A stretch of DNA of 64,000 nt. It comes from Acidimicrobiales bacterium (GTDB taxonomy: Bacteria; Actinomycetota; Acidimicrobiia; Acidimicrobiales; Iamiaceae). The translations under genes were made by a program, and so were the position numbers. The notes beneath the pieces are model-generated. The model was not told the DNA's origin and made no database searches. It worked only from the letters and a program-made list of their open reading frames with translations. Every line of letters starts with the position of its first letter. Within the stretch, counting starts at the first letter, position 1. Positions 1 through 64,000 of this stretch are shown in pieces. The DNA lies in the NCBI GenBank assembly GCA_035547835.1, contig DASZTW010000019.1, positions 186,001-250,000 of the forward strand. The letters run 5' to 3'.

Positions 1-570
1 ATCTCGTCGCAGACGGCTCGCCTCGTGACGCAGGTGCTCGTCGCCAACGTGCAGGGTGGCACCGGTACGCGCGCCCGCCTCACCAACGGCCAGCAGGCCG
101 CCGGCAAGACCGGCACCACCGATGAAGCCAAGAACTTGTGGTTCGTCGGCTACACCCCCCAGCTCGCGACGGCGGTGTGGTGGGGTGACAGGGGCACCGC
201 TGAGGTCCCGATGTTCGGGGGCAGCGCCCAAGGTGGGCAGTACCCCGCCCGGACGTGGGGCTTGTTCATGAACGAGCTCCTGGCGTTGCGCAGCACGCCC
301 AAGGTTCCGTTCACGACCCCCGACCGCACCCGCGGCGGCGTTTACCTCACCATGGGCACCAACGACGGCCAGGGCTATGACCCGAACGTGTACCGCCGGG
401 CCGCTCCCGTGGTGCCGAGGCCCGCCGCCCCGCCGGCCAGCACGTCTTCGTCCACGCCGTCGTCCGGCCCGACCACTCCCGCGCCGACCCAGCCGACCGT
501 TCCGGGACCGACCGTCACCACACCTGGCGGCGGAAATGGCGGCCGACCCGGCCGCGGCGGGCATCCTTGA
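1..570 (+). CDS. Penicillin-binding protein, C-terminal part (5' end outside window)
   Basis: The frame is open from the first base, so only the C-terminal 189 residues are present. The KTGTT box (about residues 37-41), followed by a 'WFVGYTP' strand, is the KTG motif of the transpeptidase domain of class A penicillin-binding proteins, which cross-link peptidoglycan outside the membrane. After the domain comes a 50-residue Pro/Ser/Thr tail ending in Gly/Arg, common in actinobacterial PBP1A-type proteins. The Ser-x-x-Lys and SxN motifs lie upstream of the window. Class A is the best guess from the tail and motif spacing; the glycosyltransferase domain cannot be seen. Confidence 0.9.
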   Translation: MSSQTARLVTQVLVANVQGGTGTRARLTNGQQAAGKTGTTDEAKNLWFVGYTPQLATAVWWGDRGTAEVPMFGGSAQGGQYPARTWGLFMNELLALRSTPKVPFTTPDRTRGGVYLTMGTNDGQGYDPNVYRRAAPVVPRPAAPPASTSSSTPSSGPTTPAPTQPTVPGPTVTTPGGGNGGRPGRGGHP

Positions 571-576
571 GACCAT

Positions 577-1308
577 ATGAGTGACCCGTCCTCTCCCTCC
601 GACCTCGAACGGCTGCTCGCGGTCCAAGGCCACGACACACATGCCGACCAGCTTCGCCATCGCCGTGACTCGCTCGAGGAGCGAACGACGCTGGCCGAAG
701 CCAACCAGCGTCTCGCCGCGACCGACGCCGAGATCGCGCGGCTCGAGGCTGCTCGTGACGAGCTCGCTCGCGAGCAGAAGCGCGAGGAGGACGCGGCCGC
801 GTCGTTCGTCGAGCGGGCGGCCCTCGCGGAGCGCCAGCTCTACGGCGGCACCGTGTCCAACCCCCGCGAGTTGCAGGCGTTGCAGGACGACATCGCCTCC
901 CTGAAGCGCCACCAGTCGGGCCACGAAGACCGTGTGCTGGAGCTGATGGAGGAGATCGAACCGCTGCAGAGCGAGATCGACGCGCAGCGCGTCACCCGCC
1001 GCGAAACCGAGGCGGCCGTCTCCGCCGCGCAGGCGGGTCTGCTCGCGGCCGAGACCGCCGTCGACGCGGAGCTGGCCGAGGTCGAGGCGCAGCGAGCCGG
1101 GTCGATCGACGGCATCGACGAAGGATTGGTCGGCGAGTACGAGAAGCTGCGCGTGCCACTCGGCGGCGTGGCCATCGCACGACTCACCGGCAACCGTTGC
1201 GACGGCTGCCACCTCACCTTGTCGGCCGTCGAAGTCGACCGCATCCGGCACTTGCCGCCCGACGAGCTGGTCAACTGCGAAGAGTGCGGCCGCATGTTGG
1301 TCCACTGA
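577..1308 (+). CDS. Zinc-ribbon coiled-coil protein (C4-type, CT398/DUF164-like)
   Basis: 243 residues, starting 7 bases after the PBP stop. Residues 1-185 are charged heptad-like sequence rich in Glu, Arg, Ala and Leu and should form a long coiled coil. The C terminus holds a C4 zinc ribbon: 'CDGCHLTLS', then 'NCEECGRML', two CxxC knuckles about 28 residues apart. This layout matches the CT398-like zf-RING_7 family, which is widespread in bacteria and of uncertain role; binding to nucleic acid or to secretion or flagellar partners has been suggested. Its short distance from the PBP gene allows co-transcription. Confidence 0.85.
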   Translation: MSDPSSPSDLERLLAVQGHDTHADQLRHRRDSLEERTTLAEANQRLAATDAEIARLEAARDELAREQKREEDAAASFVERAALAERQLYGGTVSNPRELQALQDDIASLKRHQSGHEDRVLELMEEIEPLQSEIDAQRVTRRETEAAVSAAQAGLLAAETAVDAELAEVEAQRAGSIDGIDEGLVGEYEKLRVPLGGVAIARLTGNRCDGCHLTLSAVEVDRIRHLPPDELVNCEECGRMLVH

Positions 1309-1451
1309 GCATGCAAGGGGTCAGGCGAGTGCGCGCCGCGACGAGGATGGCGTGGCGAGGGAGTCGACGCCGCTCGCCGGCCGTGTGCTCCTCACCGAAC
1401 TTCGTGCCGGACGCCCGTCCGGGCGGCCGTCCGGGCGGCCGCTGAGCAGCC

Positions 1452-1952
1452 GTGTTGGTCTGGTTCCTCGGCGCGAGCGTCGTCGCCGTCTGGGTGGTGT
1501 TCCGGAGCCCCGCCCTCGACAACCGGCTGGTCGCGGTGGGGGCGGTGCTGCCGGTCCTCGAAGCGCTGACCGGCCGGCCTCGCGTCCTGCACACGTTGCT
1601 CGCGTCGATCGTCGTGCTCGTGGCGGTGATGTTGGCCACGCGTCGGCGGCGGCTGCTGCGACGCCGGTGGTTGGGGCTGCCGATCGGCCTGTTCTTGCAT
1701 CTCGTCCTCGACGGCACGTGGAGCCGCAAGCAGTTGTTCTGGTGGCCGTTGTTCGGCGCGGGGTTCGGTCATCGCCAAGTGCCCGAGCTGACCCACGGCG
1801 CGCTCGGCTGGCTGCTCGAGCTCGCCGGCATCGCGTGCCTGGTCTGGGTGGTCGAGCGGTTCCGCTTGCGTGAGCCGGCGCGGCGGAGCCTGTTCCTGCG
1901 CACCGGTCAGTTCTCCCGCGATCTGGCCAGGGGACCGGAGGCGGGATGCTGA
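1452..1952 (+). CDS. Small integral membrane protein, YdjM/DUF457-like
   Basis: 166 residues beginning with GTG. Four hydrophobic segments are visible: residues 2-17, 24-37, 48-62 and about 111-127. The pattern 'RVLHTLL', then 'GLFLHLVLDGTW', then 'WWPLFG' resembles the His/Asp-containing membrane segments of the YdjM/DUF457 'metal-dependent hydrolase' family, but the match is by eye and the catalytic role is unproven. The last 7 bases overlap the start of the histidine phosphatase gene, so the two are probably translationally coupled. The 143 bases before it contain a doubled 12-base GC-rich unit at about 1419-1441 and no other visible gene. Confidence 0.6.
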   Translation: MLVWFLGASVVAVWVVFRSPALDNRLVAVGAVLPVLEALTGRPRVLHTLLASIVVLVAVMLATRRRRLLRRRWLGLPIGLFLHLVLDGTWSRKQLFWWPLFGAGFGHRQVPELTHGALGWLLELAGIACLVWVVERFRLREPARRSLFLRTGQFSRDLARGPEAGC

Positions 1953-2530
1953 TCCTCGTCCGCCACGGTCGCACCGCGGCGAACGCGCAGCGGCTGCTGC
2001 TCGGCCGACTCGACCCGCCGCTCGACGACGAAGGTCGCCGCCAGGCGGCGCGCCTGCGCGAGGCGGTTGGGTCGTTCGACCACATCCGGTCGAGCCCGTT
2101 GCAGCGGACCCGGGAGACCGCGCAGGCCATCGCGGGTGCCGTCACCGTCGACGTCGATCCGCGGTGGGTCGAGATCGACTACGGCAACTACGACGGGTTG
2201 CCATTGGCCGACGTCCCGCCAGACATGTGGCGCGCGTGGCGCAGCGACCCGTCCTTCACGCCGCCGGGAGGCGAGTCCCTCGCCTCCCTGCAAGCGCGCG
2301 TCGCGGCCGCGTGCGACGACCTTCGGGCCGAGGCCGAAGCCCACGACGTGGTCGTGGTCAGCCACGTGTCGCCGATCAAGGCGGCGGTCGCGTGGGCACT
2401 CGGCGCGGGTCCGGAGCTGGCGTGGAAGCTGTTCCTGCAGCCGGCCTCGATCACCCGGATCGCCGTCGGCCCCACCGGTCCGGTGATCCACTCGTTCAAC
2501 GAGGCGGGCCATCTCCTCGGCGACGCCTGA
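1946..2530 (+). CDS. Histidine phosphatase family protein (phosphoglycerate mutase-like)
   Basis: 194 residues. The N terminus 'LILVRHGRTAANAQ' carries the RHG box whose His is phosphorylated in the histidine phosphatase superfamily. A second His in 'VVVSHVSPIKAAV' (about residues 136-148) matches the other active-site His, and 'SSPLQRTRETA' is the usual substrate-pocket motif. The length suits broad-specificity phosphatases of the CobC/GpmB type rather than true cofactor-dependent glycolytic mutases (about 250 residues). The substrate cannot be predicted. It overlaps the membrane protein gene upstream. Confidence 0.88.
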   Translation: MLILVRHGRTAANAQRLLLGRLDPPLDDEGRRQAARLREAVGSFDHIRSSPLQRTRETAQAIAGAVTVDVDPRWVEIDYGNYDGLPLADVPPDMWRAWRSDPSFTPPGGESLASLQARVAAACDDLRAEAEAHDVVVVSHVSPIKAAVAWALGAGPELAWKLFLQPASITRIAVGPTGPVIHSFNEAGHLLGDA

Positions 2531-2703
2531 ACAGCGAGCCCAGGCCACCAGCCGGAGTCGACGCAGAAGTCTCGGCGCGGGCCTCAACGGCAGGCTTGTT
2601 CGGGCCGATGGTCGAAGTGATGGACGAAAGAACGGTGCGGCGCTGGGGTTAGCCTCGTTTCGTTTGGTGCGGAGCAGGTCCCGGTTCTGCGCCCCGGATC
2701 TCG

Positions 2704-4056
2704 ATGTCGATGCTGCGTACCGTCCAACCACCCAGGTCCCCAACCCGCGTGCTCGCGGTGTGGTGCACCGCCCTCGCCCTGTTCGCGGCGTCGGGGCTGG
2801 TCTCGGCGCCCCGCGCGGGTGGGCAGGCGTTGCCGCCGGCCGCCTCGGGTCCCTCATCGAGCGCCGCCCCGCCCACGTCGACGGCGACGTCGCCCGCACC
2901 CACGACCCCCACGACGCTGCCCCACGGCGACGGCGGCGTCACCACGCAGCCGCCGAAAGGTGGCGAGTCCTCGTCGACGACTTCGACGGTGCCCGCCGGG
3001 CCCACGCTGCCCGATCCGTCGGGCCGGGTCCGGGCGCTGCTCGCCGAGATCGACATCTTGAACGCCCGCGACGCGGTCCCGAAGGCCCAGCAGCACGTCG
3101 TCGACATGCAATCCCGGGCCCAGGATGCCGGCGGTCGCCTGGCCGACGCCCAGTCCCGTCTGGCCCTGGCCGACGACGAGTTGAGCGAGACCCAACAGCG
3201 GCTGGCGACCCTGGCCATCTCGCAGTACGTCGACCCGGGGCAGTCGCAGCTCGAAGCCATCGTCGGCGGCGACAGCAGCATCGGCGAGAAGCGATCGGTG
3301 CTCTTGTCGGTGTCGCTCAAGGCTGAGCGGGCCAAGCTCATGGCCGCCCGCGACGTGCGGGCCGCCCGTGCCCGCGACGTCGCCCGCGCCCGCAAGTCCA
3401 AAAAGGCCGCCGACGGCGACGTGGTCACCGCACAAGAGGGGGTCGTCAAGGCCCACAGCGCGTCGAGCGACGCCGCCGCGGCGCTGCGCGAGGCCGAGGC
3501 GCACCTGCACGACTCGGGGGCGGGCTCGTGGTCGTTGTCGATCGAAGGCGCCAGCGCGGCCAAGCCCGAAGAGATGGCGTACTGGTTCGCGACCCGCGGC
3601 ACGACGCCCGAAGCGCAAGCGCCGCTGTTGCAGCTCACGAAATGGTTCGTGCAGGAAGGCGACGACGAAGGCGTGCGTGGCGACATGGCGTTCGCGCAGT
3701 CGATCGTCGAGACCGGCTCCTTCACGAACCCCGACACCATCGTCCGCAACAACTTCGCCGGCGTCGGTCACTGCGACTCGTGCGCGGCCGGGTTCTCGTT
3801 CGCGACGCCCCAGCTCGGCATCCGCGCCCAGATCCAGCTGCTGAAGTCGTACGCGGAGAAGGACCCGAAGTACCAGCACCCGCTCGTCGACAAGCGCCTG
3901 CGCGGGCCGGCCGGTTGCTGCCGCACCTGGCGGCAGCTCACCCGTGTGTGGGCCACCGCCCCGAACTACGGCCCCGTGATCCTCGACATGTACCGGCAGC
4001 TGCTGGTGTTCGTGGTGCAGCACCGCGGCGGCGTCGTGCCGCCCGGCACCGGCTGA
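2704..4056 (+). CDS. Secreted coiled-coil protein with glucosaminidase-like domain
   Basis: 450 residues. Residues about 15-40 look like a signal peptide ending near 'APRAGGQA'. A Pro/Thr/Ser linker runs to about residue 95, then an Ala/Gln/Arg-rich coiled coil to about 280, like the N terminus of CwlO/RipA-type cell-wall hydrolases. Residues from about 290 ('EMAYWFATRG') to the end contain 'MAFAQSIVETGSF' and 'NNFAGVGHCDSC', resembling the lysozyme-like fold of the glucosaminidase family, with Glu in 'VETGSF' a possible catalytic acid. A role in peptidoglycan remodelling during division is inferred. A second ATG lies two codons downstream. The 173 bases upstream show no other gene. Confidence 0.75.
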   Translation: MSMLRTVQPPRSPTRVLAVWCTALALFAASGLVSAPRAGGQALPPAASGPSSSAAPPTSTATSPAPTTPTTLPHGDGGVTTQPPKGGESSSTTSTVPAGPTLPDPSGRVRALLAEIDILNARDAVPKAQQHVVDMQSRAQDAGGRLADAQSRLALADDELSETQQRLATLAISQYVDPGQSQLEAIVGGDSSIGEKRSVLLSVSLKAERAKLMAARDVRAARARDVARARKSKKAADGDVVTAQEGVVKAHSASSDAAAALREAEAHLHDSGAGSWSLSIEGASAAKPEEMAYWFATRGTTPEAQAPLLQLTKWFVQEGDDEGVRGDMAFAQSIVETGSFTNPDTIVRNNFAGVGHCDSCAAGFSFATPQLGIRAQIQLLKSYAEKDPKYQHPLVDKRLRGPAGCCRTWRQLTRVWATAPNYGPVILDMYRQLLVFVVQHRGGVVPPGTG

Positions 4057-4097
4057 CCTCGGCACCGCCCGTCGAGGGCCGTCCGTAGGATGGCCCG

Positions 4098-5249
4098 ATG
4101 CCCACGTTCATCACCCGGCTCGAGCCGCCGCCCGGCAGCGGGCCTCGGGTGGCGGTGAAGGACTGCATCGACGTCGCGGGCGTCGTCACGACGGTCGGGT
4201 CGCCGGCCGTCGCAAGTGCTGCGACACCCGCGGTGCGCGACGCGGCCTGTGTCGCCGCTGTCCGGGGTGCGGGCGGTCGCATCGTCGGCAAGGCGAACTT
4301 GCACGAGCTGTGCTTCGGCTCGACTGGTGTGAACCCGTGGTACGGCACGCCGGCCAACCCGCTCGACCCGAGCCGCATCCCTGGTGGGTCGTCGAGCGGA
4401 TCGGCGGTGGCGGTGGCGACCGGCGAAGCGGACTTCGCGCTCGGCACCGACACCACCGGGTCGGTCCGCACGCCCGCGGCGTGCTGCGGTGTGGCGGGCC
4501 TGAAGACCACTTGGGGGCGGGTGTCGCTCGACGGGGTGGCGCCGCTCGCGCCCAGCCTCGACACGGTCGGCGTGCTCGCAGTGGGGGTGGCCGCGCTCAC
4601 CACCGGCATGGCGATGGTCGATCCCACTTTCGATGCCGCCGCCGCCGGGTCGGCGGACAACGGCGAGGTCCGGGTCGGTCGCATCCGACCGCCCCGTGTC
4701 GAGCCTGGGGTCGATCAGGCGATCGACGCGGCGCTCGCGGCCGCGGGGTGCACGATGGTCGACATCGAGCTCGCCGGTTGGGGCATGGCCTCCGACGACG
4801 GTCTGACCGTGTTGTTCGCCGAGGCGTGGCGGGCCTGGGGTCACTTGTACCAAGAGCCGGCCGCGGAGCTCGGTGACGAGCTCCGTGAGCGGTTCGCGGT
4901 GGCGCAGCAGGTGACCTCTGCCCAGGAGGCGGCCGCGCTCGCCCGCCGGAGCGCATGGCAGCGCGAGCTCGATGCGGCGCTGTCCGACGTCGATGCCATC
5001 TCGTTGCCGGTGATCGCCGGCGAACCGCCCCGCATCGAAGCGCGCGACATCGCGCCGAACCACTTCGCGGCCGCAGTCAGTTTCGCCGGTAACCCCGCCT
5101 TGGCGCTGCCGGTGCCGAGGTCCGACGGACGCCTGCCGGCCAGCGTGCAGCTCGTGGGCGCGCGTGGCGGCGACGAGGACCTGGTCCGGGTGGGCGCCCG
5201 CATCGAGCGGGCAGTGGGTGCCGGCCCGCACCACCGTGCGGGTGGCTGA
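4098..5249 (+). CDS. Amidase (amidase signature family)
   Basis: 383 residues. The amidase-signature catalytic set is visible: Lys21 in 'VAVKDCID', the Ser-rich loop 'IPGGSSSGSAVAVATG' at about 95-110 (cis-Ser), and the nucleophile Ser in 'DTTGSVRTPA' at about 116-125. These enzymes hydrolyse amide bonds through a Ser-cisSer-Lys triad. The protein lacks the usual 40-60 residue N-terminal extension before the Lys and is shorter than most members (about 450-500), resembling compact allophanate-hydrolase or aryl-amidase-like forms. No GatB or GatC is adjacent, so it is unlikely to be GatA. The substrate is unknown. Confidence 0.88.
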   Translation: MPTFITRLEPPPGSGPRVAVKDCIDVAGVVTTVGSPAVASAATPAVRDAACVAAVRGAGGRIVGKANLHELCFGSTGVNPWYGTPANPLDPSRIPGGSSSGSAVAVATGEADFALGTDTTGSVRTPAACCGVAGLKTTWGRVSLDGVAPLAPSLDTVGVLAVGVAALTTGMAMVDPTFDAAAAGSADNGEVRVGRIRPPRVEPGVDQAIDAALAAAGCTMVDIELAGWGMASDDGLTVLFAEAWRAWGHLYQEPAAELGDELRERFAVAQQVTSAQEAAALARRSAWQRELDAALSDVDAISLPVIAGEPPRIEARDIAPNHFAAAVSFAGNPALALPVPRSDGRLPASVQLVGARGGDEDLVRVGARIERAVGAGPHHRAGG

Positions 5250-5270
5250 AGCCGGAAGCGTGCCGGCCGG

Positions 5271-5588
5271 TCAGGTCGCTGCGCCGACCGGATCGTCGTC
5301 GGAATCGTCGTCCGTGTCGCCGGGACCCGCAGCGAGGTCATCGGCGCGGGTCCCGAGCGTGCCGGGCTCGATCCGGCAGGAGTCGATGTAGGCGTCCACG
5401 TCGCTGCGGCGAATGCGGGCAGAGCGGGGACCGGGCCGGTCGATCGGGAGCTCCCCACGCCGGCCCAGGCGTGCCACCGTCTCCTTCGTCAGTCCCAGCA
5501 GGGTGGCCGCCTCGCGCACGGTCAGCCAGTCAGTCGGTTCGGGCACGACGTCGATCGTAGTAGGACAGGGGGTGCTGACTGAAGTCAT
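5271..5588 (-). CDS. Excisionase/MerR-type helix-turn-helix protein
   Basis: 105 residues. 'DWLTVREAATLLGLTKETVARLGRRGELP' (about residues 20-48), followed by 'IRRSDVDAYI', is the winged-helix pattern of the small excisionase/BldC-like HTH_17 family that binds DNA. The C-terminal 40 residues are acidic and probably disordered. It stands alone, convergent with the amidase gene, with no integrase nearby, so a BldC-like transcription factor is as likely as a recombination directionality factor. Confidence 0.8.
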   Translation of the reverse strand: MTSVSTPCPTTIDVVPEPTDWLTVREAATLLGLTKETVARLGRRGELPIDRPGPRSARIRRSDVDAYIDSCRIEPGTLGTRADDLAAGPGDTDDDSDDDPVGAAT

Positions 5589-5635
5589 GCACTCTCGCTA
5601 CTTCTAGTGCGTTCCTGTGTGGACGGGTGAGCCAC

Positions 5636-5735
5636 CTGGTGTGGGTTGCCGTCTGGTGTGGGTTGCCGTCTGGTGTGGGTTGCCCCCTGGTGTGGGTTGC
5701 CCCCTGGTGTGGGTTGCCGCCTGGTGTGGGGCAAT
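5636..5735. repeat. Tandem array of 17-bp units, about 5.5 copies
   Basis: Head-to-tail copies of CTGGTGTGGGTTGCCGT start at 5636, 5653, 5670, 5687 and 5704, with a partly matching sixth at 5721. The last two bases vary (GT, GT, CC, CC, GC). The array lies about 65-165 bases beyond the 3' end of the RNase P RNA, in its direction of transcription. The 17-base period is not a multiple of three, which argues against a coding origin. Confidence 0.9.
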
Positions 5736-5795
5736 GGTCCGGGCTGCCACCTGGTCAGGGGCAATGGTCCGGGCTGCCACCTGGTCAGGGGCAAT
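5736..5795. repeat. Two perfect 30-bp direct repeats next to the RNase P RNA 3' end
   Basis: Bases 5736-5765 and 5766-5795 are identical 30-base units beginning GGTCCGGGCTGCCACC and ending GGGGCAAT. They abut the 17-bp array on one side and the 3' end of the RNase P RNA on the other. The GCAAT end is also shared by the degenerate last 17-bp unit, which suggests growth of one repeat type from the other by slippage. Confidence 0.9.
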
Positions 5796-5798
5796 GGT

Positions 5799-6181
<383 letters not shown>

Positions 6182-6263
6182 GCCGGTCATCGTCGCACAT
6201 CCCGCCCCACGCCGACCATCCGCCGCGAGGTTGGTCGCGGCCACGCCGGCCACCCCGTCCTGC

Positions 6264-6304
6264 TGTGAGCAGTTGGCCACCCGGTGGGTGGCCAACTGCT
6301 CACA
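6264..6304. terminator. Strong hairpin (18-bp perfect arms, 5-nt loop) beyond the ferritin-like operon
   Basis: Arms at 6264-6281 and 6287-6304 are perfect inverse complements around the loop CGGTG. It lies 30 bases beyond the minus-strand stop at 6334 and before rnpB, where a transcript end is expected. There is no T-run, so it is not a classical intrinsic terminator; it could act with Rho or protect the mRNA 3' end. A second copy with compensated changes lies at 11024-11064. Confidence 0.75.
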
Positions 6305-6333
6305 CCACGGGGGGGATGGGGGGATTGGTCGCG

Positions 6334-7077
6334 TCAGGACTTGGCGCCGACGGCGGCGTCGGAGCCGATGGCGTTGGTGATCGCCTGCTTGGACGCAGGC
6401 ACCCACTGGCTCGGGTCGTTCGGTGTCAGCAGCTGAGCGAACACGATCCGGTGGCGGGCTTCGGTCGCGCCGACGCTCATGGCGGCCTGGCGCAGCTCCG
6501 GCGTACCGAGCTCGGCGGCATCGGCGGTGTAGGTGGCCGAGGCGATGTCTTCCAGCGCCTGGCAGAACGCGATCCAGTCCTGGTCGGTGGTGCCCGCCGC
6601 GGGGTTCTGCAGCTCTTGGATCTTCGGCTGGAGCAGCGTCGAGCTCAGCACCGCATTGGCCTTGTCGTACGCCTTGCCCCCCGCCTTGGTGGTGGCGTCC
6701 TGCATGGTGTGGGCGTGCTCGGAGTGGTGTTGGCTGAACTGCTTGATGACCTGGATTGCCGCCGGGTCTTTGATCCAGCCCTTGCTCGTGATGTCGTCGT
6801 AGAACGACACGAGCAGGAGCTCGAGCGACGTCGCGGTCTGGAGCACCGACTGATCGGTCTCGCTGCCGGTGAGCGCCTCGCTGGTGCTCGGGGCACGAGG
6901 CGGGAGCAACGTGCTCGAGGTGACGGGCTGGTTGCCGGTGTGCGCGACGGGCCCGCCGCTCGGCCCGCAGGCCGCCACGACCGCCGCGCCGGCGACGGCG
7001 CCGCCGAGGGCGAGGAAGCGCCGACGGTTCGGGTTGGGGACGTGGTCGTCGTGGTTGTCCATGCTCTCCACTGCCAT
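6334..7077 (-). CDS. Tat-exported ferritin-like domain protein (second of pair)
   Basis: 247 residues from an ATG preceded by GGAGAG at good spacing; an upstream in-frame start would overlap the preceding gene without a ribosome site. The N terminus has the twin-arginine motif 'NRRRFLALGG', a hydrophobic stretch and a lipobox-like 'VVAAC', so it is probably a Tat-exported lipoprotein. The mature part is helical with 'TATSLELLLVSFYD', 'FSQHHSEHAHTM' and 'MSVGATEARHR', matching the Ferritin_2 (PF13668) four-helix group. Whether the metal site is complete cannot be judged. It starts 17 bases after the paralogue upstream, so the two form an operon. Confidence 0.85.
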   Translation of the reverse strand: MAVESMDNHDDHVPNPNRRRFLALGGAVAGAAVVAACGPSGGPVAHTGNQPVTSSTLLPPRAPSTSEALTGSETDQSVLQTATSLELLLVSFYDDITSKGWIKDPAAIQVIKQFSQHHSEHAHTMQDATTKAGGKAYDKANAVLSSTLLQPKIQELQNPAAGTTDQDWIAFCQALEDIASATYTADAAELGTPELRQAAMSVGATEARHRIVFAQLLTPNDPSQWVPASKQAITNAIGSDAAVGAKS

Positions 7078-7093
7078 TCGTCTCTCCGCTGCC

Positions 7094-7756
7094 TCAGCTG
7101 CTGGTGTCGCTCGACCCACTGCCGCTGGCCGACGCGGCAGGTGCCGGGTACTGGGCGGGATCGAGCTTGTCGGTGTCGGGTTGGGTGACCGGCACGAGGG
7201 TGTCGGTCGACCCTCCGGTCAGCAGGCCGAGGGTGACGGCGTGCTGCGCCTCGACGGGCAAGACCGCCGCGAACAGCTTGGCGCCACCGCTGTTGTCGAA
7301 CTCACCGAGCACCCACTGCCAGGTGGCCGCCGCGATTTCCTCGAGCTGGGCGAGCGCCTTCAACGTGGCGGCCCCGCCGGCGCCGACTTGGCCGCTGAAC
7401 TGGCTGACGACCTTGGCGTTGGGCTTGTCGGGCGGGTTGGCGCCGGCAGCGCCGAAGAAGCCGCCGAACAGGTCGGCGTGATCTTGGTGGTGCTGGCCGA
7501 AGCTCTGCACGAGCGACGCCTGTGCGCCGGCCTTCGCGGCGGCCGTGTCGTAGAGCGTGACCAGCGCCAGCTCGACGGACTGGGCGAACCCGGCGAGGTC
7601 GTAGTCGGTCGGCGGCTCGTCGGCCCACGCGGCAGGGAAGAAGCGGCTGAGCGGAACCATGCCGGTGCCGACCGCGACGATCGGCGCGGCGGCGGCCGCT
7701 CTGGCGAGCAGGCCACGACGGGTCGGGCCGCGGTCGTCCGCGAGGGACTGATCCAC
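7094..7756 (-). CDS. Tat-exported ferritin-like domain protein (first of pair)
   Basis: 220 residues. The GTG at 7756 is chosen because AGGAGGT lies seven bases upstream; an in-frame TTG at 7777 has no such site. The signal contains 'TRRGLLARAAAAAP', a Tat-type motif. 'GFAQSVELALVTLYDTA', 'FGQHHQDHADLF' and 'LPVEAQHAVTLG' correspond position by position to the helices of the downstream paralogue, so the pair arose by duplication. The Ser/Gly C-terminal tail looks disordered. An extracytoplasmic iron or redox role is inferred from family only. Confidence 0.82.
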   Translation of the reverse strand: MDQSLADDRGPTRRGLLARAAAAAPIVAVGTGMVPLSRFFPAAWADEPPTDYDLAGFAQSVELALVTLYDTAAAKAGAQASLVQSFGQHHQDHADLFGGFFGAAGANPPDKPNAKVVSQFSGQVGAGGAATLKALAQLEEIAAATWQWVLGEFDNSGGAKLFAAVLPVEAQHAVTLGLLTGGSTDTLVPVTQPDTDKLDPAQYPAPAASASGSGSSDTSS

Positions 7757-7810
7757 TTCTCTACCTCCTGACGTCAACCGCTCTTTCCTACTAGGACCGG
7801 GGTCGCGGAC

Positions 7811-7842
7811 AGAAAACGCCCGCTCGCGACACAGGCGGGCGT
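7811..7842 (-). terminator. Intrinsic terminator after glpK
   Basis: On the minus strand, ACGCCCGC (7842-7835) pairs perfectly with GCGGGCGT (7823-7816) and is followed directly by TTTTCTG. It begins 37 bases after the glpK stop and before the ferritin-like gene start, so it should end the glycerol operon transcript. Confidence 0.8.
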
Positions 7843-7878
7843 CACCTTAGGGCACCCGATCGACGCCTCTGGGGCGGA

Positions 7879-9321
7879 TCAGAAGTCGAGCGCGGACAGG
7901 TCGCCGAACCAGCCTTTGGCCCTGCGGACGGCGTCGTCCCATCGGTCGTGGTCGAAGGCCTCGCCGGGCTGGTACGTCTCTCGCGGCGCCCATGCCGCGG
8001 CCACCGCGTCCTCGTCGGCCCACGTGCCGATTGCGAGACCGGCCAGGAACGCCGCGCCGAGGGTGGTGGCTTCCAGCACGGGCGACACCTCGATCGGACG
8101 TTGCGTGGCGTTGGCCAGGGCCTGGAGGAAGGTGGGGTTGGCGCTCATGCCACCGTCGACGCGGAGCGACGGGACGTGCAGGCCGGTGTCGGCTTCGGCC
8201 GCGCGCAACAGGTCGGCGCCCCGCTGCGCGACCCCTTCGAGCACCGCCCGCACCACGTGCGGCCGGCCGGTGCCGCGCGTGACGCCCAGCAGGGTGCCGC
8301 GGGCGCCGTAGTCCCAGTGCGGCGTGCCGAGGCCCAGTAGCGCCGGGACGTACACGACCCCCTCGGTGTCGTCGCACTCGGCGGCGATGTCGTGCGACGC
8401 GGCGGCGGTGTCGATGAGGCCGAGGTCGTCGCGCAGCCACTCCACGTTCGTGCCGGCGGCGAGCATGATCGCCTCGACGCCCCACGTGAGCTCGCCACCG
8501 CGGGCCCAGGCGACGATCGGGAAGGTGCCGGCTTCGCCTCGGGCGGCGAACGCTGGGCGATCCGGACCGGCGCACAGGTCGAGCATGCCGCCGGTGCCGA
8601 ACGTGGCCTTGGCCATGCCAGGCCGGAGGCAGCCTTGCCCGACCAGCGACGCCTGCTGGTCGCCGGCCATGCCGCAGATGGGTGGTGCGCCGTCGAGGGC
8701 CGTGGCGGCGCCGACCTGCTCCGACGAGTCGACCACGCGCGGCAGCATCGTCGTGGCGATGCCGAGGGTCGCGAGCGCCTTGTCGTCCCAGCCCGACGCG
8801 TCGGCGCGGCGCAGGCCGGTGAGGGCCGCGTTGGTGTGGTCGGTGACGTGGAGGCTGCCCCCGGACAAGTTCCAGGCGATCCAGGTGTCGACGGTGCCGA
8901 ACGCCAAGTTCCGGGTGCGATCGGGGTCGAACTGGTCGAGGAGCCATTTGATCTTCGTGCCCGAGACATTGGGTGCCAGGCGCAGCCCTTCGGCTTGCAG
9001 CACCAGGCAGTCGCCGACAGTGCGCAGGTCCTGCCAGCCGAGACCGGGCCCGATCGGCTCGCCGGTGGACCGATCCCACACGACGGTCGAGGCGCGCTGG
9101 TTGGCGATGCCGACCGCGTCGACCGGTCCGCTTGCCGCCAGCGCCTGGCGGGCGACGTCGAGTGCCGCGGCGGCCACCTCACGGGCGTCGAACTCGACGA
9201 GGCCGGGGGCTGGCGACGACGGCAGCGTCGGTCGTACGTGTTCGTGGGTGACGACCGCGTCGGCGCCCACGACCGCGGCGCGGACGCTGCTCGTTCCGAC
9301 ATCGACGACCAGGATCGACAC
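7879..9321 (-). CDS. glpK: Glycerol kinase-like FGGY kinase
   Basis: 480 residues from GTG. The N-terminal phosphate loop 'LVVDVGTSSVRAAVV', 'VDAVGIANQRASTVVWD', 'WLLDQF' and 'TVDTWIAWNLSGG' follow glycerol kinase; 'GMAGDQQASLVGQGC', 'KATFGTGGMLDL' and 'DGGMSANPTFLQALANA' are the ATPase-fold motifs of the second domain. It phosphorylates glycerol to sn-glycerol 3-phosphate. It starts one base after the upstream flavoprotein stop and lies in line with glpD. GlpK usually has about 500 residues and DxGTTS; here the loop reads VGTSS, so a related polyol substrate is possible, though context favours glycerol. Confidence 0.87.
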   Translation of the reverse strand: MSILVVDVGTSSVRAAVVGADAVVTHEHVRPTLPSSPAPGLVEFDAREVAAAALDVARQALAASGPVDAVGIANQRASTVVWDRSTGEPIGPGLGWQDLRTVGDCLVLQAEGLRLAPNVSGTKIKWLLDQFDPDRTRNLAFGTVDTWIAWNLSGGSLHVTDHTNAALTGLRRADASGWDDKALATLGIATTMLPRVVDSSEQVGAATALDGAPPICGMAGDQQASLVGQGCLRPGMAKATFGTGGMLDLCAGPDRPAFAARGEAGTFPIVAWARGGELTWGVEAIMLAAGTNVEWLRDDLGLIDTAAASHDIAAECDDTEGVVYVPALLGLGTPHWDYGARGTLLGVTRGTGRPHVVRAVLEGVAQRGADLLRAAEADTGLHVPSLRVDGGMSANPTFLQALANATQRPIEVSPVLEATTLGAAFLAGLAIGTWADEDAVAAAWAPRETYQPGEAFDHDRWDDAVRRAKGWFGDLSALDF

Positions 9322-9322
9322 G

Positions 9323-10879
9323 TCAGGCTCCTTGCGGGTTCGAGGGGGAGGCGGTCGTCGGGGTGGCGGCAGGCCAGGGGAGCGGGCCGAACGGCGACGC
9401 CAAGCCGAGCTTGCCGGGGTTGAGGATCCCGTGCGGGTCGAGCGCTGCCTTGACCGCCGCCAGCACGTCGAGCCCGCCGCCGAGCGCCTCGGCCATGAAC
9501 CGGGACCGGTTGAGGCCGATGCCGTGGTGGTGGCTCAGGGCGCCACCGTTGGCGAGCACCGTGCGGGTGCCGGCGTCCCAGACCTCTCGGTAGTACCGCT
9601 CCCGATCGTCGGGCTCCACCTTGGCGGCGAACGTGAAATACAGGCAGGCCCCGTCGACGTAAGCGTGGGACTGGTGGCACGTGGCGATCAGCGTGCCGGC
9701 CACGCCCTGCATCGCCGCGGTGGTGGCGTCGTGGATGCGTGGAAGTGCCGTCCAGGGGCCGGCGATCTCCATCGTGTCGACCACGTACCCCTTGCCGATC
9801 ATGGCTTCGAGGGCGGCCACGTCGTTGCGGTGCTCGAGCCACTTCGCAACGGGCTCTGTGCCGGCATCGACCCCGCCGGACGCGACGGCCTCTTCGGCCA
9901 CGAGAGCCATCGTGGCGTCGACCAGCCCGGCGTCGCCTTCGTCGAGCGCCAGGAGCAGGTGCTGGCCTTCGATGCCGAAGCGGGCGGCTTCGGCCGTGTC
10001 GTGGAGGCGCAAGACCGCGGGGGTGGCGCCGCGGCGCAGGATGCGGCGGCACACGTCGAGCGGCGCGGCGAAGTCGTCGAACGTCCACGCCCCCCGCCGT
10101 TCCGACGGCGGCTTGGGGTGCAGCTTGAGGCGCGCGCCGGTGATCACCCCGAGGGTGCCCTCGGAGCCGACGAACAGCTGGTTCAGGTCGGGACCGACCG
10201 CCGAGGCGGGCTGGCCGCCGGTGGTGAGGGTTCGGCCGTCGGCCAGGACGACGTCGAGGCCGACCACGATCTGTTCGATCTTGCCGTAGCGGGTGGAGTA
10301 CTGGCCGGCCCCGCGGCAGGCGAGCCAGCCGCCGACGGTCGCGAGCGTGATCGACTGCGGCCAGTGGCCGATGGTGACGCCGTGGCGAGCTTGGAGCTCG
10401 TCCTCGAGCCGGTCGCCGAACGTGCCGGCCTGCACGTCGACGATCATCGAGGTGTCGTCGACCGAGACGATGCCCGACAGACCGGTGAGGTCGAGGACCA
10501 CGCCGCCGAACACCGGCACCGCCGCGCCGCACACCCCGCTGCGTCCCCCCGTCGCGGTGACCGGGACGCGGGCCTCGTTGCAGGCGGCAAGGATGCCGGT
10601 GACCTGAGCCGCGTCGGAGGGCCGGACCACCGCGCCGCCCAGGCCGGCGACCTCGCCCTCGGTGGCCCAGATCATCGCCAACGGCCACCAGTCGCGGCTG
10701 GCCTCGCCGACCGTGTCGCCGTCGGTGGCCACGTCGGCGCCGGTTGCTCGCAGGCGTTCGACCAGGCGGTCGTCGACGTCGACCCGTGCCGTCGGCAGGT
10801 GCGCCGCCACGGCCGCGGCCCCGCCCGCCAGGGCGATCGGTGGGGTGGGCGATCCTGGCTCCGGAGTGCGCGTTGCCAT
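9323..10879 (-). CDS. FAD-linked oxidase, alkyl-DHAP synthase-like
   Basis: 518 residues from ATG at 10879; a longer frame running back through the C-rich tract encodes Gly-rich low-complexity sequence and is rejected. The FAD_binding_4 (VAO-type) half carries 'VRPSDAAQVTGILAACN', 'VTATGGRSGVCG' and 'GSEGTLGVITGARLKLHP'. 'GHWPQSITLATVGGWLACRGAGQYSTRYGK' positions match alkyldihydroxyacetone-phosphate synthase and its bacterial relatives, and 'HHHGIGLNRSRFM' near the C terminus is the family's active-site His region. It lies between glpD and glpK, which suggests a glycerol-phosphate or related hydroxy-acid substrate. Ether-lipid synthesis is possible but not shown. Confidence 0.82.
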   Translation of the reverse strand: MATRTPEPGSPTPPIALAGGAAAVAAHLPTARVDVDDRLVERLRATGADVATDGDTVGEASRDWWPLAMIWATEGEVAGLGGAVVRPSDAAQVTGILAACNEARVPVTATGGRSGVCGAAVPVFGGVVLDLTGLSGIVSVDDTSMIVDVQAGTFGDRLEDELQARHGVTIGHWPQSITLATVGGWLACRGAGQYSTRYGKIEQIVVGLDVVLADGRTLTTGGQPASAVGPDLNQLFVGSEGTLGVITGARLKLHPKPPSERRGAWTFDDFAAPLDVCRRILRRGATPAVLRLHDTAEAARFGIEGQHLLLALDEGDAGLVDATMALVAEEAVASGGVDAGTEPVAKWLEHRNDVAALEAMIGKGYVVDTMEIAGPWTALPRIHDATTAAMQGVAGTLIATCHQSHAYVDGACLYFTFAAKVEPDDRERYYREVWDAGTRTVLANGGALSHHHGIGLNRSRFMAEALGGGLDVLAAVKAALDPHGILNPGKLGLASPFGPLPWPAATPTTASPSNPQGA

Positions 10880-10903
10880 GGCCGGGGACGCTACCTGGGT
10901 TGT

Positions 10904-11019
10904 GCCCGCCCGACCCCGCCCGACCCCGCTCCCAGCCCCGCCCAGCCCCGCCCCGCCCAGCCCCGCCCCGCCCCGCCCGACCCCGCCCAGCCCCGCCCCG
11001 CCCAACCCGCCAAACCCGC
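10904..11019. repeat. C-rich low-complexity tract of CCCCGCCC(A/G) units
   Basis: About 116 bases made almost only of C, with short G, A or T interruptions, in the repeated forms CCCCGCCCAG and CCCCGCCCGA. The complementary strand, which is the coding strand of the flanking genes, is a run of G3-5 blocks that could form G-quadruplexes. It occupies the leader between glpD and the FAD oxidase and ends next to the hairpin at 11024. Confidence 0.9.
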
Positions 11020-11023
11020 CTGC

Positions 11024-11064
11024 TGTGAGCACTTGACCACCCACCAGGTGGTCAAGTGCTCACA
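11024..11064. terminator. Strong hairpin (18-bp perfect arms, 5-nt loop) containing the glpD stop codon
   Basis: Arms at 11024-11041 and 11047-11064 are perfect inverse complements with loop CACCA; two further flanking GC pairs can extend it. The TGA stop of glpD (11060-11062) lies inside the hairpin. It is a homologue of the hairpin at 6264-6304: the arms differ at two positions and both changes are compensated. There is no T-run. It may limit read-through from glpD into the next gene or stabilise the glpD mRNA end. Confidence 0.75.
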
Positions 11065-12799
11065 GCTCGGCGGATTGGGGCCGGGTCGACGGGTCGAGGC
11101 CGGGGGTGGTGCGCTCCTCGTCGATCGCCTGGCGGTACGCGGCGACCTGGCCGGCCCGTTGGGTCGCGTCGAGGCCGAGGACCGGGCCGATCAGCTCGGC
11201 GACCCGTTCGGCGGCATCGGCCGACGCGTCGCGGGCGAGCAAGCGCGCGCGTGTGCGGCGGCTCAGGACGTCGTCGACCGACGTGGCCATCTCGTAGCGG
11301 GCCGCGTACACGGCCTCCGCGGCGAGATACGGCGTGCCGGGCACCAGCGTCTCGGCGAGCGACGGGTCGGCTTCGGTCATGGCCAGCAGCACCCGTGCGT
11401 CGCCGCCATACCGGTCGGCCAGGTGGGCGACGGCCTGGCTGGCCACGGGCGCGTTCCCTGGCCCGCCGTCGCGCACCTCCGTGTAGCCCTCGGCGCCCCG
11501 CAAGCGCAGCTTGGCGGTGCGGGACCGCTTGGCGACCCGTCCCGCGATCGAGGCGGCGGACTGGCGCACGACCTCGTCGATCGCGTCGGCCGCCATCTCG
11601 CGGTACGTCGTGAGCTTGCCGCCGGTGACGGTGACCATGCCGCTCGGCGAGGTCCGTACGGAGTGGCGCCTCGAGAGATCGGCGGTGCGTCCCGATCCCC
11701 CGGACCCGGTGTCCTTCACGAGCGGTCGCAAGCCCGCCCAGGTGCCCACGACGTCGCGTTCGTCGATGTCGGTGGTGACGCACGCGTTGATGGCGCTCAG
11801 GAGGTACGCGACATCGTCGGGCGTGCACTGCGGATCGTCGAGCGGGCCGTCGTAATCGGTGTCGGTGGTGCCGACGTACGTGTAGCCGGGGCCGCCATCG
11901 GCGTTGGGCCAGGGCACGACGAACACCGACCGCTTGTCGCCCGGCACGGGGATCACGACGGCGATGTCGTTGCGGACCTTGTCCCACGGCACGGTGATGT
12001 GGATGCCCTTGGCAGGCCGGATGCTGTCGGGGTGCGTGCCTTCGTCGATGGCGCGGACGTCGTCGGCCCACACGCCGGTGGCGTTGACCACCGCCGTGGT
12101 GCGGATCGACAGGTCACGATCGGGCATCGGACCGACGCCTTCGGCGTGCACCCGCACAGCTCGGATCCGCCCGTCCGGGCCGTTGTCGAACCCGACGACA
12201 CGCGTGCGGTTCGCCACCGCGGCGCCGTGCTCGGTCGCGGCGGTGCGGGCGACCGTGAGGGTGAGGCGGGCATCGTCGGCCTGTGCGTCGTGGTACAGGT
12301 ACGCGGCGGCCAGCTTGTCCGCCGGGAGTGTGGGCATGTGGGCCAGCGCGGCGGCCTGGTCGAGTCGTTCGTGGAACTTCCCGATGCGGAACCCGCCGGT
12401 GAGGTCGTACGCCCACATCGCGCCGCCGAGCGCGCGGGCCAACTTGCGGGGTACCGGTGAGTCCTTGCCCGTCAGGACGGGGAGGAGGAAGGGCATCAGG
12501 CGCACCAGGTGAGGGGCATTGTGCAGCAGGCGCTGGCGCTCGTGCAGCGCTTCGTACACGAGCCGCACTTCGCCGTTCTGCAGGTAGCGCAACCCGCCGT
12601 GTACGAGCTTGGACGACTTGGACGAGGTGCCGCTGGCGAAGTCGCCTGCCTCGACCAGCGCGACGCGCAACCCGCGGGAGGCGGCGTCGAGGGCGCAACC
12701 CGCGCCGGTGATCCCGCCACCGATGACGACGACGTCGAAGGGATCTTGCGAGAGGCGGTCGAGCGCGCTGACCCGGTCGAACCAGTTGGGGCCGCTCAT
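11060..12799 (-). CDS. glpD: Aerobic glycerol-3-phosphate dehydrogenase
   Basis: 579 residues from ATG at 12799; upstream in-frame codons are low-complexity and out of family alignment. The FAD-binding dinucleotide motif 'DVVVIGGGITGAGCALDAASRG' is at residues 21-42, followed by 'SKLVHGGLRYLQ' and 'VNATGVWADDVR'. 'RPAKGIHITVPW' and 'TVTGGKLTTYREMA' are GlpD signatures. It oxidises sn-glycerol 3-phosphate to dihydroxyacetone phosphate at the membrane, passing electrons to quinone. First gene of the glycerol cluster; its stop codon is embedded in a hairpin. Confidence 0.93.
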   Translation of the reverse strand: MSGPNWFDRVSALDRLSQDPFDVVVIGGGITGAGCALDAASRGLRVALVEAGDFASGTSSKSSKLVHGGLRYLQNGEVRLVYEALHERQRLLHNAPHLVRLMPFLLPVLTGKDSPVPRKLARALGGAMWAYDLTGGFRIGKFHERLDQAAALAHMPTLPADKLAAAYLYHDAQADDARLTLTVARTAATEHGAAVANRTRVVGFDNGPDGRIRAVRVHAEGVGPMPDRDLSIRTTAVVNATGVWADDVRAIDEGTHPDSIRPAKGIHITVPWDKVRNDIAVVIPVPGDKRSVFVVPWPNADGGPGYTYVGTTDTDYDGPLDDPQCTPDDVAYLLSAINACVTTDIDERDVVGTWAGLRPLVKDTGSGGSGRTADLSRRHSVRTSPSGMVTVTGGKLTTYREMAADAIDEVVRQSAASIAGRVAKRSRTAKLRLRGAEGYTEVRDGGPGNAPVASQAVAHLADRYGGDARVLLAMTEADPSLAETLVPGTPYLAAEAVYAARYEMATSVDDVLSRRTRARLLARDASADAAERVAELIGPVLGLDATQRAGQVAAYRQAIDEERTTPGLDPSTRPQSAEL

Positions 12800-12999
12800 G
12801 GCCGCGCGGCGTGCGAGGAGGGAGCCGTGGGGGTCACACGTCGATGTTAGGGCCGGACGTGCCGGGTCCCCGTCGGCGGTGCGACGCCGAAGCGGGGGAG
12901 AAGCGGCTGCCACCGCGACCAGGTCCCCACCCGGTTCAGGGGAGGGTCCCCGGTCCGGGGTCACATGTCGGCCACTCACAGTTCGCACGAACTTCTCGT

Positions 13000-13014
13000 C
13001 AACAACGATTGTTG
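13000..13014. promoter_or_regulatory. Putative Fur/PerR-type operator and promoter of the fur-rbr operon
   Basis: CAACAA-CGA-TTGTTG is a perfect 6+6 inverted repeat 31 bases before the fur-like GTG. TTGTTG (13009-13014) is placed as a -35 box 17 bases from TATGGT (13032-13037), which would put the transcript start at or next to the GTG at 13045, giving a leaderless mRNA. An operator overlapping the -35 box suggests autorepression. AT-rich dyads of this kind are typical for Fur-family proteins, but the exact box is not a known consensus. Confidence 0.55.
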
Positions 13015-13044
13015 GCGATGACGGTGAGGGCTATGGTCGGCTGA

Positions 13045-13518
13045 GTGAAGTCGCCGGCTGAGCTCACCGACCTTTTCCGCGCGCGTGGGCTCAAAGTGAC
13101 CCCGCAGCGCGAGCGCATCTTCCGGATCCTGCACGACGCGCACGACCACCCCACGGCGGAGGCGGTCCACGCCGCGGCCCGGGGCGACATGCCCACCATG
13201 TCGCTGCGCACCGTGTACCAGACCCTCAACGACCTCACGGAGATGGGCGAGCTCAGCGCCCTCCAGCTCGGTACCGGATCTGCTCGCTTCGATCCCAACC
13301 TCGAGCCCCACCACCACCTCGTGTGCACGTCGTGCGGCGCGGTGGTCGACCTCCACGTCGACTTCCCCGACGTGCGGGTGCCCGCACGGGCGAATCCGGG
13401 TTTTGCCGTGCACGGCACCGAGATCACCTTCCGGGGCACCTGCCCCGACTGCGTCGCCACCGACCACGCCGGTGGCGACGGACTGATCCCGCAGCAAGCT
13501 CAACCAACCAACAAGTAG
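13045..13518 (+). CDS. Fur-family transcriptional regulator (PerR/FurB-like)
   Basis: 157 residues from GTG. The winged helix is visible as 'LFRARGLKVTPQRERIFRIL' and 'MSLRTVYQTLNDLTEMGEL'. 'LEPHHHLVCTSCGAVVDLHVDFP' and 'ITFRGTCPDCVATD' supply the HHH regulatory metal ligands and the two CxxC structural zinc knuckles. The two full CxxC motifs and the rubrerythrin downstream favour a PerR-like peroxide sensor over an iron sensor. It is followed 14 bases later by rubrerythrin, which it probably controls together with itself. Confidence 0.9.
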   Translation: MKSPAELTDLFRARGLKVTPQRERIFRILHDAHDHPTAEAVHAAARGDMPTMSLRTVYQTLNDLTEMGELSALQLGTGSARFDPNLEPHHHLVCTSCGAVVDLHVDFPDVRVPARANPGFAVHGTEITFRGTCPDCVATDHAGGDGLIPQQAQPTNK

Positions 13519-13532
13519 GAGACGAGACAGCC

Positions 13533-13952
13533 ATGGCCGACCTCAACGGCAGCAAGACCCTCGACAACCTGAAGACCGCGTTCGCCGGTGAGAGCCAGGC
13601 GAACCGCCGCTACCTGTACTTCGCGCAGAAGGCGGACGTCGAGGGCTACCCCGACATCGCGGCGTTGTTCCGCTCGGTCGCGGAAGGTGAGACCGGCCAC
13701 GCGTTCGGGCACTTCGACTTCCTGGCCGCCGTCGGCGACCCGGCCACCGGCGAGCCCGTGGGCCCCACCGCCGACAACTTGAAGTCGGCCATCGCCGGTG
13801 AGACGTACGAGTACACCGAGATGTACCCGGGCTTCTCCAAGACCGCACGCGAAGAGGGCTTCGAGGACGTCGCCGAGTGGCTCGAGACGCTGGCGCGGGC
13901 CGAAAAGAGCCACGCCGGTCGCTTCGCCCAGGGCCTCGAGAACCTGTCCTGA
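13533..13952 (+). CDS. rbr: Rubrerythrin (rubredoxin-less)
   Basis: 139 residues, ATG with GGAGACGAG upstream. The di-iron four-helix bundle is clear: Glu in '[16 protein letters not shown]', '[14 protein letters not shown]', '[15 protein letters not shown]' and '[10 protein letters not shown]' are the expected metal ligands. The C-terminal rubredoxin domain of classical rubrerythrins is missing, so electrons must come from a separate donor. These proteins reduce hydrogen peroxide in the cytoplasm. Its position after the Fur-like gene supports peroxide control. Confidence 0.93.
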
Positions 13953-14031
13953 GCGGTCACGGCCTGACCGTCGTCTGATCGCGCGTCGAGGGGGGACGGC
14001 TGGCCCGTCCTCCCTCGCACACGCCGGAACC

Positions 14032-14652
14032 ATGCCTGCTCATCCCCCCGCACACGACCGACAGCTGACGCTCGACGACATCGTCGACCTGCGCGCGTAC
14101 GAACGCGAGCGCAAGGACTTCCGCGCCCATGTGATCGACCTCAAGAGGAAGCGACGGGTCCACGTCGGACCGATCGTCACGTTCGTGTTCGAGAACCGCG
14201 ACACGATTCGCTTCCAGATCCAGGAGATGGCCCGCGTGGAGCGGATCATCACCGACGAGGGCATCCAGACCGAGCTCGACATCTACAACCCGCTCATCCC
14301 GAGCCCGGGGCACTTGAGCACCACGATGTTCCTCGAGCTCACCGACGACGCCGGGCTGCGCGAGTGGCTTCCGAAGCTCGTCGGCATCGAGATCGAGGTC
14401 GAGCTCCGCATCGGTACCGGTGACGACGTCGCCGTGGTCCGCTGCGATGTCGATCCGGCACACGCCCAGGCGCTGACCCGCGACGAGATGACGGCGTCGG
14501 TGCACTACGTGTCGTTCGCCCTCGACCCGGCCCAGGTCGACCGCTTCGCCTCCGAGCCGGTCGCCTTGGCCATCACCCACCCGAACTACCAGCACCACAC
14601 GGCGCTCTCGGAGGCGTCGGTCGCCGAGCTGCTGACCGATCTCCGGGCGTGA
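14032..14652 (+). CDS. DUF3501 family protein
   Basis: 206 residues from ATG at 14032. '[24 protein letters not shown]', '[21 protein letters not shown]', '[13 protein letters not shown]' and '[19 protein letters not shown]' are the conserved blocks of DUF3501, a family of unknown function often encoded near rubrerythrin and iron-sulphur proteins. It lies 79 bases after rubrerythrin on the same strand and probably belongs to the same peroxide-response unit. No membrane segment or cofactor motif is visible. Confidence 0.88.
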
Positions 14653-14825
14653 CCTGGGCCGATTGGATGTGACTTCCGGCCTCAGGTACGCCATACTCAG
14701 CCCTTCGTCGACCGGTCCGAAACGACCGGTGGACCGGTTGCCGCCGGTCGCGACGAGCCCCCGACCCGGCGGAAGCGCTGCCGCGGTCGCTGTCCACATC
14801 CGACGAGTCTGGAAACACATCGCGC

Positions 14826-15071
14826 ATGGAACTGACCTGGCGTAAGCAGGCCGCCTGCCGGGGCCTCGATCCGGTGATCTTCTACCCGAGCTCCGAGTTC
14901 GAAGAGGAAGCAGAGCCAGCGAAAGCGGTGTGTGCCCAGTGTCCGGTGCGGAGCGACTGCCTCGAGCACGCCCTGTCGGTCCGTGAGAAGGACGGCGTCT
15001 GGGGCGGGGCCACCGAGAAGGAACGGCGCCGGATCATCCGCCAGCGTCGGCGCGCCAGCCGCGCCGCCTGA
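14826..15071 (+). CDS. WhiB-family iron-sulphur transcriptional regulator
   Basis: 81 residues. The four cysteine ligands of the 4Fe-4S cluster are Cys11, Cys36, Cys39 and Cys45 (CxxCx5C), followed by the family turn 'GVWGG' and a basic C-terminal tail 'RRRIIRQRRRASR' that contacts DNA. WhiB proteins are actinobacterial redox-responsive partners of the main sigma factor. The short N terminus, with only ten residues before the first Cys, resembles WhiB1/WhiB2-size members. The preceding 173 bases contain no gene. Confidence 0.95.
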   Translation: MELTWRKQAACRGLDPVIFYPSSEFEEEAEPAKAVCAQCPVRSDCLEHALSVREKDGVWGGATEKERRRIIRQRRRASRAA

Positions 15072-15186
15072 GCCACCCCGGCAGGTTCCACGTCGACCAC
15101 CTCTGCGGCGCCTGATGACGTCGCGCCCGCGGTCCGCGCGCGCCTGCACCCGCACCAACCTCGGTGGGGCGCGGTCCGCAGACTAT

Positions 15187-15203
15187 TGACATAGTGACTG
15201 TCA
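15187..15203. promoter_or_regulatory. Putative promoter/operator of the TetR-like gene
   Basis: TGACA-N7-TGTCA is an inverted repeat that overlaps a perfect -35 hexamer TTGACA at 15186-15191. A second dyad ACTGT-N9-ACAGT follows at 15197-15215. The gene start GTG is at 15222, so a transcript from this promoter would be leaderless or nearly so. Dyads over the promoter fit autorepression by the TetR-like product. No strong -10 box is seen. Confidence 0.5.
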
Positions 15204-15221
15204 GTTCTTTACAGTGGCGGC

Positions 15222-15821
15222 GTGGGGCCTGGAGGCGACGCTGCGATCGACGGGCGGGCGCAGCGTCGCCTCCGCAACACCGATGCCGTGGTCGAAGCGA
15301 TCCTCGAGCTGCTGCACGAAGGTGACGAGCAGCCCACCGCGCAGGCGGTCGCCGAGCGTTCCGGGGTGTCGATCCGCTCGATCTTCCGCCTCTTCCAGGA
15401 CATGGAGGAGTTGCACACCCAGGCCATCGAGCGCCAGACCCACGAGCTCGGGTCGCTGATCGAGGACGTCCGCCCCGACGGCCCGCTCGAGCAGCGGGTG
15501 CACGCCCTGGTGGCGAACCGCGCCGACGTGTTCGAGACCGTTGCACCTGTCCGCCGCTTCGCCTTGCGGGCCGCGGCCCGATCCGCCCCCATCCGCGACG
15601 GCCTGGCCCGCGCCGATCTGCTGCTGCGTCACCAGGTCGCCGCGGTCTTCGCGGCCGAGCTGACGTCCGCACGCACGAACCCCGACCTCCTCGAAGCGCT
15701 CGACGCGGCGACGAGCTGGCCGGCATGGGACCGTCTTCGCGCCGGCCAAGGCCTGTCGGCCACTCGGTCCCGCCAGACCACGGAGCTCGTCGTGACGGCG
15801 CTGCTGCGAGCCGATGCCTGA
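15222..15821 (+). CDS. TetR/AcrR-like transcriptional regulator
   Basis: 199 residues from GTG. Residues 18-62 ('NTDAVVEAILELLHEGDEQPTAQAVAERSGVSIRSIF', then 'RLFQDMEELH') form a TetR-type helix-turn-helix, and the remaining helical part would bind a ligand and dimerise. It starts with almost no leader after a dyad-rich promoter. The haloalkane dehalogenase gene begins 57 bases after its stop on the same strand, so it may be the local regulator of that enzyme. Confidence 0.85.
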   Translation: MGPGGDAAIDGRAQRRLRNTDAVVEAILELLHEGDEQPTAQAVAERSGVSIRSIFRLFQDMEELHTQAIERQTHELGSLIEDVRPDGPLEQRVHALVANRADVFETVAPVRRFALRAAARSAPIRDGLARADLLLRHQVAAVFAAELTSARTNPDLLEALDAATSWPAWDRLRAGQGLSATRSRQTTELVVTALLRADA

Positions 15822-15878
15822 CGCACTCCGGTCGTTGCGCGGCCGTGACCGGTCGAGAACAGCCTGAAAGGACATGCC

Positions 15879-16787
15879 ATGGAAACCCTCCGCACACCCG
15901 ACGAACGCTTCGCCGACCTGCCCGAGTTCCCGTTCGAGCCGCACTACGTCGAAGTCGACGACAGTGAAGGTGGCACGCTGCGCGTCCACCACCTCGACGA
16001 GGGCCCAGCCGACGGGCAAGTCGTGTTGCTCATGCACGGCGAGCCGTCGTGGAGCTTCCTGTACCGCAAGATGATCCCGGTGCTGGTCGACGCCGGCCTG
16101 CGCTGCGTGGCGCCCGACCTGGTGGGGTTCGGCAAGTCCGACAAGCCCACCCAGCAGTCCGACTACACGTACGCCCGTCACGTCGAGTGGATGCGCCAGG
16201 CACTGTTCGACCGGCTCGACCTCCGCGACGTCACGCTGGTGGGCCAGGACTGGGGCGGGCTCGTCGGCTTCCGGCTGGTGGGCGAGCACCCCGACCGCTT
16301 CGCCCGCGTGGTCGTGGCGAACTCGGGTCTTCCGACCGGCGACGCGAAGATGAGCGAAGCGTTCCTGGCGTGGCAGAAGTACTCCCAGGAGTCTCCGCAC
16401 TTCCACGTGGGAGGCATCATCAAGGGCGGCTGCGCGACCCCGCTGTCCGACGAGGTGATCGCGGCGTACGACGCACCCTTCCCGGACGACTCCTACCTGG
16501 CCGGCGCCCGGATCTTCCCGAGCTTGGTGCCGACCCGTCCTGACGACCCGGCGTCGGAGGCGAACCGCAAGGCGTGGGAGACGTTGGCGGCCTTCGAGAA
16601 GCCGTGGCTCACGGCATTTGCGGACAACGACCCGATCACCCACGGCGGCGACGGCATCTTCCAGCGGACCGTGCCAGGCGCGAAGGGCCAGCCGCACACG
16701 ACCATCCCGAACGCAGCCCACTTCCTCCAGGAGGACAACGGCCCGACCCTCGCCAGGGTCGTGGCCGACTTCATCGCCGCCAACTGA
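15879..16787 (+). CDS. Haloalkane dehalogenase (HLD-I, DhlA/DmrA-like)
   Basis: 302 residues, ATG with GAAAGGAC upstream. Alpha/beta hydrolase with 'LLMHGEPSWSFLYRK' (residues 51-64) almost as in DhlA, and nucleophile Asp124 in 'VGQDWGG', with Trp125 next to it as the halide-binding residue. 'FADNDPITHGG' carries a likely catalytic acid and 'IPNAAHFLQED' the catalytic His. These enzymes replace a halogen on an alkane by hydroxyl from water. HGEP rather than HGNP places it in subfamily HLD-I. It follows the TetR-like gene and may be controlled by it. Epoxide hydrolase is the main alternative, but the Trp beside the nucleophile favours dehalogenase. Confidence 0.87.
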   Translation: METLRTPDERFADLPEFPFEPHYVEVDDSEGGTLRVHHLDEGPADGQVVLLMHGEPSWSFLYRKMIPVLVDAGLRCVAPDLVGFGKSDKPTQQSDYTYARHVEWMRQALFDRLDLRDVTLVGQDWGGLVGFRLVGEHPDRFARVVVANSGLPTGDAKMSEAFLAWQKYSQESPHFHVGGIIKGGCATPLSDEVIAAYDAPFPDDSYLAGARIFPSLVPTRPDDPASEANRKAWETLAAFEKPWLTAFADNDPITHGGDGIFQRTVPGAKGQPHTTIPNAAHFLQEDNGPTLARVVADFIAAN

Positions 16788-16948
16788 CAACCGATCCACC
16801 CGACAACCGACCGACCCGACAACGGACCGGCCCCGTCGTAGCGACCCCGACCTGCCCCACTCGGTGGAACGTGGTCGCTGGGCAGGCGGATCCCCACCCA
16901 GTTCGGGGTGTTCTCTGGGAGGTCCCGGTCAAATGTGGTTGCCGGTGG

Positions 16949-17917
16949 TCAGTGGCCGGCGACGGGGTGGGGGACATAGGGGGCTTCGAGTGCGGCGACC
17001 TCGTCGTCGGCCAACGCCAGGTCGATGGCTGCGAGCGCGTCGTCGAGGTGGTGGGGCTTGGTGGCGCCGAAGATCGGCGCGGTGACGCCCGGCTTGGCCA
17101 GCAACCAGGCCAGCCCCACCTGCGCCCTCGGCACCCCGCGGGCGTCGGCGATCCGGCCGACCTCGTCGACGATCACCTGGTCGCCGTCGCGGTAGAGGAA
17201 CGCGCCGAACTGGTCGGTCTCGCTGCGTGCGGTGGCCTCGTCCCACGGGCGGGTGAGGCGACCCCGTGCGAGGGGGCTCCACGGGATCACCCCGATGCCA
17301 CGATCCGCGCACAGCGGCAGCATCTCGCGCTCCTCCTCGCGGTACAGGAGGTTGTAGTGGTTCTGCATGGTGACGAACGGCGTCCAACCGTGCAGCTGCG
17401 CGGTGTGGAGCGCTTTGGAGAACTGCCAGGCGTACATCGACGACGCGCCGATGTAGCGTGCCTTGCCCGCCTTCACGACGTCGTGCAGCGCCTCCATGGT
17501 CTCCTCGATCGGCGTGTGCGGATCCCAACGGTGGATCTGGTAGAGGTCGACGTAGTCGGTGCCGAGCCGGGTGAGGCTGGCGTCGATCTCGGCCATGATC
17601 GCCTTGCGCGACAGGCCGCGGCGGTTGGGCCCGCTTCCCATGGCCCCGTGGACCTTGGTGGCCAGCACGATCTCGTCGCGCTCGGCGAAGTCGGCGAGCG
17701 CCCGCCCCACGATCTCCTCGCTGGTGCCGTCGGAGTACACGTTGGCGGTGTCGAAGAAGTTGATGCCGGCTTCGACGGCCCGGCGGATGAAGGGCCTCGA
17801 CTGCTCCTCGTCGAGGCTCCACGGATGCCCCCCACGATCGGGGACGCCGTAGCTCATGCACCCGAGGCACACCCTCGACACGTAAGTCCCCGTGGTCCCG
17901 AGCCGGACGTACTTCAT
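16949..17917 (-). CDS. Aldo/keto reductase
   Basis: 322 residues from ATG at 17917 with AGGGGGAG upstream; the same frame stays open far upstream but has no family match there. 'MKYVRLGTTGTYVSRVCLGCMSYG' is the typical N terminus; the catalytic tetrad is Asp and Tyr in 'NFFDTANVYSDG', Lys in 'LATKVHG' and His in 'YQIHRWDP'. NADPH contacts appear in 'IPWSPLARGRLTRP' and 'IFGATKPHHLDDA'. The Tas/YajO-like branch is likely; the substrate is unknown. Convergent with the dehalogenase gene across a 161-base gap with no visible gene. Confidence 0.93.
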   Translation of the reverse strand: MKYVRLGTTGTYVSRVCLGCMSYGVPDRGGHPWSLDEEQSRPFIRRAVEAGINFFDTANVYSDGTSEEIVGRALADFAERDEIVLATKVHGAMGSGPNRRGLSRKAIMAEIDASLTRLGTDYVDLYQIHRWDPHTPIEETMEALHDVVKAGKARYIGASSMYAWQFSKALHTAQLHGWTPFVTMQNHYNLLYREEEREMLPLCADRGIGVIPWSPLARGRLTRPWDEATARSETDQFGAFLYRDGDQVIVDEVGRIADARGVPRAQVGLAWLLAKPGVTAPIFGATKPHHLDDALAAIDLALADDEVAALEAPYVPHPVAGH

Positions 17918-18058
17918 GGCGCTCCCCCTGTCGGCAGGCCGGTCGGCCCACCTGGACGAGTCGACGGTATCGGCTGGGGAATCGGGTCCGGTGGCCCGGC
18001 CGTGGTGTCCTAAGTTCTTCCCCATGTTCGAGCTGTCCGACGACGGCCGGGGTAGCTG

Positions 18059-19117
18059 ATGGCCACGCTCGGGGCGCTGGGCGGATGGCCCGCGGTGCTC
18101 GGCACCGTCACGGCCGGCGGCGACTTGTCGACCGAGGCGGCCGAAGCGACGATGGCCGAGATCCTCGACGGCAACGCCTCGCCGAGCCAGATCGCCGGGT
18201 TCATCATCGCCTTGCGCATGAAGGGCGAGACGGTCGACGAGCTCACGGGGCTGGTGCGGGCGATGCTGGGCGCGGCCGAGCGCGTCGAGCTCGCTGATCC
18301 CGACGCTGCGGTCGACATCGTCGGCACGGGTGGCGACAAGGCCAACACCATCAACGTCTCGACCATCTCGAGCTTCGTCGTCGCGGGCGCCGGCGCCACC
18401 GTGTGCAAGCACGGCAACCGGGCCGCGTCGTCGGCATGCGGGTCGGCAGATCTGCTCGAAGCGCTCGGCGTGGTGATCGACCTCGGCCCTTCCGGTGTGG
18501 CCCGCTGCGTCGAGGAGGCCGGCATGGGCTTTTGCTTCGCGCCGCGCTTCCACTCGGCCATGCGTCACGCCGGACCCACGCGCAAAGAGCTCGGCGTCCC
18601 GACCGTGTTCAACTTCCTCGGCCCGATGGCAAACCCCGCCCAGGTGAAGCGGCTCGTGATCGGTGTGGCCGACGTGCGCCTGGCCGACCGCATGGCCCAG
18701 GTGCTGGCCGCGAACGGCGCAGCGCGCGCCATGGTCGTGCACGGCGACGACGGCCTCGACGAGCTGACCACGACCACCACGTCCACCGTCTTGGAGCTGC
18801 GCGACGGTGCGGTCACCACCTCGACGGTCGACCCGACCGACCTCGGGCTTTCGCTCGTCGGCGCTGAGGCGTTGCGCGGCGGCGACGCCAGCCACAACGC
18901 GGCGCTCACCCGCGCCGTGCTCGCCGGAACCGAGGGACCCCACCGCGACGTCGTCGTGTTGAACGCCGGGGCGGCGTTGGTGGCAGCCGGGCTCGCCGAC
19001 ACGCTGCCCGACGGTGTCGACTTGGCCCGCAAGTCGATCGACGGCGGCGCCGCCGCGGGGGTGGTCGAACGGCTCGCCGAGGTCTCCCACGCGGCCCGCA
19101 AGTCCGAGCAGGGCTGA
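18059..19117 (+). CDS. trpD: Anthranilate phosphoribosyltransferase
   Basis: 352 residues. 'LDGNASPSQIAGFIIALRMKGET', 'DIVGTGGDKANTINVSTISSF' and 'CKHGNRAASSACGSADLLEALG' are the anthranilate- and PRPP-binding blocks of TrpD; 'FCFAPRFHSAMRHAGPTRKELG' and 'VFNFLGPMANPA' complete the family pattern. The enzyme joins anthranilate to PRPP in tryptophan synthesis. No other trp gene is adjacent, so it is a detached trp gene, as in many actinobacteria. Confidence 0.96.
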   Translation: MATLGALGGWPAVLGTVTAGGDLSTEAAEATMAEILDGNASPSQIAGFIIALRMKGETVDELTGLVRAMLGAAERVELADPDAAVDIVGTGGDKANTINVSTISSFVVAGAGATVCKHGNRAASSACGSADLLEALGVVIDLGPSGVARCVEEAGMGFCFAPRFHSAMRHAGPTRKELGVPTVFNFLGPMANPAQVKRLVIGVADVRLADRMAQVLAANGAARAMVVHGDDGLDELTTTTTSTVLELRDGAVTTSTVDPTDLGLSLVGAEALRGGDASHNAALTRAVLAGTEGPHRDVVVLNAGAALVAAGLADTLPDGVDLARKSIDGGAAAGVVERLAEVSHAARKSEQG

Positions 19118-19119
19118 GC

Positions 19120-19256
19120 GCCTCACCGGCGCTGGCCCGAGCGCCCGAGCGCCCGAGCGGCCCAGTGGGAGGAGCGCACCGCCGGCGCTGGCCCGACCGG
19201 CCCGACCCGCCCCAGTGGGATGACGGCTCTGCCCGCCGGCGCTGGCAGTCAGGCGG
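19120..19256. repeat. Imperfect direct repeat, about 55-bp period, 2.4 copies
   Basis: The segment GGCGCTGGCCCGA recurs at about 19128, 19184 and 19238 (last copy partial), and CCCAGTGGGA recurs at about 19161 and 19211. It fills the gap between the convergent trpD and ribonuclease genes and reaches the ribonuclease stop codon. Internal CCGAGCG units repeat as well. Confidence 0.7.
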
Positions 19257-20691
19257 TGGTGAAGCGGATCGATCGTTGGGCGGGGTCGGCTTCGGTGAGG
19301 CGGACCTTCGTGCGGGTTCCCAGCTCGACCTTTCCGTCGCAGCGGCCGCGCACCGGCGGTTCGTCCAACACGACCGTGGCCTGGTCGTGGTGCACGTCGA
19401 CCACCATCGCGTCGAAGGTCTCGCCGACGCGGTCGGCGAGCAGCCACGCCTCGGTGAGGTCGACCACGCCGCGGTCGAGCTCGTGGCTGCGCTTGTCGCT
19501 CTCGGCCATGAGATCCGGCAGCGTGCCCAGCGCGCTGCGGGCCCACTCGGGCAGTTCTTGGCCCGCGACCGCCGCGGCGCACGCCTCCAAGGCGAAGCGG
19601 TCGCACAACCGGCGCAGCGGTGCGGTCACATGCGCGTACGGGCCGCCGATACCCGCGTGCACGGCCGCGTCGCCGGTGGGCGGGTTGCCGTCGAAGGCGG
19701 TGTAGCCCGCGCCCCGGAGCAGCTCGGCGGCGAGGTCGGCGAAGGCGGCGTTGATCGGCACGGACGGGTCGAGGGCGGCGAGCACCTCGCCCGCTGTCTT
19801 GCTGTCGGGCCAGTCGATGCCGATGGCGGTGGCCGCCTTGCGGACTCGAGCGAGGTCGTCGGGCGACGCGGGCGGCAATGTGCGCAGCACACCGACCTTC
19901 GCGTCGAGCATGATCTGCGCGGCGGCCATGCCGGTGAGCAGCGAGATCTCCGCGTTCCACGACTCGACGTCGGACTCGGCCCGCAAGGTGATGGACCAGT
20001 GCCCGTCGGCCTGGTGCAGGACCTGCTGTTCGGGCACCGGCAAGTCGAGGCTGCCGAGCGCCTGGCGGGCGGTACGGCGCCGCTTGCCGATCTCGCCGAG
20101 CAGCGCGATCGGATCCGGCGCGTTGCCGGCGGCCAAGGCCGCCTCGACTCCCGGGTAGTCGAGCTGCTGGCGGCTGCGGACCATCGATCGTTGCAGCAGG
20201 CACGACGTCTGGCTTCCGTCGGCGTCGAGCTCGATCGTCCACACGAAGGCGGGCCGTGCCTGGTCGGGCAACAAGCTGGCCGAGCCCTCGCTGAGGGCGC
20301 TCGGGTGCAGCAGCGCGACCTGGTCGGGCGCGTACTCGGTCTGGACGCGGCGCCGAGCCTCGGTGTCGACCGGGTCGCCGCCGGCGACGAACGCGGCGAC
20401 GTCGGCGATGGCGTAGTGCACCACGTAGCCGCCGCCTTTCTTGGCGCCCAGGTGGACGGCCTGGTCGAGATCCTTGCTGCCGGGCGGGTCGAGCGTGACG
20501 AACGGGATGTCGGTCGCGTCGTGGTCGGGCAGCCGGGGGGCCTTCGCCGCCTGTTCGGCGGCAGCGATCACGTCGGGTGGGAAGTCCACCGCGATGCCGA
20601 GTTGGTCGCGGAGGGCCGCGAACCCGCGGACAAGGTCGCCGCGCCGGTCGTCGGGGACCGCGGCGACATCAGGGGTGTGTCGGGCGTGCAC
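19249..20691 (-). CDS. RNB-domain ribonuclease (RNase II/R-like)
   Basis: 480 residues from GTG. 'FVTLDPPGSKDLDQAVHL' contains the cluster of Asp residues that hold the catalytic magnesium in RNase II/R; 'YAIADVAAFV', 'LLHPSALSEGSASLLPDQ' and 'YAHVTAPLRRLCDRF' are further RNB blocks. These are processive 3'-5' exoribonucleases. There is no obvious N-terminal cold-shock pair, and the C-terminal S1-like part is short, so this is the compact form common in actinobacteria rather than full-length RNase R. Convergent with trpD. Confidence 0.9.
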   Translation of the reverse strand: MHARHTPDVAAVPDDRRGDLVRGFAALRDQLGIAVDFPPDVIAAAEQAAKAPRLPDHDATDIPFVTLDPPGSKDLDQAVHLGAKKGGGYVVHYAIADVAAFVAGGDPVDTEARRRVQTEYAPDQVALLHPSALSEGSASLLPDQARPAFVWTIELDADGSQTSCLLQRSMVRSRQQLDYPGVEAALAAGNAPDPIALLGEIGKRRRTARQALGSLDLPVPEQQVLHQADGHWSITLRAESDVESWNAEISLLTGMAAAQIMLDAKVGVLRTLPPASPDDLARVRKAATAIGIDWPDSKTAGEVLAALDPSVPINAAFADLAAELLRGAGYTAFDGNPPTGDAAVHAGIGGPYAHVTAPLRRLCDRFALEACAAAVAGQELPEWARSALGTLPDLMAESDKRSHELDRGVVDLTEAWLLADRVGETFDAMVVDVHHDQATVVLDEPPVRGRCDGKVELGTRTKVRLTEADPAQRSIRFTTA

Positions 20692-20770
20692 GCCGTGCAG
20701 TCTGCCCGCTTTGGCCCGCTCTGCCGGGGTTCTGAGCTGCGAACCGACCTGCTACCGTGGCCTGCTCCCG

Positions 20771-20844
20771 GGGCGATTAGCTCAGTTGGTTAGAGCACCT
20801 GCATGACGCGCAGGGGGTCAGGGGTTCGAATCCCTTATCGCCCA
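20771..20844 (+). tRNA. tRNA-Val(GAC)
   Basis: 74 nt cloverleaf: acceptor GGGCGAT (20771-20777) pairs with ATCGCCC (20837-20843), discriminator A at 20844. The D arm is GCTC/GAGC. The anticodon stem CCTGC/GCAGG holds loop ATGACGC, so the anticodon is GAC (valine). The T arm has loop TTCGAAT. CCA is not encoded. The last 42 bases and about nine bases beyond are partly repeated at 44830-44879. Confidence 0.93.
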
Positions 20845-20853
20845 CCGATTTCC
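20803..20853 (+). repeat. Left copy of tRNA 3'-half direct repeat (attL-like)
   Basis: Bases 20803-20832 are identical to 44830-44859, in the same orientation. Similarity continues through the acceptor 3' strand and past the tRNA end to TTTCC, with one gap and four substitutions. The repeat spans the anticodon loop to just beyond the tRNA 3' end, which is the usual crossover zone for tyrosine integrases that use tRNA genes. Confidence 0.7.
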
Positions 20854-20990
20854 GGGACGACCAGCCCCGTGGCGAGCCTTCAGGCGAGCCCGTCGTCCCC
20901 GATGGCTCGCCGGGGGCGCTGTCGCCGCAGTTGCGCCCACCGCAGGGATGACGGCGGCGAGTACGTTGAACGGATGGCAGGCAGAGCGTC

Positions 20991-22202
20991 GTGGTGGTAG
21001 GTGCCGCGTCTCGATCCGCCTCGCGTCGACCGGTCACCGACCAACGCCGGAACGCCGATCGTGACCGGGACGAGCGGCTCGGCCCCGACGACGGCCTTAC
21101 CGCCGGAGAGGCAGCGGCGCGCCTCGAACGTTATGGTCCGAACCGCCTGGCGGAGCACGAGCGCGGTGCCCTGGCTCAGGCAATCGGGCATCTGTGGAAC
21201 CCGATCCAGTGGATGATCGAGGCCGCGCTGGTGCTCACCGGGGTGACGGACCGTTGGGCCGATTTCGGGATGATCGCCGCTCTGCTCGGGCCTGCTGCGC
21301 TGGCCGAGCGCCAGGGCACCGATCTGATGGCCGTCGTGGAGGGGGCCGACGGCTTCGCCCAGGTCGTGCCCGAGGACAAGTACCGCATCGTTGCTGCCCT
21401 CCAGGCGGGCGGTCATATCGTCGGGATGACCGGTGACGGCGTCAACGACGCGCCCGCCCTCCACCGGGCCGACGCGGGCATCGCCGTCGCCGGTGCGACC
21501 GATGCGGCCCGCGCGGCGGCGGACATCGTGCTGCTGGCACCGGGTTTGTCGGTGATCATCGACGCGATCCACCGGGCCCGTGAGGTGTTTCGCCGGATGG
21601 TCAACTACGCCATCTATCGGATCACCGAGACCATCCGGGTCGTGGGGTTCGTGACGGTGTCGATCGTCGCCTTCGGGTTCTTCCCTGTCTCGCCGGTGCA
21701 GATCGTCCTTCTGGCGATCCTCAACGACGCAGCCATCTTGACCATCGCGTATGACCGGGTGGTGCCCTCGAGGCGGCCCGAGCGCTGGGACCTCACCGAG
21801 GTCCTCGCCGTGGCGACCGTGCTCGGGTTGGCTGGCGTGGTCTCCTCGTTCGGCGTCCTGTCGATCGGCCACACCGTGTTGCACCTCTCCGACGACGAGG
21901 TGCGGACGTTGCTCTACCTCAAGCTGTCGGTGGCCGGTCACCTGACCTTGTTCGTCGCCCGGACCCGTGGCCGGTTCTGGTCCCAGCGTCCCGCGACGGT
22001 GCTGCTGGTCGCCGTGGTGGGGACGCAGCTCATCGCCACCTGCATCGCGTGGTCGGGCGCGTTCATGACCCCGTTGCGGTGGAACCTTGTCGGCCTGGCG
22101 TGGGGCTACGCCCTCGCCTGGATGCTGGTGTTGGACGAGCTCAAGCTCCGCGTGTACACCTCGCTGGACCGCCGCGCCGAGAGCCGCCGCGTCGAGACCT
22201 GA
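20991..22202 (+). pseudogene. Internally deleted P-type cation ATPase (open frame, catalytic core missing)
   Basis: 403 residues against about 800 for a P-type ATPase. The N-terminal cation-ATPase domain is present ('GLTAGEAAARLERYGPNRLAE', then a helix at 'NPIQWMIEAALVLTGV'). The frame then jumps, near residues 98-120, straight to the hinge 'VVPEDKYRIVAAL...MTGDGVNDAPAL' (residue 146 on) and the six C-terminal membrane helices. The actuator TGES motif, the DKTGT phosphorylation site and the nucleotide domain are all absent, so it cannot pump ions. The parts resemble plasma-membrane H+-ATPases. The reading frame is intact through the deletion. It is the first gene after tRNA-Val, where decayed integrated DNA is often found. 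Confidence 0.85.
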
Positions 22203-22328
22203 CGCGGCTGCGGCCCGAGTTCGGGTGCTCGCCGCCGACCGGGTGCCGAGCGCTGCTGGTCAGAGAGGCCGAGGTCCTGTCCACGCTCCGGGAACGATCG
22301 GTCCGGTCGTTCGCCGCGGTCGTTGGGT

Positions 22329-23111
22329 TCAGCCGGTGCCGCGGGTGACCTGCATGCGGGCGCGGAGCCTCGCGACTGCTCCGGCGATGGCGCGAGAGAT
22401 CTGCATCTGGCTCACGCCCGAGTCATCGGCGATGGCCGCTTGCGAGCACTCGTTCACGAAGTACTCGGTGAGCAGCTTCCGGTCGCGATCGGAGAGCGCC
22501 CTCAGCGCCGCGGCGAGGTCGATGCGGGTCTCGGCGCGACTGAACCCGTTGTCGAGGCGCCCGAGCCGCTCGCGTCTCGTCGAGGCCGCGGCGCCGTCGG
22601 TGGGCACGGGAGCATCCAGCGACAGGGTGTGGCGGGCGCGGGTGGCCTCTTGCACCAGTACGACCTGTTCGACATCCGTGCCGAGCTCGTCGGCGAGCTC
22701 GGCGGCCGATGGTTCGCGACCGAGCCGCTGGCTCAGTTGCTCGCCCGTGTGCACGAGCGGTGCAGCGAGGTCGTGGACCGGGCGGGGCACGCGCAGCGCC
22801 CACCCGGCGTCGCGGTAGAAGCGCTTGAGCCGGCCGATGATCGTGACCGTGGCATACGCGCCGAACGGCACGCCGCGGGTGGCCTCGAAACGGTCGATCG
22901 CGCCGAGCAGTGCCTCGCAGGCCACTTGCTCGAGATCCTCGAGGTTGGTGCTGCCCCGGTGCATGCGCCGCGCAAGCGCGTGCGCGAGCGGTTGGTGCTG
23001 GGCGAACCGGTGCGCCCGCTCGTCGTCGCTGTTGCAGGCAGGCGTGTGGGGTGGTTCGACGGGGCCGCCATCGGGGTGCGATCTCCTCCGGTGCTCAGCG
23101 GGCGACGTCAT
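22329..23111 (-). CDS. SigB/SigF-like RNA polymerase sigma factor
   Basis: 260 residues from ATG at 23111; a TTG six codons upstream is less likely. Region 2 is seen in 'NLEDLEQVACEALLGAIDRFEATRGVPFGAYATVTIIGRLKRFYRD', written here as adjoining blocks of about residues 55-105; region 3 follows, and region 4 is 'ALRALSDRDRKLLTEYFV' with HTH 'CSQAAIADDSGVSQMQISR'. This is the layout of stress-response sigma factors controlled by anti-sigma kinases and STAS antagonists. A close relative lies at 31253-32065. Convergent with the deleted ATPase. Confidence 0.9.
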   Translation of the reverse strand: MTSPAEHRRRSHPDGGPVEPPHTPACNSDDERAHRFAQHQPLAHALARRMHRGSTNLEDLEQVACEALLGAIDRFEATRGVPFGAYATVTIIGRLKRFYRDAGWALRVPRPVHDLAAPLVHTGEQLSQRLGREPSAAELADELGTDVEQVVLVQEATRARHTLSLDAPVPTDGAAASTRRERLGRLDNGFSRAETRIDLAAALRALSDRDRKLLTEYFVNECSQAAIADDSGVSQMQISRAIAGAVARLRARMQVTRGTG

Positions 23112-23595
23112 ATGGGAGGTCGTCTCCAAGGTCGTAGACCGACGTGGGCGGTGGTCCTCGCGGCGCTGCGAATCGTGCCGTTTTCGACCTTAGACAGCTT
23201 CAAGCCGCTTGTCTACGTTGCGTCATCACGCGCGCGCGCAACGTGGTGGCGGCTCGTCATGGTGATCACCGTGCGCGGCCACCCATTGGGGCGAACCCTG
23301 CGGGCTGCTCGGGGACTGGGCTGGCCGATCAGCTTCGTCAGGAAGCTCGAGCCGTCGGTTCCTCATCGGTGCCGCCAAAGGGCGCTGGGCAAGCGGGTCG
23401 CGATGGTCGGGCTTGGTATCCGCGGCCGGCGACGCGTTGATGGGCACGTTGCGGACGATGCGGGCCAGCGCCTCGAGTGAGCTGGCGGTAACTGATGACA
23501 TGGGATCTCCGTGACTGCCGGTCCGCCGTGAGGAGGTGCTCGTAGACGCCGGCTATCCCGCAGCGAGACCGCGAAACCGGTGGCCCGGCGTCGGA
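23112..23595. other. 484-base intergenic region upstream of the sigma gene
   Basis: No convincing gene is seen on either strand: frames are short and lack a ribosome site or family match. It contains an 18-bp (CG)-rich alternating stretch at about 23227-23240 and the TAGACA dyad described separately. It probably holds the promoter of the sigma gene on the minus strand. Confidence 0.6.
23191..23215. promoter_or_regulatory. Palindromic operator candidate upstream of the sigma gene
   Basis: TAGACA-N13-TGTCTA is a perfect 6+6 inverted repeat 80 bases before the sigma-factor ATG. A nested GCTT-C-AAGC dyad occupies part of the spacer. The surrounding TTTTCGACC is locally AT-richer than the neighbourhood, as expected at a promoter. 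The binding protein is unknown. Confidence 0.4.
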
Positions 23596-24171
23596 TCAGA
23601 GGTCACCCGACCTCGCGGCACGGCGAACGGCAGCGGCCCTCCGCCAGGGAAGGCGCGCGAGCAGCGGGCCCACGAGCAACACGGCCGCGAGGCCGACCAG
23701 CAGGCCGCCGAGCGGGCGCATGGGCCCGCAGACCCCGGTCGCGACCAACAGCGCCGTAGCAGCCGCTGGCGCGTGATGGGCATCGAGGAGCTCGAGTGCC
23801 ACGAGGGTCGCGCCCAGCGCGCAGGCAGCCGCCGCGGCTTGCGCGAGCCCTGGCCCGTGGAGCAACGGATCGGGGCGCGCGCCCCACTGGCCGGACGCGG
23901 CGAGGCAGCCGAGCCCCGCGGAGACCGCCACACCGTGTCCGAGCAGTGCGTTGCGGAGCCGAGCGGTCGTGGTGGCCGGGTGGGCGGCGAACACGTACGC
24001 GGTCGGTCCGAGAGTGGCGGAGATCGCGGGCAGATCGGTCGCTCCGCCAACCGCCCCGGCCGCGGCGATCGCGGCGATCGCCACGAGGGCAGACCGGGCC
24101 CCGATCGCCACCCGCTCGGTGCGCGAGAGCGTAGGGGGTGGTGGCGCCGGGGCCCGGTGCCGGGGGGCCAC
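23596..24171 (-). CDS. HPP family membrane protein
   Basis: 191 residues from GTG. Four to five hydrophobic segments are present, with the family pattern 'LGPTAYVFAAHP', 'ARLRNALLGHGVAVSAGLG' and 'HHAPAAATALLVATG'; the HPP family is named for such His-Pro-Pro motifs, and 'HHAPAAAT' is the equivalent of the usual 'H.PPAaAT'. HPP proteins lie in the inner membrane and have been linked to nitrite transport in plastids and cyanobacteria, but their bacterial role is not settled. Upstream of the sigma gene on the same strand. Confidence 0.8.
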   Translation of the reverse strand: MAPRHRAPAPPPPTLSRTERVAIGARSALVAIAAIAAAGAVGGATDLPAISATLGPTAYVFAAHPATTTARLRNALLGHGVAVSAGLGCLAASGQWGARPDPLLHGPGLAQAAAAACALGATLVALELLDAHHAPAAATALLVATGVCGPMRPLGGLLVGLAAVLLVGPLLARLPWRRAAAVRRAARSGDL

Positions 24172-24278
24172 GGGTCAGGTGGCAGGGTTCGACATCGACG
24201 TGCACTCCCGTGTGGGCGGTCAACCTCTGCCCCGATGCGGGCGAGCGAAACAAGACCGGAGCGTCTGGTCGCGGCAGG

Positions 24279-24581
24279 TCAGCTGTTGTCGGTACGGAGT
24301 TGCTCGAGGCAGTGCTGCGCAGCGCGGCGCTCGTCGCTGTAGCCAGCGGTGCCCGTGATCAGTCGCAGCGACGTGCCCGCATGCGCGAAGCGCTTGCGGC
24401 ACCGCTCGATGACCAACCAGGCCTCGAACGGCGGGGGGCTCGCCAAGCGCAGGTCGAGGACCGCGGGACTGCCCGCGTCGCAGATCTCGTCGAGCAATCC
24501 GCCGAGCTGCAGGGATCGCTGGTCGTCGAGGGGGCGAAGCACGGTCACCAGACTGGCGTCAGCAACGGTGTCAACCCGCAT
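24279..24581 (-). CDS. STAS-like protein (anti-sigma factor antagonist type)
   Basis: 100 residues from ATG at 24581. 'VTVLRPLDDQRSLQLGGLLDEICDAGSPAVLDLRLASPP' and 'LVIERCRKRFAHAGTSLRLIT' follow the beta/alpha order of STAS domains, which release sigma factors by binding anti-sigma kinases. The Ser/Thr that is normally phosphorylated (in DLxxxxxxDSxG) is not evident, since 'DLRLASPPPFEAW' replaces it. It is paralogous to the protein at 32127-32477. Function in partner switching is inferred. Confidence 0.6.
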   Translation of the reverse strand: MRVDTVADASLVTVLRPLDDQRSLQLGGLLDEICDAGSPAVLDLRLASPPPFEAWLVIERCRKRFAHAGTSLRLITGTAGYSDERRAAQHCLEQLRTDNS

Positions 24582-24933
24582 GGCAATCCCCTGTGGTGTG
24601 GTGCGAGGTGTGCAGCGTACAGCGCGTGCTACGTCGTCAACCGGGCGACCGACGTGCTGACCGGCGGTTCGAGGCCGAAACCACGGCCCACACTCGGCTT
24701 CCGGCTGCCGCTCGCGTGGAGTGGCCCGGCATGGCACGTCGAGTCGCTGCGCGCACGTCACGGGTCTGTGCCCTCGCGATGTGGATGTGGTGACCGTGCT
24801 GTTCGTGGTTCTCGTGGCGCCCGACGTCGCGCATTCCGAGGCGGTGGGCGGATCCATCGTGTTGCCGCTGCGGTACCTGATCGCGATCGGCAAGCTCCGC
24901 ACGTCGGTCGGTGCCACGCCCGCTGACGGCTCG
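24582..24933. other. 352-base region without a recognised gene
   Basis: Between the STAS-like gene and GH15. A short plus-strand frame here would read 'VTVLFVVLVAPDVAHSEAVG' but continues antisense through the GH15 gene and has no family match; I do not call it. It may contain the promoter of the STAS-like gene on the minus strand. Confidence 0.5.
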
Positions 24934-26772
24934 TCACGCTCCTTCACCAGCACGCAGCGCGACCGCCGCGGCGATCTGCGAGAGGTGGCTCAGGGCCTGC
25001 GGGAAGTTGCCCAGGATCTCGCCGCCCGTCGGGTCGTACTCCTCGCCGTAGAGCGCCAGATCGTTCGCGGTCTGCACGCCGCGGTCGTATGCCGCGCGCG
25101 CCTCGGTGACGCGCCCTTGGCGGGCCAGGCACTCCGCGAGCCAGAACGTGCACGGAACGAACGGGTGCTCCTCGCCATCGACGCCGTCATCGGCGCGATA
25201 GCGAGCCAGCAGACCGTCCACGTCGAGGTCGGCGATGACCGCGTCGGTCGTCGCGACCATCCGCGGGTCGTCGTAGGCGACGAAGCCGACGGTGGGGAGC
25301 AGCAGGAGCGCCGCGTCGACGTCGGTGGTGCCGTAGTGGCGAACGAAGCAGCCGCGGCCGTCGTCGACGCCGTGGCGTTCGATCGAGCGCCGAACGGTGT
25401 CGCGGGTGTCGGCCCACCGCTCGGCCGGTGCCTTGCGCATGCACGCTTGGGCGAGCTTGATACCTCGGTCGAGCGCGGCCCAGCACATCACTTTCGAGTG
25501 CACGAAGTGCCTCGGTTCGCCCCGCGTCTCCCACAAGCTCTGATCGGGCTCGTCCCAGTGCTCCGCGGCGGCGTCGACGAGGCTGAGGAGGAAGCGCCAG
25601 TAGTCGTCGTCGGGCGACCGGCCTCGTTGGTGCCATTGCCATGCCAGGTCGAGCAACTCGCCGTACACGTCGAGCTGACGCTGCTCGGACGCACTGTTGC
25701 CGATCCGAACCGGGCGGGATCGCCCGTAGCCCTCGAGGTCGAGCTCCAGCTCAGGGATGCGCCGCTCACCGCCCAGCCCGTACACGATCTGCAAGGACGA
25801 CGCGCCGCCGGCGGCGCTGCGCTCCACGAAGCGACGGAGACCGTCGGCCTCGCGGTCGCAGCCGAGCTCGGCCATCGCGCGCACGGTGAACTGCGAGTCG
25901 CGGATCCACGCGTAGCGGTAGTCCCAGTTGCGGGTGCCGCCCACGACCTCGGGCAGTGACGTGGTCGCGGCCGCGGCGATGGCGCCGGTGGGGGCGTTCG
26001 TGAGCGCTTTGAGCACCAGCGCAGAACGACGCGCGGCGCTGGCATCCGGCCCTTCGATCGTGACCGTGGTGGCCCACTCGCGCCACCACGCGATCGTGGT
26101 GTCGAGGCGCTCGTCGAGCTCATGGGTGCTCGGTGCCTCGGGAGGCCCGCCCTCGAGCTGCTCGGGGGCCACCGACGTGAAGCTCAAGCGAGCTCGCTCA
26201 CCGGCGCGGAGCGTGACGGTGCCGACGAGATCGTGGAGGGCGGAGACTGCGAGGTCCATGTCGGTGTGGATCACGAGCGCGTCGTTGCCACCGACAGCGC
26301 TCCACACCCCCGCGTGGTGAGAGCGGACCCACGGCCGTACGTCGCCGTAGTCGAACCGCGCGGCGATGCGCACCTGGAACGTGGCGGCTCCCCGGAGGCC
26401 TTCGACCACGCGCAGCAGCTGGTTCCGGGGGTGGCGGGCTCCGCCCTCGTGGGTGGTGAAGCAGTCGAGCAGCCTGGCCTGTCCTGACGATGCCCGGAAC
26501 ATCGTCTCCAGCACCATCGTGTCGTCGAGGTAGCGGTGACTCGCGACCGCGTCGGGTTGCTCGGGAGCAACGGCGCAATGGCCGCCGCGTTCCCAGTCGA
26601 GGAGCCTGCCGAACGAGCTGCCCGCGTCGAGGCGCGGCATGCAGCACCAGTCGATCGACCCGGACCGCGAAACCAGGGCGGCGCTGTGCCCGTCGCCGAT
26701 CAGCGCGTAGTCGGCGATCGGCGGGTAGGGGGAGTCGCCGGCGTGGCTCGTGGCCTCGCCCGGGCGGGTCAT
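24934..26772 (-). CDS. Glycoside hydrolase family 15 protein (trehalase/glucoamylase-like)
   Basis: 612 residues. 'PPIADYALIGDGHSAALVSRSGSIDWCCMPRLD' blocks mark the N-terminal beta domain; 'RNWDYRYAWIRDSQFT' (about 290-305) and the Glu residues in 'DGEEHPFVPCTFWLAE' and 'EEYDPTGGEILGNFPQALSHL' are the (alpha/alpha)6 catalytic region of GH15. Bacterial cytoplasmic members with this layout act on trehalose or alpha-glucans. No signal peptide is seen. Its ATG overlaps the stop of the SDR gene by four bases, making it the last gene of a coupled operon. Confidence 0.92.
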   Translation of the reverse strand: MTRPGEATSHAGDSPYPPIADYALIGDGHSAALVSRSGSIDWCCMPRLDAGSSFGRLLDWERGGHCAVAPEQPDAVASHRYLDDTMVLETMFRASSGQARLLDCFTTHEGGARHPRNQLLRVVEGLRGAATFQVRIAARFDYGDVRPWVRSHHAGVWSAVGGNDALVIHTDMDLAVSALHDLVGTVTLRAGERARLSFTSVAPEQLEGGPPEAPSTHELDERLDTTIAWWREWATTVTIEGPDASAARRSALVLKALTNAPTGAIAAAATTSLPEVVGGTRNWDYRYAWIRDSQFTVRAMAELGCDREADGLRRFVERSAAGGASSLQIVYGLGGERRIPELELDLEGYGRSRPVRIGNSASEQRQLDVYGELLDLAWQWHQRGRSPDDDYWRFLLSLVDAAAEHWDEPDQSLWETRGEPRHFVHSKVMCWAALDRGIKLAQACMRKAPAERWADTRDTVRRSIERHGVDDGRGCFVRHYGTTDVDAALLLLPTVGFVAYDDPRMVATTDAVIADLDVDGLLARYRADDGVDGEEHPFVPCTFWLAECLARQGRVTEARAAYDRGVQTANDLALYGEEYDPTGGEILGNFPQALSHLSQIAAAVALRAGEGA

Positions 26773-27794
26773 CGCCGTTGTGCGCGCCAGCCGACGCCCG
26801 CGAGTGTGACGACTCCCGCGCCGACGGCCAATGGGGTGCGCCGCGCCGCGATGGCTCGCTGCACGCTGTGCGCCCGCGCCCGGTCGTCGAACTCGCCGTG
26901 GGCTCCGAAGTCGATCTCTGCGTCGGCAGGCTCCCAGAGGTTGGCGGGCCGGTCGACCGACCGGCGTTCGTCGGTCTGCTGACTCTCGAAGCCGGTACGG
27001 CCGAGGTAGCGGTCCAGGGCACCGGGTACGACGGCGTTCGCGAGAAGTGTGGCGGCCGTGCTCGCGCCCACCCACCACTCCCGGCGAGTGCCGGTGGCGG
27101 CGCGCACCACCGATCGTGCTGCCACTTCAGGTTGGTAGATGGGGGGCACGGGTTGGGGGTGACGCGACAGCCGCGACAGCACCCAGGAGAACTGCGGTGT
27201 GTTCACCGCGGGGAGCTGCACCATCGTGACCCGCACTGCGCTGCGATCGTGAAGGAGCTCGCAGCGCACGGATTCGGTGAACCCCTGGATGGCGTGCTTG
27301 GCGCCGCAGTACGCGGACTGGAGCGGGATGCCGCGGTAGGCGAGCGCGGAGCCCACTTGCACGACCGTGCCGCGGTCGCGGGGCCGCATGCGACGCAGCG
27401 CCGCCATCGTGCCGTAGACGAAGCCGAGGTAGCTCACCTCGGTCGCGCGGCGGAACTCGGCCGCGGTGACCTCGCTGAACGGCGCGAACACGGCGCTGAA
27501 CGCGTCGTTCACCCAGACGTCGATCGGCCCGAGCTCCCGTTCGATCCGGGTCGCGGCGTCCTCGACCTGGTGGTGATCGGCGACGTCGGTCGGCACCGCG
27601 AGTGCCTCACCGCCCGCCTCGCGGACGGACCTGGTCGCGCCGTCGAGCCCCGCCCGACCGCGCGCGAGCAGGCCGACACGAGCACCGCGCGCACCGAAGG
27701 CTTCCGCGACCGCTCGTCCGACACCGGCCGACGCCCCGGTCACGACCACGACCCCCGGCGCACCGTCGACGGAGCTCGAGCCCACCCGTCTCAT
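26769..27794 (-). CDS. Short-chain dehydrogenase/reductase with C-terminal extension
   Basis: 341 residues. 'VVVTGASAGVGRAVAEAF' is the NAD(P)-binding loop, Asn in 'VNDAFSAVF' and 'YCGAKHA' (Tyr-x3-Lys) complete the catalytic set. SDRs of about 250 residues are usual; here about 90 extra residues end in 'RRTPLAVGAGVVTLAGVGWRAQRR', a likely C-terminal membrane anchor. It overlaps by four bases with the genes on both sides. The substrate is unknown. Confidence 0.9.
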   Translation of the reverse strand: MRRVGSSSVDGAPGVVVVTGASAGVGRAVAEAFGARGARVGLLARGRAGLDGATRSVREAGGEALAVPTDVADHHQVEDAATRIERELGPIDVWVNDAFSAVFAPFSEVTAAEFRRATEVSYLGFVYGTMAALRRMRPRDRGTVVQVGSALAYRGIPLQSAYCGAKHAIQGFTESVRCELLHDRSAVRVTMVQLPAVNTPQFSWVLSRLSRHPQPVPPIYQPEVAARSVVRAATGTRREWWVGASTAATLLANAVVPGALDRYLGRTGFESQQTDERRSVDRPANLWEPADAEIDFGAHGEFDDRARAHSVQRAIAARRTPLAVGAGVVTLAGVGWRAQRR

Positions 27795-28894
27795 GCGGCG
27801 TACGCACCAGCGTCGACCGCTTTGAGGGTCAGCCCGTTGCCGAAAGCGTCGCGGTGGGGATACACACGGTCGGCGCGTCGGGCCGGCACGCCGTCGAACA
27901 GCATCGGTTCGAGGCGGGTGTGGTCCCAGAACCACTCCACGTGCACCAGGTTCGGCGCGGCGCACGCGGGCGCGGCATGCGCCGCCGGAGCGCAGTGCGC
28001 GGACACCGGCAAGCCATGCGCGGCAGCAATCGTGGCGGCGTCGAGGAAGCCCGTGATGCCACCGCAGCGCGTCGCGTCGATCTGCAGCACGTCGACCGCG
28101 CCTTGCGCGAGTTGCTCGAACACCCACGGCGAGTCGGCGTACTCGCCGGCCGCGACCTGCATGCCTGCCGGGGCCCGATCCCGGACACGGCGCAGGCCGG
28201 CCAGGTCCTCGGAGGTGACGGGCTCTTCGAGCCAGGACACGCCCTCGTCAGCGAATCGTGCGGCCCACGCCACCGCGTCGGACGCGGAGTACGCGCCGTT
28301 CGCGTCGACGAACAACTCGGTACCGACCCCGATCGCCCGGCGTGCCGCGCGCACGCGGTGCAGGTCGTGCGAGGGCTCCCGCCCGACTTTCATCTTCACG
28401 AACGGCACGCCGTCGCCAGCCCAGCCCGAGAGCTGCTCGACCAGACGCTGGTCGTCGTAGCTGGTGAACCCTCCGCTGCCGTACACGGGAGCGCCGTCCC
28501 GCACGGCACCCAGCAGGTGGGTGAGTGGTAGGTCGAGCACGCGTGCCTCGAGGTCCCACAGCGCGAGATCCACGGCTGACAGCGCGGCCATGGCGATGCC
28601 ATGGGTGCCGAGGTTGCGCACCGCCCGGCGCATCCGCCCGTTGGCGCCGCGCACGTCGAACACTGAGCAGCCCTCGACAGCCGGGGCCAAGAGGCGGTGC
28701 ACCACCCCGACGGCGGCGGCATCGGTGTAGGAGTAGCCCACGCCGGTGTGGCCCGCGGCGTCGGCCTCGACCACCACGGCCGTGGTCGACGACCACGCAA
28801 GGGTGCCGTCGGACTCGGGCGCATCGGTGGGGACCGTGTAGGCCGCAGCCCGCACCCGGGTGACCCGCGGTTCGCTCGATCGCGCCCGGTTCAC
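27791..28894 (-). CDS. Enolase-superfamily enzyme (mandelate racemase/muconate lactonizing type)
   Basis: 367 residues from GTG, whose GTGA overlaps the preceding stop. 'PFVKMKVGREP' supplies the catalytic Lys, 'LFVDANGAYS', 'SWLEEPV' and 'VAAGEYAD' the Asp/Glu/Glu metal ligands, and 'DVLQIDATRCGGITGFLDAA' the following strand. The family removes a proton next to a carboxylate, as in sugar-acid dehydratases or cycloisomerases. 'SAHCAPAAHA' near the C terminus places a His where MR-type enzymes have theirs. The substrate cannot be assigned. Confidence 0.88.
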   Translation of the reverse strand: MNRARSSEPRVTRVRAAAYTVPTDAPESDGTLAWSSTTAVVVEADAAGHTGVGYSYTDAAAVGVVHRLLAPAVEGCSVFDVRGANGRMRRAVRNLGTHGIAMAALSAVDLALWDLEARVLDLPLTHLLGAVRDGAPVYGSGGFTSYDDQRLVEQLSGWAGDGVPFVKMKVGREPSHDLHRVRAARRAIGVGTELFVDANGAYSASDAVAWAARFADEGVSWLEEPVTSEDLAGLRRVRDRAPAGMQVAAGEYADSPWVFEQLAQGAVDVLQIDATRCGGITGFLDAATIAAAHGLPVSAHCAPAAHAAPACAAPNLVHVEWFWDHTRLEPMLFDGVPARRADRVYPHRDAFGNGLTLKAVDAGAYAA

Positions 28895-30672
28895 CGGTGC
28901 AGCAACTCTTCGAGCTTGCCGCGAAAGCCGTTGCGCACGATCTCGGCCGACGCAGGGTCGCCCTTCATCACCGCCTTGAGCAGCGACGTGGCCTGCTCGA
29001 GCTCGACGTGCGGCGGCAGCGGCGGCACCTCGGGATCGCAGATCGCGTCGATCACGAACGGCCGGTCCGAGGCGAGCGCGCGCTCCCACGTGTCACCCAG
29101 CGCGCCGGGGTCGTCGACGACCTTCCCGTCGAGCCCCAAGCTCATCGCGTAGTCGGCATACGGGAAATCCGGCAGCGTCTGGGAGCCCTCGAACTTCGGG
29201 TCGCCGCTCATCGCGCGCTGCTCCCACGTGACCTGGTTCAGGTCGTTGTTGTGCAACACCGCCACGATCAGGCGGGTGTCGGTCCACTCCTGCCAGTAGC
29301 GCTTGATGGTGATGAGCTCGTTGATCCCGTTCATCTGCATCGCTCCGTCCCCGACGAGTGCGATGGCGGGGCGGCCCGGGTGGGCGAACTTGGCGCCGAT
29401 GGCGTACGGCACGCCGGGGCCCATCGTTGCCAACGTGCCCGACAGAGAACCGCGCATGTCGCCCCGGAACCGGAGGTGCCGGGCGTACCAGTTGGCCGCC
29501 GAGCCGGAGTCGCTCGACACGATCGCGTCGTGCGGGATCCGCGACGACAGCTCCCACACGAGCCGTTGAGGATTGATCGGATTGGCGTCCTGGTGCGCTT
29601 GGGCGTCGAGCACCTCACACCATCGCGCCACGGCGCTCTCGATGCCCTCGCGCCAGGCGCGGTCGGCCTTGGCCTCCAGCAGCGGTACGAGCGCAGAGAG
29701 GGTGGCCGCCGCGTCGCCGACGAGGTTCACCTCCATCGGATAGCGGATGCCGATCATGGTGCCGTCGAGGTCGATCTGCACGCCCCGCGCCTGGCCGAAC
29801 GGTGGCAGGAACTGGGAGTACGGGAAGCTCGACCCCACCATCAACAAGGTGTCGCACTCCATCATCAGGTCGTAGCTCGGCTTTGTGCCGAGCAGGCCTA
29901 TCGCGCCGGTGACGTACGGCAAGTCGTCGCTGAGCACGTCCATGCCGAGCAGCGCTTTGGCCACGCCCGCGCCGAGGCGGTCGGCGACGTCGATCACCTG
30001 GTCGCGGGCCCCGCGCGCTCCCTGCCCGACCAGGACGGCCACCCGTTCGCCGGCGTTGAGCACCGCCGCGGCGCGCTGCAGGTCCGACGACGCGGGCACC
30101 GCGTCCGGCGGCGTCCAACCCAAGCTGCCGGGCACCATCTTGAAGTCGTGGGTGGGCGGATCCCACCGGAGGTCTTGCAGATCGGACGGCACGATGATGC
30201 ACGTGGGACACCGCTCGGCATACGCCGTTCGGATCGCCCGGTCGATCAACATCGGAAACTGCTCGGGCACCATCGCCGTGTGCACGTAGTGGTGGGCCAC
30301 GTCTTTGAACAACGTGTTGAGATCGACCTCTTGTTGGTAGTTGCCGCCCATCGCGGTGCGAGCGGTCTGGCCCACGATCGCCACGACGGGCACGTGATCG
30401 AGCTTGGCGTCGTACAGGCCGTTCAGCAGGTGGATCGCACCCGGGCCCGAAGTGGCGAGACACACCCCGACCTCGCCCGAGAACTTCGCGTAGCCCGTTG
30501 CCTCGAACGCGGCCATCTCCTCGTGGCGTGCCTGCACGAACCGTGGCGCGTCGTCGAGCTCGGCGAACGAGCCGATGATCCCGTTGATGCCGTCGCCCGG
30601 GTAGCCGAAGATGTGGCGCACACCCCACTCGTGCAGTCGTTGCAGGATCTGGTCGGCGACGGTCTGGGCCAT
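28891..30672 (-). CDS. Thiamine-diphosphate enzyme, pyruvate oxidase/dehydrogenase (PoxB-like)
   Basis: 593 residues. Three ThDP-enzyme domains: 'HIFGYPGDGINGI' and Glu in 'ARHEEMAAFEA' (catalytic), the FAD-type middle domain from about 190, and the ThDP motif 'GDGAMQMNGINELITIKRYW' to 'VLHNNDLNQVTWEQ'. The 'GYPGDGING' and 'NNDLNQVTWE' forms match PoxB-like 'thiamine pyrophosphate-requiring' proteins rather than acetolactate synthase. PoxB converts pyruvate to acetate and carbon dioxide, passing electrons to quinone, typically under general stress. First gene of the four-gene overlapping operon. Confidence 0.9.
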   Translation of the reverse strand: MAQTVADQILQRLHEWGVRHIFGYPGDGINGIIGSFAELDDAPRFVQARHEEMAAFEATGYAKFSGEVGVCLATSGPGAIHLLNGLYDAKLDHVPVVAIVGQTARTAMGGNYQQEVDLNTLFKDVAHHYVHTAMVPEQFPMLIDRAIRTAYAERCPTCIIVPSDLQDLRWDPPTHDFKMVPGSLGWTPPDAVPASSDLQRAAAVLNAGERVAVLVGQGARGARDQVIDVADRLGAGVAKALLGMDVLSDDLPYVTGAIGLLGTKPSYDLMMECDTLLMVGSSFPYSQFLPPFGQARGVQIDLDGTMIGIRYPMEVNLVGDAAATLSALVPLLEAKADRAWREGIESAVARWCEVLDAQAHQDANPINPQRLVWELSSRIPHDAIVSSDSGSAANWYARHLRFRGDMRGSLSGTLATMGPGVPYAIGAKFAHPGRPAIALVGDGAMQMNGINELITIKRYWQEWTDTRLIVAVLHNNDLNQVTWEQRAMSGDPKFEGSQTLPDFPYADYAMSLGLDGKVVDDPGALGDTWERALASDRPFVIDAICDPEVPPLPPHVELEQATSLLKAVMKGDPASAEIVRNGFRGKLEELLHR

Positions 30673-30800
30673 GGCCCCTCCTCATGCAGCTGATGGCGAC
30701 ACCCCTTGCGCTAGCCGCGGCCCTTGGTGGCAAACACCGGTTTGACGTCGCGGTCGGGGGTCAGCGCGCGCTCGAAGACTTCGACCGAGAAGGAGGCTGC

Positions 30801-31133
30801 ATGCCACGGCACGGCACCAACCGCTGGAGCGCCGAGCGCGAACGTCAGTACGAGCACATCAAGGAGGGTCTCGAGGAGCACGGGCGTGGCGGCCGGGCCG
30901 AAGAGATCGCGGCGCGCACGGTCAACAAGGAGCGCGCTCGCAGCGGCGAGGCCTCGGAACACGCGCGCACGTCGACCGACGACTTGAGCTCCGCGCGGCG
31001 CGGCGGCCTGCGTTCGCACCGCGGACCGGGCGGGCGCACGTACCGCCAGCTGTACCAGGAAGCACGCGAACGCGGTGTGAAGGGCCGATCGAAGATGAAC
31101 AAGCACGAGCTCGAGAAGGCGGTGGGACGCTGA
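30801..31133 (+). CDS. Small basic protein with Rho_N/SAP-like C terminus
   Basis: 110 residues; the ATG is set by AAGGAGG ten bases upstream. 'RWSAERERQYEHIKEGLEEHG' and 'AARTVNKERARSGE' form the N-terminal part seen in proteins labelled plasmid stabilisation or ChaB-like; 'LYQEARERGVKGRSKMNKHELEKAV' is a Rho N-terminal/SAP-type nucleic-acid-binding helix pair. Very charged and probably flexible. It is divergent from poxB across a 128-base promoter region, in the middle of the stress gene group. The function is not established. Confidence 0.8.
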   Translation: MPRHGTNRWSAERERQYEHIKEGLEEHGRGGRAEEIAARTVNKERARSGEASEHARTSTDDLSSARRGGLRSHRGPGGRTYRQLYQEARERGVKGRSKMNKHELEKAVGR

Positions 31134-31252
31134 TGGCGCTGGCACTGCACGCTCGCGACTGCTGAAGCTCCTGCGCACGGCGTGACTTCGTTTCGACCGC
31201 TTGCACCTGGGGACGTGCCTCTGGCGTACGCACAGTCGATCGAGGAGAGACC

Positions 31253-32065
31253 GTGACACGGCCAACCACAACGATCGAGGTCGAGCTCCCGGCGCTCGCG
31301 CAGGCGTCCGTCCCGCGAGATCCCGACGGCTCGAACGCCGTTCCGCTGGAGCTCTGGGAGCTGCACCTGCGGCACCAACAGCGCGCGAGCAGCGACACCC
31401 GGGCTGCTCTCGTCGACGCGTACCTGCCGTACGCCACATCGATCGCGTACCGCATGCACCGCATGGGCGAGCCGCTCGACGACCTCGTGCAGGTCGCGTC
31501 CGAAGCGTTGCTGGTGGCGATCGAGCGCTTCGACTCGACACGGGGCATCCCGTTCAAGGGCTTTGCCACGCCCACGATCGAAGGGTCGATCAAGCGGCAC
31601 TTCCGCGACCATGGTTGGGCCATGCGTGTGCCCCGGCGGGTTCACGAGCTCGCCGGACCCGTTCGCCACGAGACCGAGCGCCTGACCCTGGAGCTCGGCA
31701 CGGCACCCACTGATGGCCAGGTGGCCGAGGTGATCGGCGTTTCGGCTGCGAGCATCGGCGCCGTGCGCCAAGCCATGGAGGCACGCTCGGTCGGCTCGCT
31801 CGACCGGGCGGTGCGGCCTGGCGATACCCCCGTCGAGCCGCCCAACCCCGTCGACCTCGACTTCGAGCGAGCGGAGAACCACGTGTCCCTGATGCGTGCG
31901 CTCACCGAGCTGAGCAGCCGCGAGCGCGAGGTGATCCGTCGCTACTACATCGACGACGAGACGCAGTCGGAGATCGCCGCGGCGTTCGGGGTGAGCCAGA
32001 TGCAGGTGTCGCGCTGGCTCGCTGCAGCCACACAGCGGCTCCGCCGGCTCGTCATGCCGACCTGA
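31253..32065 (+). CDS. SigB/SigF-like RNA polymerase sigma factor (second copy)
   Basis: 270 residues from GTG with GAGGAGAGA upstream. Region 2 is 'PLDDLVQVASEALLVAIERFDSTRG' and 'FKGFATPTIEGSIKRHFRDHGWAMRVPRRVHEL'-like blocks; region 4 is 'ALTELSSREREVIRRYYI' with HTH 'TQSEIAAAFGVSQMQVSRWL'. It matches the sigma factor at 22329-23111 in order and motif, so they are paralogues. A STAS-like gene follows 61 bases later, suggesting a partner-switch module, but no anti-sigma kinase is encoded nearby. Confidence 0.92.
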   Translation: MTRPTTTIEVELPALAQASVPRDPDGSNAVPLELWELHLRHQQRASSDTRAALVDAYLPYATSIAYRMHRMGEPLDDLVQVASEALLVAIERFDSTRGIPFKGFATPTIEGSIKRHFRDHGWAMRVPRRVHELAGPVRHETERLTLELGTAPTDGQVAEVIGVSAASIGAVRQAMEARSVGSLDRAVRPGDTPVEPPNPVDLDFERAENHVSLMRALTELSSREREVIRRYYIDDETQSEIAAAFGVSQMQVSRWLAAATQRLRRLVMPT

Positions 32066-32126
32066 GAAGCACCGAGCCCGGGCGCCGGCACGCGCCCGAC
32101 CCGTCGACCGACCCTCGTCGAGCACG

Positions 32127-32477
32127 ATGATCGACCATCACCACGACGATCAGGAACACCGCGCCGAGCAGCTGGTCGTGGAGCGCCGTGAAGACCACAC
32201 GGCCGTCTCGGTGCACGGCCCAGTCGACGAGGTCGTGGCTCTCGAGCTCGGAGCGGTGCTCGACGAGGCAGCCGACGCGGGTCGCGGCGCCGTGCACCTC
32301 GATCTCCGCGAGGCCACACTCGACGTGATGTCGTGGGTGGTGGTCGAGCGGGCGATCGGACGCTGCCGCCGGCGCGGCACCTCGGTGCGAACCACGGCCG
32401 ACGACTCGGTCGCGTCGCGCGTCGCCCGTCGCGACGCCCAGCGCTGGCTCGCTGCAGTGCGTCGACATCTTCGGTGA
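32127..32477 (+). CDS. STAS-like protein (second copy)
   Basis: 116 residues. 'TAVSVHGPVDEVVALELGAVLDEAADAGRGAVHLDLREATLD' and 'WVVVERAIGRCRRRGTSVRTT' have the STAS fold order and align with the protein at 24279-24581, including 'LDEAADAG' against 'LDEICDAG'. The classic phosphorylated Ser is replaced here too ('DLREATLDVMSW'). It follows the second sigma gene. A role as a non-phosphorylated antagonist is inferred. Confidence 0.6.
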   Translation: MIDHHHDDQEHRAEQLVVERREDHTAVSVHGPVDEVVALELGAVLDEAADAGRGAVHLDLREATLDVMSWVVVERAIGRCRRRGTSVRTTADDSVASRVARRDAQRWLAAVRRHLR

Positions 32478-32557
32478 CTGTTTGGCTGCAGTCGAGGCGG
32501 CAAGTGCGATCGCCGTCGGCACTTGTCAACCGGCCGACGAGCAGGAGGACCGACGAC

Positions 32558-32767
32558 ATGGCACCCACCGAGCCAAACGAAGCGACCGAGGCCGAGGAGG
32601 AGCGCGAGGCCCTCACGGGGCACGCGGCGGATCGCGACCCGACCGACGAGGAGATCGCTGCCGCGGACACCAAGGCCGACGCGGCCGACGCGAACGTGTC
32701 GCGGGCCTACGAAGAGGCCGCCGAGATCGGCGCCAACGTGAAGGGCGAAGGGCAGATCGAGCCGTGA
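32558..32767 (+). CDS. Small acidic protein of unknown function
   Basis: 69 residues, ATG preceded by GCAGGAGG. Composition is dominated by Glu, Asp and Ala ('EATEAEEEREALTG', 'DPTDEEIAAADTKADAADANVS'), with few hydrophobic residues, so it is probably disordered. It resembles small stress-associated hydrophilic proteins in general character only. It follows the STAS-like gene in the same direction by 80 bases. Confidence 0.65.
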   Translation: MAPTEPNEATEAEEEREALTGHAADRDPTDEEIAAADTKADAADANVSRAYEEAAEIGANVKGEGQIEP

Positions 32768-32805
32768 CGCGCGCTCACATCGGTCGCGGTTCCGGGATCG
32801 GGTTC

Positions 32806-32829
32806 GGTGCCGGTGCCGGTGCCGGTGCC
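32806..32829. repeat. GGTGCC hexanucleotide repeat, four copies
   Basis: Four head-to-tail GGTGCC units lie in the 143-base convergent gap between the small acidic protein gene and the GSP17M-like gene. The period of six could vary by slippage. No gene is visible here. Confidence 0.8.
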
Positions 32830-32910
32830 GGTGGCGCGGGCGGCGCGGGGAGCGGTGCTGACCCGCACGCGGACTCGCGGCGATCGGTGCCCCTGGCGGG
32901 TGAGCAGAGG

Positions 32911-33627
32911 TCAGTCATCGCCAGATCGCTCTCCATTGGTCGCCCATGATCGCTGCGCCGTGGGATCCTCTCGGAGGAGCTCGCCGGCCTGACTGACAGG
33001 TCCGGCACGGTCGTCCGCGTCACGACGGTCGGCTTCCGTGGTGACCACGCCGAGCGTGTCGCCGTTCGCGGTGAGCATGTCGACCCGCAACGGTGCGGCG
33101 TTGCGCAGCACCTCCACCACCTCTGACGACACGGGCTGCACCGCCACCGTGATGCCGCGGGCCGCGGCTGGCGGCTCGGCCGGCCCGCGGGCCATGGCCC
33201 CTCCGCCAGCGATGAACCCGATCGTGGAGCCGGCGGCGATGCCCACGGTCACCAGGATCACCAAGCGCACCCACCAGTGCCCACCGAAGGGGATGAGAGA
33301 GATCAGCGCGCCGATCACGCCTCCCGCGCCGCCGCCCACCAGCGCCATGGCCACCGCACCACGCGTGGCCTCCTTCGGCAGCGCGCCGGCAGGCCCGGCG
33401 AAGGTGTGGTCGGCTTCCTCGCGCATCTCGCCGCGCAGCGCGGCGCGCCGATCTCGCTCCGCCCCGACGCGGATCGCCTCGCGACGCACGCCGGCGGCCA
33501 CGAGCGCCTGGACCGCATCCCGGGCCGCTCTCTCACCGTCGAACACGGCGACCGCCTGTTGGGGCAGGGAGGAGATGGGGGGATCCCAACCCGGCTCCGA
33601 CTCGGGTGTGGGTCGCTGCTCGCTCAT
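32911..33627 (-). CDS. YflT/GSP17M-like membrane protein
   Basis: 238 residues. Residues 25-70 ('QQAVAVFDGERAARDAVQALVAAGVRREAIRVG') match the N-terminal ferredoxin-like domain of heat-induced YflT/GSP17M proteins. A Gly-rich double membrane segment follows ('AVAMALVGGGAGGVIGALISLIPFGGHWW' and 'LVILVTVGIAAGSTIGFIAGG' regions, about 95-145), then a second cytosolic half with 'ITVAVQPVSSEVVEVLRNAAPLRVDM'. It belongs with the general-stress group on its left and is divergent from the Rieske gene. Confidence 0.75.
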   Translation of the reverse strand: MSEQRPTPESEPGWDPPISSLPQQAVAVFDGERAARDAVQALVAAGVRREAIRVGAERDRRAALRGEMREEADHTFAGPAGALPKEATRGAVAMALVGGGAGGVIGALISLIPFGGHWWVRLVILVTVGIAAGSTIGFIAGGGAMARGPAEPPAAARGITVAVQPVSSEVVEVLRNAAPLRVDMLTANGDTLGVVTTEADRRDADDRAGPVSQAGELLREDPTAQRSWATNGERSGDD

Positions 33628-33756
33628 GCATTGCCTCCTGTGTCGCGGGCGTGTCGAGCCCTCAGGACGCTGACCGGGTGGGGGTTGCGACAAACCGTTT
33701 GCCGCGACCGGGGGCGGGGAAGCGGCCTGACCGTCGCAGACGTGAGGGTGACCGCC

Positions 33757-34611
33757 ATGCCAACCAAGCCGCCTCCCCCCGGCCGTGGCGTCGACACGTG
33801 GATCGCCGGCTCGTTCGCCGTTGGGCTCGCAGGCGCGATCGGGTTCATCGTGGTGGCGTGGCGCGGCGGTCAGACGCAATGGGCCGGCGTCTGCGTGTTC
33901 GTCGCAGCGGCGGGGATGGCGTTGGGCTTGGGTATGTGGGCCCGCGCTTTCATGCCCGGCGGAGGGCAGACCGAGCCACGGCACGCCCTCCGGTCCGACG
34001 AGCGCGAGCGCGCTGCCTTCGCTGCTGACTTCGAGGCCGGCGGGCGCGTGCTCAGCCGGCGAGGGCTGGTCGGCGGCCTGTTCGGTGCCGGCCTGTTCGC
34101 GAGCGCACTGGGCGCGCTCTTGCCACTGCGGTCGCTCGGCCCCAACCCCGACGGGGCGCTGCGCCACACCGACTGGCGTCGCGGCACGCGCGCGGTGACG
34201 GCGAACGGTGAGCCTCTGCGCCCGGTCGACCTCGACGAGGGCAGTGCGGTGACCATCTTTCCCGAGGGGGCTGTGGGCTCGGCCGACTCGCAGGCCGTGC
34301 TCGTGCGCTGTGGCGACGTGCCGTTCCGGGCCCGGCCGGGACGCGAGGGATGGAACCCCGACGACTGCGTGGCGTACTCGAAGGTGTGCACGCACGCCGG
34401 ATGCCCGGTCGGCTTGTACGAGGCGGAGTCGCATCGATTGCTGTGCCCATGCCACCAGTCGATGTTCGACGTGACCGACGGGGCCCGGCCGGTGTTCGGC
34501 CCCGCCACCCGCTCGCTCCCGCAGCTGCCGTTGCGCATCGACCGCGACGGCTACCTCGTGGCCGGTGGCGACTTCAGCGATCCGATCGGTCCGGGGTCAT
34601 GGCATCGATGA
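33757..34611 (+). CDS. qcrA: Rieske iron-sulphur subunit of the bcc complex
   Basis: 284 residues from ATG at 33757; an in-frame GTG at 33742 is also possible. Three membrane helices (about 25-45, 48-66 and 97-118) are typical of actinobacterial QcrA. The 2Fe-2S ligands are in 'CTHAGCPVG' and 'CPCHQSMFD'. It moves electrons from menaquinol towards cytochrome c1. It lies directly before qcrB: the TGA at 34609-34611 is 8 bases from the qcrB ATG. No cytochrome c1 gene precedes it; qcrC is 5 kb away. Confidence 0.93.
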   Translation: MPTKPPPPGRGVDTWIAGSFAVGLAGAIGFIVVAWRGGQTQWAGVCVFVAAAGMALGLGMWARAFMPGGGQTEPRHALRSDERERAAFAADFEAGGRVLSRRGLVGGLFGAGLFASALGALLPLRSLGPNPDGALRHTDWRRGTRAVTANGEPLRPVDLDEGSAVTIFPEGAVGSADSQAVLVRCGDVPFRARPGREGWNPDDCVAYSKVCTHAGCPVGLYEAESHRLLCPCHQSMFDVTDGARPVFGPATRSLPQLPLRIDRDGYLVAGGDFSDPIGPGSWHR

Positions 34612-34618
34612 ACCGTCG

Positions 34619-36019
34619 ATGACCCGGCCTCGCGGTTCCCGGATGATCTCGCGCCGCGCCGCCGGCTGGGTGGATGACCGCTTCGGCGCCGCCCATTTCG
34701 TCACCAAAGCCCTCGGCAAGGTGTTCCCCGACCACTTCTCGTTCCTGTTCGGGGAGATCGCCCTGTACTGCTTCATGGTGCTGGTGGCGACCGGCACGTA
34801 CCTGGCGCTCTTCTTCACCCCCGGCACCAACAAGGTGGTGTACCACGGCTCGTACGCACCGTTGGCCGGCCAACAGGTGAGCGCGGCGTACGCGTCGTCG
34901 ATCCGCTTGAGCTTCGACGTGCGCCTCGGACTGTTCTTTCGCCAGATGCACCACTGGGCTGCGCTCGTGTTCGTCGCTGCGATCGTGGCCCACTTGTGCC
35001 GCATCTTCTTCACCGCCGCCTTCCGCCGACCCCGCGAGCTCAACTGGTTGGTCGGCGTCACTTTGTTGGTGCTCGCGATCGCCAACGGCTTTGCCGGGTA
35101 CTCGCTGCTCGACGACCTGCTCAGCGGCACCGGGCTGCGCATCGGCTACTCGATCGCACAGGGCATCCCGCTGATCGGCGATCGCGTGGCGTTCTGGGTT
35201 TGGGGCGGCGAGTATCCCGGCAACGCGATGAACCAGCGCTTGTTCGTGGCGCACGTGTTCATCATCCCGGCGGTGATCGCGGCCCTGCTCGCGCTGCACC
35301 TCGCGTCGGTGTGGCGCCAGACCCACACGCAGTTCGCCGGTCGGGGCCGCGAAGAGTCCAACGTGGTGGGCTCGCGGTTGTGGCCCACGTACGCGGCGCG
35401 CTCGATCGCCATGGGGCTTTCGGTGGTGGCCGTGTTGGCCTTCCTCGGTGGCCTATTCCAGATCAACCCGGTGTGGCTGTACGGGCCTTACGACCCGGCC
35501 ACGGTCAGCACCGCGGCACAGCCCGACTGGTACATGGGGTGGATCGAGGGCGCGATGCGCCTCTTTCCCCCGTGGGAGGTGCGCATCGGCGGGTACTCGT
35601 TGCCGAACCAGTTCTTCCCGACCGTGCTGTTGCCCGGCCTCACGTTCCTGGGCCTGTACCTGTGGCCGTTCGTCGAGAAGCGGATCACGGGAGATCGCGC
35701 CGAGCACCACCTGCTCGAGCGCCCACGCGACCGGCCGTGGCGCACGGCGCTCGGCGTGGGCGCGTTCACCTTCTACACGGTGTTGTTCGTGGCCGGCGGC
35801 AACGACGTGCTGGCCGCTCGCCTCGGCGTCTCGGTGAACGCGATGACCGCCGGGTTGCGCATCGCCGTGTTCGCGTTGCCGGCCGTCACCGGCGCGCTGG
35901 CGTGGCGGTGGTGCCGCGATCTGCTTCGGAGCGAAGGGGCGGCGGGGGAGGGGGAGGTGCGGCGGGAGGCGTCGCCGGGGCCGGGCCCCGTGCCAGCCAG
36001 CGCGCCACCAACACCGTGA
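34619..36019 (+). CDS. qcrB: Cytochrome b subunit of the bcc complex
   Basis: 466 residues. 'FFRQMHHWAALVFVAAIVAHLCR' and 'FVAHVFIIPAVIAALLALHLAS' supply two His pairs for the b haems; 'PDWYMGWIEGAMRLFPPWE' is the quinol-site region of actinobacterial cytochrome b (with PDWY in place of PEWY). Eight helices are expected. The last 44 residues are Gly/Glu/Pro-rich and lie over 134 bases that also encode, on the other strand, the end of the CtaG-like protein. Translation probably follows qcrA. Confidence 0.93.
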   Translation: MTRPRGSRMISRRAAGWVDDRFGAAHFVTKALGKVFPDHFSFLFGEIALYCFMVLVATGTYLALFFTPGTNKVVYHGSYAPLAGQQVSAAYASSIRLSFDVRLGLFFRQMHHWAALVFVAAIVAHLCRIFFTAAFRRPRELNWLVGVTLLVLAIANGFAGYSLLDDLLSGTGLRIGYSIAQGIPLIGDRVAFWVWGGEYPGNAMNQRLFVAHVFIIPAVIAALLALHLASVWRQTHTQFAGRGREESNVVGSRLWPTYAARSIAMGLSVVAVLAFLGGLFQINPVWLYGPYDPATVSTAAQPDWYMGWIEGAMRLFPPWEVRIGGYSLPNQFFPTVLLPGLTFLGLYLWPFVEKRITGDRAEHHLLERPRDRPWRTALGVGAFTFYTVLFVAGGNDVLAARLGVSVNAMTAGLRIAVFALPAVTGALAWRWCRDLLRSEGAAGEGEVRREASPGPGPVPASAPPTP

Positions 36020-36791
36020 CCGCGCCGAGGTACACGAACCCGCCGGGCACCCACATGATCACGCCCCCGAGCTGCTGGTCGGCCATCGGGTGCACCGCCC
36101 ACGTGACGAGCTCGGGCGACACGGTGTACAGCGGGTGGTCGGCGAGCACCATCAGCGCCGCGAGCATGCCGGTGCCCACTTCGGCGGCGAAGAGCGCCAG
36201 CACGGCCATGCCGGTGCGATCGCGCCAGCGGATGCCCACCACGACCCACCACAGCACCAGGCCCGAGGCGAACAGCGTGGCGTGCTCGCCCACGTGCACC
36301 AGGTCGTTGCGCAGCGCGAGGTCGAACGCGGGCGGCAGGTGCCACACCCACCACGCCCCCACATGGAAGGCCACGGCGGCGATCATCACTCCGGCGCTGC
36401 CCCGCCTCACGCGCCCGAGCGGCGAGCGCCGCCAGGCATCGGTGAGCGCGTGGCGTTCCGTCGGCCGCAGCCCCCAGGCGATGACCGTGGCGGGGCGGCC
36501 CACCACCACCAGGAGCGGCGCGACGAGCCCGAGCAGCAGGTGCTGGCCCATGTGCGCCGACAGCAGCGTGTCGTCGAGCGCGCCGAGGGGCGAGCACAAG
36601 GCGAGCACCACGCAGCCGAGGCCCGCCGTGTAGCAGGCGACTCCGCTCGCCTGCACCACACGACCGGGCCCGGCTCGCCGCCGGATGGCGCGTCGGCCGC
36701 GCTCGTACGCCAGCCCCGCCACCGCCACGGCGAGGAGCCCCGCTGGGTCGATCTCCCACGTGGTGAGGAAGCGCCCGACCGGGAAGGTCAT
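35886..36791 (-). CDS. ctaG: CtaG-family cytochrome c oxidase assembly protein
   Basis: 301 residues, ATG overlapping the upstream stop by four bases. Seven to eight hydrophobic segments with 'SAHMGQHLLLGLVAPLLVVVGRP', 'HVGAWWVWHLPPAFDLALRN', 'HVGEHATLFASGLVLWW' and 'DQQLGGVIMWVPGG' match the caa3_CtaG family (PF09678), which is involved in building the oxidase, probably copper insertion. The C terminus is a Pro-rich tail that overlaps the qcrB 3' end in antisense. Last gene of the oxidase operon. Confidence 0.9.
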   Translation of the reverse strand: MTFPVGRFLTTWEIDPAGLLAVAVAGLAYERGRRAIRRRAGPGRVVQASGVACYTAGLGCVVLALCSPLGALDDTLLSAHMGQHLLLGLVAPLLVVVGRPATVIAWGLRPTERHALTDAWRRSPLGRVRRGSAGVMIAAVAFHVGAWWVWHLPPAFDLALRNDLVHVGEHATLFASGLVLWWVVVGIRWRDRTGMAVLALFAAEVGTGMLAALMVLADHPLYTVSPELVTWAVHPMADQQLGGVIMWVPGGFVYLGAVTVLVARWLARGPAPATPPAAPPPPPPPLRSEADRGTTATPARR

Positions 36792-37153
36792 CGCGGGCAC
36801 GACGACAGCACCGCGTTCGGGAGCCCTTCGACGATGGTGACCGCGATCGATATGGCGCCCCACGCCTGGCCCACGAGCGCCACGAACGCGACCGCCCGAT
36901 TCCCGGCGGCGAGCGCACGCCGTCGCAACAGGTGGCCGGCCACGACCGACGCGGCGATCACCGCGGCGCACAGCGCCGTGAGCGCGTTGACCATCCAGGT
37001 GGTGCCGAGCCTGCACTGCAGCGGCACGAGCGCGGCGCTGCCGGCCAGGTGCCCCATCCACACCAGCGGGCCCGTGGCCACCACGAACCAGACCAGGCGC
37101 CCGGTGACGGCCGGAGCGTGCTGCGGTTGCGGTGCCGGGGCGTGCGCAGTCAC
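36788..37153 (-). CDS. Small membrane protein of the oxidase operon
   Basis: 121 residues from GTG. Three hydrophobic segments: about 18-45, 52-75 and 87-108. 'VVATGPLVWMGHLAGSAALVPLQC' resembles the small hypothetical subunits often found after ctaE in caa3 operons. It overlaps by four bases with both neighbours (ctaE and ctaG), so it is translated as part of the operon. A structural or assembly role is inferred from position only. Confidence 0.7.
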   Translation of the reverse strand: MTAHAPAPQPQHAPAVTGRLVWFVVATGPLVWMGHLAGSAALVPLQCRLGTTWMVNALTALCAAVIAASVVAGHLLRRRALAAGNRAVAFVALVGQAWGAISIAVTIVEGLPNAVLSSCPR

Positions 37154-37755
37154 CAGGTCACCGACAGGTACAGCGACGGGTACACCGCGAGCCAGACCAC
37201 GTCGACGAAGTGCCAGTACATGATCCCGCACGTGGCGCCCGTGCGGGGGCGGCCCGGGTCGTAGCGGCCTCGGAGGCTCTGCACCACGAGGTAGGCGAGC
37301 ACGACCATCCCGACGAGCAGGTGGATCGCGTGCAGGCCGGTGATCGTGTAGAAGCTCGAGCCGTAGGCGCTGTCGGTGGGCGTGAGCTCGGCCGACAGCT
37401 CCACGTACTCCTGGATGTGGCCGGCCAGGAACACGGCGGCCATCACCAGCGCGGCCACCAACATGGCGCGGAAGCGTCGGAGGTCGTCGCGACGCAACGC
37501 CCGCTCGGCCAGCGCCGCCGGGATGCTCGATCCCCACAAGATGAACGAGCGGATCCCGCTCAGCAGCAGCTTCGGCTTCTCGACGCCCGCGGGCGGCCAG
37601 GGATGGTTGTTGGCCCGCAGGTAGAAGTTCGCGAACAGCAGCAGCGAGAACAAGGTGGCCTCGGTCGTGATGAGCAGCACCATGCCCCACCAGCCGAGGG
37701 GCCGGCGTCCCACCGCGCTCGGTGCACGAGCGATGCCGGTGTCGGTGGCCGACAC
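37150..37755 (-). CDS. ctaE: Cytochrome c oxidase subunit III
   Basis: 201 residues from GTG, with GGGAGGCAG upstream. Five helices; 'WWGMVLLITTEATLFSLLLFANFYL' holds the usual Glu, and 'TITGLHAIHLLVGM' and 'YWHFVDVVWLAVYPSLYL' are the subunit III signatures. It stabilises the catalytic subunit. Starts one base after the ctaD stop. Confidence 0.93.
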   Translation of the reverse strand: MSATDTGIARAPSAVGRRPLGWWGMVLLITTEATLFSLLLFANFYLRANNHPWPPAGVEKPKLLLSGIRSFILWGSSIPAALAERALRRDDLRRFRAMLVAALVMAAVFLAGHIQEYVELSAELTPTDSAYGSSFYTITGLHAIHLLVGMVVLAYLVVQSLRGRYDPGRPRTGATCGIMYWHFVDVVWLAVYPSLYLSVTW

Positions 37756-37756
37756 G

Positions 37757-39706
37757 TCAGCTGCCTCCCACGTCGTGCCAGCGCACGAGCGCGAACGCCA
37801 TGAGGGCCAGGCCGATCCCGTCGACCACCACCGCGCGGCCGGCGATGCCCACACACACGACGAGCATCCCGAGGGCCAACACGAACGGCCACCACGTGGG
37901 GCCGGGCATGGTGGTCATCTCGGGCTCGGTGGCGTCGAGCGGTGACGTGAGCCACGCACGGTGATGGCGGTGGGCAGGCCGGGTCAGGTCCTCGTCGTCG
38001 ACCGTGGCGAGCGTGCCCAGGCGCGTTCCGGGCGCGAGATCCCACATCGGCTCGCCCGACCCGACGACCGGCACCGCCTCGAAGTTGTGCGGCGGCGGCG
38101 GCGACTCCACAGCCCACTCGAGCGTCTCGCCGCCCCACGGGTCGGCCGACGCCTGCGGTCCCCGGCGCCATGCGTGGGCGAAGTTGACCACCGACGCCGC
38201 CACGCCGAGCACGAGCACGCCCGCCCCGATCGACGACAGCAGGTTCAACGGGCCCCAGCCGGTCGAGCTGGCGTACGTGTAGATGCGGCGCGGCATGCCG
38301 TCGAAGCCGAGCAGGTGCTGGGGGAAGAACGTCACGTTCGTGCCGATGAACATGAACCAGAACGACGCGATGCCGAGGCCGCGGTGCAGGAGCCGGCCGG
38401 TGAACTTCGGGAACCAGTAGTACAGACCCGCGAAGACCGGGAACATGGTGCCGCCGATGAGCACGTAGTGGAAGTGGGCCACCACGAAGTAGCTGTCGGT
38501 GACCGCCTGATCGAACGGCACGACTCCCACCATCACCCCGGACATGCCGCCGATCACGAAGATCACGATGAAGCCCACGGCGAACAGCAGCGGCGGCTCG
38601 AAGCGCACCTTCTCGCCGGCGAGCAGCGTGGCGAGCCACGCGAAGATCTGCACGCCGCTCGGGATGGCCACCACCATCGAGGCCATCGAAAAGAAGCTCG
38701 CCACGACCATCGGGGTGCCGGTGGCGAACATGTGGTGCACCCACAGGCCGAAGCTGATGAACCCGGTGGCCACCAGCGACGCGGCGATCGCCGGGTAGCC
38801 GACGATCCGGTGGCGCACGAAGGTCGGGATGATCATCGAGATGATCCCGGTCGCGGGGATGAACAGGATGTAGACCTCGGGGTGTCCCCAGATCCAGAAC
38901 AGGTGCTGGTACAGCAGGGGCGCGCCGCCGTGGGCCACGTCGAAGAACCGGGTGTGGAACGTGCGGTCCATCTCCAACAGCGCGCCCGCCAGCGTGATCG
39001 CCGGCAGGGCGAACACGATCATGAAGCTCATGGTGAGGATTCCCCAGCAAAACAGCGGCAGGCGGTTGAACGACATGCCTGGGGCGCGCATCCGGAAGAT
39101 CGTCACGATGAAGTTGATGCCGCCCACCGTCGTGGCGATGCCCAAGAAGGTGATGCCGAGCGCCCAGAAGTCGAGGCCGCGGCCCGGTGAGTAGGCCGAT
39201 GCGGTGAGCGGGGTGTACGCGAACCAGCCGCCGTTGGGCACCTCGCCGATCGCGAAGCCGCCGTACATGAACAGCCCCGCCATCACGTAGATCCAGTAGC
39301 TGAGCGCGTTGAGGCGGGGGAACGCCATGTCGCGTGCGCCGATCTGCAGCGGCACCAGGTAGTTGCCGAAGCCCGCGAAGACGGGTGTGTTGAACAAGAA
39401 GATCATGGTCGTGCCGTGCATCGTCATGATCTGGTCGTACGTGTTCGCGCCCACGATGGAGCCGTTCGGCGTGGCCAGCTGCAGGCGGATCACGGAGGCT
39501 TCGATCCCGCCGATCAGCAAGAAGATCACGGCCGTCACCAGGTAACGGATGCCGATCCGCTTGTGGTCGACGGTGGTGAAGAACCCGGGCAGGCCCGGAT
39601 CGTCCTCCCACACGTCGGTCAGCGCGTGGTCGGCATCGCCGCCGACCCGTGGGCCCGGGCCGGGCTGACCGGTCGACGGCGGTGCCGGTGCTGCGACCGG
39701 GATCAC
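37757..39706 (-). CDS. ctaD: Cytochrome c oxidase subunit I with fused subunit IV-like tail
   Basis: 649 residues from GTG (GTGA overlap with ctaC). Twelve core helices. Haem ligand His is in 'IMTMHGTTMIF'; the CuB site is 'WIWGHPEVYILF' (His with cross-linked Tyr) and 'FGLWVHHMF'; the haem a and a3 ligands are in 'VAHFHYVLIGG'. The D-pathway Asn region 'FAGFGNYLVPLQIGARDMAFPRLNALSYW' is present. Residues from about 545 form an extra tail with two hydrophobic segments ('WWPFVLALGMLVVCVGIAGRAVVV' region), like the separate subunit IV (CtaF) of other actinobacteria. Confidence 0.95.
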   Translation of the reverse strand: MIPVAAPAPPSTGQPGPGPRVGGDADHALTDVWEDDPGLPGFFTTVDHKRIGIRYLVTAVIFLLIGGIEASVIRLQLATPNGSIVGANTYDQIMTMHGTTMIFLFNTPVFAGFGNYLVPLQIGARDMAFPRLNALSYWIYVMAGLFMYGGFAIGEVPNGGWFAYTPLTASAYSPGRGLDFWALGITFLGIATTVGGINFIVTIFRMRAPGMSFNRLPLFCWGILTMSFMIVFALPAITLAGALLEMDRTFHTRFFDVAHGGAPLLYQHLFWIWGHPEVYILFIPATGIISMIIPTFVRHRIVGYPAIAASLVATGFISFGLWVHHMFATGTPMVVASFFSMASMVVAIPSGVQIFAWLATLLAGEKVRFEPPLLFAVGFIVIFVIGGMSGVMVGVVPFDQAVTDSYFVVAHFHYVLIGGTMFPVFAGLYYWFPKFTGRLLHRGLGIASFWFMFIGTNVTFFPQHLLGFDGMPRRIYTYASSTGWGPLNLLSSIGAGVLVLGVAASVVNFAHAWRRGPQASADPWGGETLEWAVESPPPPHNFEAVPVVGSGEPMWDLAPGTRLGTLATVDDEDLTRPAHRHHRAWLTSPLDATEPEMTTMPGPTWWPFVLALGMLVVCVGIAGRAVVVDGIGLALMAFALVRWHDVGGS

Positions 39707-40728
39707 TGCAGCGCCTCGACGTACGCGGCGATGAGGTCGAGCTCATGGGCCCCGATCGGCATCTCGGGCATGAGCGCGCCGGGCTTGATCGCCTGCGCGT
39801 CGCCGATCCAACGTCGGAGCGAGTCGGGGTCGTTGGGGATCGCTCCGGCCGCGAGCTGTGCACGGTCGGCGACGTGGGTGAGGTCGGGGCCCTCGCTTCC
39901 GTGTGCCGGTGTGCCTCGCACCGTGTGGCAGCCGGCGCACGCTTGCGACAGGAACTCCGCGCGTCCGGCTCGCGCGGCCGGCGACGCGGGAGCAGCGGCG
40001 GGTGCGGCCTGGTGGGCGAGCCATCGGTGGAACGCCGCGGGGGGCTGGGCGACGACTTGGAAGATCATCTGGGCGTGCTCCACGCCGCAGAACTCCGCGC
40101 ACTGGCCGCGGTACGTGCCGGGGTGCGTTGCCTCGAGTGCGAGGTGGTTCGTGCGGCCGGGGATCATGTCGACCTTCTGCGCGAGGGCCGGCACCCAGAG
40201 GCTGTGGATCACGTCGTCGGACCGGAGGGTGAGGTCGACTTCCTCGCCCACCGGGACGTGGATCTCGTTCGCCGTCACGGCTCCCGTGCCGGGGTAGCGC
40301 ACTTCCCACCAGAACTGGTGGCCGATCACCTCGATCTGCACCCGCTGGGCGGCCGCGCTCTCGGTGCGGTGCAACGTGAACACCGTCATCACCGACAACG
40401 TGCCGAGCACCACCGCGGGGAGCGCCACCCCGCCGTACATGATCAGGCGGCGGCTGGCCGAGGTCGCGCCCCTGCCTTTGCGGTACAGACCGACCACCAT
40501 CAACACGAACACGACTGCCGTGATGGCTCCTGCCACGATCAGCATGAACCACGTCAGGTTCGCGATGCGCCCGGCGTCGGGGCCGTGCGGGTGCAGCATC
40601 GAGTGGGTCTCCGCGCAGCCCGTCACCGCCGAGCTGCCCAGCAGCGTGGCGACCGCAACCGTGACGCCATGGCGCGCGTGCGCCCATCGGCCGGTGTGCG
40701 GGCGAGGTCGTCGAGTGGCAGGCGGCAT
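39703..40728 (-). CDS. ctaC: Cytochrome c oxidase subunit II with fused cytochrome c (caa3 type)
   Basis: 341 residues. The signal ends at a lipobox-like 'SAVTGC'; two helices follow. The CuA site is 'CAEFCGVEHAQM' with upstream His in 'DVIHSLWVPA'. After residue about 245 a class I cytochrome c domain is fused, with 'CAGCH' and distal Met in 'MPEMP', which defines a caa3-type oxidase. First gene of the oxidase operon. The divergent qcrC starts only 44 bases away. Confidence 0.94.
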   Translation of the reverse strand: MPPATRRPRPHTGRWAHARHGVTVAVATLLGSSAVTGCAETHSMLHPHGPDAGRIANLTWFMLIVAGAITAVVFVLMVVGLYRKGRGATSASRRLIMYGGVALPAVVLGTLSVMTVFTLHRTESAAAQRVQIEVIGHQFWWEVRYPGTGAVTANEIHVPVGEEVDLTLRSDDVIHSLWVPALAQKVDMIPGRTNHLALEATHPGTYRGQCAEFCGVEHAQMIFQVVAQPPAAFHRWLAHQAAPAAAPASPAARAGRAEFLSQACAGCHTVRGTPAHGSEGPDLTHVADRAQLAAGAIPNDPDSLRRWIGDAQAIKPGALMPEMPIGAHELDLIAAYVEALQ

Positions 40729-40772
40729 CCGGCTTGCGGAACTGACCGCTGCGTCGGCCGCGAAACGCCTGC

Positions 40773-41624
40773 GTGGCGAAGCGGAGTTTGTTAGCCGGCC
40801 CGCGTGCCGGTCAGCGCCGGTGTGTGTGCCGCGCGCGATGGCTGCTGGTGATGCTCGGGTGCGCGCTCGTGGCGGGCACGTGGTGCCTGGTAGGCGGGCG
40901 CGCGGCGGCTTCGGCGCCGGGCTCGGACATGCGGCTGGGGCGGAGCGAAGCCGCGCCTGGCCCCGATGGCCGGGTGCTGTATCTCCGGTCGTGCGCGATG
41001 TGTCACGGCGCCGCCGGCGTCGGAACCGCCAACGGTCCGTCGTTGCGTGCCGTGGGCACGGCGTCGGTCGACTTCATGGTGCGCACCGGACGGATGCCGC
41101 TCAGCTCGCCCGACGCACGCGTGGAGCGTCACGAGCCCAAGTTCACGTCCGCGCAGGTGCGCGCGTTGGTTGCCTACGCGTCGACGTTCACGCACGGCCC
41201 CGAGGTGCCGCGTGTGCGCACGGATGACGCCGACCTCGGTGCGGGGGCGACGCGCTACCAGCAGGCGTGCGCCGCGTGCCATCAGTCGGCGGGTGCCGGC
41301 GGCGCGCTCGCGAACGGCGACGCGGCGCCGAGCTTGCACCGCTCGAGCAGCGTCGACGTGGCGGAAGCCGTTCGCACCGGCCCGGGCGAGATGCCCACCT
41401 TCTCGCCCTCGGCGCTGAGCGATCGTGACGTGGCGAACATCGCGGCGTATGTGCAGTACCTGCACCATCCCGACGATCGCGGCGGGATCAACCTCGGTCA
41501 CCTCGGGCCCGTGCCGGAGGGCTTCATCGCCTGGACGCTCGGGCTCGGCGTGTTGGTGCTGGCGTGCGGCCGGATCGGTGTGCGCGCGGCGGACCGTGCC
41601 CGCCGCGGTGACACCGACGGTTGA
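40773..41624 (+). CDS. qcrC: Di-haem cytochrome c subunit of the bcc complex
   Basis: 283 residues from GTG. N-terminal signal anchor ('WLLVMLGCALVAGTWCLV'), two haem motifs 'CAMCH' and 'CAACH' about 100 residues apart in two cytochrome c domains, Met ligands in 'RMPL' and 'EMPTF', and a C-terminal helix 'GFIAWTLGLGVLVLACGRIG'. This is the QcrC layout of actinobacterial bcc-aa3 supercomplexes. Normally it stands directly before qcrA; here it is separated by the whole oxidase operon. Confidence 0.9.
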   Translation: MAKRSLLAGPRAGQRRCVCRARWLLVMLGCALVAGTWCLVGGRAAASAPGSDMRLGRSEAAPGPDGRVLYLRSCAMCHGAAGVGTANGPSLRAVGTASVDFMVRTGRMPLSSPDARVERHEPKFTSAQVRALVAYASTFTHGPEVPRVRTDDADLGAGATRYQQACAACHQSAGAGGALANGDAAPSLHRSSSVDVAEAVRTGPGEMPTFSPSALSDRDVANIAAYVQYLHHPDDRGGINLGHLGPVPEGFIAWTLGLGVLVLACGRIGVRAADRARRGDTDG

Positions 41625-41642
41625 CCTCCGACGCGACGACCG

Positions 41643-44597
41643 TCAGTTGGCGTCGTTGATGACCTGCGCGAGGTGCCGCGCGCGGCGATCGGTGCCTGTG
41701 GCGATCTGCGTCTGGCACGAGAACCCGTTGGCGACGACCAGTGAGTCCGGCGCCGCTGCTCGAACGGCCGGGAGCACTCCCTGCTCCCCGCAGGCCATCG
41801 ACAAGTCGTAGTGATCGGCCTCATAGCCCCAGGAGCCGGCAAGGCCGCAGCATCCCCCGGTCAGCGTCTCGACGTCGTAGCCCATGCGCGCGAGCACCCG
41901 TGCATCGGGATCGATCCCGCCGGTCGCCTTCTGGTGGCAGTGCCCCCACAAGAGCGCGTCACCCGACCGGCGGGGGAGCGGGAGCTCGTAGCGATCCACG
42001 AACTCGGCGAAGTGCATGGCGTTGTCAGCGAGGCGGCGCGCATCGTCGTCATGGGGCACAAGCTTTGGTAGCTCGTCTTTGAACACGGCGAGACAGCTCG
42101 GCTCGATGCCCACGACCGGGATGCCCGCACGGATCCACGGGCGGAGCTCGTCGAGCACGTGGTGCAGGTAGCGGCGGGCCATGTCGAGGAATCCGTAGTC
42201 GTACAACGGTCGGCCGCAGCACACGTGGCGGCGCGGCATCAGCACCTCGAACCCACCTTCGTCGAGCACCTCTGCCGCAGCGATGCCGACATCCGCGTGG
42301 AAGTAGTTGTTGAACGTGTCGGGCCACAAGACGACGGACGGGCGGTCGCCGCCGGTGTGGGTCGCGCTGCGGCTCTTGCGCGTGGTGCGACGGTGCCAGC
42401 GCTGCAGCGTGGTGTGCGCCAGCTTCGGCAGCTCGCGCTCGGGCGCCACACCGCCCGCAGAGCGGATCGCGGAGGCCAGCGGCGAGGTCGCGGCGATGTT
42501 GTAGAGCGTGGCCGCGTGCGAGCCGACCCGTGCCGCCTGGTCGATCAACCCGAACGCGTACGCGTGGCGAGGCCGGAGGCGCCGGGCCCAGTGGTGGTGC
42601 AAGAACTCCGCTTTGTACGTGGGCATGTCGACGTTGACCGGGCAGTCGTTCGTGCATCCCTTGCACGCGAGGCACAAGTCGAGCGCGTCGAAGACCTCCT
42701 GGCTGCGCCATCCGTCGGTGATCACGTCGCCGCGGAGCATCGCGTCGAGCAGGTGCGCGCGGCCGCGGGTGGTGTGCTGCTCCTCGCCGAGCACGCTGAA
42801 GCTCGGGCACATCACGTCGACGCCCTCGGGGGTGCGGCACTTGCCGACGCCCACGCAGCGCAACGTGGCGTGCGCGAAGTCGCCGTGGTCGTCGGGATAG
42901 GCGAACGCCGTGGCCGGTCGTGAGGGGTTGTAGGCGGTGCCGAGCTTGAGGTGCTCGTCGAACCGATCGGGGTCGACGATCTTGCCGGGGTTCATCCGCC
43001 CGTCGGGATCCCAGATCGCCTTGAACTCCCGGAACGCCTGCACCAGCTCGTCGCCGAACATGCGCGGCAACAGCTCGGCGCGCTGCTGGCCGTCGCCGTG
43101 CTCGCCCGACAGGCTCCCGCCGTACGACACCACGAGATCGGCCGCCGCCTCGAGGAACCGTCGGTAGTCGCCGAGGCCGCCGGCGGTGCGAAGGTCGAAG
43201 GAGATCGACGAGTGCACGCAGCCGTCGGCCAGGTGCCCGTACGTGGCGCCGTGGTAGCCGAAGTCGTCGAGGAGCCCGTGCAGGTCACGCAGGTAGTCGC
43301 CCATCCGCTCTGGCGGCACGGCCGAGTCCTCCCACCCCTGCCATCGGTCGGCCTCGTCCTGCGGGAACGTCTCGGCAGCGAGGGCCGACTCGCGCACCTT
43401 CCAGAGGCGCTGTTCCTGGTCGGGGTCGTCGAACAACGACGCGCCCGACGGTGGGTCGTCGCTGGCAGCCAGCCGCTTGCGCAGCTCCTCGGCCCGGTCG
43501 TCGGCCTCGGCTTTGGTGTCACCGCCCATCTCCACCAGCACCCAGGCCTGGCCGTCGGGGAGCAGCGACAGCTCCGAGGGGTTCAGCCCCGACTCTCGCT
43601 CGGCGTGGAACAGCGCGTGGTCGATGGCTTCGCAGGCGGTGGGGCGGGCGTCGACGATCTCGGTCAGGTGGCGGCCGACGGTGTAGATGTCGGGGTAGCC
43701 GATCACCAGCAACGAGCGCTCCGGCGGGTGGGGCACGAGCTGGAGGGTGGCCTCGAGCACGGTCACGCAGGTGCCCTCGGTTCCGGCGAGCGCACGCGCC
43801 ACGTTGCAGCCGTTCTCGGGAAGCAACTCGTCGAGGTTGTAGCCCGAGACGCGTCGGGGGATGGGCGCGAAGCGTTTGCGGATCGCGTCGCCGTAGCGGT
43901 CGCGCAACTCGCGCAAGTCGCGGTAGATCTGGCCCACCCTGCCGCCCTCGGCGATCCGTCGCTCGATGTCGGCGTCGCTGGTCGGCCCGACCCGGAGCCG
44001 CACGCCGTCGTACGTCAGGACCTCCATCGATTCGAGGTTGTCGGAGGTGCGTGATCCGTTGCCGGCGAGGCGCGACAACAGCGAGTGCGTGCCGCAGGAG
44101 TTGTTGCCGATGTTGCCGCCGATCGTGCAGTACGCGTGGGTGGCCGGGTCGGGGCCGAACGCGAGCCCGTGCTCGACGGCAGCATGGTTCACCTGCTCGT
44201 TGATGGCCCCGGGCTCCACCCGTACCAGGCGCCGGTCGGGATCCACGTCGCCGATGTGGTGCAGATGCTTGGTGAAGTCGATCACCACGGCGTGGTTCAC
44301 GGTCTCGCCCGAGAGGCTCGTGCCGCACCCCCGGGCCAAGATCGGCGCGCCCTGACGCCGGCACACCTCGTGCACGGCCACCACGTCGTCGATGGTGCGG
44401 GGGATCACCACGCCGATCGGCACGCGCCGGAAGTTCGACCCGTCGTTGGCGTACAGCGCCCTGGTGGCGGCGTCGAAGCGAACCTCGCCGTCGACCACCT
44501 CGCGCAGCGCAGCTTCGAGCGCGCCGGTGTCGAGCCCGTCGTCGCTCGCGTGACGGGCGACGACGCGCGTACTGCGTGGAAAGCGAACAAGTGTCAT
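41643..44597 (-). CDS. FAD/Fe-S 2-hydroxyacid dehydrogenase (GlcD-GlcF fusion, YdiJ-like)
   Basis: 984 residues. The N-terminal VAO-type FAD domain has 'ILARGCGTSLSGETVNHAVVID', 'GGNIGNNSCGTHSLL' and 'LAGTEGTCVTVLEATL'; the FAD-oxidase C domain ends near 540 with 'GEHGDGQQRAELLPRMFG' and 'DPDGRMNPGKIVD'. It is followed by two 4Fe-4S motifs ('CVGVGKCRTPEG', 'CLACKGCTNDCP') and two cysteine-rich CCG domains ('HVCCGRPLYDYG' and 'TGGCCGLAGSWGYE'). Such fusions oxidise D-2-hydroxyacids such as D-lactate or D-2-hydroxyglutarate and reduce quinone. It sits beside the respiratory block, which fits. Confidence 0.92.
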   Translation of the reverse strand: MTLVRFPRSTRVVARHASDDGLDTGALEAALREVVDGEVRFDAATRALYANDGSNFRRVPIGVVIPRTIDDVVAVHEVCRRQGAPILARGCGTSLSGETVNHAVVIDFTKHLHHIGDVDPDRRLVRVEPGAINEQVNHAAVEHGLAFGPDPATHAYCTIGGNIGNNSCGTHSLLSRLAGNGSRTSDNLESMEVLTYDGVRLRVGPTSDADIERRIAEGGRVGQIYRDLRELRDRYGDAIRKRFAPIPRRVSGYNLDELLPENGCNVARALAGTEGTCVTVLEATLQLVPHPPERSLLVIGYPDIYTVGRHLTEIVDARPTACEAIDHALFHAERESGLNPSELSLLPDGQAWVLVEMGGDTKAEADDRAEELRKRLAASDDPPSGASLFDDPDQEQRLWKVRESALAAETFPQDEADRWQGWEDSAVPPERMGDYLRDLHGLLDDFGYHGATYGHLADGCVHSSISFDLRTAGGLGDYRRFLEAAADLVVSYGGSLSGEHGDGQQRAELLPRMFGDELVQAFREFKAIWDPDGRMNPGKIVDPDRFDEHLKLGTAYNPSRPATAFAYPDDHGDFAHATLRCVGVGKCRTPEGVDVMCPSFSVLGEEQHTTRGRAHLLDAMLRGDVITDGWRSQEVFDALDLCLACKGCTNDCPVNVDMPTYKAEFLHHHWARRLRPRHAYAFGLIDQAARVGSHAATLYNIAATSPLASAIRSAGGVAPERELPKLAHTTLQRWHRRTTRKSRSATHTGGDRPSVVLWPDTFNNYFHADVGIAAAEVLDEGGFEVLMPRRHVCCGRPLYDYGFLDMARRYLHHVLDELRPWIRAGIPVVGIEPSCLAVFKDELPKLVPHDDDARRLADNAMHFAEFVDRYELPLPRRSGDALLWGHCHQKATGGIDPDARVLARMGYDVETLTGGCCGLAGSWGYEADHYDLSMACGEQGVLPAVRAAAPDSLVVANGFSCQTQIATGTDRRARHLAQVINDAN

Positions 44598-44952
44598 GGC
44601 GCCTCACAGCTCGGGGACGCCCGCCCTGCTATCCGCAGATCGCGCTCGCAACCGTTGTCGATCGCGAGGCGGAGTCCGCTGCCTGGGTGTCGGCAGCTGC
44701 CTGGCGAGCCATTGAGGGAGCCATGCATCGGTGGTCGAGCCTGGACGACGGGGGGCGTCGGTGGAGCAGACGGTTGTTGCGCAAGGGATTGCGAAGACTC
44801 CGGTACACGTCGGCAGACGTCCGAAGCGGATGACGCGCAGGGGGTCAGGGGTTCGAATCTCTCATGCCCACCGGTTTCCCGCTCCGCCGCAGGCCGGTGG
44901 CGATCGGATCGCGAGGCCGCCACTTCCGGGCGGCTGGGTGGCTCTCTAACCT
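44598..44952. other. 355-base region holding the right end of the tRNA-bounded block
   Basis: No gene is called. It contains the partial tRNA copy and short frames such as one reading 'RWSRRLLRKGLRRLRYTS' that lack a family match. No integrase remnant is evident. It separates the 2-hydroxyacid dehydrogenase start from the 3' end of the beta-helix lipoprotein gene. Confidence 0.6.
44830..44879 (+). repeat. Partial tRNA-Val 3'-half copy (attR-like)
   Basis: The first 30 bases equal tRNA-Val bases 20803-20832, from the anticodon loop through the T loop. The rest follows the acceptor strand with one missing base, so this copy cannot fold as a tRNA, and the 5' half (acceptor, D arm) is absent. 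Same orientation as the tRNA, 24.0 kb to its right: the pattern expected where an integrated element displaced the original tRNA 3' end. Confidence 0.75.
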
Positions 44953-45969
44953 TCAGCGGGGTGACGTGACCGGGGCGCCGGTGTTGCGCACGTTCCCCAC
45001 CCACCGCTCGAGCGTCGCGGTGGGGGAAGCCGCAACGTCGCCGAACGATGCGCCTGCCTCGAACTCGTTGTCTGCCACGACGGTGTGGCTTCCGTCGAGG
45101 CGGAGTCGGTAGTCGCCCGTACCGAACCAGTTGCCGATGATCACGTTGTTGTCGACCGCGCCCCAGGTCCCGTCCTCGTAGAGGCTGGAGTTGAGTCCGG
45201 AGTTGTTCGGGCGGTGTGGATCCACGGCGTTGCCGACCACGGTGGCATGGGTACCGGTGGCGTTGGCCGACAGCTGGATCCCGTCGTTGTGGGTCTCGGT
45301 GGCGGGATCGCCGGTGAGGCAGGTCGCGAGACCGTGGATCCAGTTCTGGTACGCGAGCGTGTCGTGTGAGCCCATCCGGAGTCCATCGGGCCAGCCGGAG
45401 ATGTCGCTGTAGGCGATGTAGCCGTCATCGACCTGGGCTCCGGCGTTCATCGCGGAGCCCGCGCAGGTGGTCTTCCCGATCAAGGTGACGTGCTCGATTC
45501 GGAGGTTGCGGGTGCCGGGGGTCTGGTAGATGCCCCAGTAGTCGGAGGTGGTGAGGCGCACGTTGCGGATGGTGACGTCGTCGTTCGCGACGTTGATGCG
45601 TCCACCGGTGATGTCGCGGTTCTCGATCACCTGGCCGTTGGTGGTCGTGGTGATGGGCCCGGCGAGGGCCGTCAGGGTGCGTGCGGGTGCCGCTCCTGTG
45701 TTCGACGCCTCGGGTCGGACGTAGTGCGTGTGCGGGTCGGGCGTGCCCGAGAGTGGTTCCAAGCCGTGCAACGAACGTGGCGAGGAGGGGCCGCGGGAGG
45801 GTGACGACGGCTCCGGGGAGGCCGACGACCGGCCCGGGGAGCTCGGGCGGGTGCTGCACGCGCTGAGGCAGCCGGCCGTCACGGCGACTGCGATGGCCGA
45901 CTCGATGGTGCGTCTCATCCGGTTCCGCCGTGGTGCTGCCGCGACGGTGGGCTTCGATCGTGCGGGCAC
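44953..45969 (-). CDS. Secreted beta-helix lipoprotein
   Basis: 338 residues from GTG directly after the ATP-grasp stop (TGAGTG); an ATG 17 codons in is a good alternative. Lipobox 'LSAC' with Cys38 predicts lipid anchoring. A Ser/Pro linker runs to about 75. From about 110 to the end, repeated short beta strands ('VIENRDITGGRINVANDDVTIRNVRLTTSDYWGIY' blocks, then 'LRIEHVTLIG', 'GYIAYSDISG', 'ATVVGNAVD') indicate a right-handed parallel beta-helix as in polysaccharide lyases and epimerases. A polysaccharide substrate is likely from the locus. Confidence 0.8.
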   Translation of the reverse strand: MPARSKPTVAAAPRRNRMRRTIESAIAVAVTAGCLSACSTRPSSPGRSSASPEPSSPSRGPSSPRSLHGLEPLSGTPDPHTHYVRPEASNTGAAPARTLTALAGPITTTTNGQVIENRDITGGRINVANDDVTIRNVRLTTSDYWGIYQTPGTRNLRIEHVTLIGKTTCAGSAMNAGAQVDDGYIAYSDISGWPDGLRMGSHDTLAYQNWIHGLATCLTGDPATETHNDGIQLSANATGTHATVVGNAVDPHRPNNSGLNSSLYEDGTWGAVDNNVIIGNWFGTGDYRLRLDGSHTVVADNEFEAGASFGDVAASPTATLERWVGNVRNTGAPVTSPR

Positions 45970-47115
45970 TCACCTGCCGCCTGCAGCGCCACGGTCCCCT
46001 ACGGGCGCGACGCTTGCGGGCCGCGCAGCGTCGAGCGACGTCGCCTGGCCGCTGGGCTCGCCACGGCCCCGGTCACGCGGGACGTGCCACTCGCGCAGCG
46101 ATCGCAGAACGGTCGCGGAGTCGTACGGGAAGCGCAGCGGGATGCGCTGACCCAGCAGGTGCTGGCGCAACAGCAGGTCAGGTTCGTTGTAGCCGACCAT
46201 CGCGCGCAGGGAGGTCGTGCCCGAGAAGCGGGGGTTGATCTCGAACACGACGACCTCGTCGTTGACCAGCCGGCACTGCACGTTGATGGGCCCACGCGCG
46301 CCGAGCTCCGCGGCGATGCGCTCACAGGTTGCCGTGACCTCGGGGAACGGGCCGACGTCGCCCTGGCTCACGCCGGAGCTGACGACGAGCTTCGGGCCGA
46401 GGTCCCATCGGTCGGTGAGGTTGGGGACAGCCTGGCGCACGGACAGGGGGTTGGTGAGCTTGCGGTGTACGGCGATGGAGTTGACGAAGCGGCCGTCGAG
46501 GTCGTGCAGGACGCCGACTGTGTACTCGCTCTGTGGGTCGCCGACGTACTCCTGCACCATGATGTCGGCGCCTCGTCTCGCCAGGTACGACAGCAGCACC
46601 TGCAATTCGTCCGAGGACTGGGCGATGTAGCAGTCGCTCGAGCCGCCGCCGTTGCGGGCCGGCTTCACCACTACGGGAAAGCGGTCGATCTGTTCGGCGC
46701 CGTCAGCGGACCAGGTGAGCGGGGTGGCGAAGCCGTGGAGCTCCAGGAACGCCGCGGTTGCGGGCTTGTCCATGCAGGTCGTGATGACCTCGTCGGGCGC
46801 GAGCATGACGACGATCCCGGCGTCGACGAAGCGTTGCCGGTTGGGGCTGAGCACCCGCAGCTCGGCTTCGGAGCCCACGAAGAGCGCCTCCACGTGGTGG
46901 CGCAGGCACGTCGCCAGCAGCTCGTCGAGGTACGTCGGGTCGGATGCGGGCGGGAGGACGAGGCACGTGTCGGCGAGCGCGAACTGCGGGCACGTGGGGT
47001 CGATGTCCGCGCCGATCAACTGGTAGTCACCGCCGAGGAGCAGCGCCTTGAGGATCTGCTCGCCGACCCCGATGCCGCCGATGGCGGTGATCATGACGAT
47101 GGGGCGGCGTCTCAC
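45970..47115 (-). CDS. ATP-grasp protein (carbamoyl-phosphate-synthase-like)
   Basis: 381 residues from GTG, GTGA overlap with the phosphoesterase gene. The N-terminal Rossmann part is 'VMITAIGGIGVGEQILKALL', followed by 'LFVGSEAELRVLSPNR'. The ATP-grasp core shows 'FPVVVKPARNGGGSSDCYIA', 'IMVQEYVGDPQSEYTVGVL' and metal-site 'VVFEINPRFSGTTSLRAMVGYNEPDLLL'. Members of this group ligate a carboxylate to an amine using ATP; several are found in polysaccharide loci. The Arg/Gly C-terminal tail looks disordered. The substrate is unknown. Confidence 0.87.
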   Translation of the reverse strand: MRRRPIVMITAIGGIGVGEQILKALLLGGDYQLIGADIDPTCPQFALADTCLVLPPASDPTYLDELLATCLRHHVEALFVGSEAELRVLSPNRQRFVDAGIVVMLAPDEVITTCMDKPATAAFLELHGFATPLTWSADGAEQIDRFPVVVKPARNGGGSSDCYIAQSSDELQVLLSYLARRGADIMVQEYVGDPQSEYTVGVLHDLDGRFVNSIAVHRKLTNPLSVRQAVPNLTDRWDLGPKLVVSSGVSQGDVGPFPEVTATCERIAAELGARGPINVQCRLVNDEVVVFEINPRFSGTTSLRAMVGYNEPDLLLRQHLLGQRIPLRFPYDSATVLRSLREWHVPRDRGRGEPSGQATSLDAARPASVAPVGDRGAAGGR

Positions 47116-47738
47116 TGCTCAAAGCCTCCTGTCGAAACGGCGACGGGTGCCGATCGGTCGATGTCGAAGCGGATGATCTCCGCGGCGGCGGTGTCGGTGT
47201 CGACGATCGCCGCCGCGCCGCGTCTGTCGGCGTCGCGCGGGAGCGCGCAGCTGCCCACGTTGACGAAGGTGGTGTGCCCTGCCCGGCGGACGAAGGGGCG
47301 GTGCGTGTGGCCCATGCACACCACCGACCACGGACAGGGCACGAACGGCGCGAGCGACGAGTCCGGATACACGTACTCGTACGTGAAGTCCCGCGGGCTG
47401 CCATGGACGAGGAGGGCACGGCCACCGATGATCCGAGCCTGGGGCCAGGCCGCGATCCGGGCGAGGCGCTCCTCGCCGAGGTCGGCCCTCGTCTGCGCCA
47501 GGTGGTAGCGGTCGTCGGGCGCGCCGGGCTTGGTGGCCAGCACCATGGCCTCGTGGTTGCCGGCGATGGCGGGGATGCACAGCTCGTCGATCGCGTCGAC
47601 CACCGCGGCGCCGGGCGTGTAGCCCACCGAGTCGCCGAGGAAGTAGATGCGGTCGACGCCGCGCCCTTCGACCGCCCTCACGCCGGTCTCGAACGCGCCC
47701 CGGTCGCCGTGGGCGTCGGACAACAGCCCGATCTTCAC
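47112..47738 (-). CDS. Metallophosphoesterase
   Basis: 208 residues from GTG, GTGA overlap with the sugar transferase stop. 'GLLSDAHGD', 'YFLGDSVGY', 'IAGNHEAMV', 'LLVHGSPRD' and 'CMGHTHRPF' are the five metal-ligand blocks of calcineurin-like phosphoesterases (YfcE/MJ0936 type). It should hydrolyse a phosphate ester; the nature of the substrate, perhaps a polyprenyl or sugar phosphate in this locus, is inference. Confidence 0.9.
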   Translation of the reverse strand: MKIGLLSDAHGDRGAFETGVRAVEGRGVDRIYFLGDSVGYTPGAAVVDAIDELCIPAIAGNHEAMVLATKPGAPDDRYHLAQTRADLGEERLARIAAWPQARIIGGRALLVHGSPRDFTYEYVYPDSSLAPFVPCPWSVVCMGHTHRPFVRRAGHTTFVNVGSCALPRDADRRGAAAIVDTDTAAAEIIRFDIDRSAPVAVSTGGFEQ

Positions 47739-49195
47739 GATGCCACCTCGATCTGCACGCTCCCACCGCGGTGATGCTGGCTGGGCCCTCGCCGCGACAT
47801 CGCGCCCTTCCAGGCATGGCGGATCACGCTCGGCACTGTGGCCAGCAAGATGGCGAGGTCGAGCGTGGGGGTCCAGTTGTCGGCGTAGAAGAGGTCGAGC
47901 TGTCGGTAGGGGTGGAAGGCGGGGTTGTCCCGGGCCTCGATCTGCCACAACCCGGTGATGCCGGGTCGGACACGGGCGCGGCCCCGGAGCTCCTCGTCGA
48001 ACGTGGCCACTTCCTCGGGCAGGGCAGGCCGCGGGCCCACGAGGCTCATGTGGCCGGCCAGCACGTTGAACAGCTGTGGGAGCTCGTCGATGCTGGTGCG
48101 TCGCAGGATCCGGCCAATGGTCGTCACCCGAGGGTCGTCGCGGAGCTTGAACAGCGGCCCGTCGTCGCGCTCGTTCGCGGCGCGCAGCTGGGCCTTGCGT
48201 GAATCTGCATCCGTCGTCATGGTGCGGAACTTGAGGACCGTGAACAGGTGGCCGTCGCGTCCCACTCGTTGTTGCCGGAACAACGCTGGACCCCGATCGC
48301 CGAGTCGGATCGCGGCCGCAGCAGCCAGGAGCACCGGCGCGGCGAGAATCAGCGCGGTGGCGCCGATCGCGACGTCCACCGTCCGCTTGGCGACGAGTTG
48401 GATCGGGCCGTGGTGGGGCGGCTCGATGTGCAACAGCGGCTCGTGCGCGACGGGAACGGGATGCACCCGGCGATGGTCCAGGTTGGCGATCCCACCGAAG
48501 ATCTGGATGCTCAACCCAGCGCCGAACGCGGCCCGTACCAGTCGCGCCAACTGGGCGCGGGGGAGCGCCCCTTGTTCGATGAGCAGCCCGCACGCGCCGC
48601 GCGACCGTGCGATCTTGACCGCGTCCGCCGTCGATCCGAGGTCGTCCAGGGTCAGCGGAGGCTCGTGGGGTGTGCCGAAGTCGGCGACGAAGCCGACCAG
48701 CCGGTAGCCGGTGTCGGGGCGGGTCGCCAGGTGCTGGTACAGGTCGTGGGCGGCTCGGCTGTTGCCGACCAGCAGCATCGGCTGCAAGAACCGGCCTTGC
48801 CGGCGCCGACGTGCCAGCCATCGGTCGAACGCGGAGTGCGTGACCGCCAGGGCGACGAGCGTCCACGTCGCGCCCGCCACGACACGGCTCAACGACACGG
48901 TGACGCGCAGGGGTGTGACCAGGACGAGCACGGTGACCGCGGGGATCGGGACGCCCCGGACCAGGCGAGCCAGCGCAAGGGCGCGCAGTCCCGATGCGGC
49001 CCTCGCGTACGCGCCCGCCATCGCCAGGCCCGTCACGCAGGCGAGCGAGGCGGCAGCGGCGAGGAGGAGGCCAGGTCGAGGATCGAGCTGGCCCTGGCCC
49101 GGTCCCGCGACCATCAACACGGCCACCCAGGTCGCGCCCACCACGAACAGATCGGCGATCGCCTGCGACAAGTGCAATGGCGACGACGTCCTCAT
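47735..49195 (-). CDS. Polyprenyl-phosphate sugar transferase (WbaP/CpsE-like)
   Basis: 486 residues. About four N-terminal helices, a CoA-binding-like domain ('PMLLVGNSRAAHDLYQHLA'), then a fifth helix at 'KRTVDVAIGATALILAAPVLLA' and the Bac_transf catalytic domain: 'RQQRVGRDGHLFTVLKFRTM', 'RRTSIDELPQLFNVLAGHMSLVGPRP' and 'RPGITGLWQIEARD'. The enzyme starts polysaccharide repeat units by moving a sugar-1-phosphate to undecaprenyl phosphate. First gene of the minus-strand operon, divergent from the large secreted protein across 83 bases that must hold both promoters. Confidence 0.93.
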   Translation of the reverse strand: MRTSSPLHLSQAIADLFVVGATWVAVLMVAGPGQGQLDPRPGLLLAAAASLACVTGLAMAGAYARAASGLRALALARLVRGVPIPAVTVLVLVTPLRVTVSLSRVVAGATWTLVALAVTHSAFDRWLARRRRQGRFLQPMLLVGNSRAAHDLYQHLATRPDTGYRLVGFVADFGTPHEPPLTLDDLGSTADAVKIARSRGACGLLIEQGALPRAQLARLVRAAFGAGLSIQIFGGIANLDHRRVHPVPVAHEPLLHIEPPHHGPIQLVAKRTVDVAIGATALILAAPVLLAAAAAIRLGDRGPALFRQQRVGRDGHLFTVLKFRTMTTDADSRKAQLRAANERDDGPLFKLRDDPRVTTIGRILRRTSIDELPQLFNVLAGHMSLVGPRPALPEEVATFDEELRGRARVRPGITGLWQIEARDNPAFHPYRQLDLFYADNWTPTLDLAILLATVPSVIRHAWKGAMSRRGPSQHHRGGSVQIEVAS

Positions 49196-49278
49196 GTTGG
49201 GAGCAGAGCCGCGCCGTCGGCGGCCTGATACGCGTTGTTAGCCGGTATCAAGAGCCGCGGTGGCGGCTCGTACCGGCA

Positions 49279-52200
49279 ATGACCTGGAACCGGATCGCAA
49301 CCGGCGTGCCGCGGCGAGCCTTCGTCATCGGCGCAGTGGTCGCCCTGATGTGGACGGTGACGGCGACCGCCCCGGGCGCCTCGATGGCGGCGGCGGCGCC
49401 GTCGACTCGGGGCGCAGGTGCCGTGCCATCAGCGACGAGCGCAAGTGCCGACGCAACGTGTCCGTGCAGCCTCTTCGCGCCGACCGACACGCCGGTGACG
49501 CCGGATGCCGGTGACGCGAGCGCCGTCGAGGTCGGCGTGCGCTTCACCCCGACCACGGCCGGCTATGTGACCGGGGTCCGCTTCTACAAGTCAGCGGCGA
49601 ACACCGGGACGCACATCGGCAACTTGTGGACCACGTCGGGTGCCCTGCTGGCGACCGTCGTGTTCACGAGCGAGACGGCATCGGGCTGGCAGCAGGCGAC
49701 GTTCTCCCAGCCGGTGCCCGTCGCCGCCGGCGGCACGTACATCGCGTCGTACCACACCGACGCCGGGCACTACGCCGCTGACTTCGGCTACTTCGCCACG
49801 CCGGTCAGCAACCCGCCGCTGGTCGCCCCAGCCGATGGCAGCGACGGGAACGGCGTGTACAAGACCGGGGCGACGGGCTTCCCGTCGAGCTCGTATCGCT
49901 CGGCCAACTACTGGGTCGATCTCACCTTCGTCACCCAGGCGACCGACACGACGCCGCCCACCGTCGTGGCGCAGCAACCGGCCTCGAACGCGACCGCGGT
50001 GCCCAGCGCAAGCACGCCGTCGGCGACCTTCAGCGAGCCGGTGCAACCCTCGACGGTGAACTTCACCCTGAAAGGCACGAGCGGTGCGACGGTGCCGTCA
50101 TCGGTCGCGTACGACGCCGCCTCGTCGACGGTGACGCTGACGCCGACGTCCTCGCTGGCGGACGGCACGTACACCGCGACGGTCGCTGGTGTGAAGGACC
50201 TCGCTGGCAATGCCATGGCGGCGCCCTACAGCTGGTCGTTCAGCGTGGGGACGCGCGCCTGCCCGTGCTCGATCTGGCCCGCCACCGCCACCCCCGCGAA
50301 CCCGGCGGTGACCGACTCGACCGCCGTCGAGCTCGGCGTGCAGTTCTCGACCGACACGCCCGGCTACATCACCGGCGTGCGGTTCTACAAGGCCGACGGC
50401 AACACCGGGACCCACCTCGGTCACGTCTGGACGGCATCCGGCACGCTGCTCGGCACCGCGACGTTCACGAACGAGTCGGCGAGCGGGTGGCAGACCGCAA
50501 CCTTCACGAACCCGGTAGCGGTGGCGCCCGGCAACGTCTACGTCGCCTCCTACTTCGCCCCCAACGGCCACTACGAAGCGGACGGCGGCGCGCTGCTCAA
50601 CGGTGTCGACTCGCCGCCGCTCCATGCCATGCCGGACCGCAACGGCACCAAGAACGGCGTGTACCACATCGGTTCGAGCGCGTTCCCGGCCGACTCGTGG
50701 GCCTCGATCAACTACTGGGTCGACGTGGTCTTCGCGACCTCCGCCGCCGACACGACTCCACCGACGGTTGCCTCGGTCAAGCCCCCGTCGGGCGCGAGCG
50801 GGGTGCCGGTGAACGCACCGATCAGCGCGACGTTCAGCGAGCCGGTCCAACCGTCGAGCGTCGTGATCCGGCTGCAGGACAGCGTTGGTCATCAGCTGAC
50901 CGGCACGACGACTTATGACGCCGACACGCTCACGTCGACGTTCCAGCCCTCGGCGGCGCTCGATCGCTCGGCCACGTACACGGCGACGGTGCAGGCTGCC
51001 AAGGACACCGCGGGCAACGCGCTCGCTGCGCCCTACGTGTGGTCGTTCACGCCGAGCGGCACCGCATCGTTGTGGGGCACCCCTACACCGCAGGTCGTCG
51101 ACGCCGTCAACAGCGGCCCGCTCGAGCTCGGCATGCGCTTCACGTCCTCGACCAACGGCTACGTCACCGGTCTCCGCTTCTACAAGAGCGCGGCCAACAC
51201 GGGCACCCACCTCGCTGATCTGTGGAGCGTTGGCGGCAAGCTCCTCGGCACCGCCACGTTCACGAACGAGACCGCATCGGGGTGGCAACAGGTGCTGTTC
51301 CCCCAGCCGGTACCGATCAGCGCCGGGGGCACGTACGTGGCCTCGTACCACACCGACTCGGGGCACTACTCCGCCGATCCGGGGTACTTCGCCGACCACG
51401 GGGCCGACAACGGTCCGCTCCACGCGTTCCAGGACGGCGACGGCGGCCCGAACGGCGTCTTCGCCGACGGTGCCAGCGCGTTCCCGACGCTGACGTACGG
51501 GTCGGCGAACTACTGGGTCGACGTGGTCTTCACCACCACCGCCACCGACACCACGCCGCCGACCGTGCTCACGCACGCGCCCCTGTCAGGTGACCCGGTG
51601 CCACCGGAGTCGCTGATCACCGCCGGGTTCAGCGAACCGGTGAGGTCGTCGTCGATCTCGATGACGGTCACCGACGCGAGCGGACATGCCGTGGCCGGCT
51701 CCACGTCGTACGACGCCCCGTCGCGGGTCGCGACCTTCTCCCCGTCGTCGGCGCTGTCGGCCGGGACCACCTACACGGTGAAAGTCAGCGGTGCTGGCGA
51801 CCTGGCCGGGAACGCCATGGCTACGCCGGCGACCTGGTCGTTCTCGACCCAGACAGCGGTGCCCCTGTCCGGCACCGGCGGGCCGGTGCTCGTGATCACC
51901 GATCCGAGCAACGGCTTCAGCGACTACTACGGCGAGATCCTCCGCACCGAGGGGCTCAACGAGTTCGCCACCAAGCCCATCGCCTCGGTCACTGCGTCGA
52001 CACTCGCCAACTATGACCTGGTGATCCTCACCCCGCGGACGGTCACGAACGCGCAGAAGTCGATGTTGTCGTCGTGGGTGCAAGGCGGCGGGAACCTGAT
52101 CGCGATGCGGCCGTCGACCTCGCTCGCCTCGCTGTTCGGCCTCCGCTCGTCGGGTACCACGTTGGCCGAGGGCTACCTGAAGGTGCAGACCGCCTCGGGC

Positions 52201-53643
52201 CCGGGCGTCGGCATCACCGACCAGACCATCCAGTTCCACGGCACCGCCGACCGCTACACGCTCAACGGCGCCACCAGCGTCGCCTCCCTCTACCGCGACG
52301 CCACCACCGCGACCACGTCACCCGCCGTGGCCATGCGGACGTACGGCACCGGGCACGTCGCCATGTTCGCCTTCGACCTCGCCCGCTCGATCGTCGAGAC
52401 CCGGCAAGGGAACATCGCGTGGGCGGGGCAGCACCGCATGGGCACGTCGCCGATCCGTTCGTACGACCTCTTCTACGGCCCCTCGGCGAGCGACCCGGAG
52501 ACGAACTGGCTCGACTTGTCGAAGGTGGCGATCCCGCAGGCCGACGAACAACAGCGGCTGTTGGCGAACCTCATGATCACGATGGACGCGGCCAAACGGC
52601 CGCTCCCTCGGTTCAACTACTTCCCCAAGGGCTACAAGGCCGTCGTGGTCATGACCGGCGACGACCACGCGCACGGCGGCACCGTCGGCCGCTTCGACCA
52701 GGACCTGGCCGAGAGCGCCCCCGGTTGCTCGGTCGCCCAGTGGACCTGCCTCCGGTCGACGTCGTACATCTTCCCGGGCACACCGATCAGCGACGCGCAG
52801 GCACAGCTGTATGAGGCTGCCGGCTTCGACCTCGACGCCCACGTCAACACCGACTGCAACGACTTCACCGAGTCGTCGCTCGACTCGATCGTGACCGAGG
52901 AGCTCGCGGCGCTCGCCGCCCAACTGCCGAGCATCCCCGCGCCGTCGAACAACCGCACGCACTGCGTCGTGTGGAGCGACTGGGCGAGCCAGCCGAAGGT
53001 CGAGCTCGCCCATGGCGTGCGGCTCGACGCCAACTACTACTGGTGGCCCGTGCAGGCCGCGGCCACCCACCCCGGTCTCTTCACGGGCTCGGGCATGCCG
53101 ATGCGCTTCGCCGACGACGACGGCTCGCTGATCGACGTGTACCAGCTCGCCACCCAGGTCACCGACGAGTCGGGCCAGCCCGAGCCGAGCACGATCAACT
53201 TGCTGCTCGACGACGCCCTCGGCCCGCTCGGCTACTACGGCGCCTTCACGATCAACGCCCACACCGACAGCGGCGACTCGCCGGTGGCGGACGCGGTGGT
53301 GGCCAGCGCTCAGGCCCGAGGGGTGCCCGTCGTCTCGGCGAAGCAGATGCTCACCTGGCTCGACGCCAAGGCCAAGTCGTCGTTCGGCAACTCGAGCTGG
53401 AGCAACGGGCATCTGACCTTCACCGTGTCGGCCGATCCTGGCGCCACCGGCCTGCAGGGGATGTTGCCGGCGACTTCGCTGGCCGCGCCGTTCTCCGCGA
53501 CGTCGCCCGGAGCGATCACGTCGCTGACGGTGAACGGCACCGCCGTTCCGTTCACGCTCCAGACGATCAAGGGCATCCAGTACGCGGTGTTCAACGCGGC
53601 GGGCGGGACGTACACAGCCACCTACGCACGGAGTGCACCGTGA
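49279..53643 (+). CDS. Large secreted protein: DUF4082/Ig-like repeats plus deacetylase-like domain
   Basis: 1454 residues. A signal peptide covers about 1-40. DUF4082-like modules lie at about 62-216, 328-486 and 597-752, each with 'GVRFYK', 'NTGTH', 'ASGWQ' and 'NYWVD' landmarks. Each is followed by an Ig-like module (about 224-325, 492-592, 758-859) starting 'DTTPPTV' with 'ATFSEPV' and 'DLAGNAMA'. Residues 866-1068 resemble a ThuA/GATase-like fold ('VLVITDPSNGFSDYYGEIL', 'WVQGGGNLIAMRP'). From 1110 'VVVMTGDDHAHGG' and 'DAHVNTDC' recall the metal site of polysaccharide deacetylases. A beta domain ends it. It is encoded first in the operon; cell-wall or polysaccharide binding is inferred. 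Confidence 0.82.
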   Translation: MTWNRIATGVPRRAFVIGAVVALMWTVTATAPGASMAAAAPSTRGAGAVPSATSASADATCPCSLFAPTDTPVTPDAGDASAVEVGVRFTPTTAGYVTGVRFYKSAANTGTHIGNLWTTSGALLATVVFTSETASGWQQATFSQPVPVAAGGTYIASYHTDAGHYAADFGYFATPVSNPPLVAPADGSDGNGVYKTGATGFPSSSYRSANYWVDLTFVTQATDTTPPTVVAQQPASNATAVPSASTPSATFSEPVQPSTVNFTLKGTSGATVPSSVAYDAASSTVTLTPTSSLADGTYTATVAGVKDLAGNAMAAPYSWSFSVGTRACPCSIWPATATPANPAVTDSTAVELGVQFSTDTPGYITGVRFYKADGNTGTHLGHVWTASGTLLGTATFTNESASGWQTATFTNPVAVAPGNVYVASYFAPNGHYEADGGALLNGVDSPPLHAMPDRNGTKNGVYHIGSSAFPADSWASINYWVDVVFATSAADTTPPTVASVKPPSGASGVPVNAPISATFSEPVQPSSVVIRLQDSVGHQLTGTTTYDADTLTSTFQPSAALDRSATYTATVQAAKDTAGNALAAPYVWSFTPSGTASLWGTPTPQVVDAVNSGPLELGMRFTSSTNGYVTGLRFYKSAANTGTHLADLWSVGGKLLGTATFTNETASGWQQVLFPQPVPISAGGTYVASYHTDSGHYSADPGYFADHGADNGPLHAFQDGDGGPNGVFADGASAFPTLTYGSANYWVDVVFTTTATDTTPPTVLTHAPLSGDPVPPESLITAGFSEPVRSSSISMTVTDASGHAVAGSTSYDAPSRVATFSPSSALSAGTTYTVKVSGAGDLAGNAMATPATWSFSTQTAVPLSGTGGPVLVITDPSNGFSDYYGEILRTEGLNEFATKPIASVTASTLANYDLVILTPRTVTNAQKSMLSSWVQGGGNLIAMRPSTSLASLFGLRSSGTTLAEGYLKVQTASGPGVGITDQTIQFHGTADRYTLNGATSVASLYRDATTATTSPAVAMRTYGTGHVAMFAFDLARSIVETRQGNIAWAGQHRMGTSPIRSYDLFYGPSASDPETNWLDLSKVAIPQADEQQRLLANLMITMDAAKRPLPRFNYFPKGYKAVVVMTGDDHAHGGTVGRFDQDLAESAPGCSVAQWTCLRSTSYIFPGTPISDAQAQLYEAAGFDLDAHVNTDCNDFTESSLDSIVTEELAALAAQLPSIPAPSNNRTHCVVWSDWASQPKVELAHGVRLDANYYWWPVQAAATHPGLFTGSGMPMRFADDDGSLIDVYQLATQVTDESGQPEPSTINLLLDDALGPLGYYGAFTINAHTDSGDSPVADAVVASAQARGVPVVSAKQMLTWLDAKAKSSFGNSSWSNGHLTFTVSADPGATGLQGMLPATSLAAPFSATSPGAITSLTVNGTAVPFTLQTIKGIQYAVFNAAGGTYTATYARSAP

Positions 53644-54704
53644 ACACCACTGGAGTAGCGGTGATCGGCGCGGGCTACTGGGGACCGAACTTGGTCCGCA
53701 ACCTGCGTGGTCATCCCGACGTCGACCTGCGCTGGGTGTGCGACCTCGACCCGGAGCGCACTGGCCGCGTGGTCGGCCGGTACGCCCTGACCCGCACCAC
53801 CGACCGGCTCGACGACGTCCTTTCCGACCCGGCGGTCGACGCGGTGGTGATCGCCACGCCGGCGGCCACGCACGCGTCGCTCGCCAGAGCCTGCCTCGAC
53901 AGCGGGCGACACGTGCTCGTCGAGAAGCCGATCGCGTGTGACTCGGCCGACGCAGACGACCTGATCGCCAAGGCGTCGGCGGCCGGGTTGGTGCTCATGT
54001 GCGACCACACGTACTGCTACTCGCCCGTGGTCCGGCACCTGCGTGAGCTCATCCACTCGGACGTGGCGGGGGAGGTCCAGTACCTCGACTCCGTGCGCAT
54101 CAACCTCGGCCTCGTCCAGACCGACGTCGACGTGTTCTGGGACCTCGCGCCGCACGACCTGTCGATCATCGACTTCATCGTCGAGCCCGAGCTCCGCCCG
54201 ATCGCCGTCGCCGCGCAAGGTTCCGACCCGGTCGGAGCGGGGCGAACCTGTGTCGGCTACCTCACGTTGTTCCTCGGCAACGGTGCCTTGGCCCACGTAC
54301 ACGTCAACTGGCTGAGCCCGACGAAGGTCCGCACGATGATCATCGGCGGGAGCCGCCAGATGATGGTCTGGGACGACCTCAACCCGTCGCAGCGGCTCAG
54401 CGTCTTCGACCGCGGTGTCGCCATGGCCGAACCCATCGATGACGAACGTCGCCGCGAAGCCTTGGTGTCGTACCGGCTCGGCGACATGCGCGCGCCGGCC
54501 CTCGGCGACGGCGAAGCATTGCAGGGCGTCGTCGCCGAGTTCGTGGGCTCGGTGCGGTCTCACCGTCGCCCGTTGACCGACGGTGAGAGCGGCGCGCGCG
54601 TGCTTCGGATCCTCGAAGCGATCCCGGCGAGCCTCGAGCGCGGCGGTGCCGCGGTGCCGATCGCCCCCGCCCCGATGCCGGCACCGGTCGGGGTGGCGCG
54701 ATGA
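53640..54704 (+). CDS. Gfo/Idh/MocA oxidoreductase (WlbA-like)
   Basis: 354 residues from GTG, GTGA overlap. 'VAVIGAGYWGPNLVRNL' is the NAD-binding loop; 'HVLVEKPIACD' carries the conserved Lys, and 'DLAPHDLSIIDFI' the catalytic His region. It resembles UDP-GlcNAc-type 3-dehydrogenases (WlbA) that act before a DegT aminotransferase and a WlbB acetyltransferase; both are encoded in this locus. The exact sugar is inferred. Confidence 0.88.
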   Translation: MNTTGVAVIGAGYWGPNLVRNLRGHPDVDLRWVCDLDPERTGRVVGRYALTRTTDRLDDVLSDPAVDAVVIATPAATHASLARACLDSGRHVLVEKPIACDSADADDLIAKASAAGLVLMCDHTYCYSPVVRHLRELIHSDVAGEVQYLDSVRINLGLVQTDVDVFWDLAPHDLSIIDFIVEPELRPIAVAAQGSDPVGAGRTCVGYLTLFLGNGALAHVHVNWLSPTKVRTMIIGGSRQMMVWDDLNPSQRLSVFDRGVAMAEPIDDERRREALVSYRLGDMRAPALGDGEALQGVVAEFVGSVRSHRRPLTDGESGARVLRILEAIPASLERGGAAVPIAPAPMPAPVGVAR

Positions 54705-55747
54705 CCCGGGGGACGATGACGGTGGTCGTGCCGTGCCACGACTACGGCACGTACCTCGGCCAGTGCGTCAACAGCGTCATCGACCGCCCGGGCGTCGACC
54801 TCGAGGTGCTCGTCATCGACGACGCGTCGACCGACGACACGCCCACGATCGGGGCCGCCCTTGCGGCGACCGACTCCCGGATCACGTTCACCCGGCACGA
54901 CGAGCGACTCGGTCACGTCGCCACCTACAACGAAGGGCTGGCTCGCGCCACGGGCGACTACGCCCTGGTGCTGTCGGCCGACGACGCCGTCGTGCCGGGA
55001 GCTCTCGGTCGTGCCGCTCGCTTTCTCGACGACGAGCCCACGGTCGGGCTCGTGTACGGACGCACGGTGTTCTTCGAGCATGGCGCGCTCCCGCTTGCTC
55101 GCCACGGCGGCGGCCACCGACGGGTCCGCGCCGGGAATGACTGGATCGCGGCGCGCTGCCGTGCCGGCACGAACTGCATCAGCTCACCCGAGGCTGTCGT
55201 ACGGACCAGCCTCCTCCGTCGGATCGGCGCGTACCGCGACGAGTTGCCGATGACCGGCGACCTCGAGCTGTGGCTTCGTTGTGCGGCCCACGCAGACGTG
55301 GGCTACCTGCGGGGCACCGATCAGGCCTACTACCGGCGCCACGCCAACAGCATGTTCCGCGCTCGCCTGGCCGATCCGCTGATCGACCTGTGCCACCGTC
55401 GCGCCGCGTTCGAGCTCTTCTTCACTTACCAGCGGCTGTTCGTCGTCGACGCGGACGTGCTCGAGGACGACTACCGCCGGGCCCTCGCCCGCGAGGCGCT
55501 GCACAAAGCGTCACGGGCATACGACCACGACCGGGTCTCGGACCGGACCGTGGCCCGTCTCGTGGAGTTCGCGGAGTCCACTTACGAAGCAGCTCAGTCG
55601 CTTCCGGAAGCAGCCGGCCTGCGCCTCCGCCGTCGCCTCGGGCCGCGGGTCAGCCGCTGGATGCCCCCGCTCGCCGGCGTGGCTGCAGCGGGTCGCGTGC
55701 GCGACGTCGTCACCACTTGGCGCTGGTCGAGGACGGGTGACCTGTGA
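54701..55747 (+). CDS. Family 2 glycosyltransferase
   Basis: 348 residues, ATGA overlap. 'MTVVVPCHDYGTYLGQCVNSVI' and 'VLVIDDASTDDTP' are the GT-A nucleotide site; 'YALVLSADDAVVPGAL' is the DxD-like metal motif; 'MTGDLELWLRCAAHADVGYL' carries the acceptor-side ED-type region. It transfers a sugar from a nucleotide donor to the growing lipid-linked unit at the membrane face. The C-terminal 120 residues are helical. Confidence 0.92.
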   Translation: MTRGTMTVVVPCHDYGTYLGQCVNSVIDRPGVDLEVLVIDDASTDDTPTIGAALAATDSRITFTRHDERLGHVATYNEGLARATGDYALVLSADDAVVPGALGRAARFLDDEPTVGLVYGRTVFFEHGALPLARHGGGHRRVRAGNDWIAARCRAGTNCISSPEAVVRTSLLRRIGAYRDELPMTGDLELWLRCAAHADVGYLRGTDQAYYRRHANSMFRARLADPLIDLCHRRAAFELFFTYQRLFVVDADVLEDDYRRALAREALHKASRAYDHDRVSDRTVARLVEFAESTYEAAQSLPEAAGLRLRRRLGPRVSRWMPPLAGVAAAGRVRDVVTTWRWSRTGDL

Positions 55748-56781
55748 TGGAGGAGATCCAGGACTTCACCGCGGCCGGGCTGGCCGGTCGCCGCGTCCTC
55801 GTCACCGGCGGCGCCGGGTTCATCGGCTCGAGTCTGTCCCGGGTCCTGCTCGCCAGCGGGGCCGAGGTCACCGTGTTCGACAACGAGGCGACCGGCCGCT
55901 TCGAGAACCTCCTTGGCTGCGCGGGGGAGGTGGGCGCAGCTCCGGTGCTGGTGACCGGCGACGTGCGCGACGGGCGGGGCCTCTCCCACGCCATGGCTGG
56001 CATCGACATCGTGTTCCACCTCGCGTGTCTCGGCGTTCGCCACTCGTTGCTCTTCCCACGCGAGAACCATGAGGTCAACGCAGGTGGGACGCTCAGGGTC
56101 CTCGAGGCGGCGCGTGCCCGGAACATCGGCCGCGTCGTGCATGTGTCGTCGTCAGAGGTGTACGGGACGGCCCAGTGGGCGCCGATGACCGAAGCCCACC
56201 CGACCAGCCCGCACACCGTGTACGGCGCCAGCAAGCTCGCGGGGGAGTGCTACGCACGGGCCTACCACCGTTGCCATGACCTCGACGTCGTGGTCGTGCG
56301 CCCCTTCAACAGCTACGGACCCCGCTCGCACCACGAAGGCGACAGCGGCGAGGTGATCCCCCGGTTCCTGGTGCGGGCGATGAGCGGCGACCCGCTCGTC
56401 GTGTACGGCGACGGCAACCAGACCCGAGACTTCACGCATGTGTACGACAGCGCGCTGACGATCGCCCGCGCCGGAGTGACCCCCGGACTCGGCGGCGAGG
56501 TCGTGAACGTCGGGTCGGGGGTGGAGACGAGCGTCAACGAGCTGCTCGACGCGGTCGCCTCGGCGACCGGGCAGCGGGTCACGGTGATGTACTCCGACGC
56601 GCGACCCGGCGATGTGTCACGCCTGGTGGCCGACTCGACGCTGGCCCGCGAGCTGCTGGATCACCGCCCCCGCATCGCGCTGCGGGATGGGCTGGCCGAC
56701 CTGGCCGGGCGGTTGGCCGGGCTGGGGGGCCCTGAGGTCGCGGCGCTCGCTGCGGCCGTCCCCGATCGAAGTTGGGTGTGA
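55744..56781 (+). CDS. NAD-dependent epimerase/dehydratase
   Basis: 345 residues; GTG at 55744 overlaps the upstream stop, and ATG at 55747 is equally possible. 'VLVTGGAGFIGSSLSRVLL' is the extended-SDR loop; Ser in 'VHVSSSEVYG' and 'YGASKLAGE' (Tyr-x3-Lys) are catalytic; 'VVRPFNSYGPRSH' and 'GNQTRDFTHVYD' bind the nucleotide sugar. UDP-sugar 4-epimerase or decarboxylase activity is likely; which one cannot be told. Confidence 0.92.
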   Translation: MMEEIQDFTAAGLAGRRVLVTGGAGFIGSSLSRVLLASGAEVTVFDNEATGRFENLLGCAGEVGAAPVLVTGDVRDGRGLSHAMAGIDIVFHLACLGVRHSLLFPRENHEVNAGGTLRVLEAARARNIGRVVHVSSSEVYGTAQWAPMTEAHPTSPHTVYGASKLAGECYARAYHRCHDLDVVVVRPFNSYGPRSHHEGDSGEVIPRFLVRAMSGDPLVVYGDGNQTRDFTHVYDSALTIARAGVTPGLGGEVVNVGSGVETSVNELLDAVASATGQRVTVMYSDARPGDVSRLVADSTLARELLDHRPRIALRDGLADLAGRLAGLGGPEVAALAAAVPDRSWV

Positions 56782-56782
56782 C

Positions 56783-57910
56783 GTGATCGAGGTCGCGAAG
56801 CCCTGGTTCAGCGAGGCAGAGCAGATGGCCGCGGCCGACGCGATCGCTTCAGGTTGGGTGGCGCAAGGGCCGCGCGTCGAGGCGTTTGAGCGGGCGGTCG
56901 CCGACGTCGTGGGAGCTGAGCACGGCGTTGCGCTGTCATCGGCCACCGCCGGCCTCCACCTCGCCCTGGCCGTGGCCGGGGTCGGCCAGGGCGACGAGGT
57001 GGTGGTCCCGTCGCTGTCGTTCATCGCGTCGGCGAACGCGCCGACGTACGTCGGGGCCACTCCGGTCTTCGCCGATGTCGATGCCGCGACCCAGAACCTC
57101 ACCCCCGCGTCGGTGGCTGCCGCGCTCACACCGCGCACCCGGGCGGTGCTGCTGGTGCACCAAGGGGGGACTCCCGCCGACGTCGCCGGGATGCACGCGA
57201 TGTGCGATCCGTTGGGGGTCACAGTGGTCGAAGACGCGGCGTGTGCGATCGGCTCCACGTACGACGGCCGGCCGATCGGGTCGCACTCCGACCTGGTCGT
57301 GTTCTCCTTCCACGCCCGCAAGATCCTCACCACCGGCGAAGGCGGCATGGTGATGGCTCGCCGGTCAGGCGACGCCACGCGGTTGCGCCGACTTCGTGAT
57401 CACGGCGTGGACGTGAACGCCTCCGAGCGCCACCGCGCCCGCTCCACGTCGCCTGAGCACTACGTGGAGCGGGGGTTCAACTACCGCATGACCGACATCC
57501 AGGCAGCGGTCGGTCTCGTCCAGCTCGGACGGCTCGATGAGCTCGTGAGCCGGCGACGGGAGCTGGCCGCCCACTACCGCCGCGCGCTCGGCGACCTCCC
57601 CGGCATCACCTGCGTCGCGGACCCGCCGTGGGGCCGTGCGAACTTCCAGTCGTTTTGGATCACGCTTCCGGAGGGGTGCGCAGGCCGGCGCGACGAACTG
57701 CTCCGGCAGCTCCTCGTCGAGGGCATCTCGGCCCGCCGAGGCTTCATGGCCGCCCACCTCGAGCCCGTCCACGCCGGGGCGGCGGCTCTTGCGCTGCCGG
57801 TCACCGAGGAACTGACCAAGCGGTCACTGGTCCTGCCGCTCCACCATGGCCTCACCCTCGACGACCTCGATCGCGTCGCGGCGGTCGTGCGGTCCGCCTG
57901 GCCGTCGTGA
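56783..57910 (+). CDS. DegT/DnrJ/EryC1 sugar aminotransferase
   Basis: 375 residues from GTG, one base after the preceding stop. 'GWVAQGPRVEAFERAVADVV', 'ALSSATAGLHLALAVAGVG', 'VVEDAACAIGSTYDGRPIG' and the PLP lysine in 'FSFHARKILTTGEGGMV' mark the family; 'RGFNYRMTDIQAAVGLVQLGRLD' is the dimer-contact segment. It adds an amino group to a keto-sugar nucleotide. A second family member is encoded at the right edge of the window. Confidence 0.94.
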   Translation: MIEVAKPWFSEAEQMAAADAIASGWVAQGPRVEAFERAVADVVGAEHGVALSSATAGLHLALAVAGVGQGDEVVVPSLSFIASANAPTYVGATPVFADVDAATQNLTPASVAAALTPRTRAVLLVHQGGTPADVAGMHAMCDPLGVTVVEDAACAIGSTYDGRPIGSHSDLVVFSFHARKILTTGEGGMVMARRSGDATRLRRLRDHGVDVNASERHRARSTSPEHYVERGFNYRMTDIQAAVGLVQLGRLDELVSRRRELAAHYRRALGDLPGITCVADPPWGRANFQSFWITLPEGCAGRRDELLRQLLVEGISARRGFMAAHLEPVHAGAAALALPVTEELTKRSLVLPLHHGLTLDDLDRVAAVVRSAWPS

Positions 57911-59397
57911 TCGGCGTCCGCGCCAGGCGCCGCGGGTCCGATGTCGACTGGCGGCGATCGGGCGATCTGCGACGCGAGGTGCGCGCCGGTCTGGTGTGGA
58001 GCCTGTGCAACAACGCCGCCGGTCGGGCCGGGCAGCTCGTGACGGGGATCGTCTTGGCCCACCTGTTGGCCCCGGAGGTCTTCGGGGTGTTCACGGTCGC
58101 GCTCGTGGCGTTCAGCCTCGTGGTGAACGTGAGCGAGATGGGGGTCTCGGTGGCGCTGGTGCGCGAGCCCGACCACACCGACGCGATCGCACCGACGGTG
58201 ACGACCATCGCAGTGGTGTCGGCATCGGTGCTCGCCGTCGGGTGCTTTCTCTCGGCGCCCACGGTCGCCGATGTGATGCGCACGCCGGGCGCGGTCGGAT
58301 CGCTGCGGATCCTGAGCTTGGCCATCGTCGTGGCCGGTGCCACTGCGGTGCCGTCCGCACTGGTGCAGCAGCAGTTTCGCCAGGATGTCCGCATGGCGGC
58401 CGACGTCACCAGCTTGGTGGTGTCGATCGGCTTGGCCGTGCCGCTTGCCGCCGCGGGCTTCGGGCCGTCGAGCCTTGCCTGGGCATGGGTTGCCAGCAAC
58501 GCGGCGTCGGGCCTGGTCCTGGTGTGGAAGTCGCCTTCGCGTCACATCCCCGGATTCGATCCGGACGAGGCTCGCCGGCTCCTCAGGTTCGGCCTTCCCC
58601 TCGCCGCGTCCAGTCTGCTGGTCTTCGCCATCTTGAACGTCGATTACGTCGTGGTCGGTCGACTGCTCGGCGCGACGGCGCTCGGTTGCTATGTGCTGGC
58701 GTTCAACTTGGCGAGCTGGCCGGTGAACCTGTTTTCGACCAGTGTCCGGGCCGTGTCGCTCCCGGGCTTCGCCCGGCTGCTGGCCGAGCCCGAGGCGCTG
58801 CGATCGGGATTCACCCGCTCGCTGGGTCAGCTGATGGCGGTGGCCCTGCCGGTCTGCGCGCTGCTGGGAGCGCTGGCGCTTCCGGCGATCCGGTTGGTGT
58901 ACGGGTCGCGGTGGGACCCGGCGGCTGACGCCCTGCGCTGGCTGGCGGTGCTCGGCGGCTTGCGGGTCGCCTTCGAGCTGACGTACGACTACCTCGTCGC
59001 GCTGGGCCTGTCGCGCATCGTGTTGTGGGTGCAGCTCACCTGGTTGGCGCTGCTCGTGCCGGTCCTGGCCGCTGGTGCGCACCTGGGCGGGATCGGCGGC
59101 GTCGGTCTCGGCCAGATCGCCGTCGCCGGTGGGGTGATCACGCCGATCTACCTGGGGGTGCTCGCTCGCCGCGGCATACCCCGACGGCAGGTGGGCGCAT
59201 CGTTGGTGCGGCCGGTCGGCGGTGCGGTCGCCGCTGCGGCGGTGGCGGTCTGCGTCCAGCGAGCGGTTCCGGGGCTCGTGGCGAGCCTTGCGGCCGCGGG
59301 GCTCGCCGGGCTTGCCGTCCATCTGCTCGTCGTGTGGCCGCTGGTCCCTCGCCGAGCGCGCACGCTCATCGACACGGCGGTGTCTGATGCAGCGTGA
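57907..59397 (+). CDS. Polysaccharide flippase (Wzx-like, MOP superfamily)
   Basis: 496 residues from GTG, GTGA overlap. About 12-14 hydrophobic helices. 'GLVWSLCNNAAGRAGQLVTGIVLAHLLAPEVFGVFTVAL' blocks and 'AILNVDYVVVGRLLGATALGCYVLAFNL' are the repeated MOP/polysaccharide-synthesis motifs. It should move lipid-linked repeat units across the membrane. No Wzy polymerase is recognised in the window. Confidence 0.92.
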   Translation: MIGVRARRRGSDVDWRRSGDLRREVRAGLVWSLCNNAAGRAGQLVTGIVLAHLLAPEVFGVFTVALVAFSLVVNVSEMGVSVALVREPDHTDAIAPTVTTIAVVSASVLAVGCFLSAPTVADVMRTPGAVGSLRILSLAIVVAGATAVPSALVQQQFRQDVRMAADVTSLVVSIGLAVPLAAAGFGPSSLAWAWVASNAASGLVLVWKSPSRHIPGFDPDEARRLLRFGLPLAASSLLVFAILNVDYVVVGRLLGATALGCYVLAFNLASWPVNLFSTSVRAVSLPGFARLLAEPEALRSGFTRSLGQLMAVALPVCALLGALALPAIRLVYGSRWDPAADALRWLAVLGGLRVAFELTYDYLVALGLSRIVLWVQLTWLALLVPVLAAGAHLGGIGGVGLGQIAVAGGVITPIYLGVLARRGIPRRQVGASLVRPVGGAVAAAAVAVCVQRAVPGLVASLAAAGLAGLAVHLLVVWPLVPRRARTLIDTAVSDAA

Positions 59398-60676
59398 CGA
59401 GCGGACCGCTCTCGTGAGGCGGCGGATCCGGCAGCTCGGCGCAGGCCTGCGAGCCGGCGGCATGCGCCCGCTGATCGCCCGGGCAGCCACGAAGGTCGGG
59501 GAGCGCCTCCTGGTTCCTGACGACGGGCCGGGCGTGGCCATCCAAGAGGTGCTCGCGCCCGTCGGGGCAACCCTCCGAGGTCGTGCCGTGACCTCCACCG
59601 CGGGCTTGCGGATCGGCTGGATCATCGAACCGCCCTCGGCGGGCTCCGGTGGCCACACCACCTTGCTCCGCTTCGTCCGCGACCTCGAGCGCCGTGGTCA
59701 CGAGAACCGCATCTACGTCTACGACCGCCACTGTCCCGGCGATGTGGCGTCGACGGTGGCGGTGTTGCGGGCCCACTTCCCCCGCATGGGAGCCGTCGTC
59801 GCCGACGCGGCAGAGCTCGTCGAGCCTCCTGGAGCTCAGGTCCCCGCGCTCGACGCGCTGATCGCCACGTCGTGGCCCACCGCGTATGTCTTGCGCCGCG
59901 CCGCCACGTCAGCGGCACGCTGCTACCTGGTGCAGGACTTCGAGCCGTCGTTCCACCCGGCGGGCTCCGACGCGGCCTTGGCCGAGGCCACGTACACGTT
60001 CGGCCTCCACGGGATCACTGCCGGACGTTGGTTGGCTGCCAAGCTGCGCCGCGACTACGGCATGTCGTGCGACCCGTTCGACTTCGGTGTCGACGCGGAC
60101 TCCTACCGGGTTCGAGCGCGGTCGCCGCGGTCGGGGATCGTGTTCTACGCCCGGCCGCTGACGCCACGTCGGGGTTACGAGCTCGGCATGCTCGCGCTGC
60201 AGCGCTTGGCGGCTGACCGGCCCGACATCGACATCCACCTGTTCGGCGAGGACCTCGGTCGACGTTCCGTGCCCTTCGCTGCCACCTGTCATGGTGTGCT
60301 GACGCCAGCGGCGATCAACGAGCTCCTCAATCGTTGCGCCGCCGGGCTGGTGTTGTCGCTGACGAACCTGTCGTTGCTGCCCCTCGAGCTCCTCGCGGCG
60401 GGCTGCATCCCCGTCGTGAACGACGGCCCGAACAACCGGGAGGTCTTCGACAACCCCTACCTGCGGTACGTGGCGCCAACCCCGGATCTGCTGGCCGCGG
60501 CGCTCGCCGAGGAGTCGGACCGAGCTTCGGTCTCGCGCGCCGAGCAGGCCTCGGCCAGCGTCAGCCACCTCCGCTGGGAGGACGCTGGGGCGCAGGTCGA
60601 GTCGGCGCTGCTCCACGCCTGCGCACGGCCCGAAGTCGCCGGTGGCGAGGAACGATCGTGCGCCTCGCTGCGGTAG
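59387..60676 (+). CDS. Glycosyltransferase (WsaF-like, GT4-type fold)
   Basis: 429 residues, overlapping the flippase gene by 11 bases. 'IGWIIEPPSAGSGGHTTLLRFVRDLERRGHE' blocks at about 75-105, 'CYLVQDFEPSFHPAGSDAALAEATY', 'DFGVDADSYR' and 'GVLTPAAINELLNRCAAGLVLSLTNLSLLPLELLAAGCIPVV' regions resemble the GT-B rhamnosyltransferase WsaF. Sugar and linkage are not predictable. Confidence 0.88.
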   Translation: MQRDERTALVRRRIRQLGAGLRAGGMRPLIARAATKVGERLLVPDDGPGVAIQEVLAPVGATLRGRAVTSTAGLRIGWIIEPPSAGSGGHTTLLRFVRDLERRGHENRIYVYDRHCPGDVASTVAVLRAHFPRMGAVVADAAELVEPPGAQVPALDALIATSWPTAYVLRRAATSAARCYLVQDFEPSFHPAGSDAALAEATYTFGLHGITAGRWLAAKLRRDYGMSCDPFDFGVDADSYRVRARSPRSGIVFYARPLTPRRGYELGMLALQRLAADRPDIDIHLFGEDLGRRSVPFAATCHGVLTPAAINELLNRCAAGLVLSLTNLSLLPLELLAAGCIPVVNDGPNNREVFDNPYLRYVAPTPDLLAAALAEESDRASVSRAEQASASVSHLRWEDAGAQVESALLHACARPEVAGGEERSCASLR

Positions 60677-61794
60677 CCACCACCGATCCGCTCGATCGCC
60701 GCACTTTCAGCGGCTACAGCGCCGGACTGTTCGGCGCGCTCGCCGATCGAGGTGTCCCGCTCGTTCCGCTCTCCTCGCGCCACATCGGGCCGATCGATCT
60801 GGCACGGGGTGCGGTGCGGCTGTCGGCGCTGCCCCGCTTGCGGTCCGCTGGTCGTCGCGTGCCGATCGTCAACCCGGCCTGGTACTGGTCACGGTCGAGC
60901 GCAGAGCGCTGTTCCCGTCTCGTGAGCCGACGCCTCGCGGCCCGGGGTGGCGCGACCCACGTGTTGCAGGTGGGCACGCACGTCGTCGTCGACGCACCCG
61001 GCGTGCGGCGGTTCTGCGTCACGGACTGCACCGTGCCCCAGGCCGTCGCGGCCGGTGAGTTCTCGGTGAGCCATGCGAACGGACGGGTGCTGCGCGAGGC
61101 CGTCGAGTGGCAGGCCAAGGTGTTCGCGAGCAGCGAGGCGGTCTTCACGCTGTCCGAGTGGGCGGCCGCCAGCGTGGTCGAGGACTACCGGGTTCCACCC
61201 CAACGGGTGCAGGTCGTGGGCGCCGGCGCCAACATCACCGGTGAGCGCCGTCGCGCCGTCGACCCGGCCCGTCCGATCGCGTTGTTCGTCGGCACCGACT
61301 GGGCGCTCAAGGGCGGACCCGTGCTCGGCAGCGTCTGGCCCCGGATCCGCGCGGCGGTGCCGGGAGCTCGCCTGGTGGTGGTCGGTTGCAGCCCCGACCT
61401 GCGAGGCGACGGCGTCGAGGTGGTGGGTCGGCTCGAGCCAAACATCGCGGCCGAGCGCGGTCGTCTCCTCGACCTCTACTCGCGCGCGTCGTGTCTGGTG
61501 ATGACATCTGACTTCGACGCCTATCCGAACGTCCTGCTCGAGGCGGCCCTGATGGGCGTGCCGGCCGTGGGCTTCGACGAGCAGAGCCGCGCGGAGGTCA
61601 TCGAGGACGGTGTCACGGGCATCTTGGTGGCCGATCGGAGCACGGACGCGCTCGCGGCGGCCGTGGTGCGGTTCCTGTCGTCGCCCGCCGACGTCCTGGC
61701 CATGGGCGAAGCGGCGCGCCAGCGAGCCGTCGCCCGCCACACCTGGCCGGTCGTCGCCGCTCGCGTGGCCGAGGCGATGGGTCTGTCGCCATGA
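60658..61794 (+). CDS. Glycosyltransferase family 4
   Basis: 378 residues from GTG with GGCGAGGAA upstream; it overlaps the previous gene by 19 bases. N-terminal acceptor domain with 'LQVGTHVVVDAP' and 'FASSEAVFTLSEWAAASVVEDY'; C-terminal donor domain with 'IALFVGTDWALKGGPVLG', 'LVVVGCSPDLRGDGVEVVG' and the EX7E region 'SDFDAYPNVLLEAALMGVPAVGFD'. It adds one sugar of the repeat unit. Confidence 0.92.
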   Translation: MRLAAVATTDPLDRRTFSGYSAGLFGALADRGVPLVPLSSRHIGPIDLARGAVRLSALPRLRSAGRRVPIVNPAWYWSRSSAERCSRLVSRRLAARGGATHVLQVGTHVVVDAPGVRRFCVTDCTVPQAVAAGEFSVSHANGRVLREAVEWQAKVFASSEAVFTLSEWAAASVVEDYRVPPQRVQVVGAGANITGERRRAVDPARPIALFVGTDWALKGGPVLGSVWPRIRAAVPGARLVVVGCSPDLRGDGVEVVGRLEPNIAAERGRLLDLYSRASCLVMTSDFDAYPNVLLEAALMGVPAVGFDEQSRAEVIEDGVTGILVADRSTDALAAAVVRFLSSPADVLAMGEAARQRAVARHTWPVVAARVAEAMGLSP

Positions 61795-62540
61795 GGCTGC
61801 GAGAGCAGGTCCGCGAGGGGCTCGGCCCCACCGGCCGGCGTGTCGCTCGCCGGGTGGTCGATGGCGTCGCGGGCTCGGTCGTCGGCTCGCTGGCCGGAGT
61901 GCACACGTCCGAGCCCGTCCTCTCGCTCACGTTCGACGACGGTCCAGATCGGCGGTGGACCCCGCGGGTGCTCGACGAGCTGGCGGGCCGGGGGATGCAC
62001 GCGTCGTTCTTCTTGCTCGTGCCGGCGGCGGAGCGCAACGCGGACCTGGTCGCACGCATGGTTGCCGAGGGGCACGATGTCGGGCTCCACGGCATGACCC
62101 ACGGGCGCCTGTCCGACCCGCGCTACCCGGTCGAAGAGCATCTCGGGCAGGGCAAGCAGCGCCTCGAGCGGCTGGTGGGCGAGGCCGTGCACTGGTTCCG
62201 CCCGCCGTACGGGGCGCAGACGTTGCACTCCTATCGGGCGGCGCGGCGGATCGGCCTCGACGTGGTGGTGTGGGGCCCGCACGGTACGGACTGGGAGCAT
62301 GCGGCCTGGCAGGATGTGGCTGCGCAGGTCGTCGGCCAGGCGAGGCCCGGTTCGATCGTCTTGCTGCACGACGGGCTCATGCCACCGCCTCCTTTGGACC
62401 ACCCGGTGTGGGGCCTGGATCGGGCCAGGGCCGTGCGAGCCACGCTGGACGGCTTGACCGCTCTCGGGTTGTCGAGCGTCACCTTGAGCGAGCTGGTCTC
62501 GACGGGGTCGCCGAGACCTACCGCGTGGTTTCGATCCTGA
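61791..62540 (+). CDS. Polysaccharide deacetylase (NodB domain)
   Basis: 249 residues, ATGA overlap. The NodB motifs are all present: 'LSLTFDDGPDRRWTP' (catalytic Asp and metal Asp), 'HDVGLHGMTHG' (metal His pair), 'WFRPPYGAQT' and 'GSIVLLHDGL' (catalytic His). It removes N-acetyl groups from an amino-sugar polymer or precursor. No signal peptide is clear, so it may act on the inner face. The 3' end overlaps the convergent acetyltransferase by 23 bases. Confidence 0.93.
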   Translation: MRLREQVREGLGPTGRRVARRVVDGVAGSVVGSLAGVHTSEPVLSLTFDDGPDRRWTPRVLDELAGRGMHASFFLLVPAAERNADLVARMVAEGHDVGLHGMTHGRLSDPRYPVEEHLGQGKQRLERLVGEAVHWFRPPYGAQTLHSYRAARRIGLDVVVWGPHGTDWEHAAWQDVAAQVVGQARPGSIVLLHDGLMPPPPLDHPVWGLDRARAVRATLDGLTALGLSSVTLSELVSTGSPRPTAWFRS

Positions 62541-63102
62541 GCCCGTCGTCGGTCTGGCGCGTGAAGCGGGTGCCGCAACGGTCGCACGCCAACGTGTCCA
62601 GCTGCTGGCCGCACTGGCAGATCCAGCCAGCCGGTCGGGCGGGCGCGCCCATCACGAGCACATGGGCAGGGACATCGCGCGTGACCACGCTGCCTGCGGC
62701 GACGAACGCATGCCGGCCGATGACGTGGCCGCACATGATGGTGGAGTTGGCGCCGAGGGTCGCGCTCTGGCGCACCACCGTGGGCAACAGGTCGTCGGCC
62801 TGGGTCCGGTGGGGAATCGCGCGGGGCAACGGGTCGTTCGTGAACGCGACGTTCGGTCCGACGAAGACGTCGTCGGACAGCATCACGCCCTCCCACACGC
62901 TCACCCCGTTCTTCACCGTCACCCGGTCGCCGAGCCGCGCTCCACCCTCGACGAAGCAGTGGTCACCGATGTTGCACGCCCGCCCGATCACGGCACCCGG
63001 CATCACGTGAGCGAATGCCCAGATGCGCGTGCCGGCCCCGATCGATGCGGACTCGCACAACGCCGACGGGTGGATGGTGATCCCCACATCTGTTCTGTTC
63101 AC
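62518..63102 (-). CDS. Left-handed beta-helix N-acetyltransferase (WlbB-like) with zinc ribbon
   Basis: 194 residues from GTG, GTGA overlap with the aminotransferase. Hexapeptide repeats run from about 10 to 130: 'ASIGAGTRIWAFAHVMPGAVIG', 'NIGDHCFVEGGARLGDRVTVKNGVSVWEGV', 'DDVFVGPNVAFTNDPLPRA' and 'AFVAAGSVVTRDVPAHVLVMGAPA'-type blocks, as in WlbB/FdtC sugar acetyltransferases. The last 45 residues add a zinc ribbon, 'CQCG' and 'CDRCG', which the basic WlbB enzymes lack. It should acetylate the amino sugar made by the coupled aminotransferase. Confidence 0.9.
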   Translation of the reverse strand: MNRTDVGITIHPSALCESASIGAGTRIWAFAHVMPGAVIGRACNIGDHCFVEGGARLGDRVTVKNGVSVWEGVMLSDDVFVGPNVAFTNDPLPRAIPHRTQADDLLPTVVRQSATLGANSTIMCGHVIGRHAFVAAGSVVTRDVPAHVLVMGAPARPAGWICQCGQQLDTLACDRCGTRFTRQTDDGLRIETTR

Positions 63103-64000
63103 AGCGCCGCTCCCAGGACCTCGACGACCCGCACTTGATCTGACTCGCTCAGGTGGGGGTGGATGGGCAGCGAGAGCATCTCGGCCGCGGCCCGCTCGGC
63201 GTTCGGCATGTCGCCCTGTCGGTAGCCGAGGTGGGCGACCGCCGGGTCGAGGTGGACGGGCAGGCGGTAGTGGATCCCGGCGCCGATGCCGCGGGCGCGG
63301 AGGGCTTCGAGCACCCGGTCGCGCACACCCGCGGCGACCCGCACCGCGTAGACATGCCACACGTGTTCGTTGCCGGTCAGGGTGGACGGGAGGGTGAGGT
63401 CGAAGTCGACGAGGAGGGCGTGGTAGCGGGCCGCGCAGGTGCGGCGGGCCCGGTTCCACCCGTCGAGGTGGGGGAGCTTGGCGGTCAGCACGAGCGCCTG
63501 GATGGCGTCGAGACGGGAGTTGCGACCCGGGCGTGGCCGGATGTCGGGGCCGGCGACATTGTGGTCCGCGAGCCGCCGGACCTTATCGGCGAGGTCAGAT
63601 GAATCGGTCAGCAGGGCACCGGCGTCGCCGTAGGCGCCGAGGTTCTTGCCCGGATAGAAGCTGGTGGTGGCCGCCGCGGTGAGGCTGCCCGGCGTGGCGC
63701 CGTACCGGGTTGCGCCGTGTGCCTGCGCTGCGTCCTCGACGATCGCCGCGCCGCACGCCTCGGCGATCGGGGCCAGCTGCTCGACGGGCGCCATCTGCCC
63801 GTGCAGGTGGACCGGCACGATGGCCCGCGTCCGGCGACTCGCGGCAGCCGCCACCGCCCTCGGGTCCATGAGCAGCGTCGCGGGGTCGACGTCGACGATC
63901 ACGGGCCGACCACCCACGTGCAGCACCGCCTCGACGGTGGCGATGAAGGTGCTCGCCGGCACGATCACCTCGTCGCCTTGTCGCAGGTCGAGGGCTCGCA
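63099..64000 (-). CDS. DegT/DnrJ/EryC1 sugar aminotransferase (5' end outside window)
   Basis: 300 residues are visible; the start lies beyond 64000. 'DEVIVPASTFIATVEAVLHVGGRPVIVD', 'AIVEDAAQAHGATRYG' and the PLP lysine in 'TTSFYPGKNLGAYGDAGALLT' identify the family, and 'RNSRLDAIQALVLTAKLPHLD' follows. The 'FYPGKNLGA' form is typical of WlbC/FdtB-type enzymes that work with a WlbB/FdtC acetyltransferase, which is the next gene and overlaps by four bases. Confidence 0.94.
   Translation of the reverse strand, partial: RALDLRQGDEVIVPASTFIATVEAVLHVGGRPVIVDVDPATLLMDPRAVAAAASRRTRAIVPVHLHGQMAPVEQLAPIAEACGAAIVEDAAQAHGATRYGATPGSLTAAATTSFYPGKNLGAYGDAGALLTDSSDLADKVRRLADHNVAGPDIRPRPGRNSRLDAIQALVLTAKLPHLDGWNRARRTCAARYHALLVDFDLTLPSTLTGNEHVWHVYAVRVAAGVRDRVLEALRARGIGAGIHYRLPVHLDPAVAHLGYRQGDMPNAERAAAEMLSLPIHPHLSESDQVRVVEVLGAAL

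Follow-up and report, generated by a model that had tools for sequence, protein, structure and literature searches.

The analysed window, a stretch of 64,000 nucleotides from an Acidimicrobiales contig (DASZTW010000019.1), contains a string of three overlapping genes for an initiating sugar transferase, a metallophosphoesterase (MPE) and an ATP-grasp ligase, followed by the gene of a lipoprotein (Table 1). Both junctions of the string, transferase stop/MPE start and MPE stop/ATP-grasp start, are four-base GTGA overlaps on the minus strand, as had been noticed originally. Candidate sugar-supply genes lie on the opposite strand.

Table 1. Genes of the ligase/phosphatase locus and candidate sugar-supply neighbours (window coordinates)
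Feature	Position	Strand	Basis
Lipoprotein with beta-helix-like sequence	44953..45969	-	Sequence reading
PRK12767-type (carbamoyl-phosphate-synthase-like / PylC-like) ATP-grasp ligase, 381 aa, GTG start	45970..47115	-	NF009402
Calcineurin-like metallophosphoesterase (MPE), 208 aa, GTG start	47112..47738	-	PF12850
Initiating sugar-1-phosphate transferase (polyprenyl-phosphate glycosylphosphotransferase), 486 aa	47735..49195	-	PF02397, TIGR03025
Gfo/Idh/MocA oxidoreductase, same polysaccharide locus	53640..54704	+	PF01408, E 7.8e-24
SDR, 4,6-dehydratase/epimerase type	55744..56781	+	Best NCBIfam TIGR04180 (LegB), 213.4 bits, under cut-off 475
DegT/DnrJ/EryC1 sugar aminotransferase, PseC/LegC-like	56612..57910	+	PF01041, E 3.2e-108

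The transferase, one of four Bac_transf matches in the genome, matches this Pfam family with an E value of 1.4e-60 and exceeds the cut-off of the NCBIfam model EPS_sugtrans (352.6 bits, cut-off 295.55). The ATP-grasp protein scores 353.5 bits with its model (PRK12767.1-1; curated cut-off 218). Among 49 aligned sequences K117, K151, Q188, E197, E292 and R296 are invariant, and N294, present in the window protein, is found in at least 90% of the rows. Of these, K117, K151, E292, R296 and N294 correspond to the conserved residues with which ATP-grasp enzymes bind ATP and Mg. The predicted model (pLDDT 90.9) has its best PDB matches in 2pn1 (Z 31.0), titled carbamoylphosphate synthase large subunit, and in the 3-methylornithine-lysine ligase PylC (4ffr, Z 26.4), with which it has the N-terminal domain model PF21360 in common. 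PylC is an amine-carboxylate ligase of close fold but of a different pathway, and on the equivalog model for PylC the window protein reaches 17.7 bits, under the cut-off of 248.3. A plain carbamoyl-phosphate synthase was set aside, since this reading rests on the NCBI family name and the protein is a single ATP-grasp. No characterised member of the PRK12767.1-1 family was found among the open-licence papers searched.

The MPE belongs to Metallophos_2 (E 1.8e-20; 74 bits, gathering score 27) and falls outside the YfcE subfamily (TIGR00040; 44.1 bits, cut-off 56.25). Its metal-site residues D8, H10, D36, N61, H112 and H146, which have catalytic roles in such enzymes, are invariant in 36 aligned sequences. 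The best PDB matches of its predicted model (pLDDT 92.5) are 2gju, 3rqz and 1nnw (Z 23.4-23.5). SapH/Spr1479 and 3rqz-type MPEs share the fold (Z 21-23.5) but are only 23-28% identical to the window protein across the aligned part; SapH (Z 21.3) is titled Ap4A hydrolase and phosphodiesterase in the PDB, 3rqz only 'metallophosphoesterase'.

Ligase and phosphatase recur together. A window-like MPE lies directly upstream of the ATP-grasp gene in all 33 loci, from several phyla, that were found by the ATP-grasp alone, a near clade drawn by two peptide patterns from two MPE-bearing sequences. Records of Trinickia mobilis, Kiloniella litopenaei and Bradyrhizobium viridifuturi are among those that carry the cassette. 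Across 23 non-redundant loci (L043 left out, its ATP-grasp ORF being broken at 171 aa) the distances of ATP-grasp and MPE correlate with a rho of 0.70 (0 of 2000 permutations); the values for the ATP-grasp with AsnB and with the methyltransferase are 0.35 and 0.28. The MPE/ATP-grasp pair is co-inherited as a unit. A wider sample of 18 loci was drawn by ATP-grasp model only, pooling three model searches at E<=1e-40; the window itself, a repeat of L072 and the centre genome G654 (L069) are not counted in it. Here a phosphatase lies within two genes of the ATP-grasp in 14 loci (MPE in 10, HAD in 3, PHP in 1), while in four (L084, L094, L095 and L101) no recognised phosphatase lies within 9 kb. 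The same kind of sampling in the order of the L041 genome (its record is titled Arcobacter, hence Campylobacterales) gave 22 loci (L112-L133), part of a larger match set. In 19 of these the next gene is a phosphatase (MPE 5, PHP 3, HAD 11, most HAD and PHP labels coming from home-built profiles alone); two have none within 1.5 kb, and a further one has its HAD farther off. Of seven loci that the same search gave for another ATP-grasp family (L134-L140), none has a phosphatase neighbour.

Three HAD and two PHP sequences from beside ATP-grasps (L011, L012, L081; L068, L014) gave the respective profiles, whose calls are circular for these seed loci; Pfam names those proteins independently. It confirmed all neighbours that were run, namely two PHP and three HAD, then two HAD and three MPE proteins. 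Genes came from a home-made ORF chooser; the MPE of L097, which it overlooked, was picked up by profile. On a quick ATP-grasp tree with flagged long branches, from which L043, L050, L051, L126 and L132 were left out and in which L118 is labelled HAD though its HAD lies farther off, the phosphatase state changes 10 times, compared with a shuffled mean of 31.8. The phosphatase position thus persists through exchanges of the protein that fills it. In the titles and abstract openings of the open-licence papers searched we found no description of the MPE/ATP-grasp pairing. A phage link was rejected: a scan with the pair alignment gave four viral loci (L048-L051), none with an MPE match, and a viral contig scan with a single profile gave nothing.

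The transferase adjoins the ATP-grasp or its MPE in 4 of the 18 sampled loci and 4 of the 22 Campylobacterales loci, and the exact order transferase-MPE-ATP-grasp is seen again in L116/L150. Among the 33 nearest loci none has the transferase beside the pair and one has it within 10 kb, so its link to the pair in the window may be a local arrangement. That absence, and the general frequency of overlapping ORFs in dense GC-rich genomes, would suit unrelated polysaccharide genes that overlap by accident. This explanation is refuted for the MPE-ATP-grasp part by the constant linkage in the nearest loci, and the recurring three-gene order also speaks against it; for the overlap as a whole it is most improbable. 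Transferase-ATP-grasp adjacency recurs in other ATP-grasp subfamilies as well.

Two described systems come close. In C. jejuni capsule synthesis, two reports describe an ATP-dependent amide bond with a phosphorylated small molecule, followed by the action of a dedicated phosphatase, for Cj1438C with the HAD phosphatase Cj1435 and for HS19.11C/HS19.09 (PMC11800397, PMC13276843). Cj1438C is presented as a fusion of a TupA-like ATP-grasp and a glycosyltransferase (PMC11800379). Like this system, the window appears to pair an amide ligase with a dedicated phosphatase in surface-polysaccharide synthesis; unlike it, the ligase is of another family, the phosphatase is an MPE instead of a HAD protein, and the C. 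jejuni acceptor is a glucuronic acid that the growing chain already contains. The original prediction of an amide-forming ATP-grasp with a phosphatase acting on a phosphorylated intermediate, linked to the sugar carrier, fits the comparative evidence and a chemistry described for this capsule. A Cj1438C-like search in the order of the L041 genome gave, among the matches listed, no strong one in an ORF near 780 aa in length.

The second system is the neisserial PglB2 (ATP-grasp/phosphoglycosyltransferase) pathway to GATDH, whose product bears a glyceramido group (PMC6959607, PMC11130364). Together with the gene between pglB2 and pglC, PglB2/PglB2b is a close parallel to the window, so the earlier statement that no described pathway has this set is not supported. 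In the PglB2 system a sugar transferase and an ATP-grasp are fused (as in meningococci) or adjacent; in the window both are present in one overlapping gene string, with the MPE between them. In L147-L149 the phosphatase slot is filled by a HAD protein, and the ATP-grasp is of the sibling subfamily PRK12767.1-4 (NF009405), on which the window protein scores 141.7 bits (cut-off 390) and that of L147 386.8 bits, just under the cut-off. The genes of these three loci run transferase, PRK12767-type ATP-grasp, HAD, formyltransferase-like, DegT, dehydratase. Commensal pgl loci are described with the same gene order, which suggests that L147-L149 are neisserial. For the UDP-4-amino sugar supply of the PglB2 type, the window locus has a LegB-like SDR and a PseC-like aminotransferase, both under their model cut-offs (306.1 bits on the PseC model, cut-off 423.5). 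The window unit seems related to the described ligase/phosphatase and PglB2 chemistry, with an ATP-grasp of another family or subfamily and a predicted substrate.

We propose, with a probability of about 0.62, that the ligase and the MPE work as a two-step unit for amide decoration within a surface-polysaccharide pathway. The ATP-grasp would activate a carboxylate with ATP and couple it to an amine, placing a phosphorylated small building block on a sugar. As acceptor, a nucleotide-linked amino sugar from the DegT aminotransferase, reacting through its amino group, seems likeliest; as donor, a phosphorylated hydroxy- or amino acid, for instance 3-phosphoglycerate or phosphoserine. The MPE would then take off the phosphate ester, leaving for example a glyceramido or seryl group, and the overlapping transferase, judged by its family, would transfer the completed sugar-1-phosphate to undecaprenyl phosphate. 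The order of the genes, the families they belong to, the intact catalytic residues, the recurrence of ligase with phosphatase and the replacement of the phosphatase by unrelated folds point to such a unit; substrates, step order and activity are predictions.

A uronic acid had originally been suggested as one possible acceptor, beside the lipid carrier pathway. In such a scheme, as in Cj1438C/Cj1435, the ATP-grasp would join a phosphorylated amine, be it serinol phosphate, ethanolamine phosphate or phosphoserine, to a hexuronic acid as an amide, and the MPE would dephosphorylate the product. The C. jejuni precedent favours it, as do a UDP-glucose/GDP-mannose dehydrogenase in the window locus (L052), at window-equivalent positions 69562-70998 and about 22 kb off, and the AsnB-like partner in 30 of the 33 nearest loci. 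Proteins of the AsnB type are amidotransferases, those of the PseC and LegB types sugar aminotransferases and 4,6-dehydratases. However, UDP-glucose-type dehydrogenases lie within 10 kb of the pair in 2/33 loci and within reach in 1/18 of the wider sample, DegT aminotransferases in 33/33 and 15/18, which makes an amino-sugar acceptor likelier; moreover, the characterised ligase is TupA-like, and the window protein matches no TupA model, none being among the seven Pfam families at E<=0.01. We consider a uronic acid acceptor the less likely one. Less probable still is that the ATP-grasp is a kinase or an acyl-phosphate maker (carbamoyl-phosphate-like) with another product, the MPE acting elsewhere, for instance as NDP-sugar pyrophosphatase or Ap4A hydrolase. 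The NCBI family name 'carbamoyl phosphate synthase-like', the title of 2pn1 and the Ap4A cleavage in the title of the SapH structure would agree with this. Yet HAD and PHP proteins, mostly monoester phosphatases, fill the same slot, and the pair is co-inherited. The putative monoesterase role of the MPE is drawn from this partner swapping, its relatives including SapH.

For the amino sugar of the proposed unit, the SDR is a candidate earlier step. The true start of the DegT aminotransferase is probably near 56780. The oxidoreductase has its best NCBIfam match in UDP-GlcNAc 3-dehydrogenase (128.7 bits, under the cut-off of 450). A methyltransferase partner accompanies the pair in 30/33 loci; the window locus is without this and the AsnB-like partner, and elsewhere its genome has sub-cut-off or weak matches only.

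Amide-linked non-sugar groups shape the recognition of surface polysaccharides, and to our knowledge few enzymes that attach them are known. We would give even odds that PRK12767 ATP-grasps are in general the ligases of a widespread system that ligates a phosphorylated group to surface sugars and then dephosphorylates it, with an interchangeable phosphatase (MPE, HAD or PHP). If so, the gene beside meningococcal pglB2 would be a phosphatase that frees the glyceramido group from a phosphoglyceryl precursor, and the neisserial glyceramido origin would become directly testable, with phosphoglycerate as donor and the HAD protein as second enzyme. The PRK12767 proteins would gain a testable function, and a ligase with a phosphatase partner, detectable by gene order, would allow amide-linked groups to be predicted from genomes.

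The beta-helix lipoprotein was rejected as a member of the unit. It is not a conserved partner: it is in no cluster common to at least three loci, has no paralogue elsewhere in the genome and matches no Pfam or NCBIfam model. A neighbourhood found only here had been named as a refutation; this is true of the full four-gene set, which no other examined locus has, but not of the pair or of the three-gene order (L116). The gene is probably the last of the transcript. It follows the ATP-grasp without a gap, as first described, if translation starts at the GTG directly behind the ATP-grasp stop (45969); with the ATG at 45918, which suits the lipoprotein signal (ending in LSAC) better, 51 bases lie between the two genes. 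In tblastn the protein has weak matches (26-28% identity among the matches listed) to rhizobial plasmid genes, mostly annotated as right-handed beta-helix proteins.

The metallophosphoesterase (MPE) and ATP-grasp genes of the window lie beside an initiating sugar transferase in one minus-strand string. The original prediction that the three genes overlap by GTGA holds. Both junctions, transferase/MPE and MPE/ATP-grasp, read GTGA; the GTG start of the MPE contains the transferase end, and the GTG start of the ATP-grasp overlaps the MPE stop. The ATP-grasp scores far above its family cut-off (353.5 bits versus 218). A lipoprotein had also been placed without a gap behind it. The downstream ORF does begin one base past the ATP-grasp stop, but an ATG at 45918 agrees better with its lipoprotein signal than the ORF opening does, and the protein has no match in the curated families of Pfam and NCBIfam. 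Divergent from this string is a large secreted-looking protein whose C-terminal part carries no named domain.

Features at the window locus
Feature	Position	Strand	Assignment
Sugar transferase	end 47735	minus	Bac_transf/EPS_sugtrans (Pfam, NCBIfam)
MPE	47738-47112	minus	Metallophos_2 (Pfam, NCBIfam naming)
ATP-grasp	47115-45970	minus	PRK12767.1-1 'carbamoyl phosphate synthase-like' (Pfam, NCBIfam naming)
Large secreted-looking protein	49228-53643	plus	three DUF4082 and three Big_5 Ig-like domains (Pfam)

The ATP-grasp/MPE pair is real and widespread. Within the class, ATP-grasp matches at E<=1e-20 were found in 4 of 296 genomes, including the window's own, the other three at 30-35% identity; at phylum level (396 genomes) the family cut-off is passed by the window's genome alone. 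One deltaproteobacterial plasmid carries, as adjoining and overlapping genes, the top plasmid match of the ATP-grasp (49% identity) and the top match of the MPE (43%). An alignment of the window and plasmid ATP-grasps served as query over genome contigs; the MPE was no part of this search, although both query sequences have one. The 33 loci retrieved come from records titled Pseudomonadota, Actinomycetota, Chloroflexi, Verrucomicrobia, Omnitrophota, Lachnospiraceae and others, and in all 33 the gene directly upstream of the ATP-grasp is an MPE that matches the window's. ATP-grasp distances correlate with those of the MPE at 0.70 (23 non-redundant loci; 0/2000 permutations), of an AsnB-like amidotransferase at 0.35 (17 loci; 75/2000) and of a methyltransferase at 0.28 (20 loci; 34/2000). 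In the tree the window ATP-grasp falls within a supported set of 10. The record titles of the other nine, Accumulibacter (3), Rubrivivax (2), Polaromonas, SAR86, Kiloniella and an unclassified proteobacterium, suggest acquisition from Pseudomonadota. An IMG/VR contig classed as viral (L048, 4989-6065) carries an ATP-grasp with 39% identity to the window's and an epimerase-like neighbor, with no MPE match at the locus.

Linkage to a phosphatase was tested without selecting on linkage, in loci drawn by the NCBI ATP-grasp model alone. Among 18 further loci (E<=1e-40; about 9 kb of flank read in both directions, contig ends permitting), 14 have a phosphatase within two genes of the ATP-grasp (MPE 10, HAD 3, PHP 1). 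All 14 phosphatase-profile matches in these loci lie at this distance, that of L097 by coordinates, and the same stretches of L084, L094, L095 and L101 contain none. The next gene is a phosphatase in 19 of 22 Campylobacterales loci (L112-L133; HAD 11, MPE 5, PHP 3); L118 has a HAD further off, and none was found in L122 and L126. Pfam naming agreed for all proteins run (four HAD-like seeds or neighbors, two PHP, three MPE and the L118 HAD). Mapped onto a 73-member ATP-grasp tree, the phosphatase state requires 10 changes, versus a shuffled mean of 31.8: the slot is retained while its occupants, unrelated to one another, change.

A different ATP-grasp family from the Campylobacterales search (L134-L140) has a phosphatase as next gene in 0/7 loci. 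Its conserved cassette links the ATP-grasp to a small protein (77-79 aa, PqqD-like by eye) and to one of about 445 aa. Two small genes, HEPN/nucleotidyltransferase toxin-antitoxin-like by eye, separate ATP-grasp and HAD in L118 (1710-3099). A cassette of WbqC-family protein, methyltransferase, ATP-grasp and downstream MPE recurs in L090-L092, L097, L098 and L100. On Sinorhizobium meliloti pSymB (L014, 8378-10107) a PHP-domain protein overlaps a relative of the window ATP-grasp, and an oxidoreductase gene and the sulfation genes cysD/nodQ/cysQ lie next to them. The ATP-grasp matched 90 plasmid records, 74 of them from Sinorhizobium.

The best general reading, with a probability of about 0.62, is that the ATP-grasp would ligate a phosphorylated group and the phosphatase would then dephosphorylate the ligated product. 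Precedents for the activity of such a pair come from two described systems. In the C. jejuni capsule, glucuronic acid is reported to be coupled by Cj1438C, with ATP, to either serinol phosphate or ethanolamine phosphate, the phosphate then being removed by the HAD phosphatase Cj1435 (PMC11800397, PMC13276843). Since Cj1438C is described as a TupA-like ATP-grasp (PMC11800379), it is an analogue of the window ATP-grasp and not a family member. In Neisseria, a glyceramido sugar is attributed to PglB2, an ATP-grasp/phosphoglycosyltransferase (PMC11130364, PMC6959607). One meningococcal strain type is said to have a protein of unknown function after PglB2 (PMC3338715); in commensal Neisseria, pglB2 and pglB2b are described, and a gene is inserted ahead of pglC (PMC7643975). 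Three genomes, the best matches among 280 of the order of the Trinickia genome carrying L024, share one gene order (transferase, PRK12767.1-4-like ATP-grasp, HAD, formyltransferase-like, DegT, dehydratase), and we infer that these loci are of neisserial type. The logic proposed for the window pair is already known from Cj1438C/Cj1435 and PglB2; new are the different ligase subfamily and the exchangeable phosphatase. The predicted amide-forming ATP-grasp with a phosphoesterase acting on a phosphate intermediate fits the Cj1438C/Cj1435 precedent and the recurrent phosphatase, as a putative mechanism.

A uronic acid had been proposed as one possible acceptor, and a UDP-glucose/GDP-mannose dehydrogenase does lie further on at the window locus, with a second DegT-like gene. 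However, UDP-glucose-type dehydrogenases are rare near the pair (2/33 near loci within 10 kb, 1/18 others within 9 kb), whereas a DegT aminotransferase lies within these distances in 33/33 and 15/18. At the window locus itself, a LegB-like SDR and a DegT resembling PseC are encoded some 8-10 kb away from the pair; both score below model cut-offs. Because of these gene contents, we consider it more probable that a phosphorylated acid acylates an amino sugar than that a uronic acid is amidated. AsnB-like amidotransferases and a methyltransferase each accompany 30 of the 33 near loci; the window locus has neither partner.

For the ATP-grasp model (pLDDT 90.9) the closest structure is 2pn1 (Z 31.0, rmsd 2.4, 298 aligned), and PylC (Z 26.4, rmsd 3.1, 285 aligned) and biotin carboxylases share the next place; seven positions, ATP-site lysines among them, are invariant in 49 sequences. 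Closest to the MPE model (pLDDT 92.5) are 2gju, 3rqz and 1nnw (Z 23.4-23.5), with SapH next (Z 21.3), and metal-site residues are kept. At the leading His of GHTH, kept in the window MPE as H144, several members (L018, L020, L022, L030, L033) have Asn, which may alter metal binding there.

The coupling to a sugar transferase is unusual for the ATP-grasp clade of the window, since a transferase adjoins the pair in 0/33 near loci and lies within 10 kb in one. In other ATP-grasp subfamilies it adjoins the ATP-grasp or its MPE in 4/18 (L085, L086, L088, L101) and 4/22 loci (L116, L124, L125, L127). L116/L150 has the window's own order of transferase, MPE, ATP-grasp and epimerase, with overlapping ORFs.
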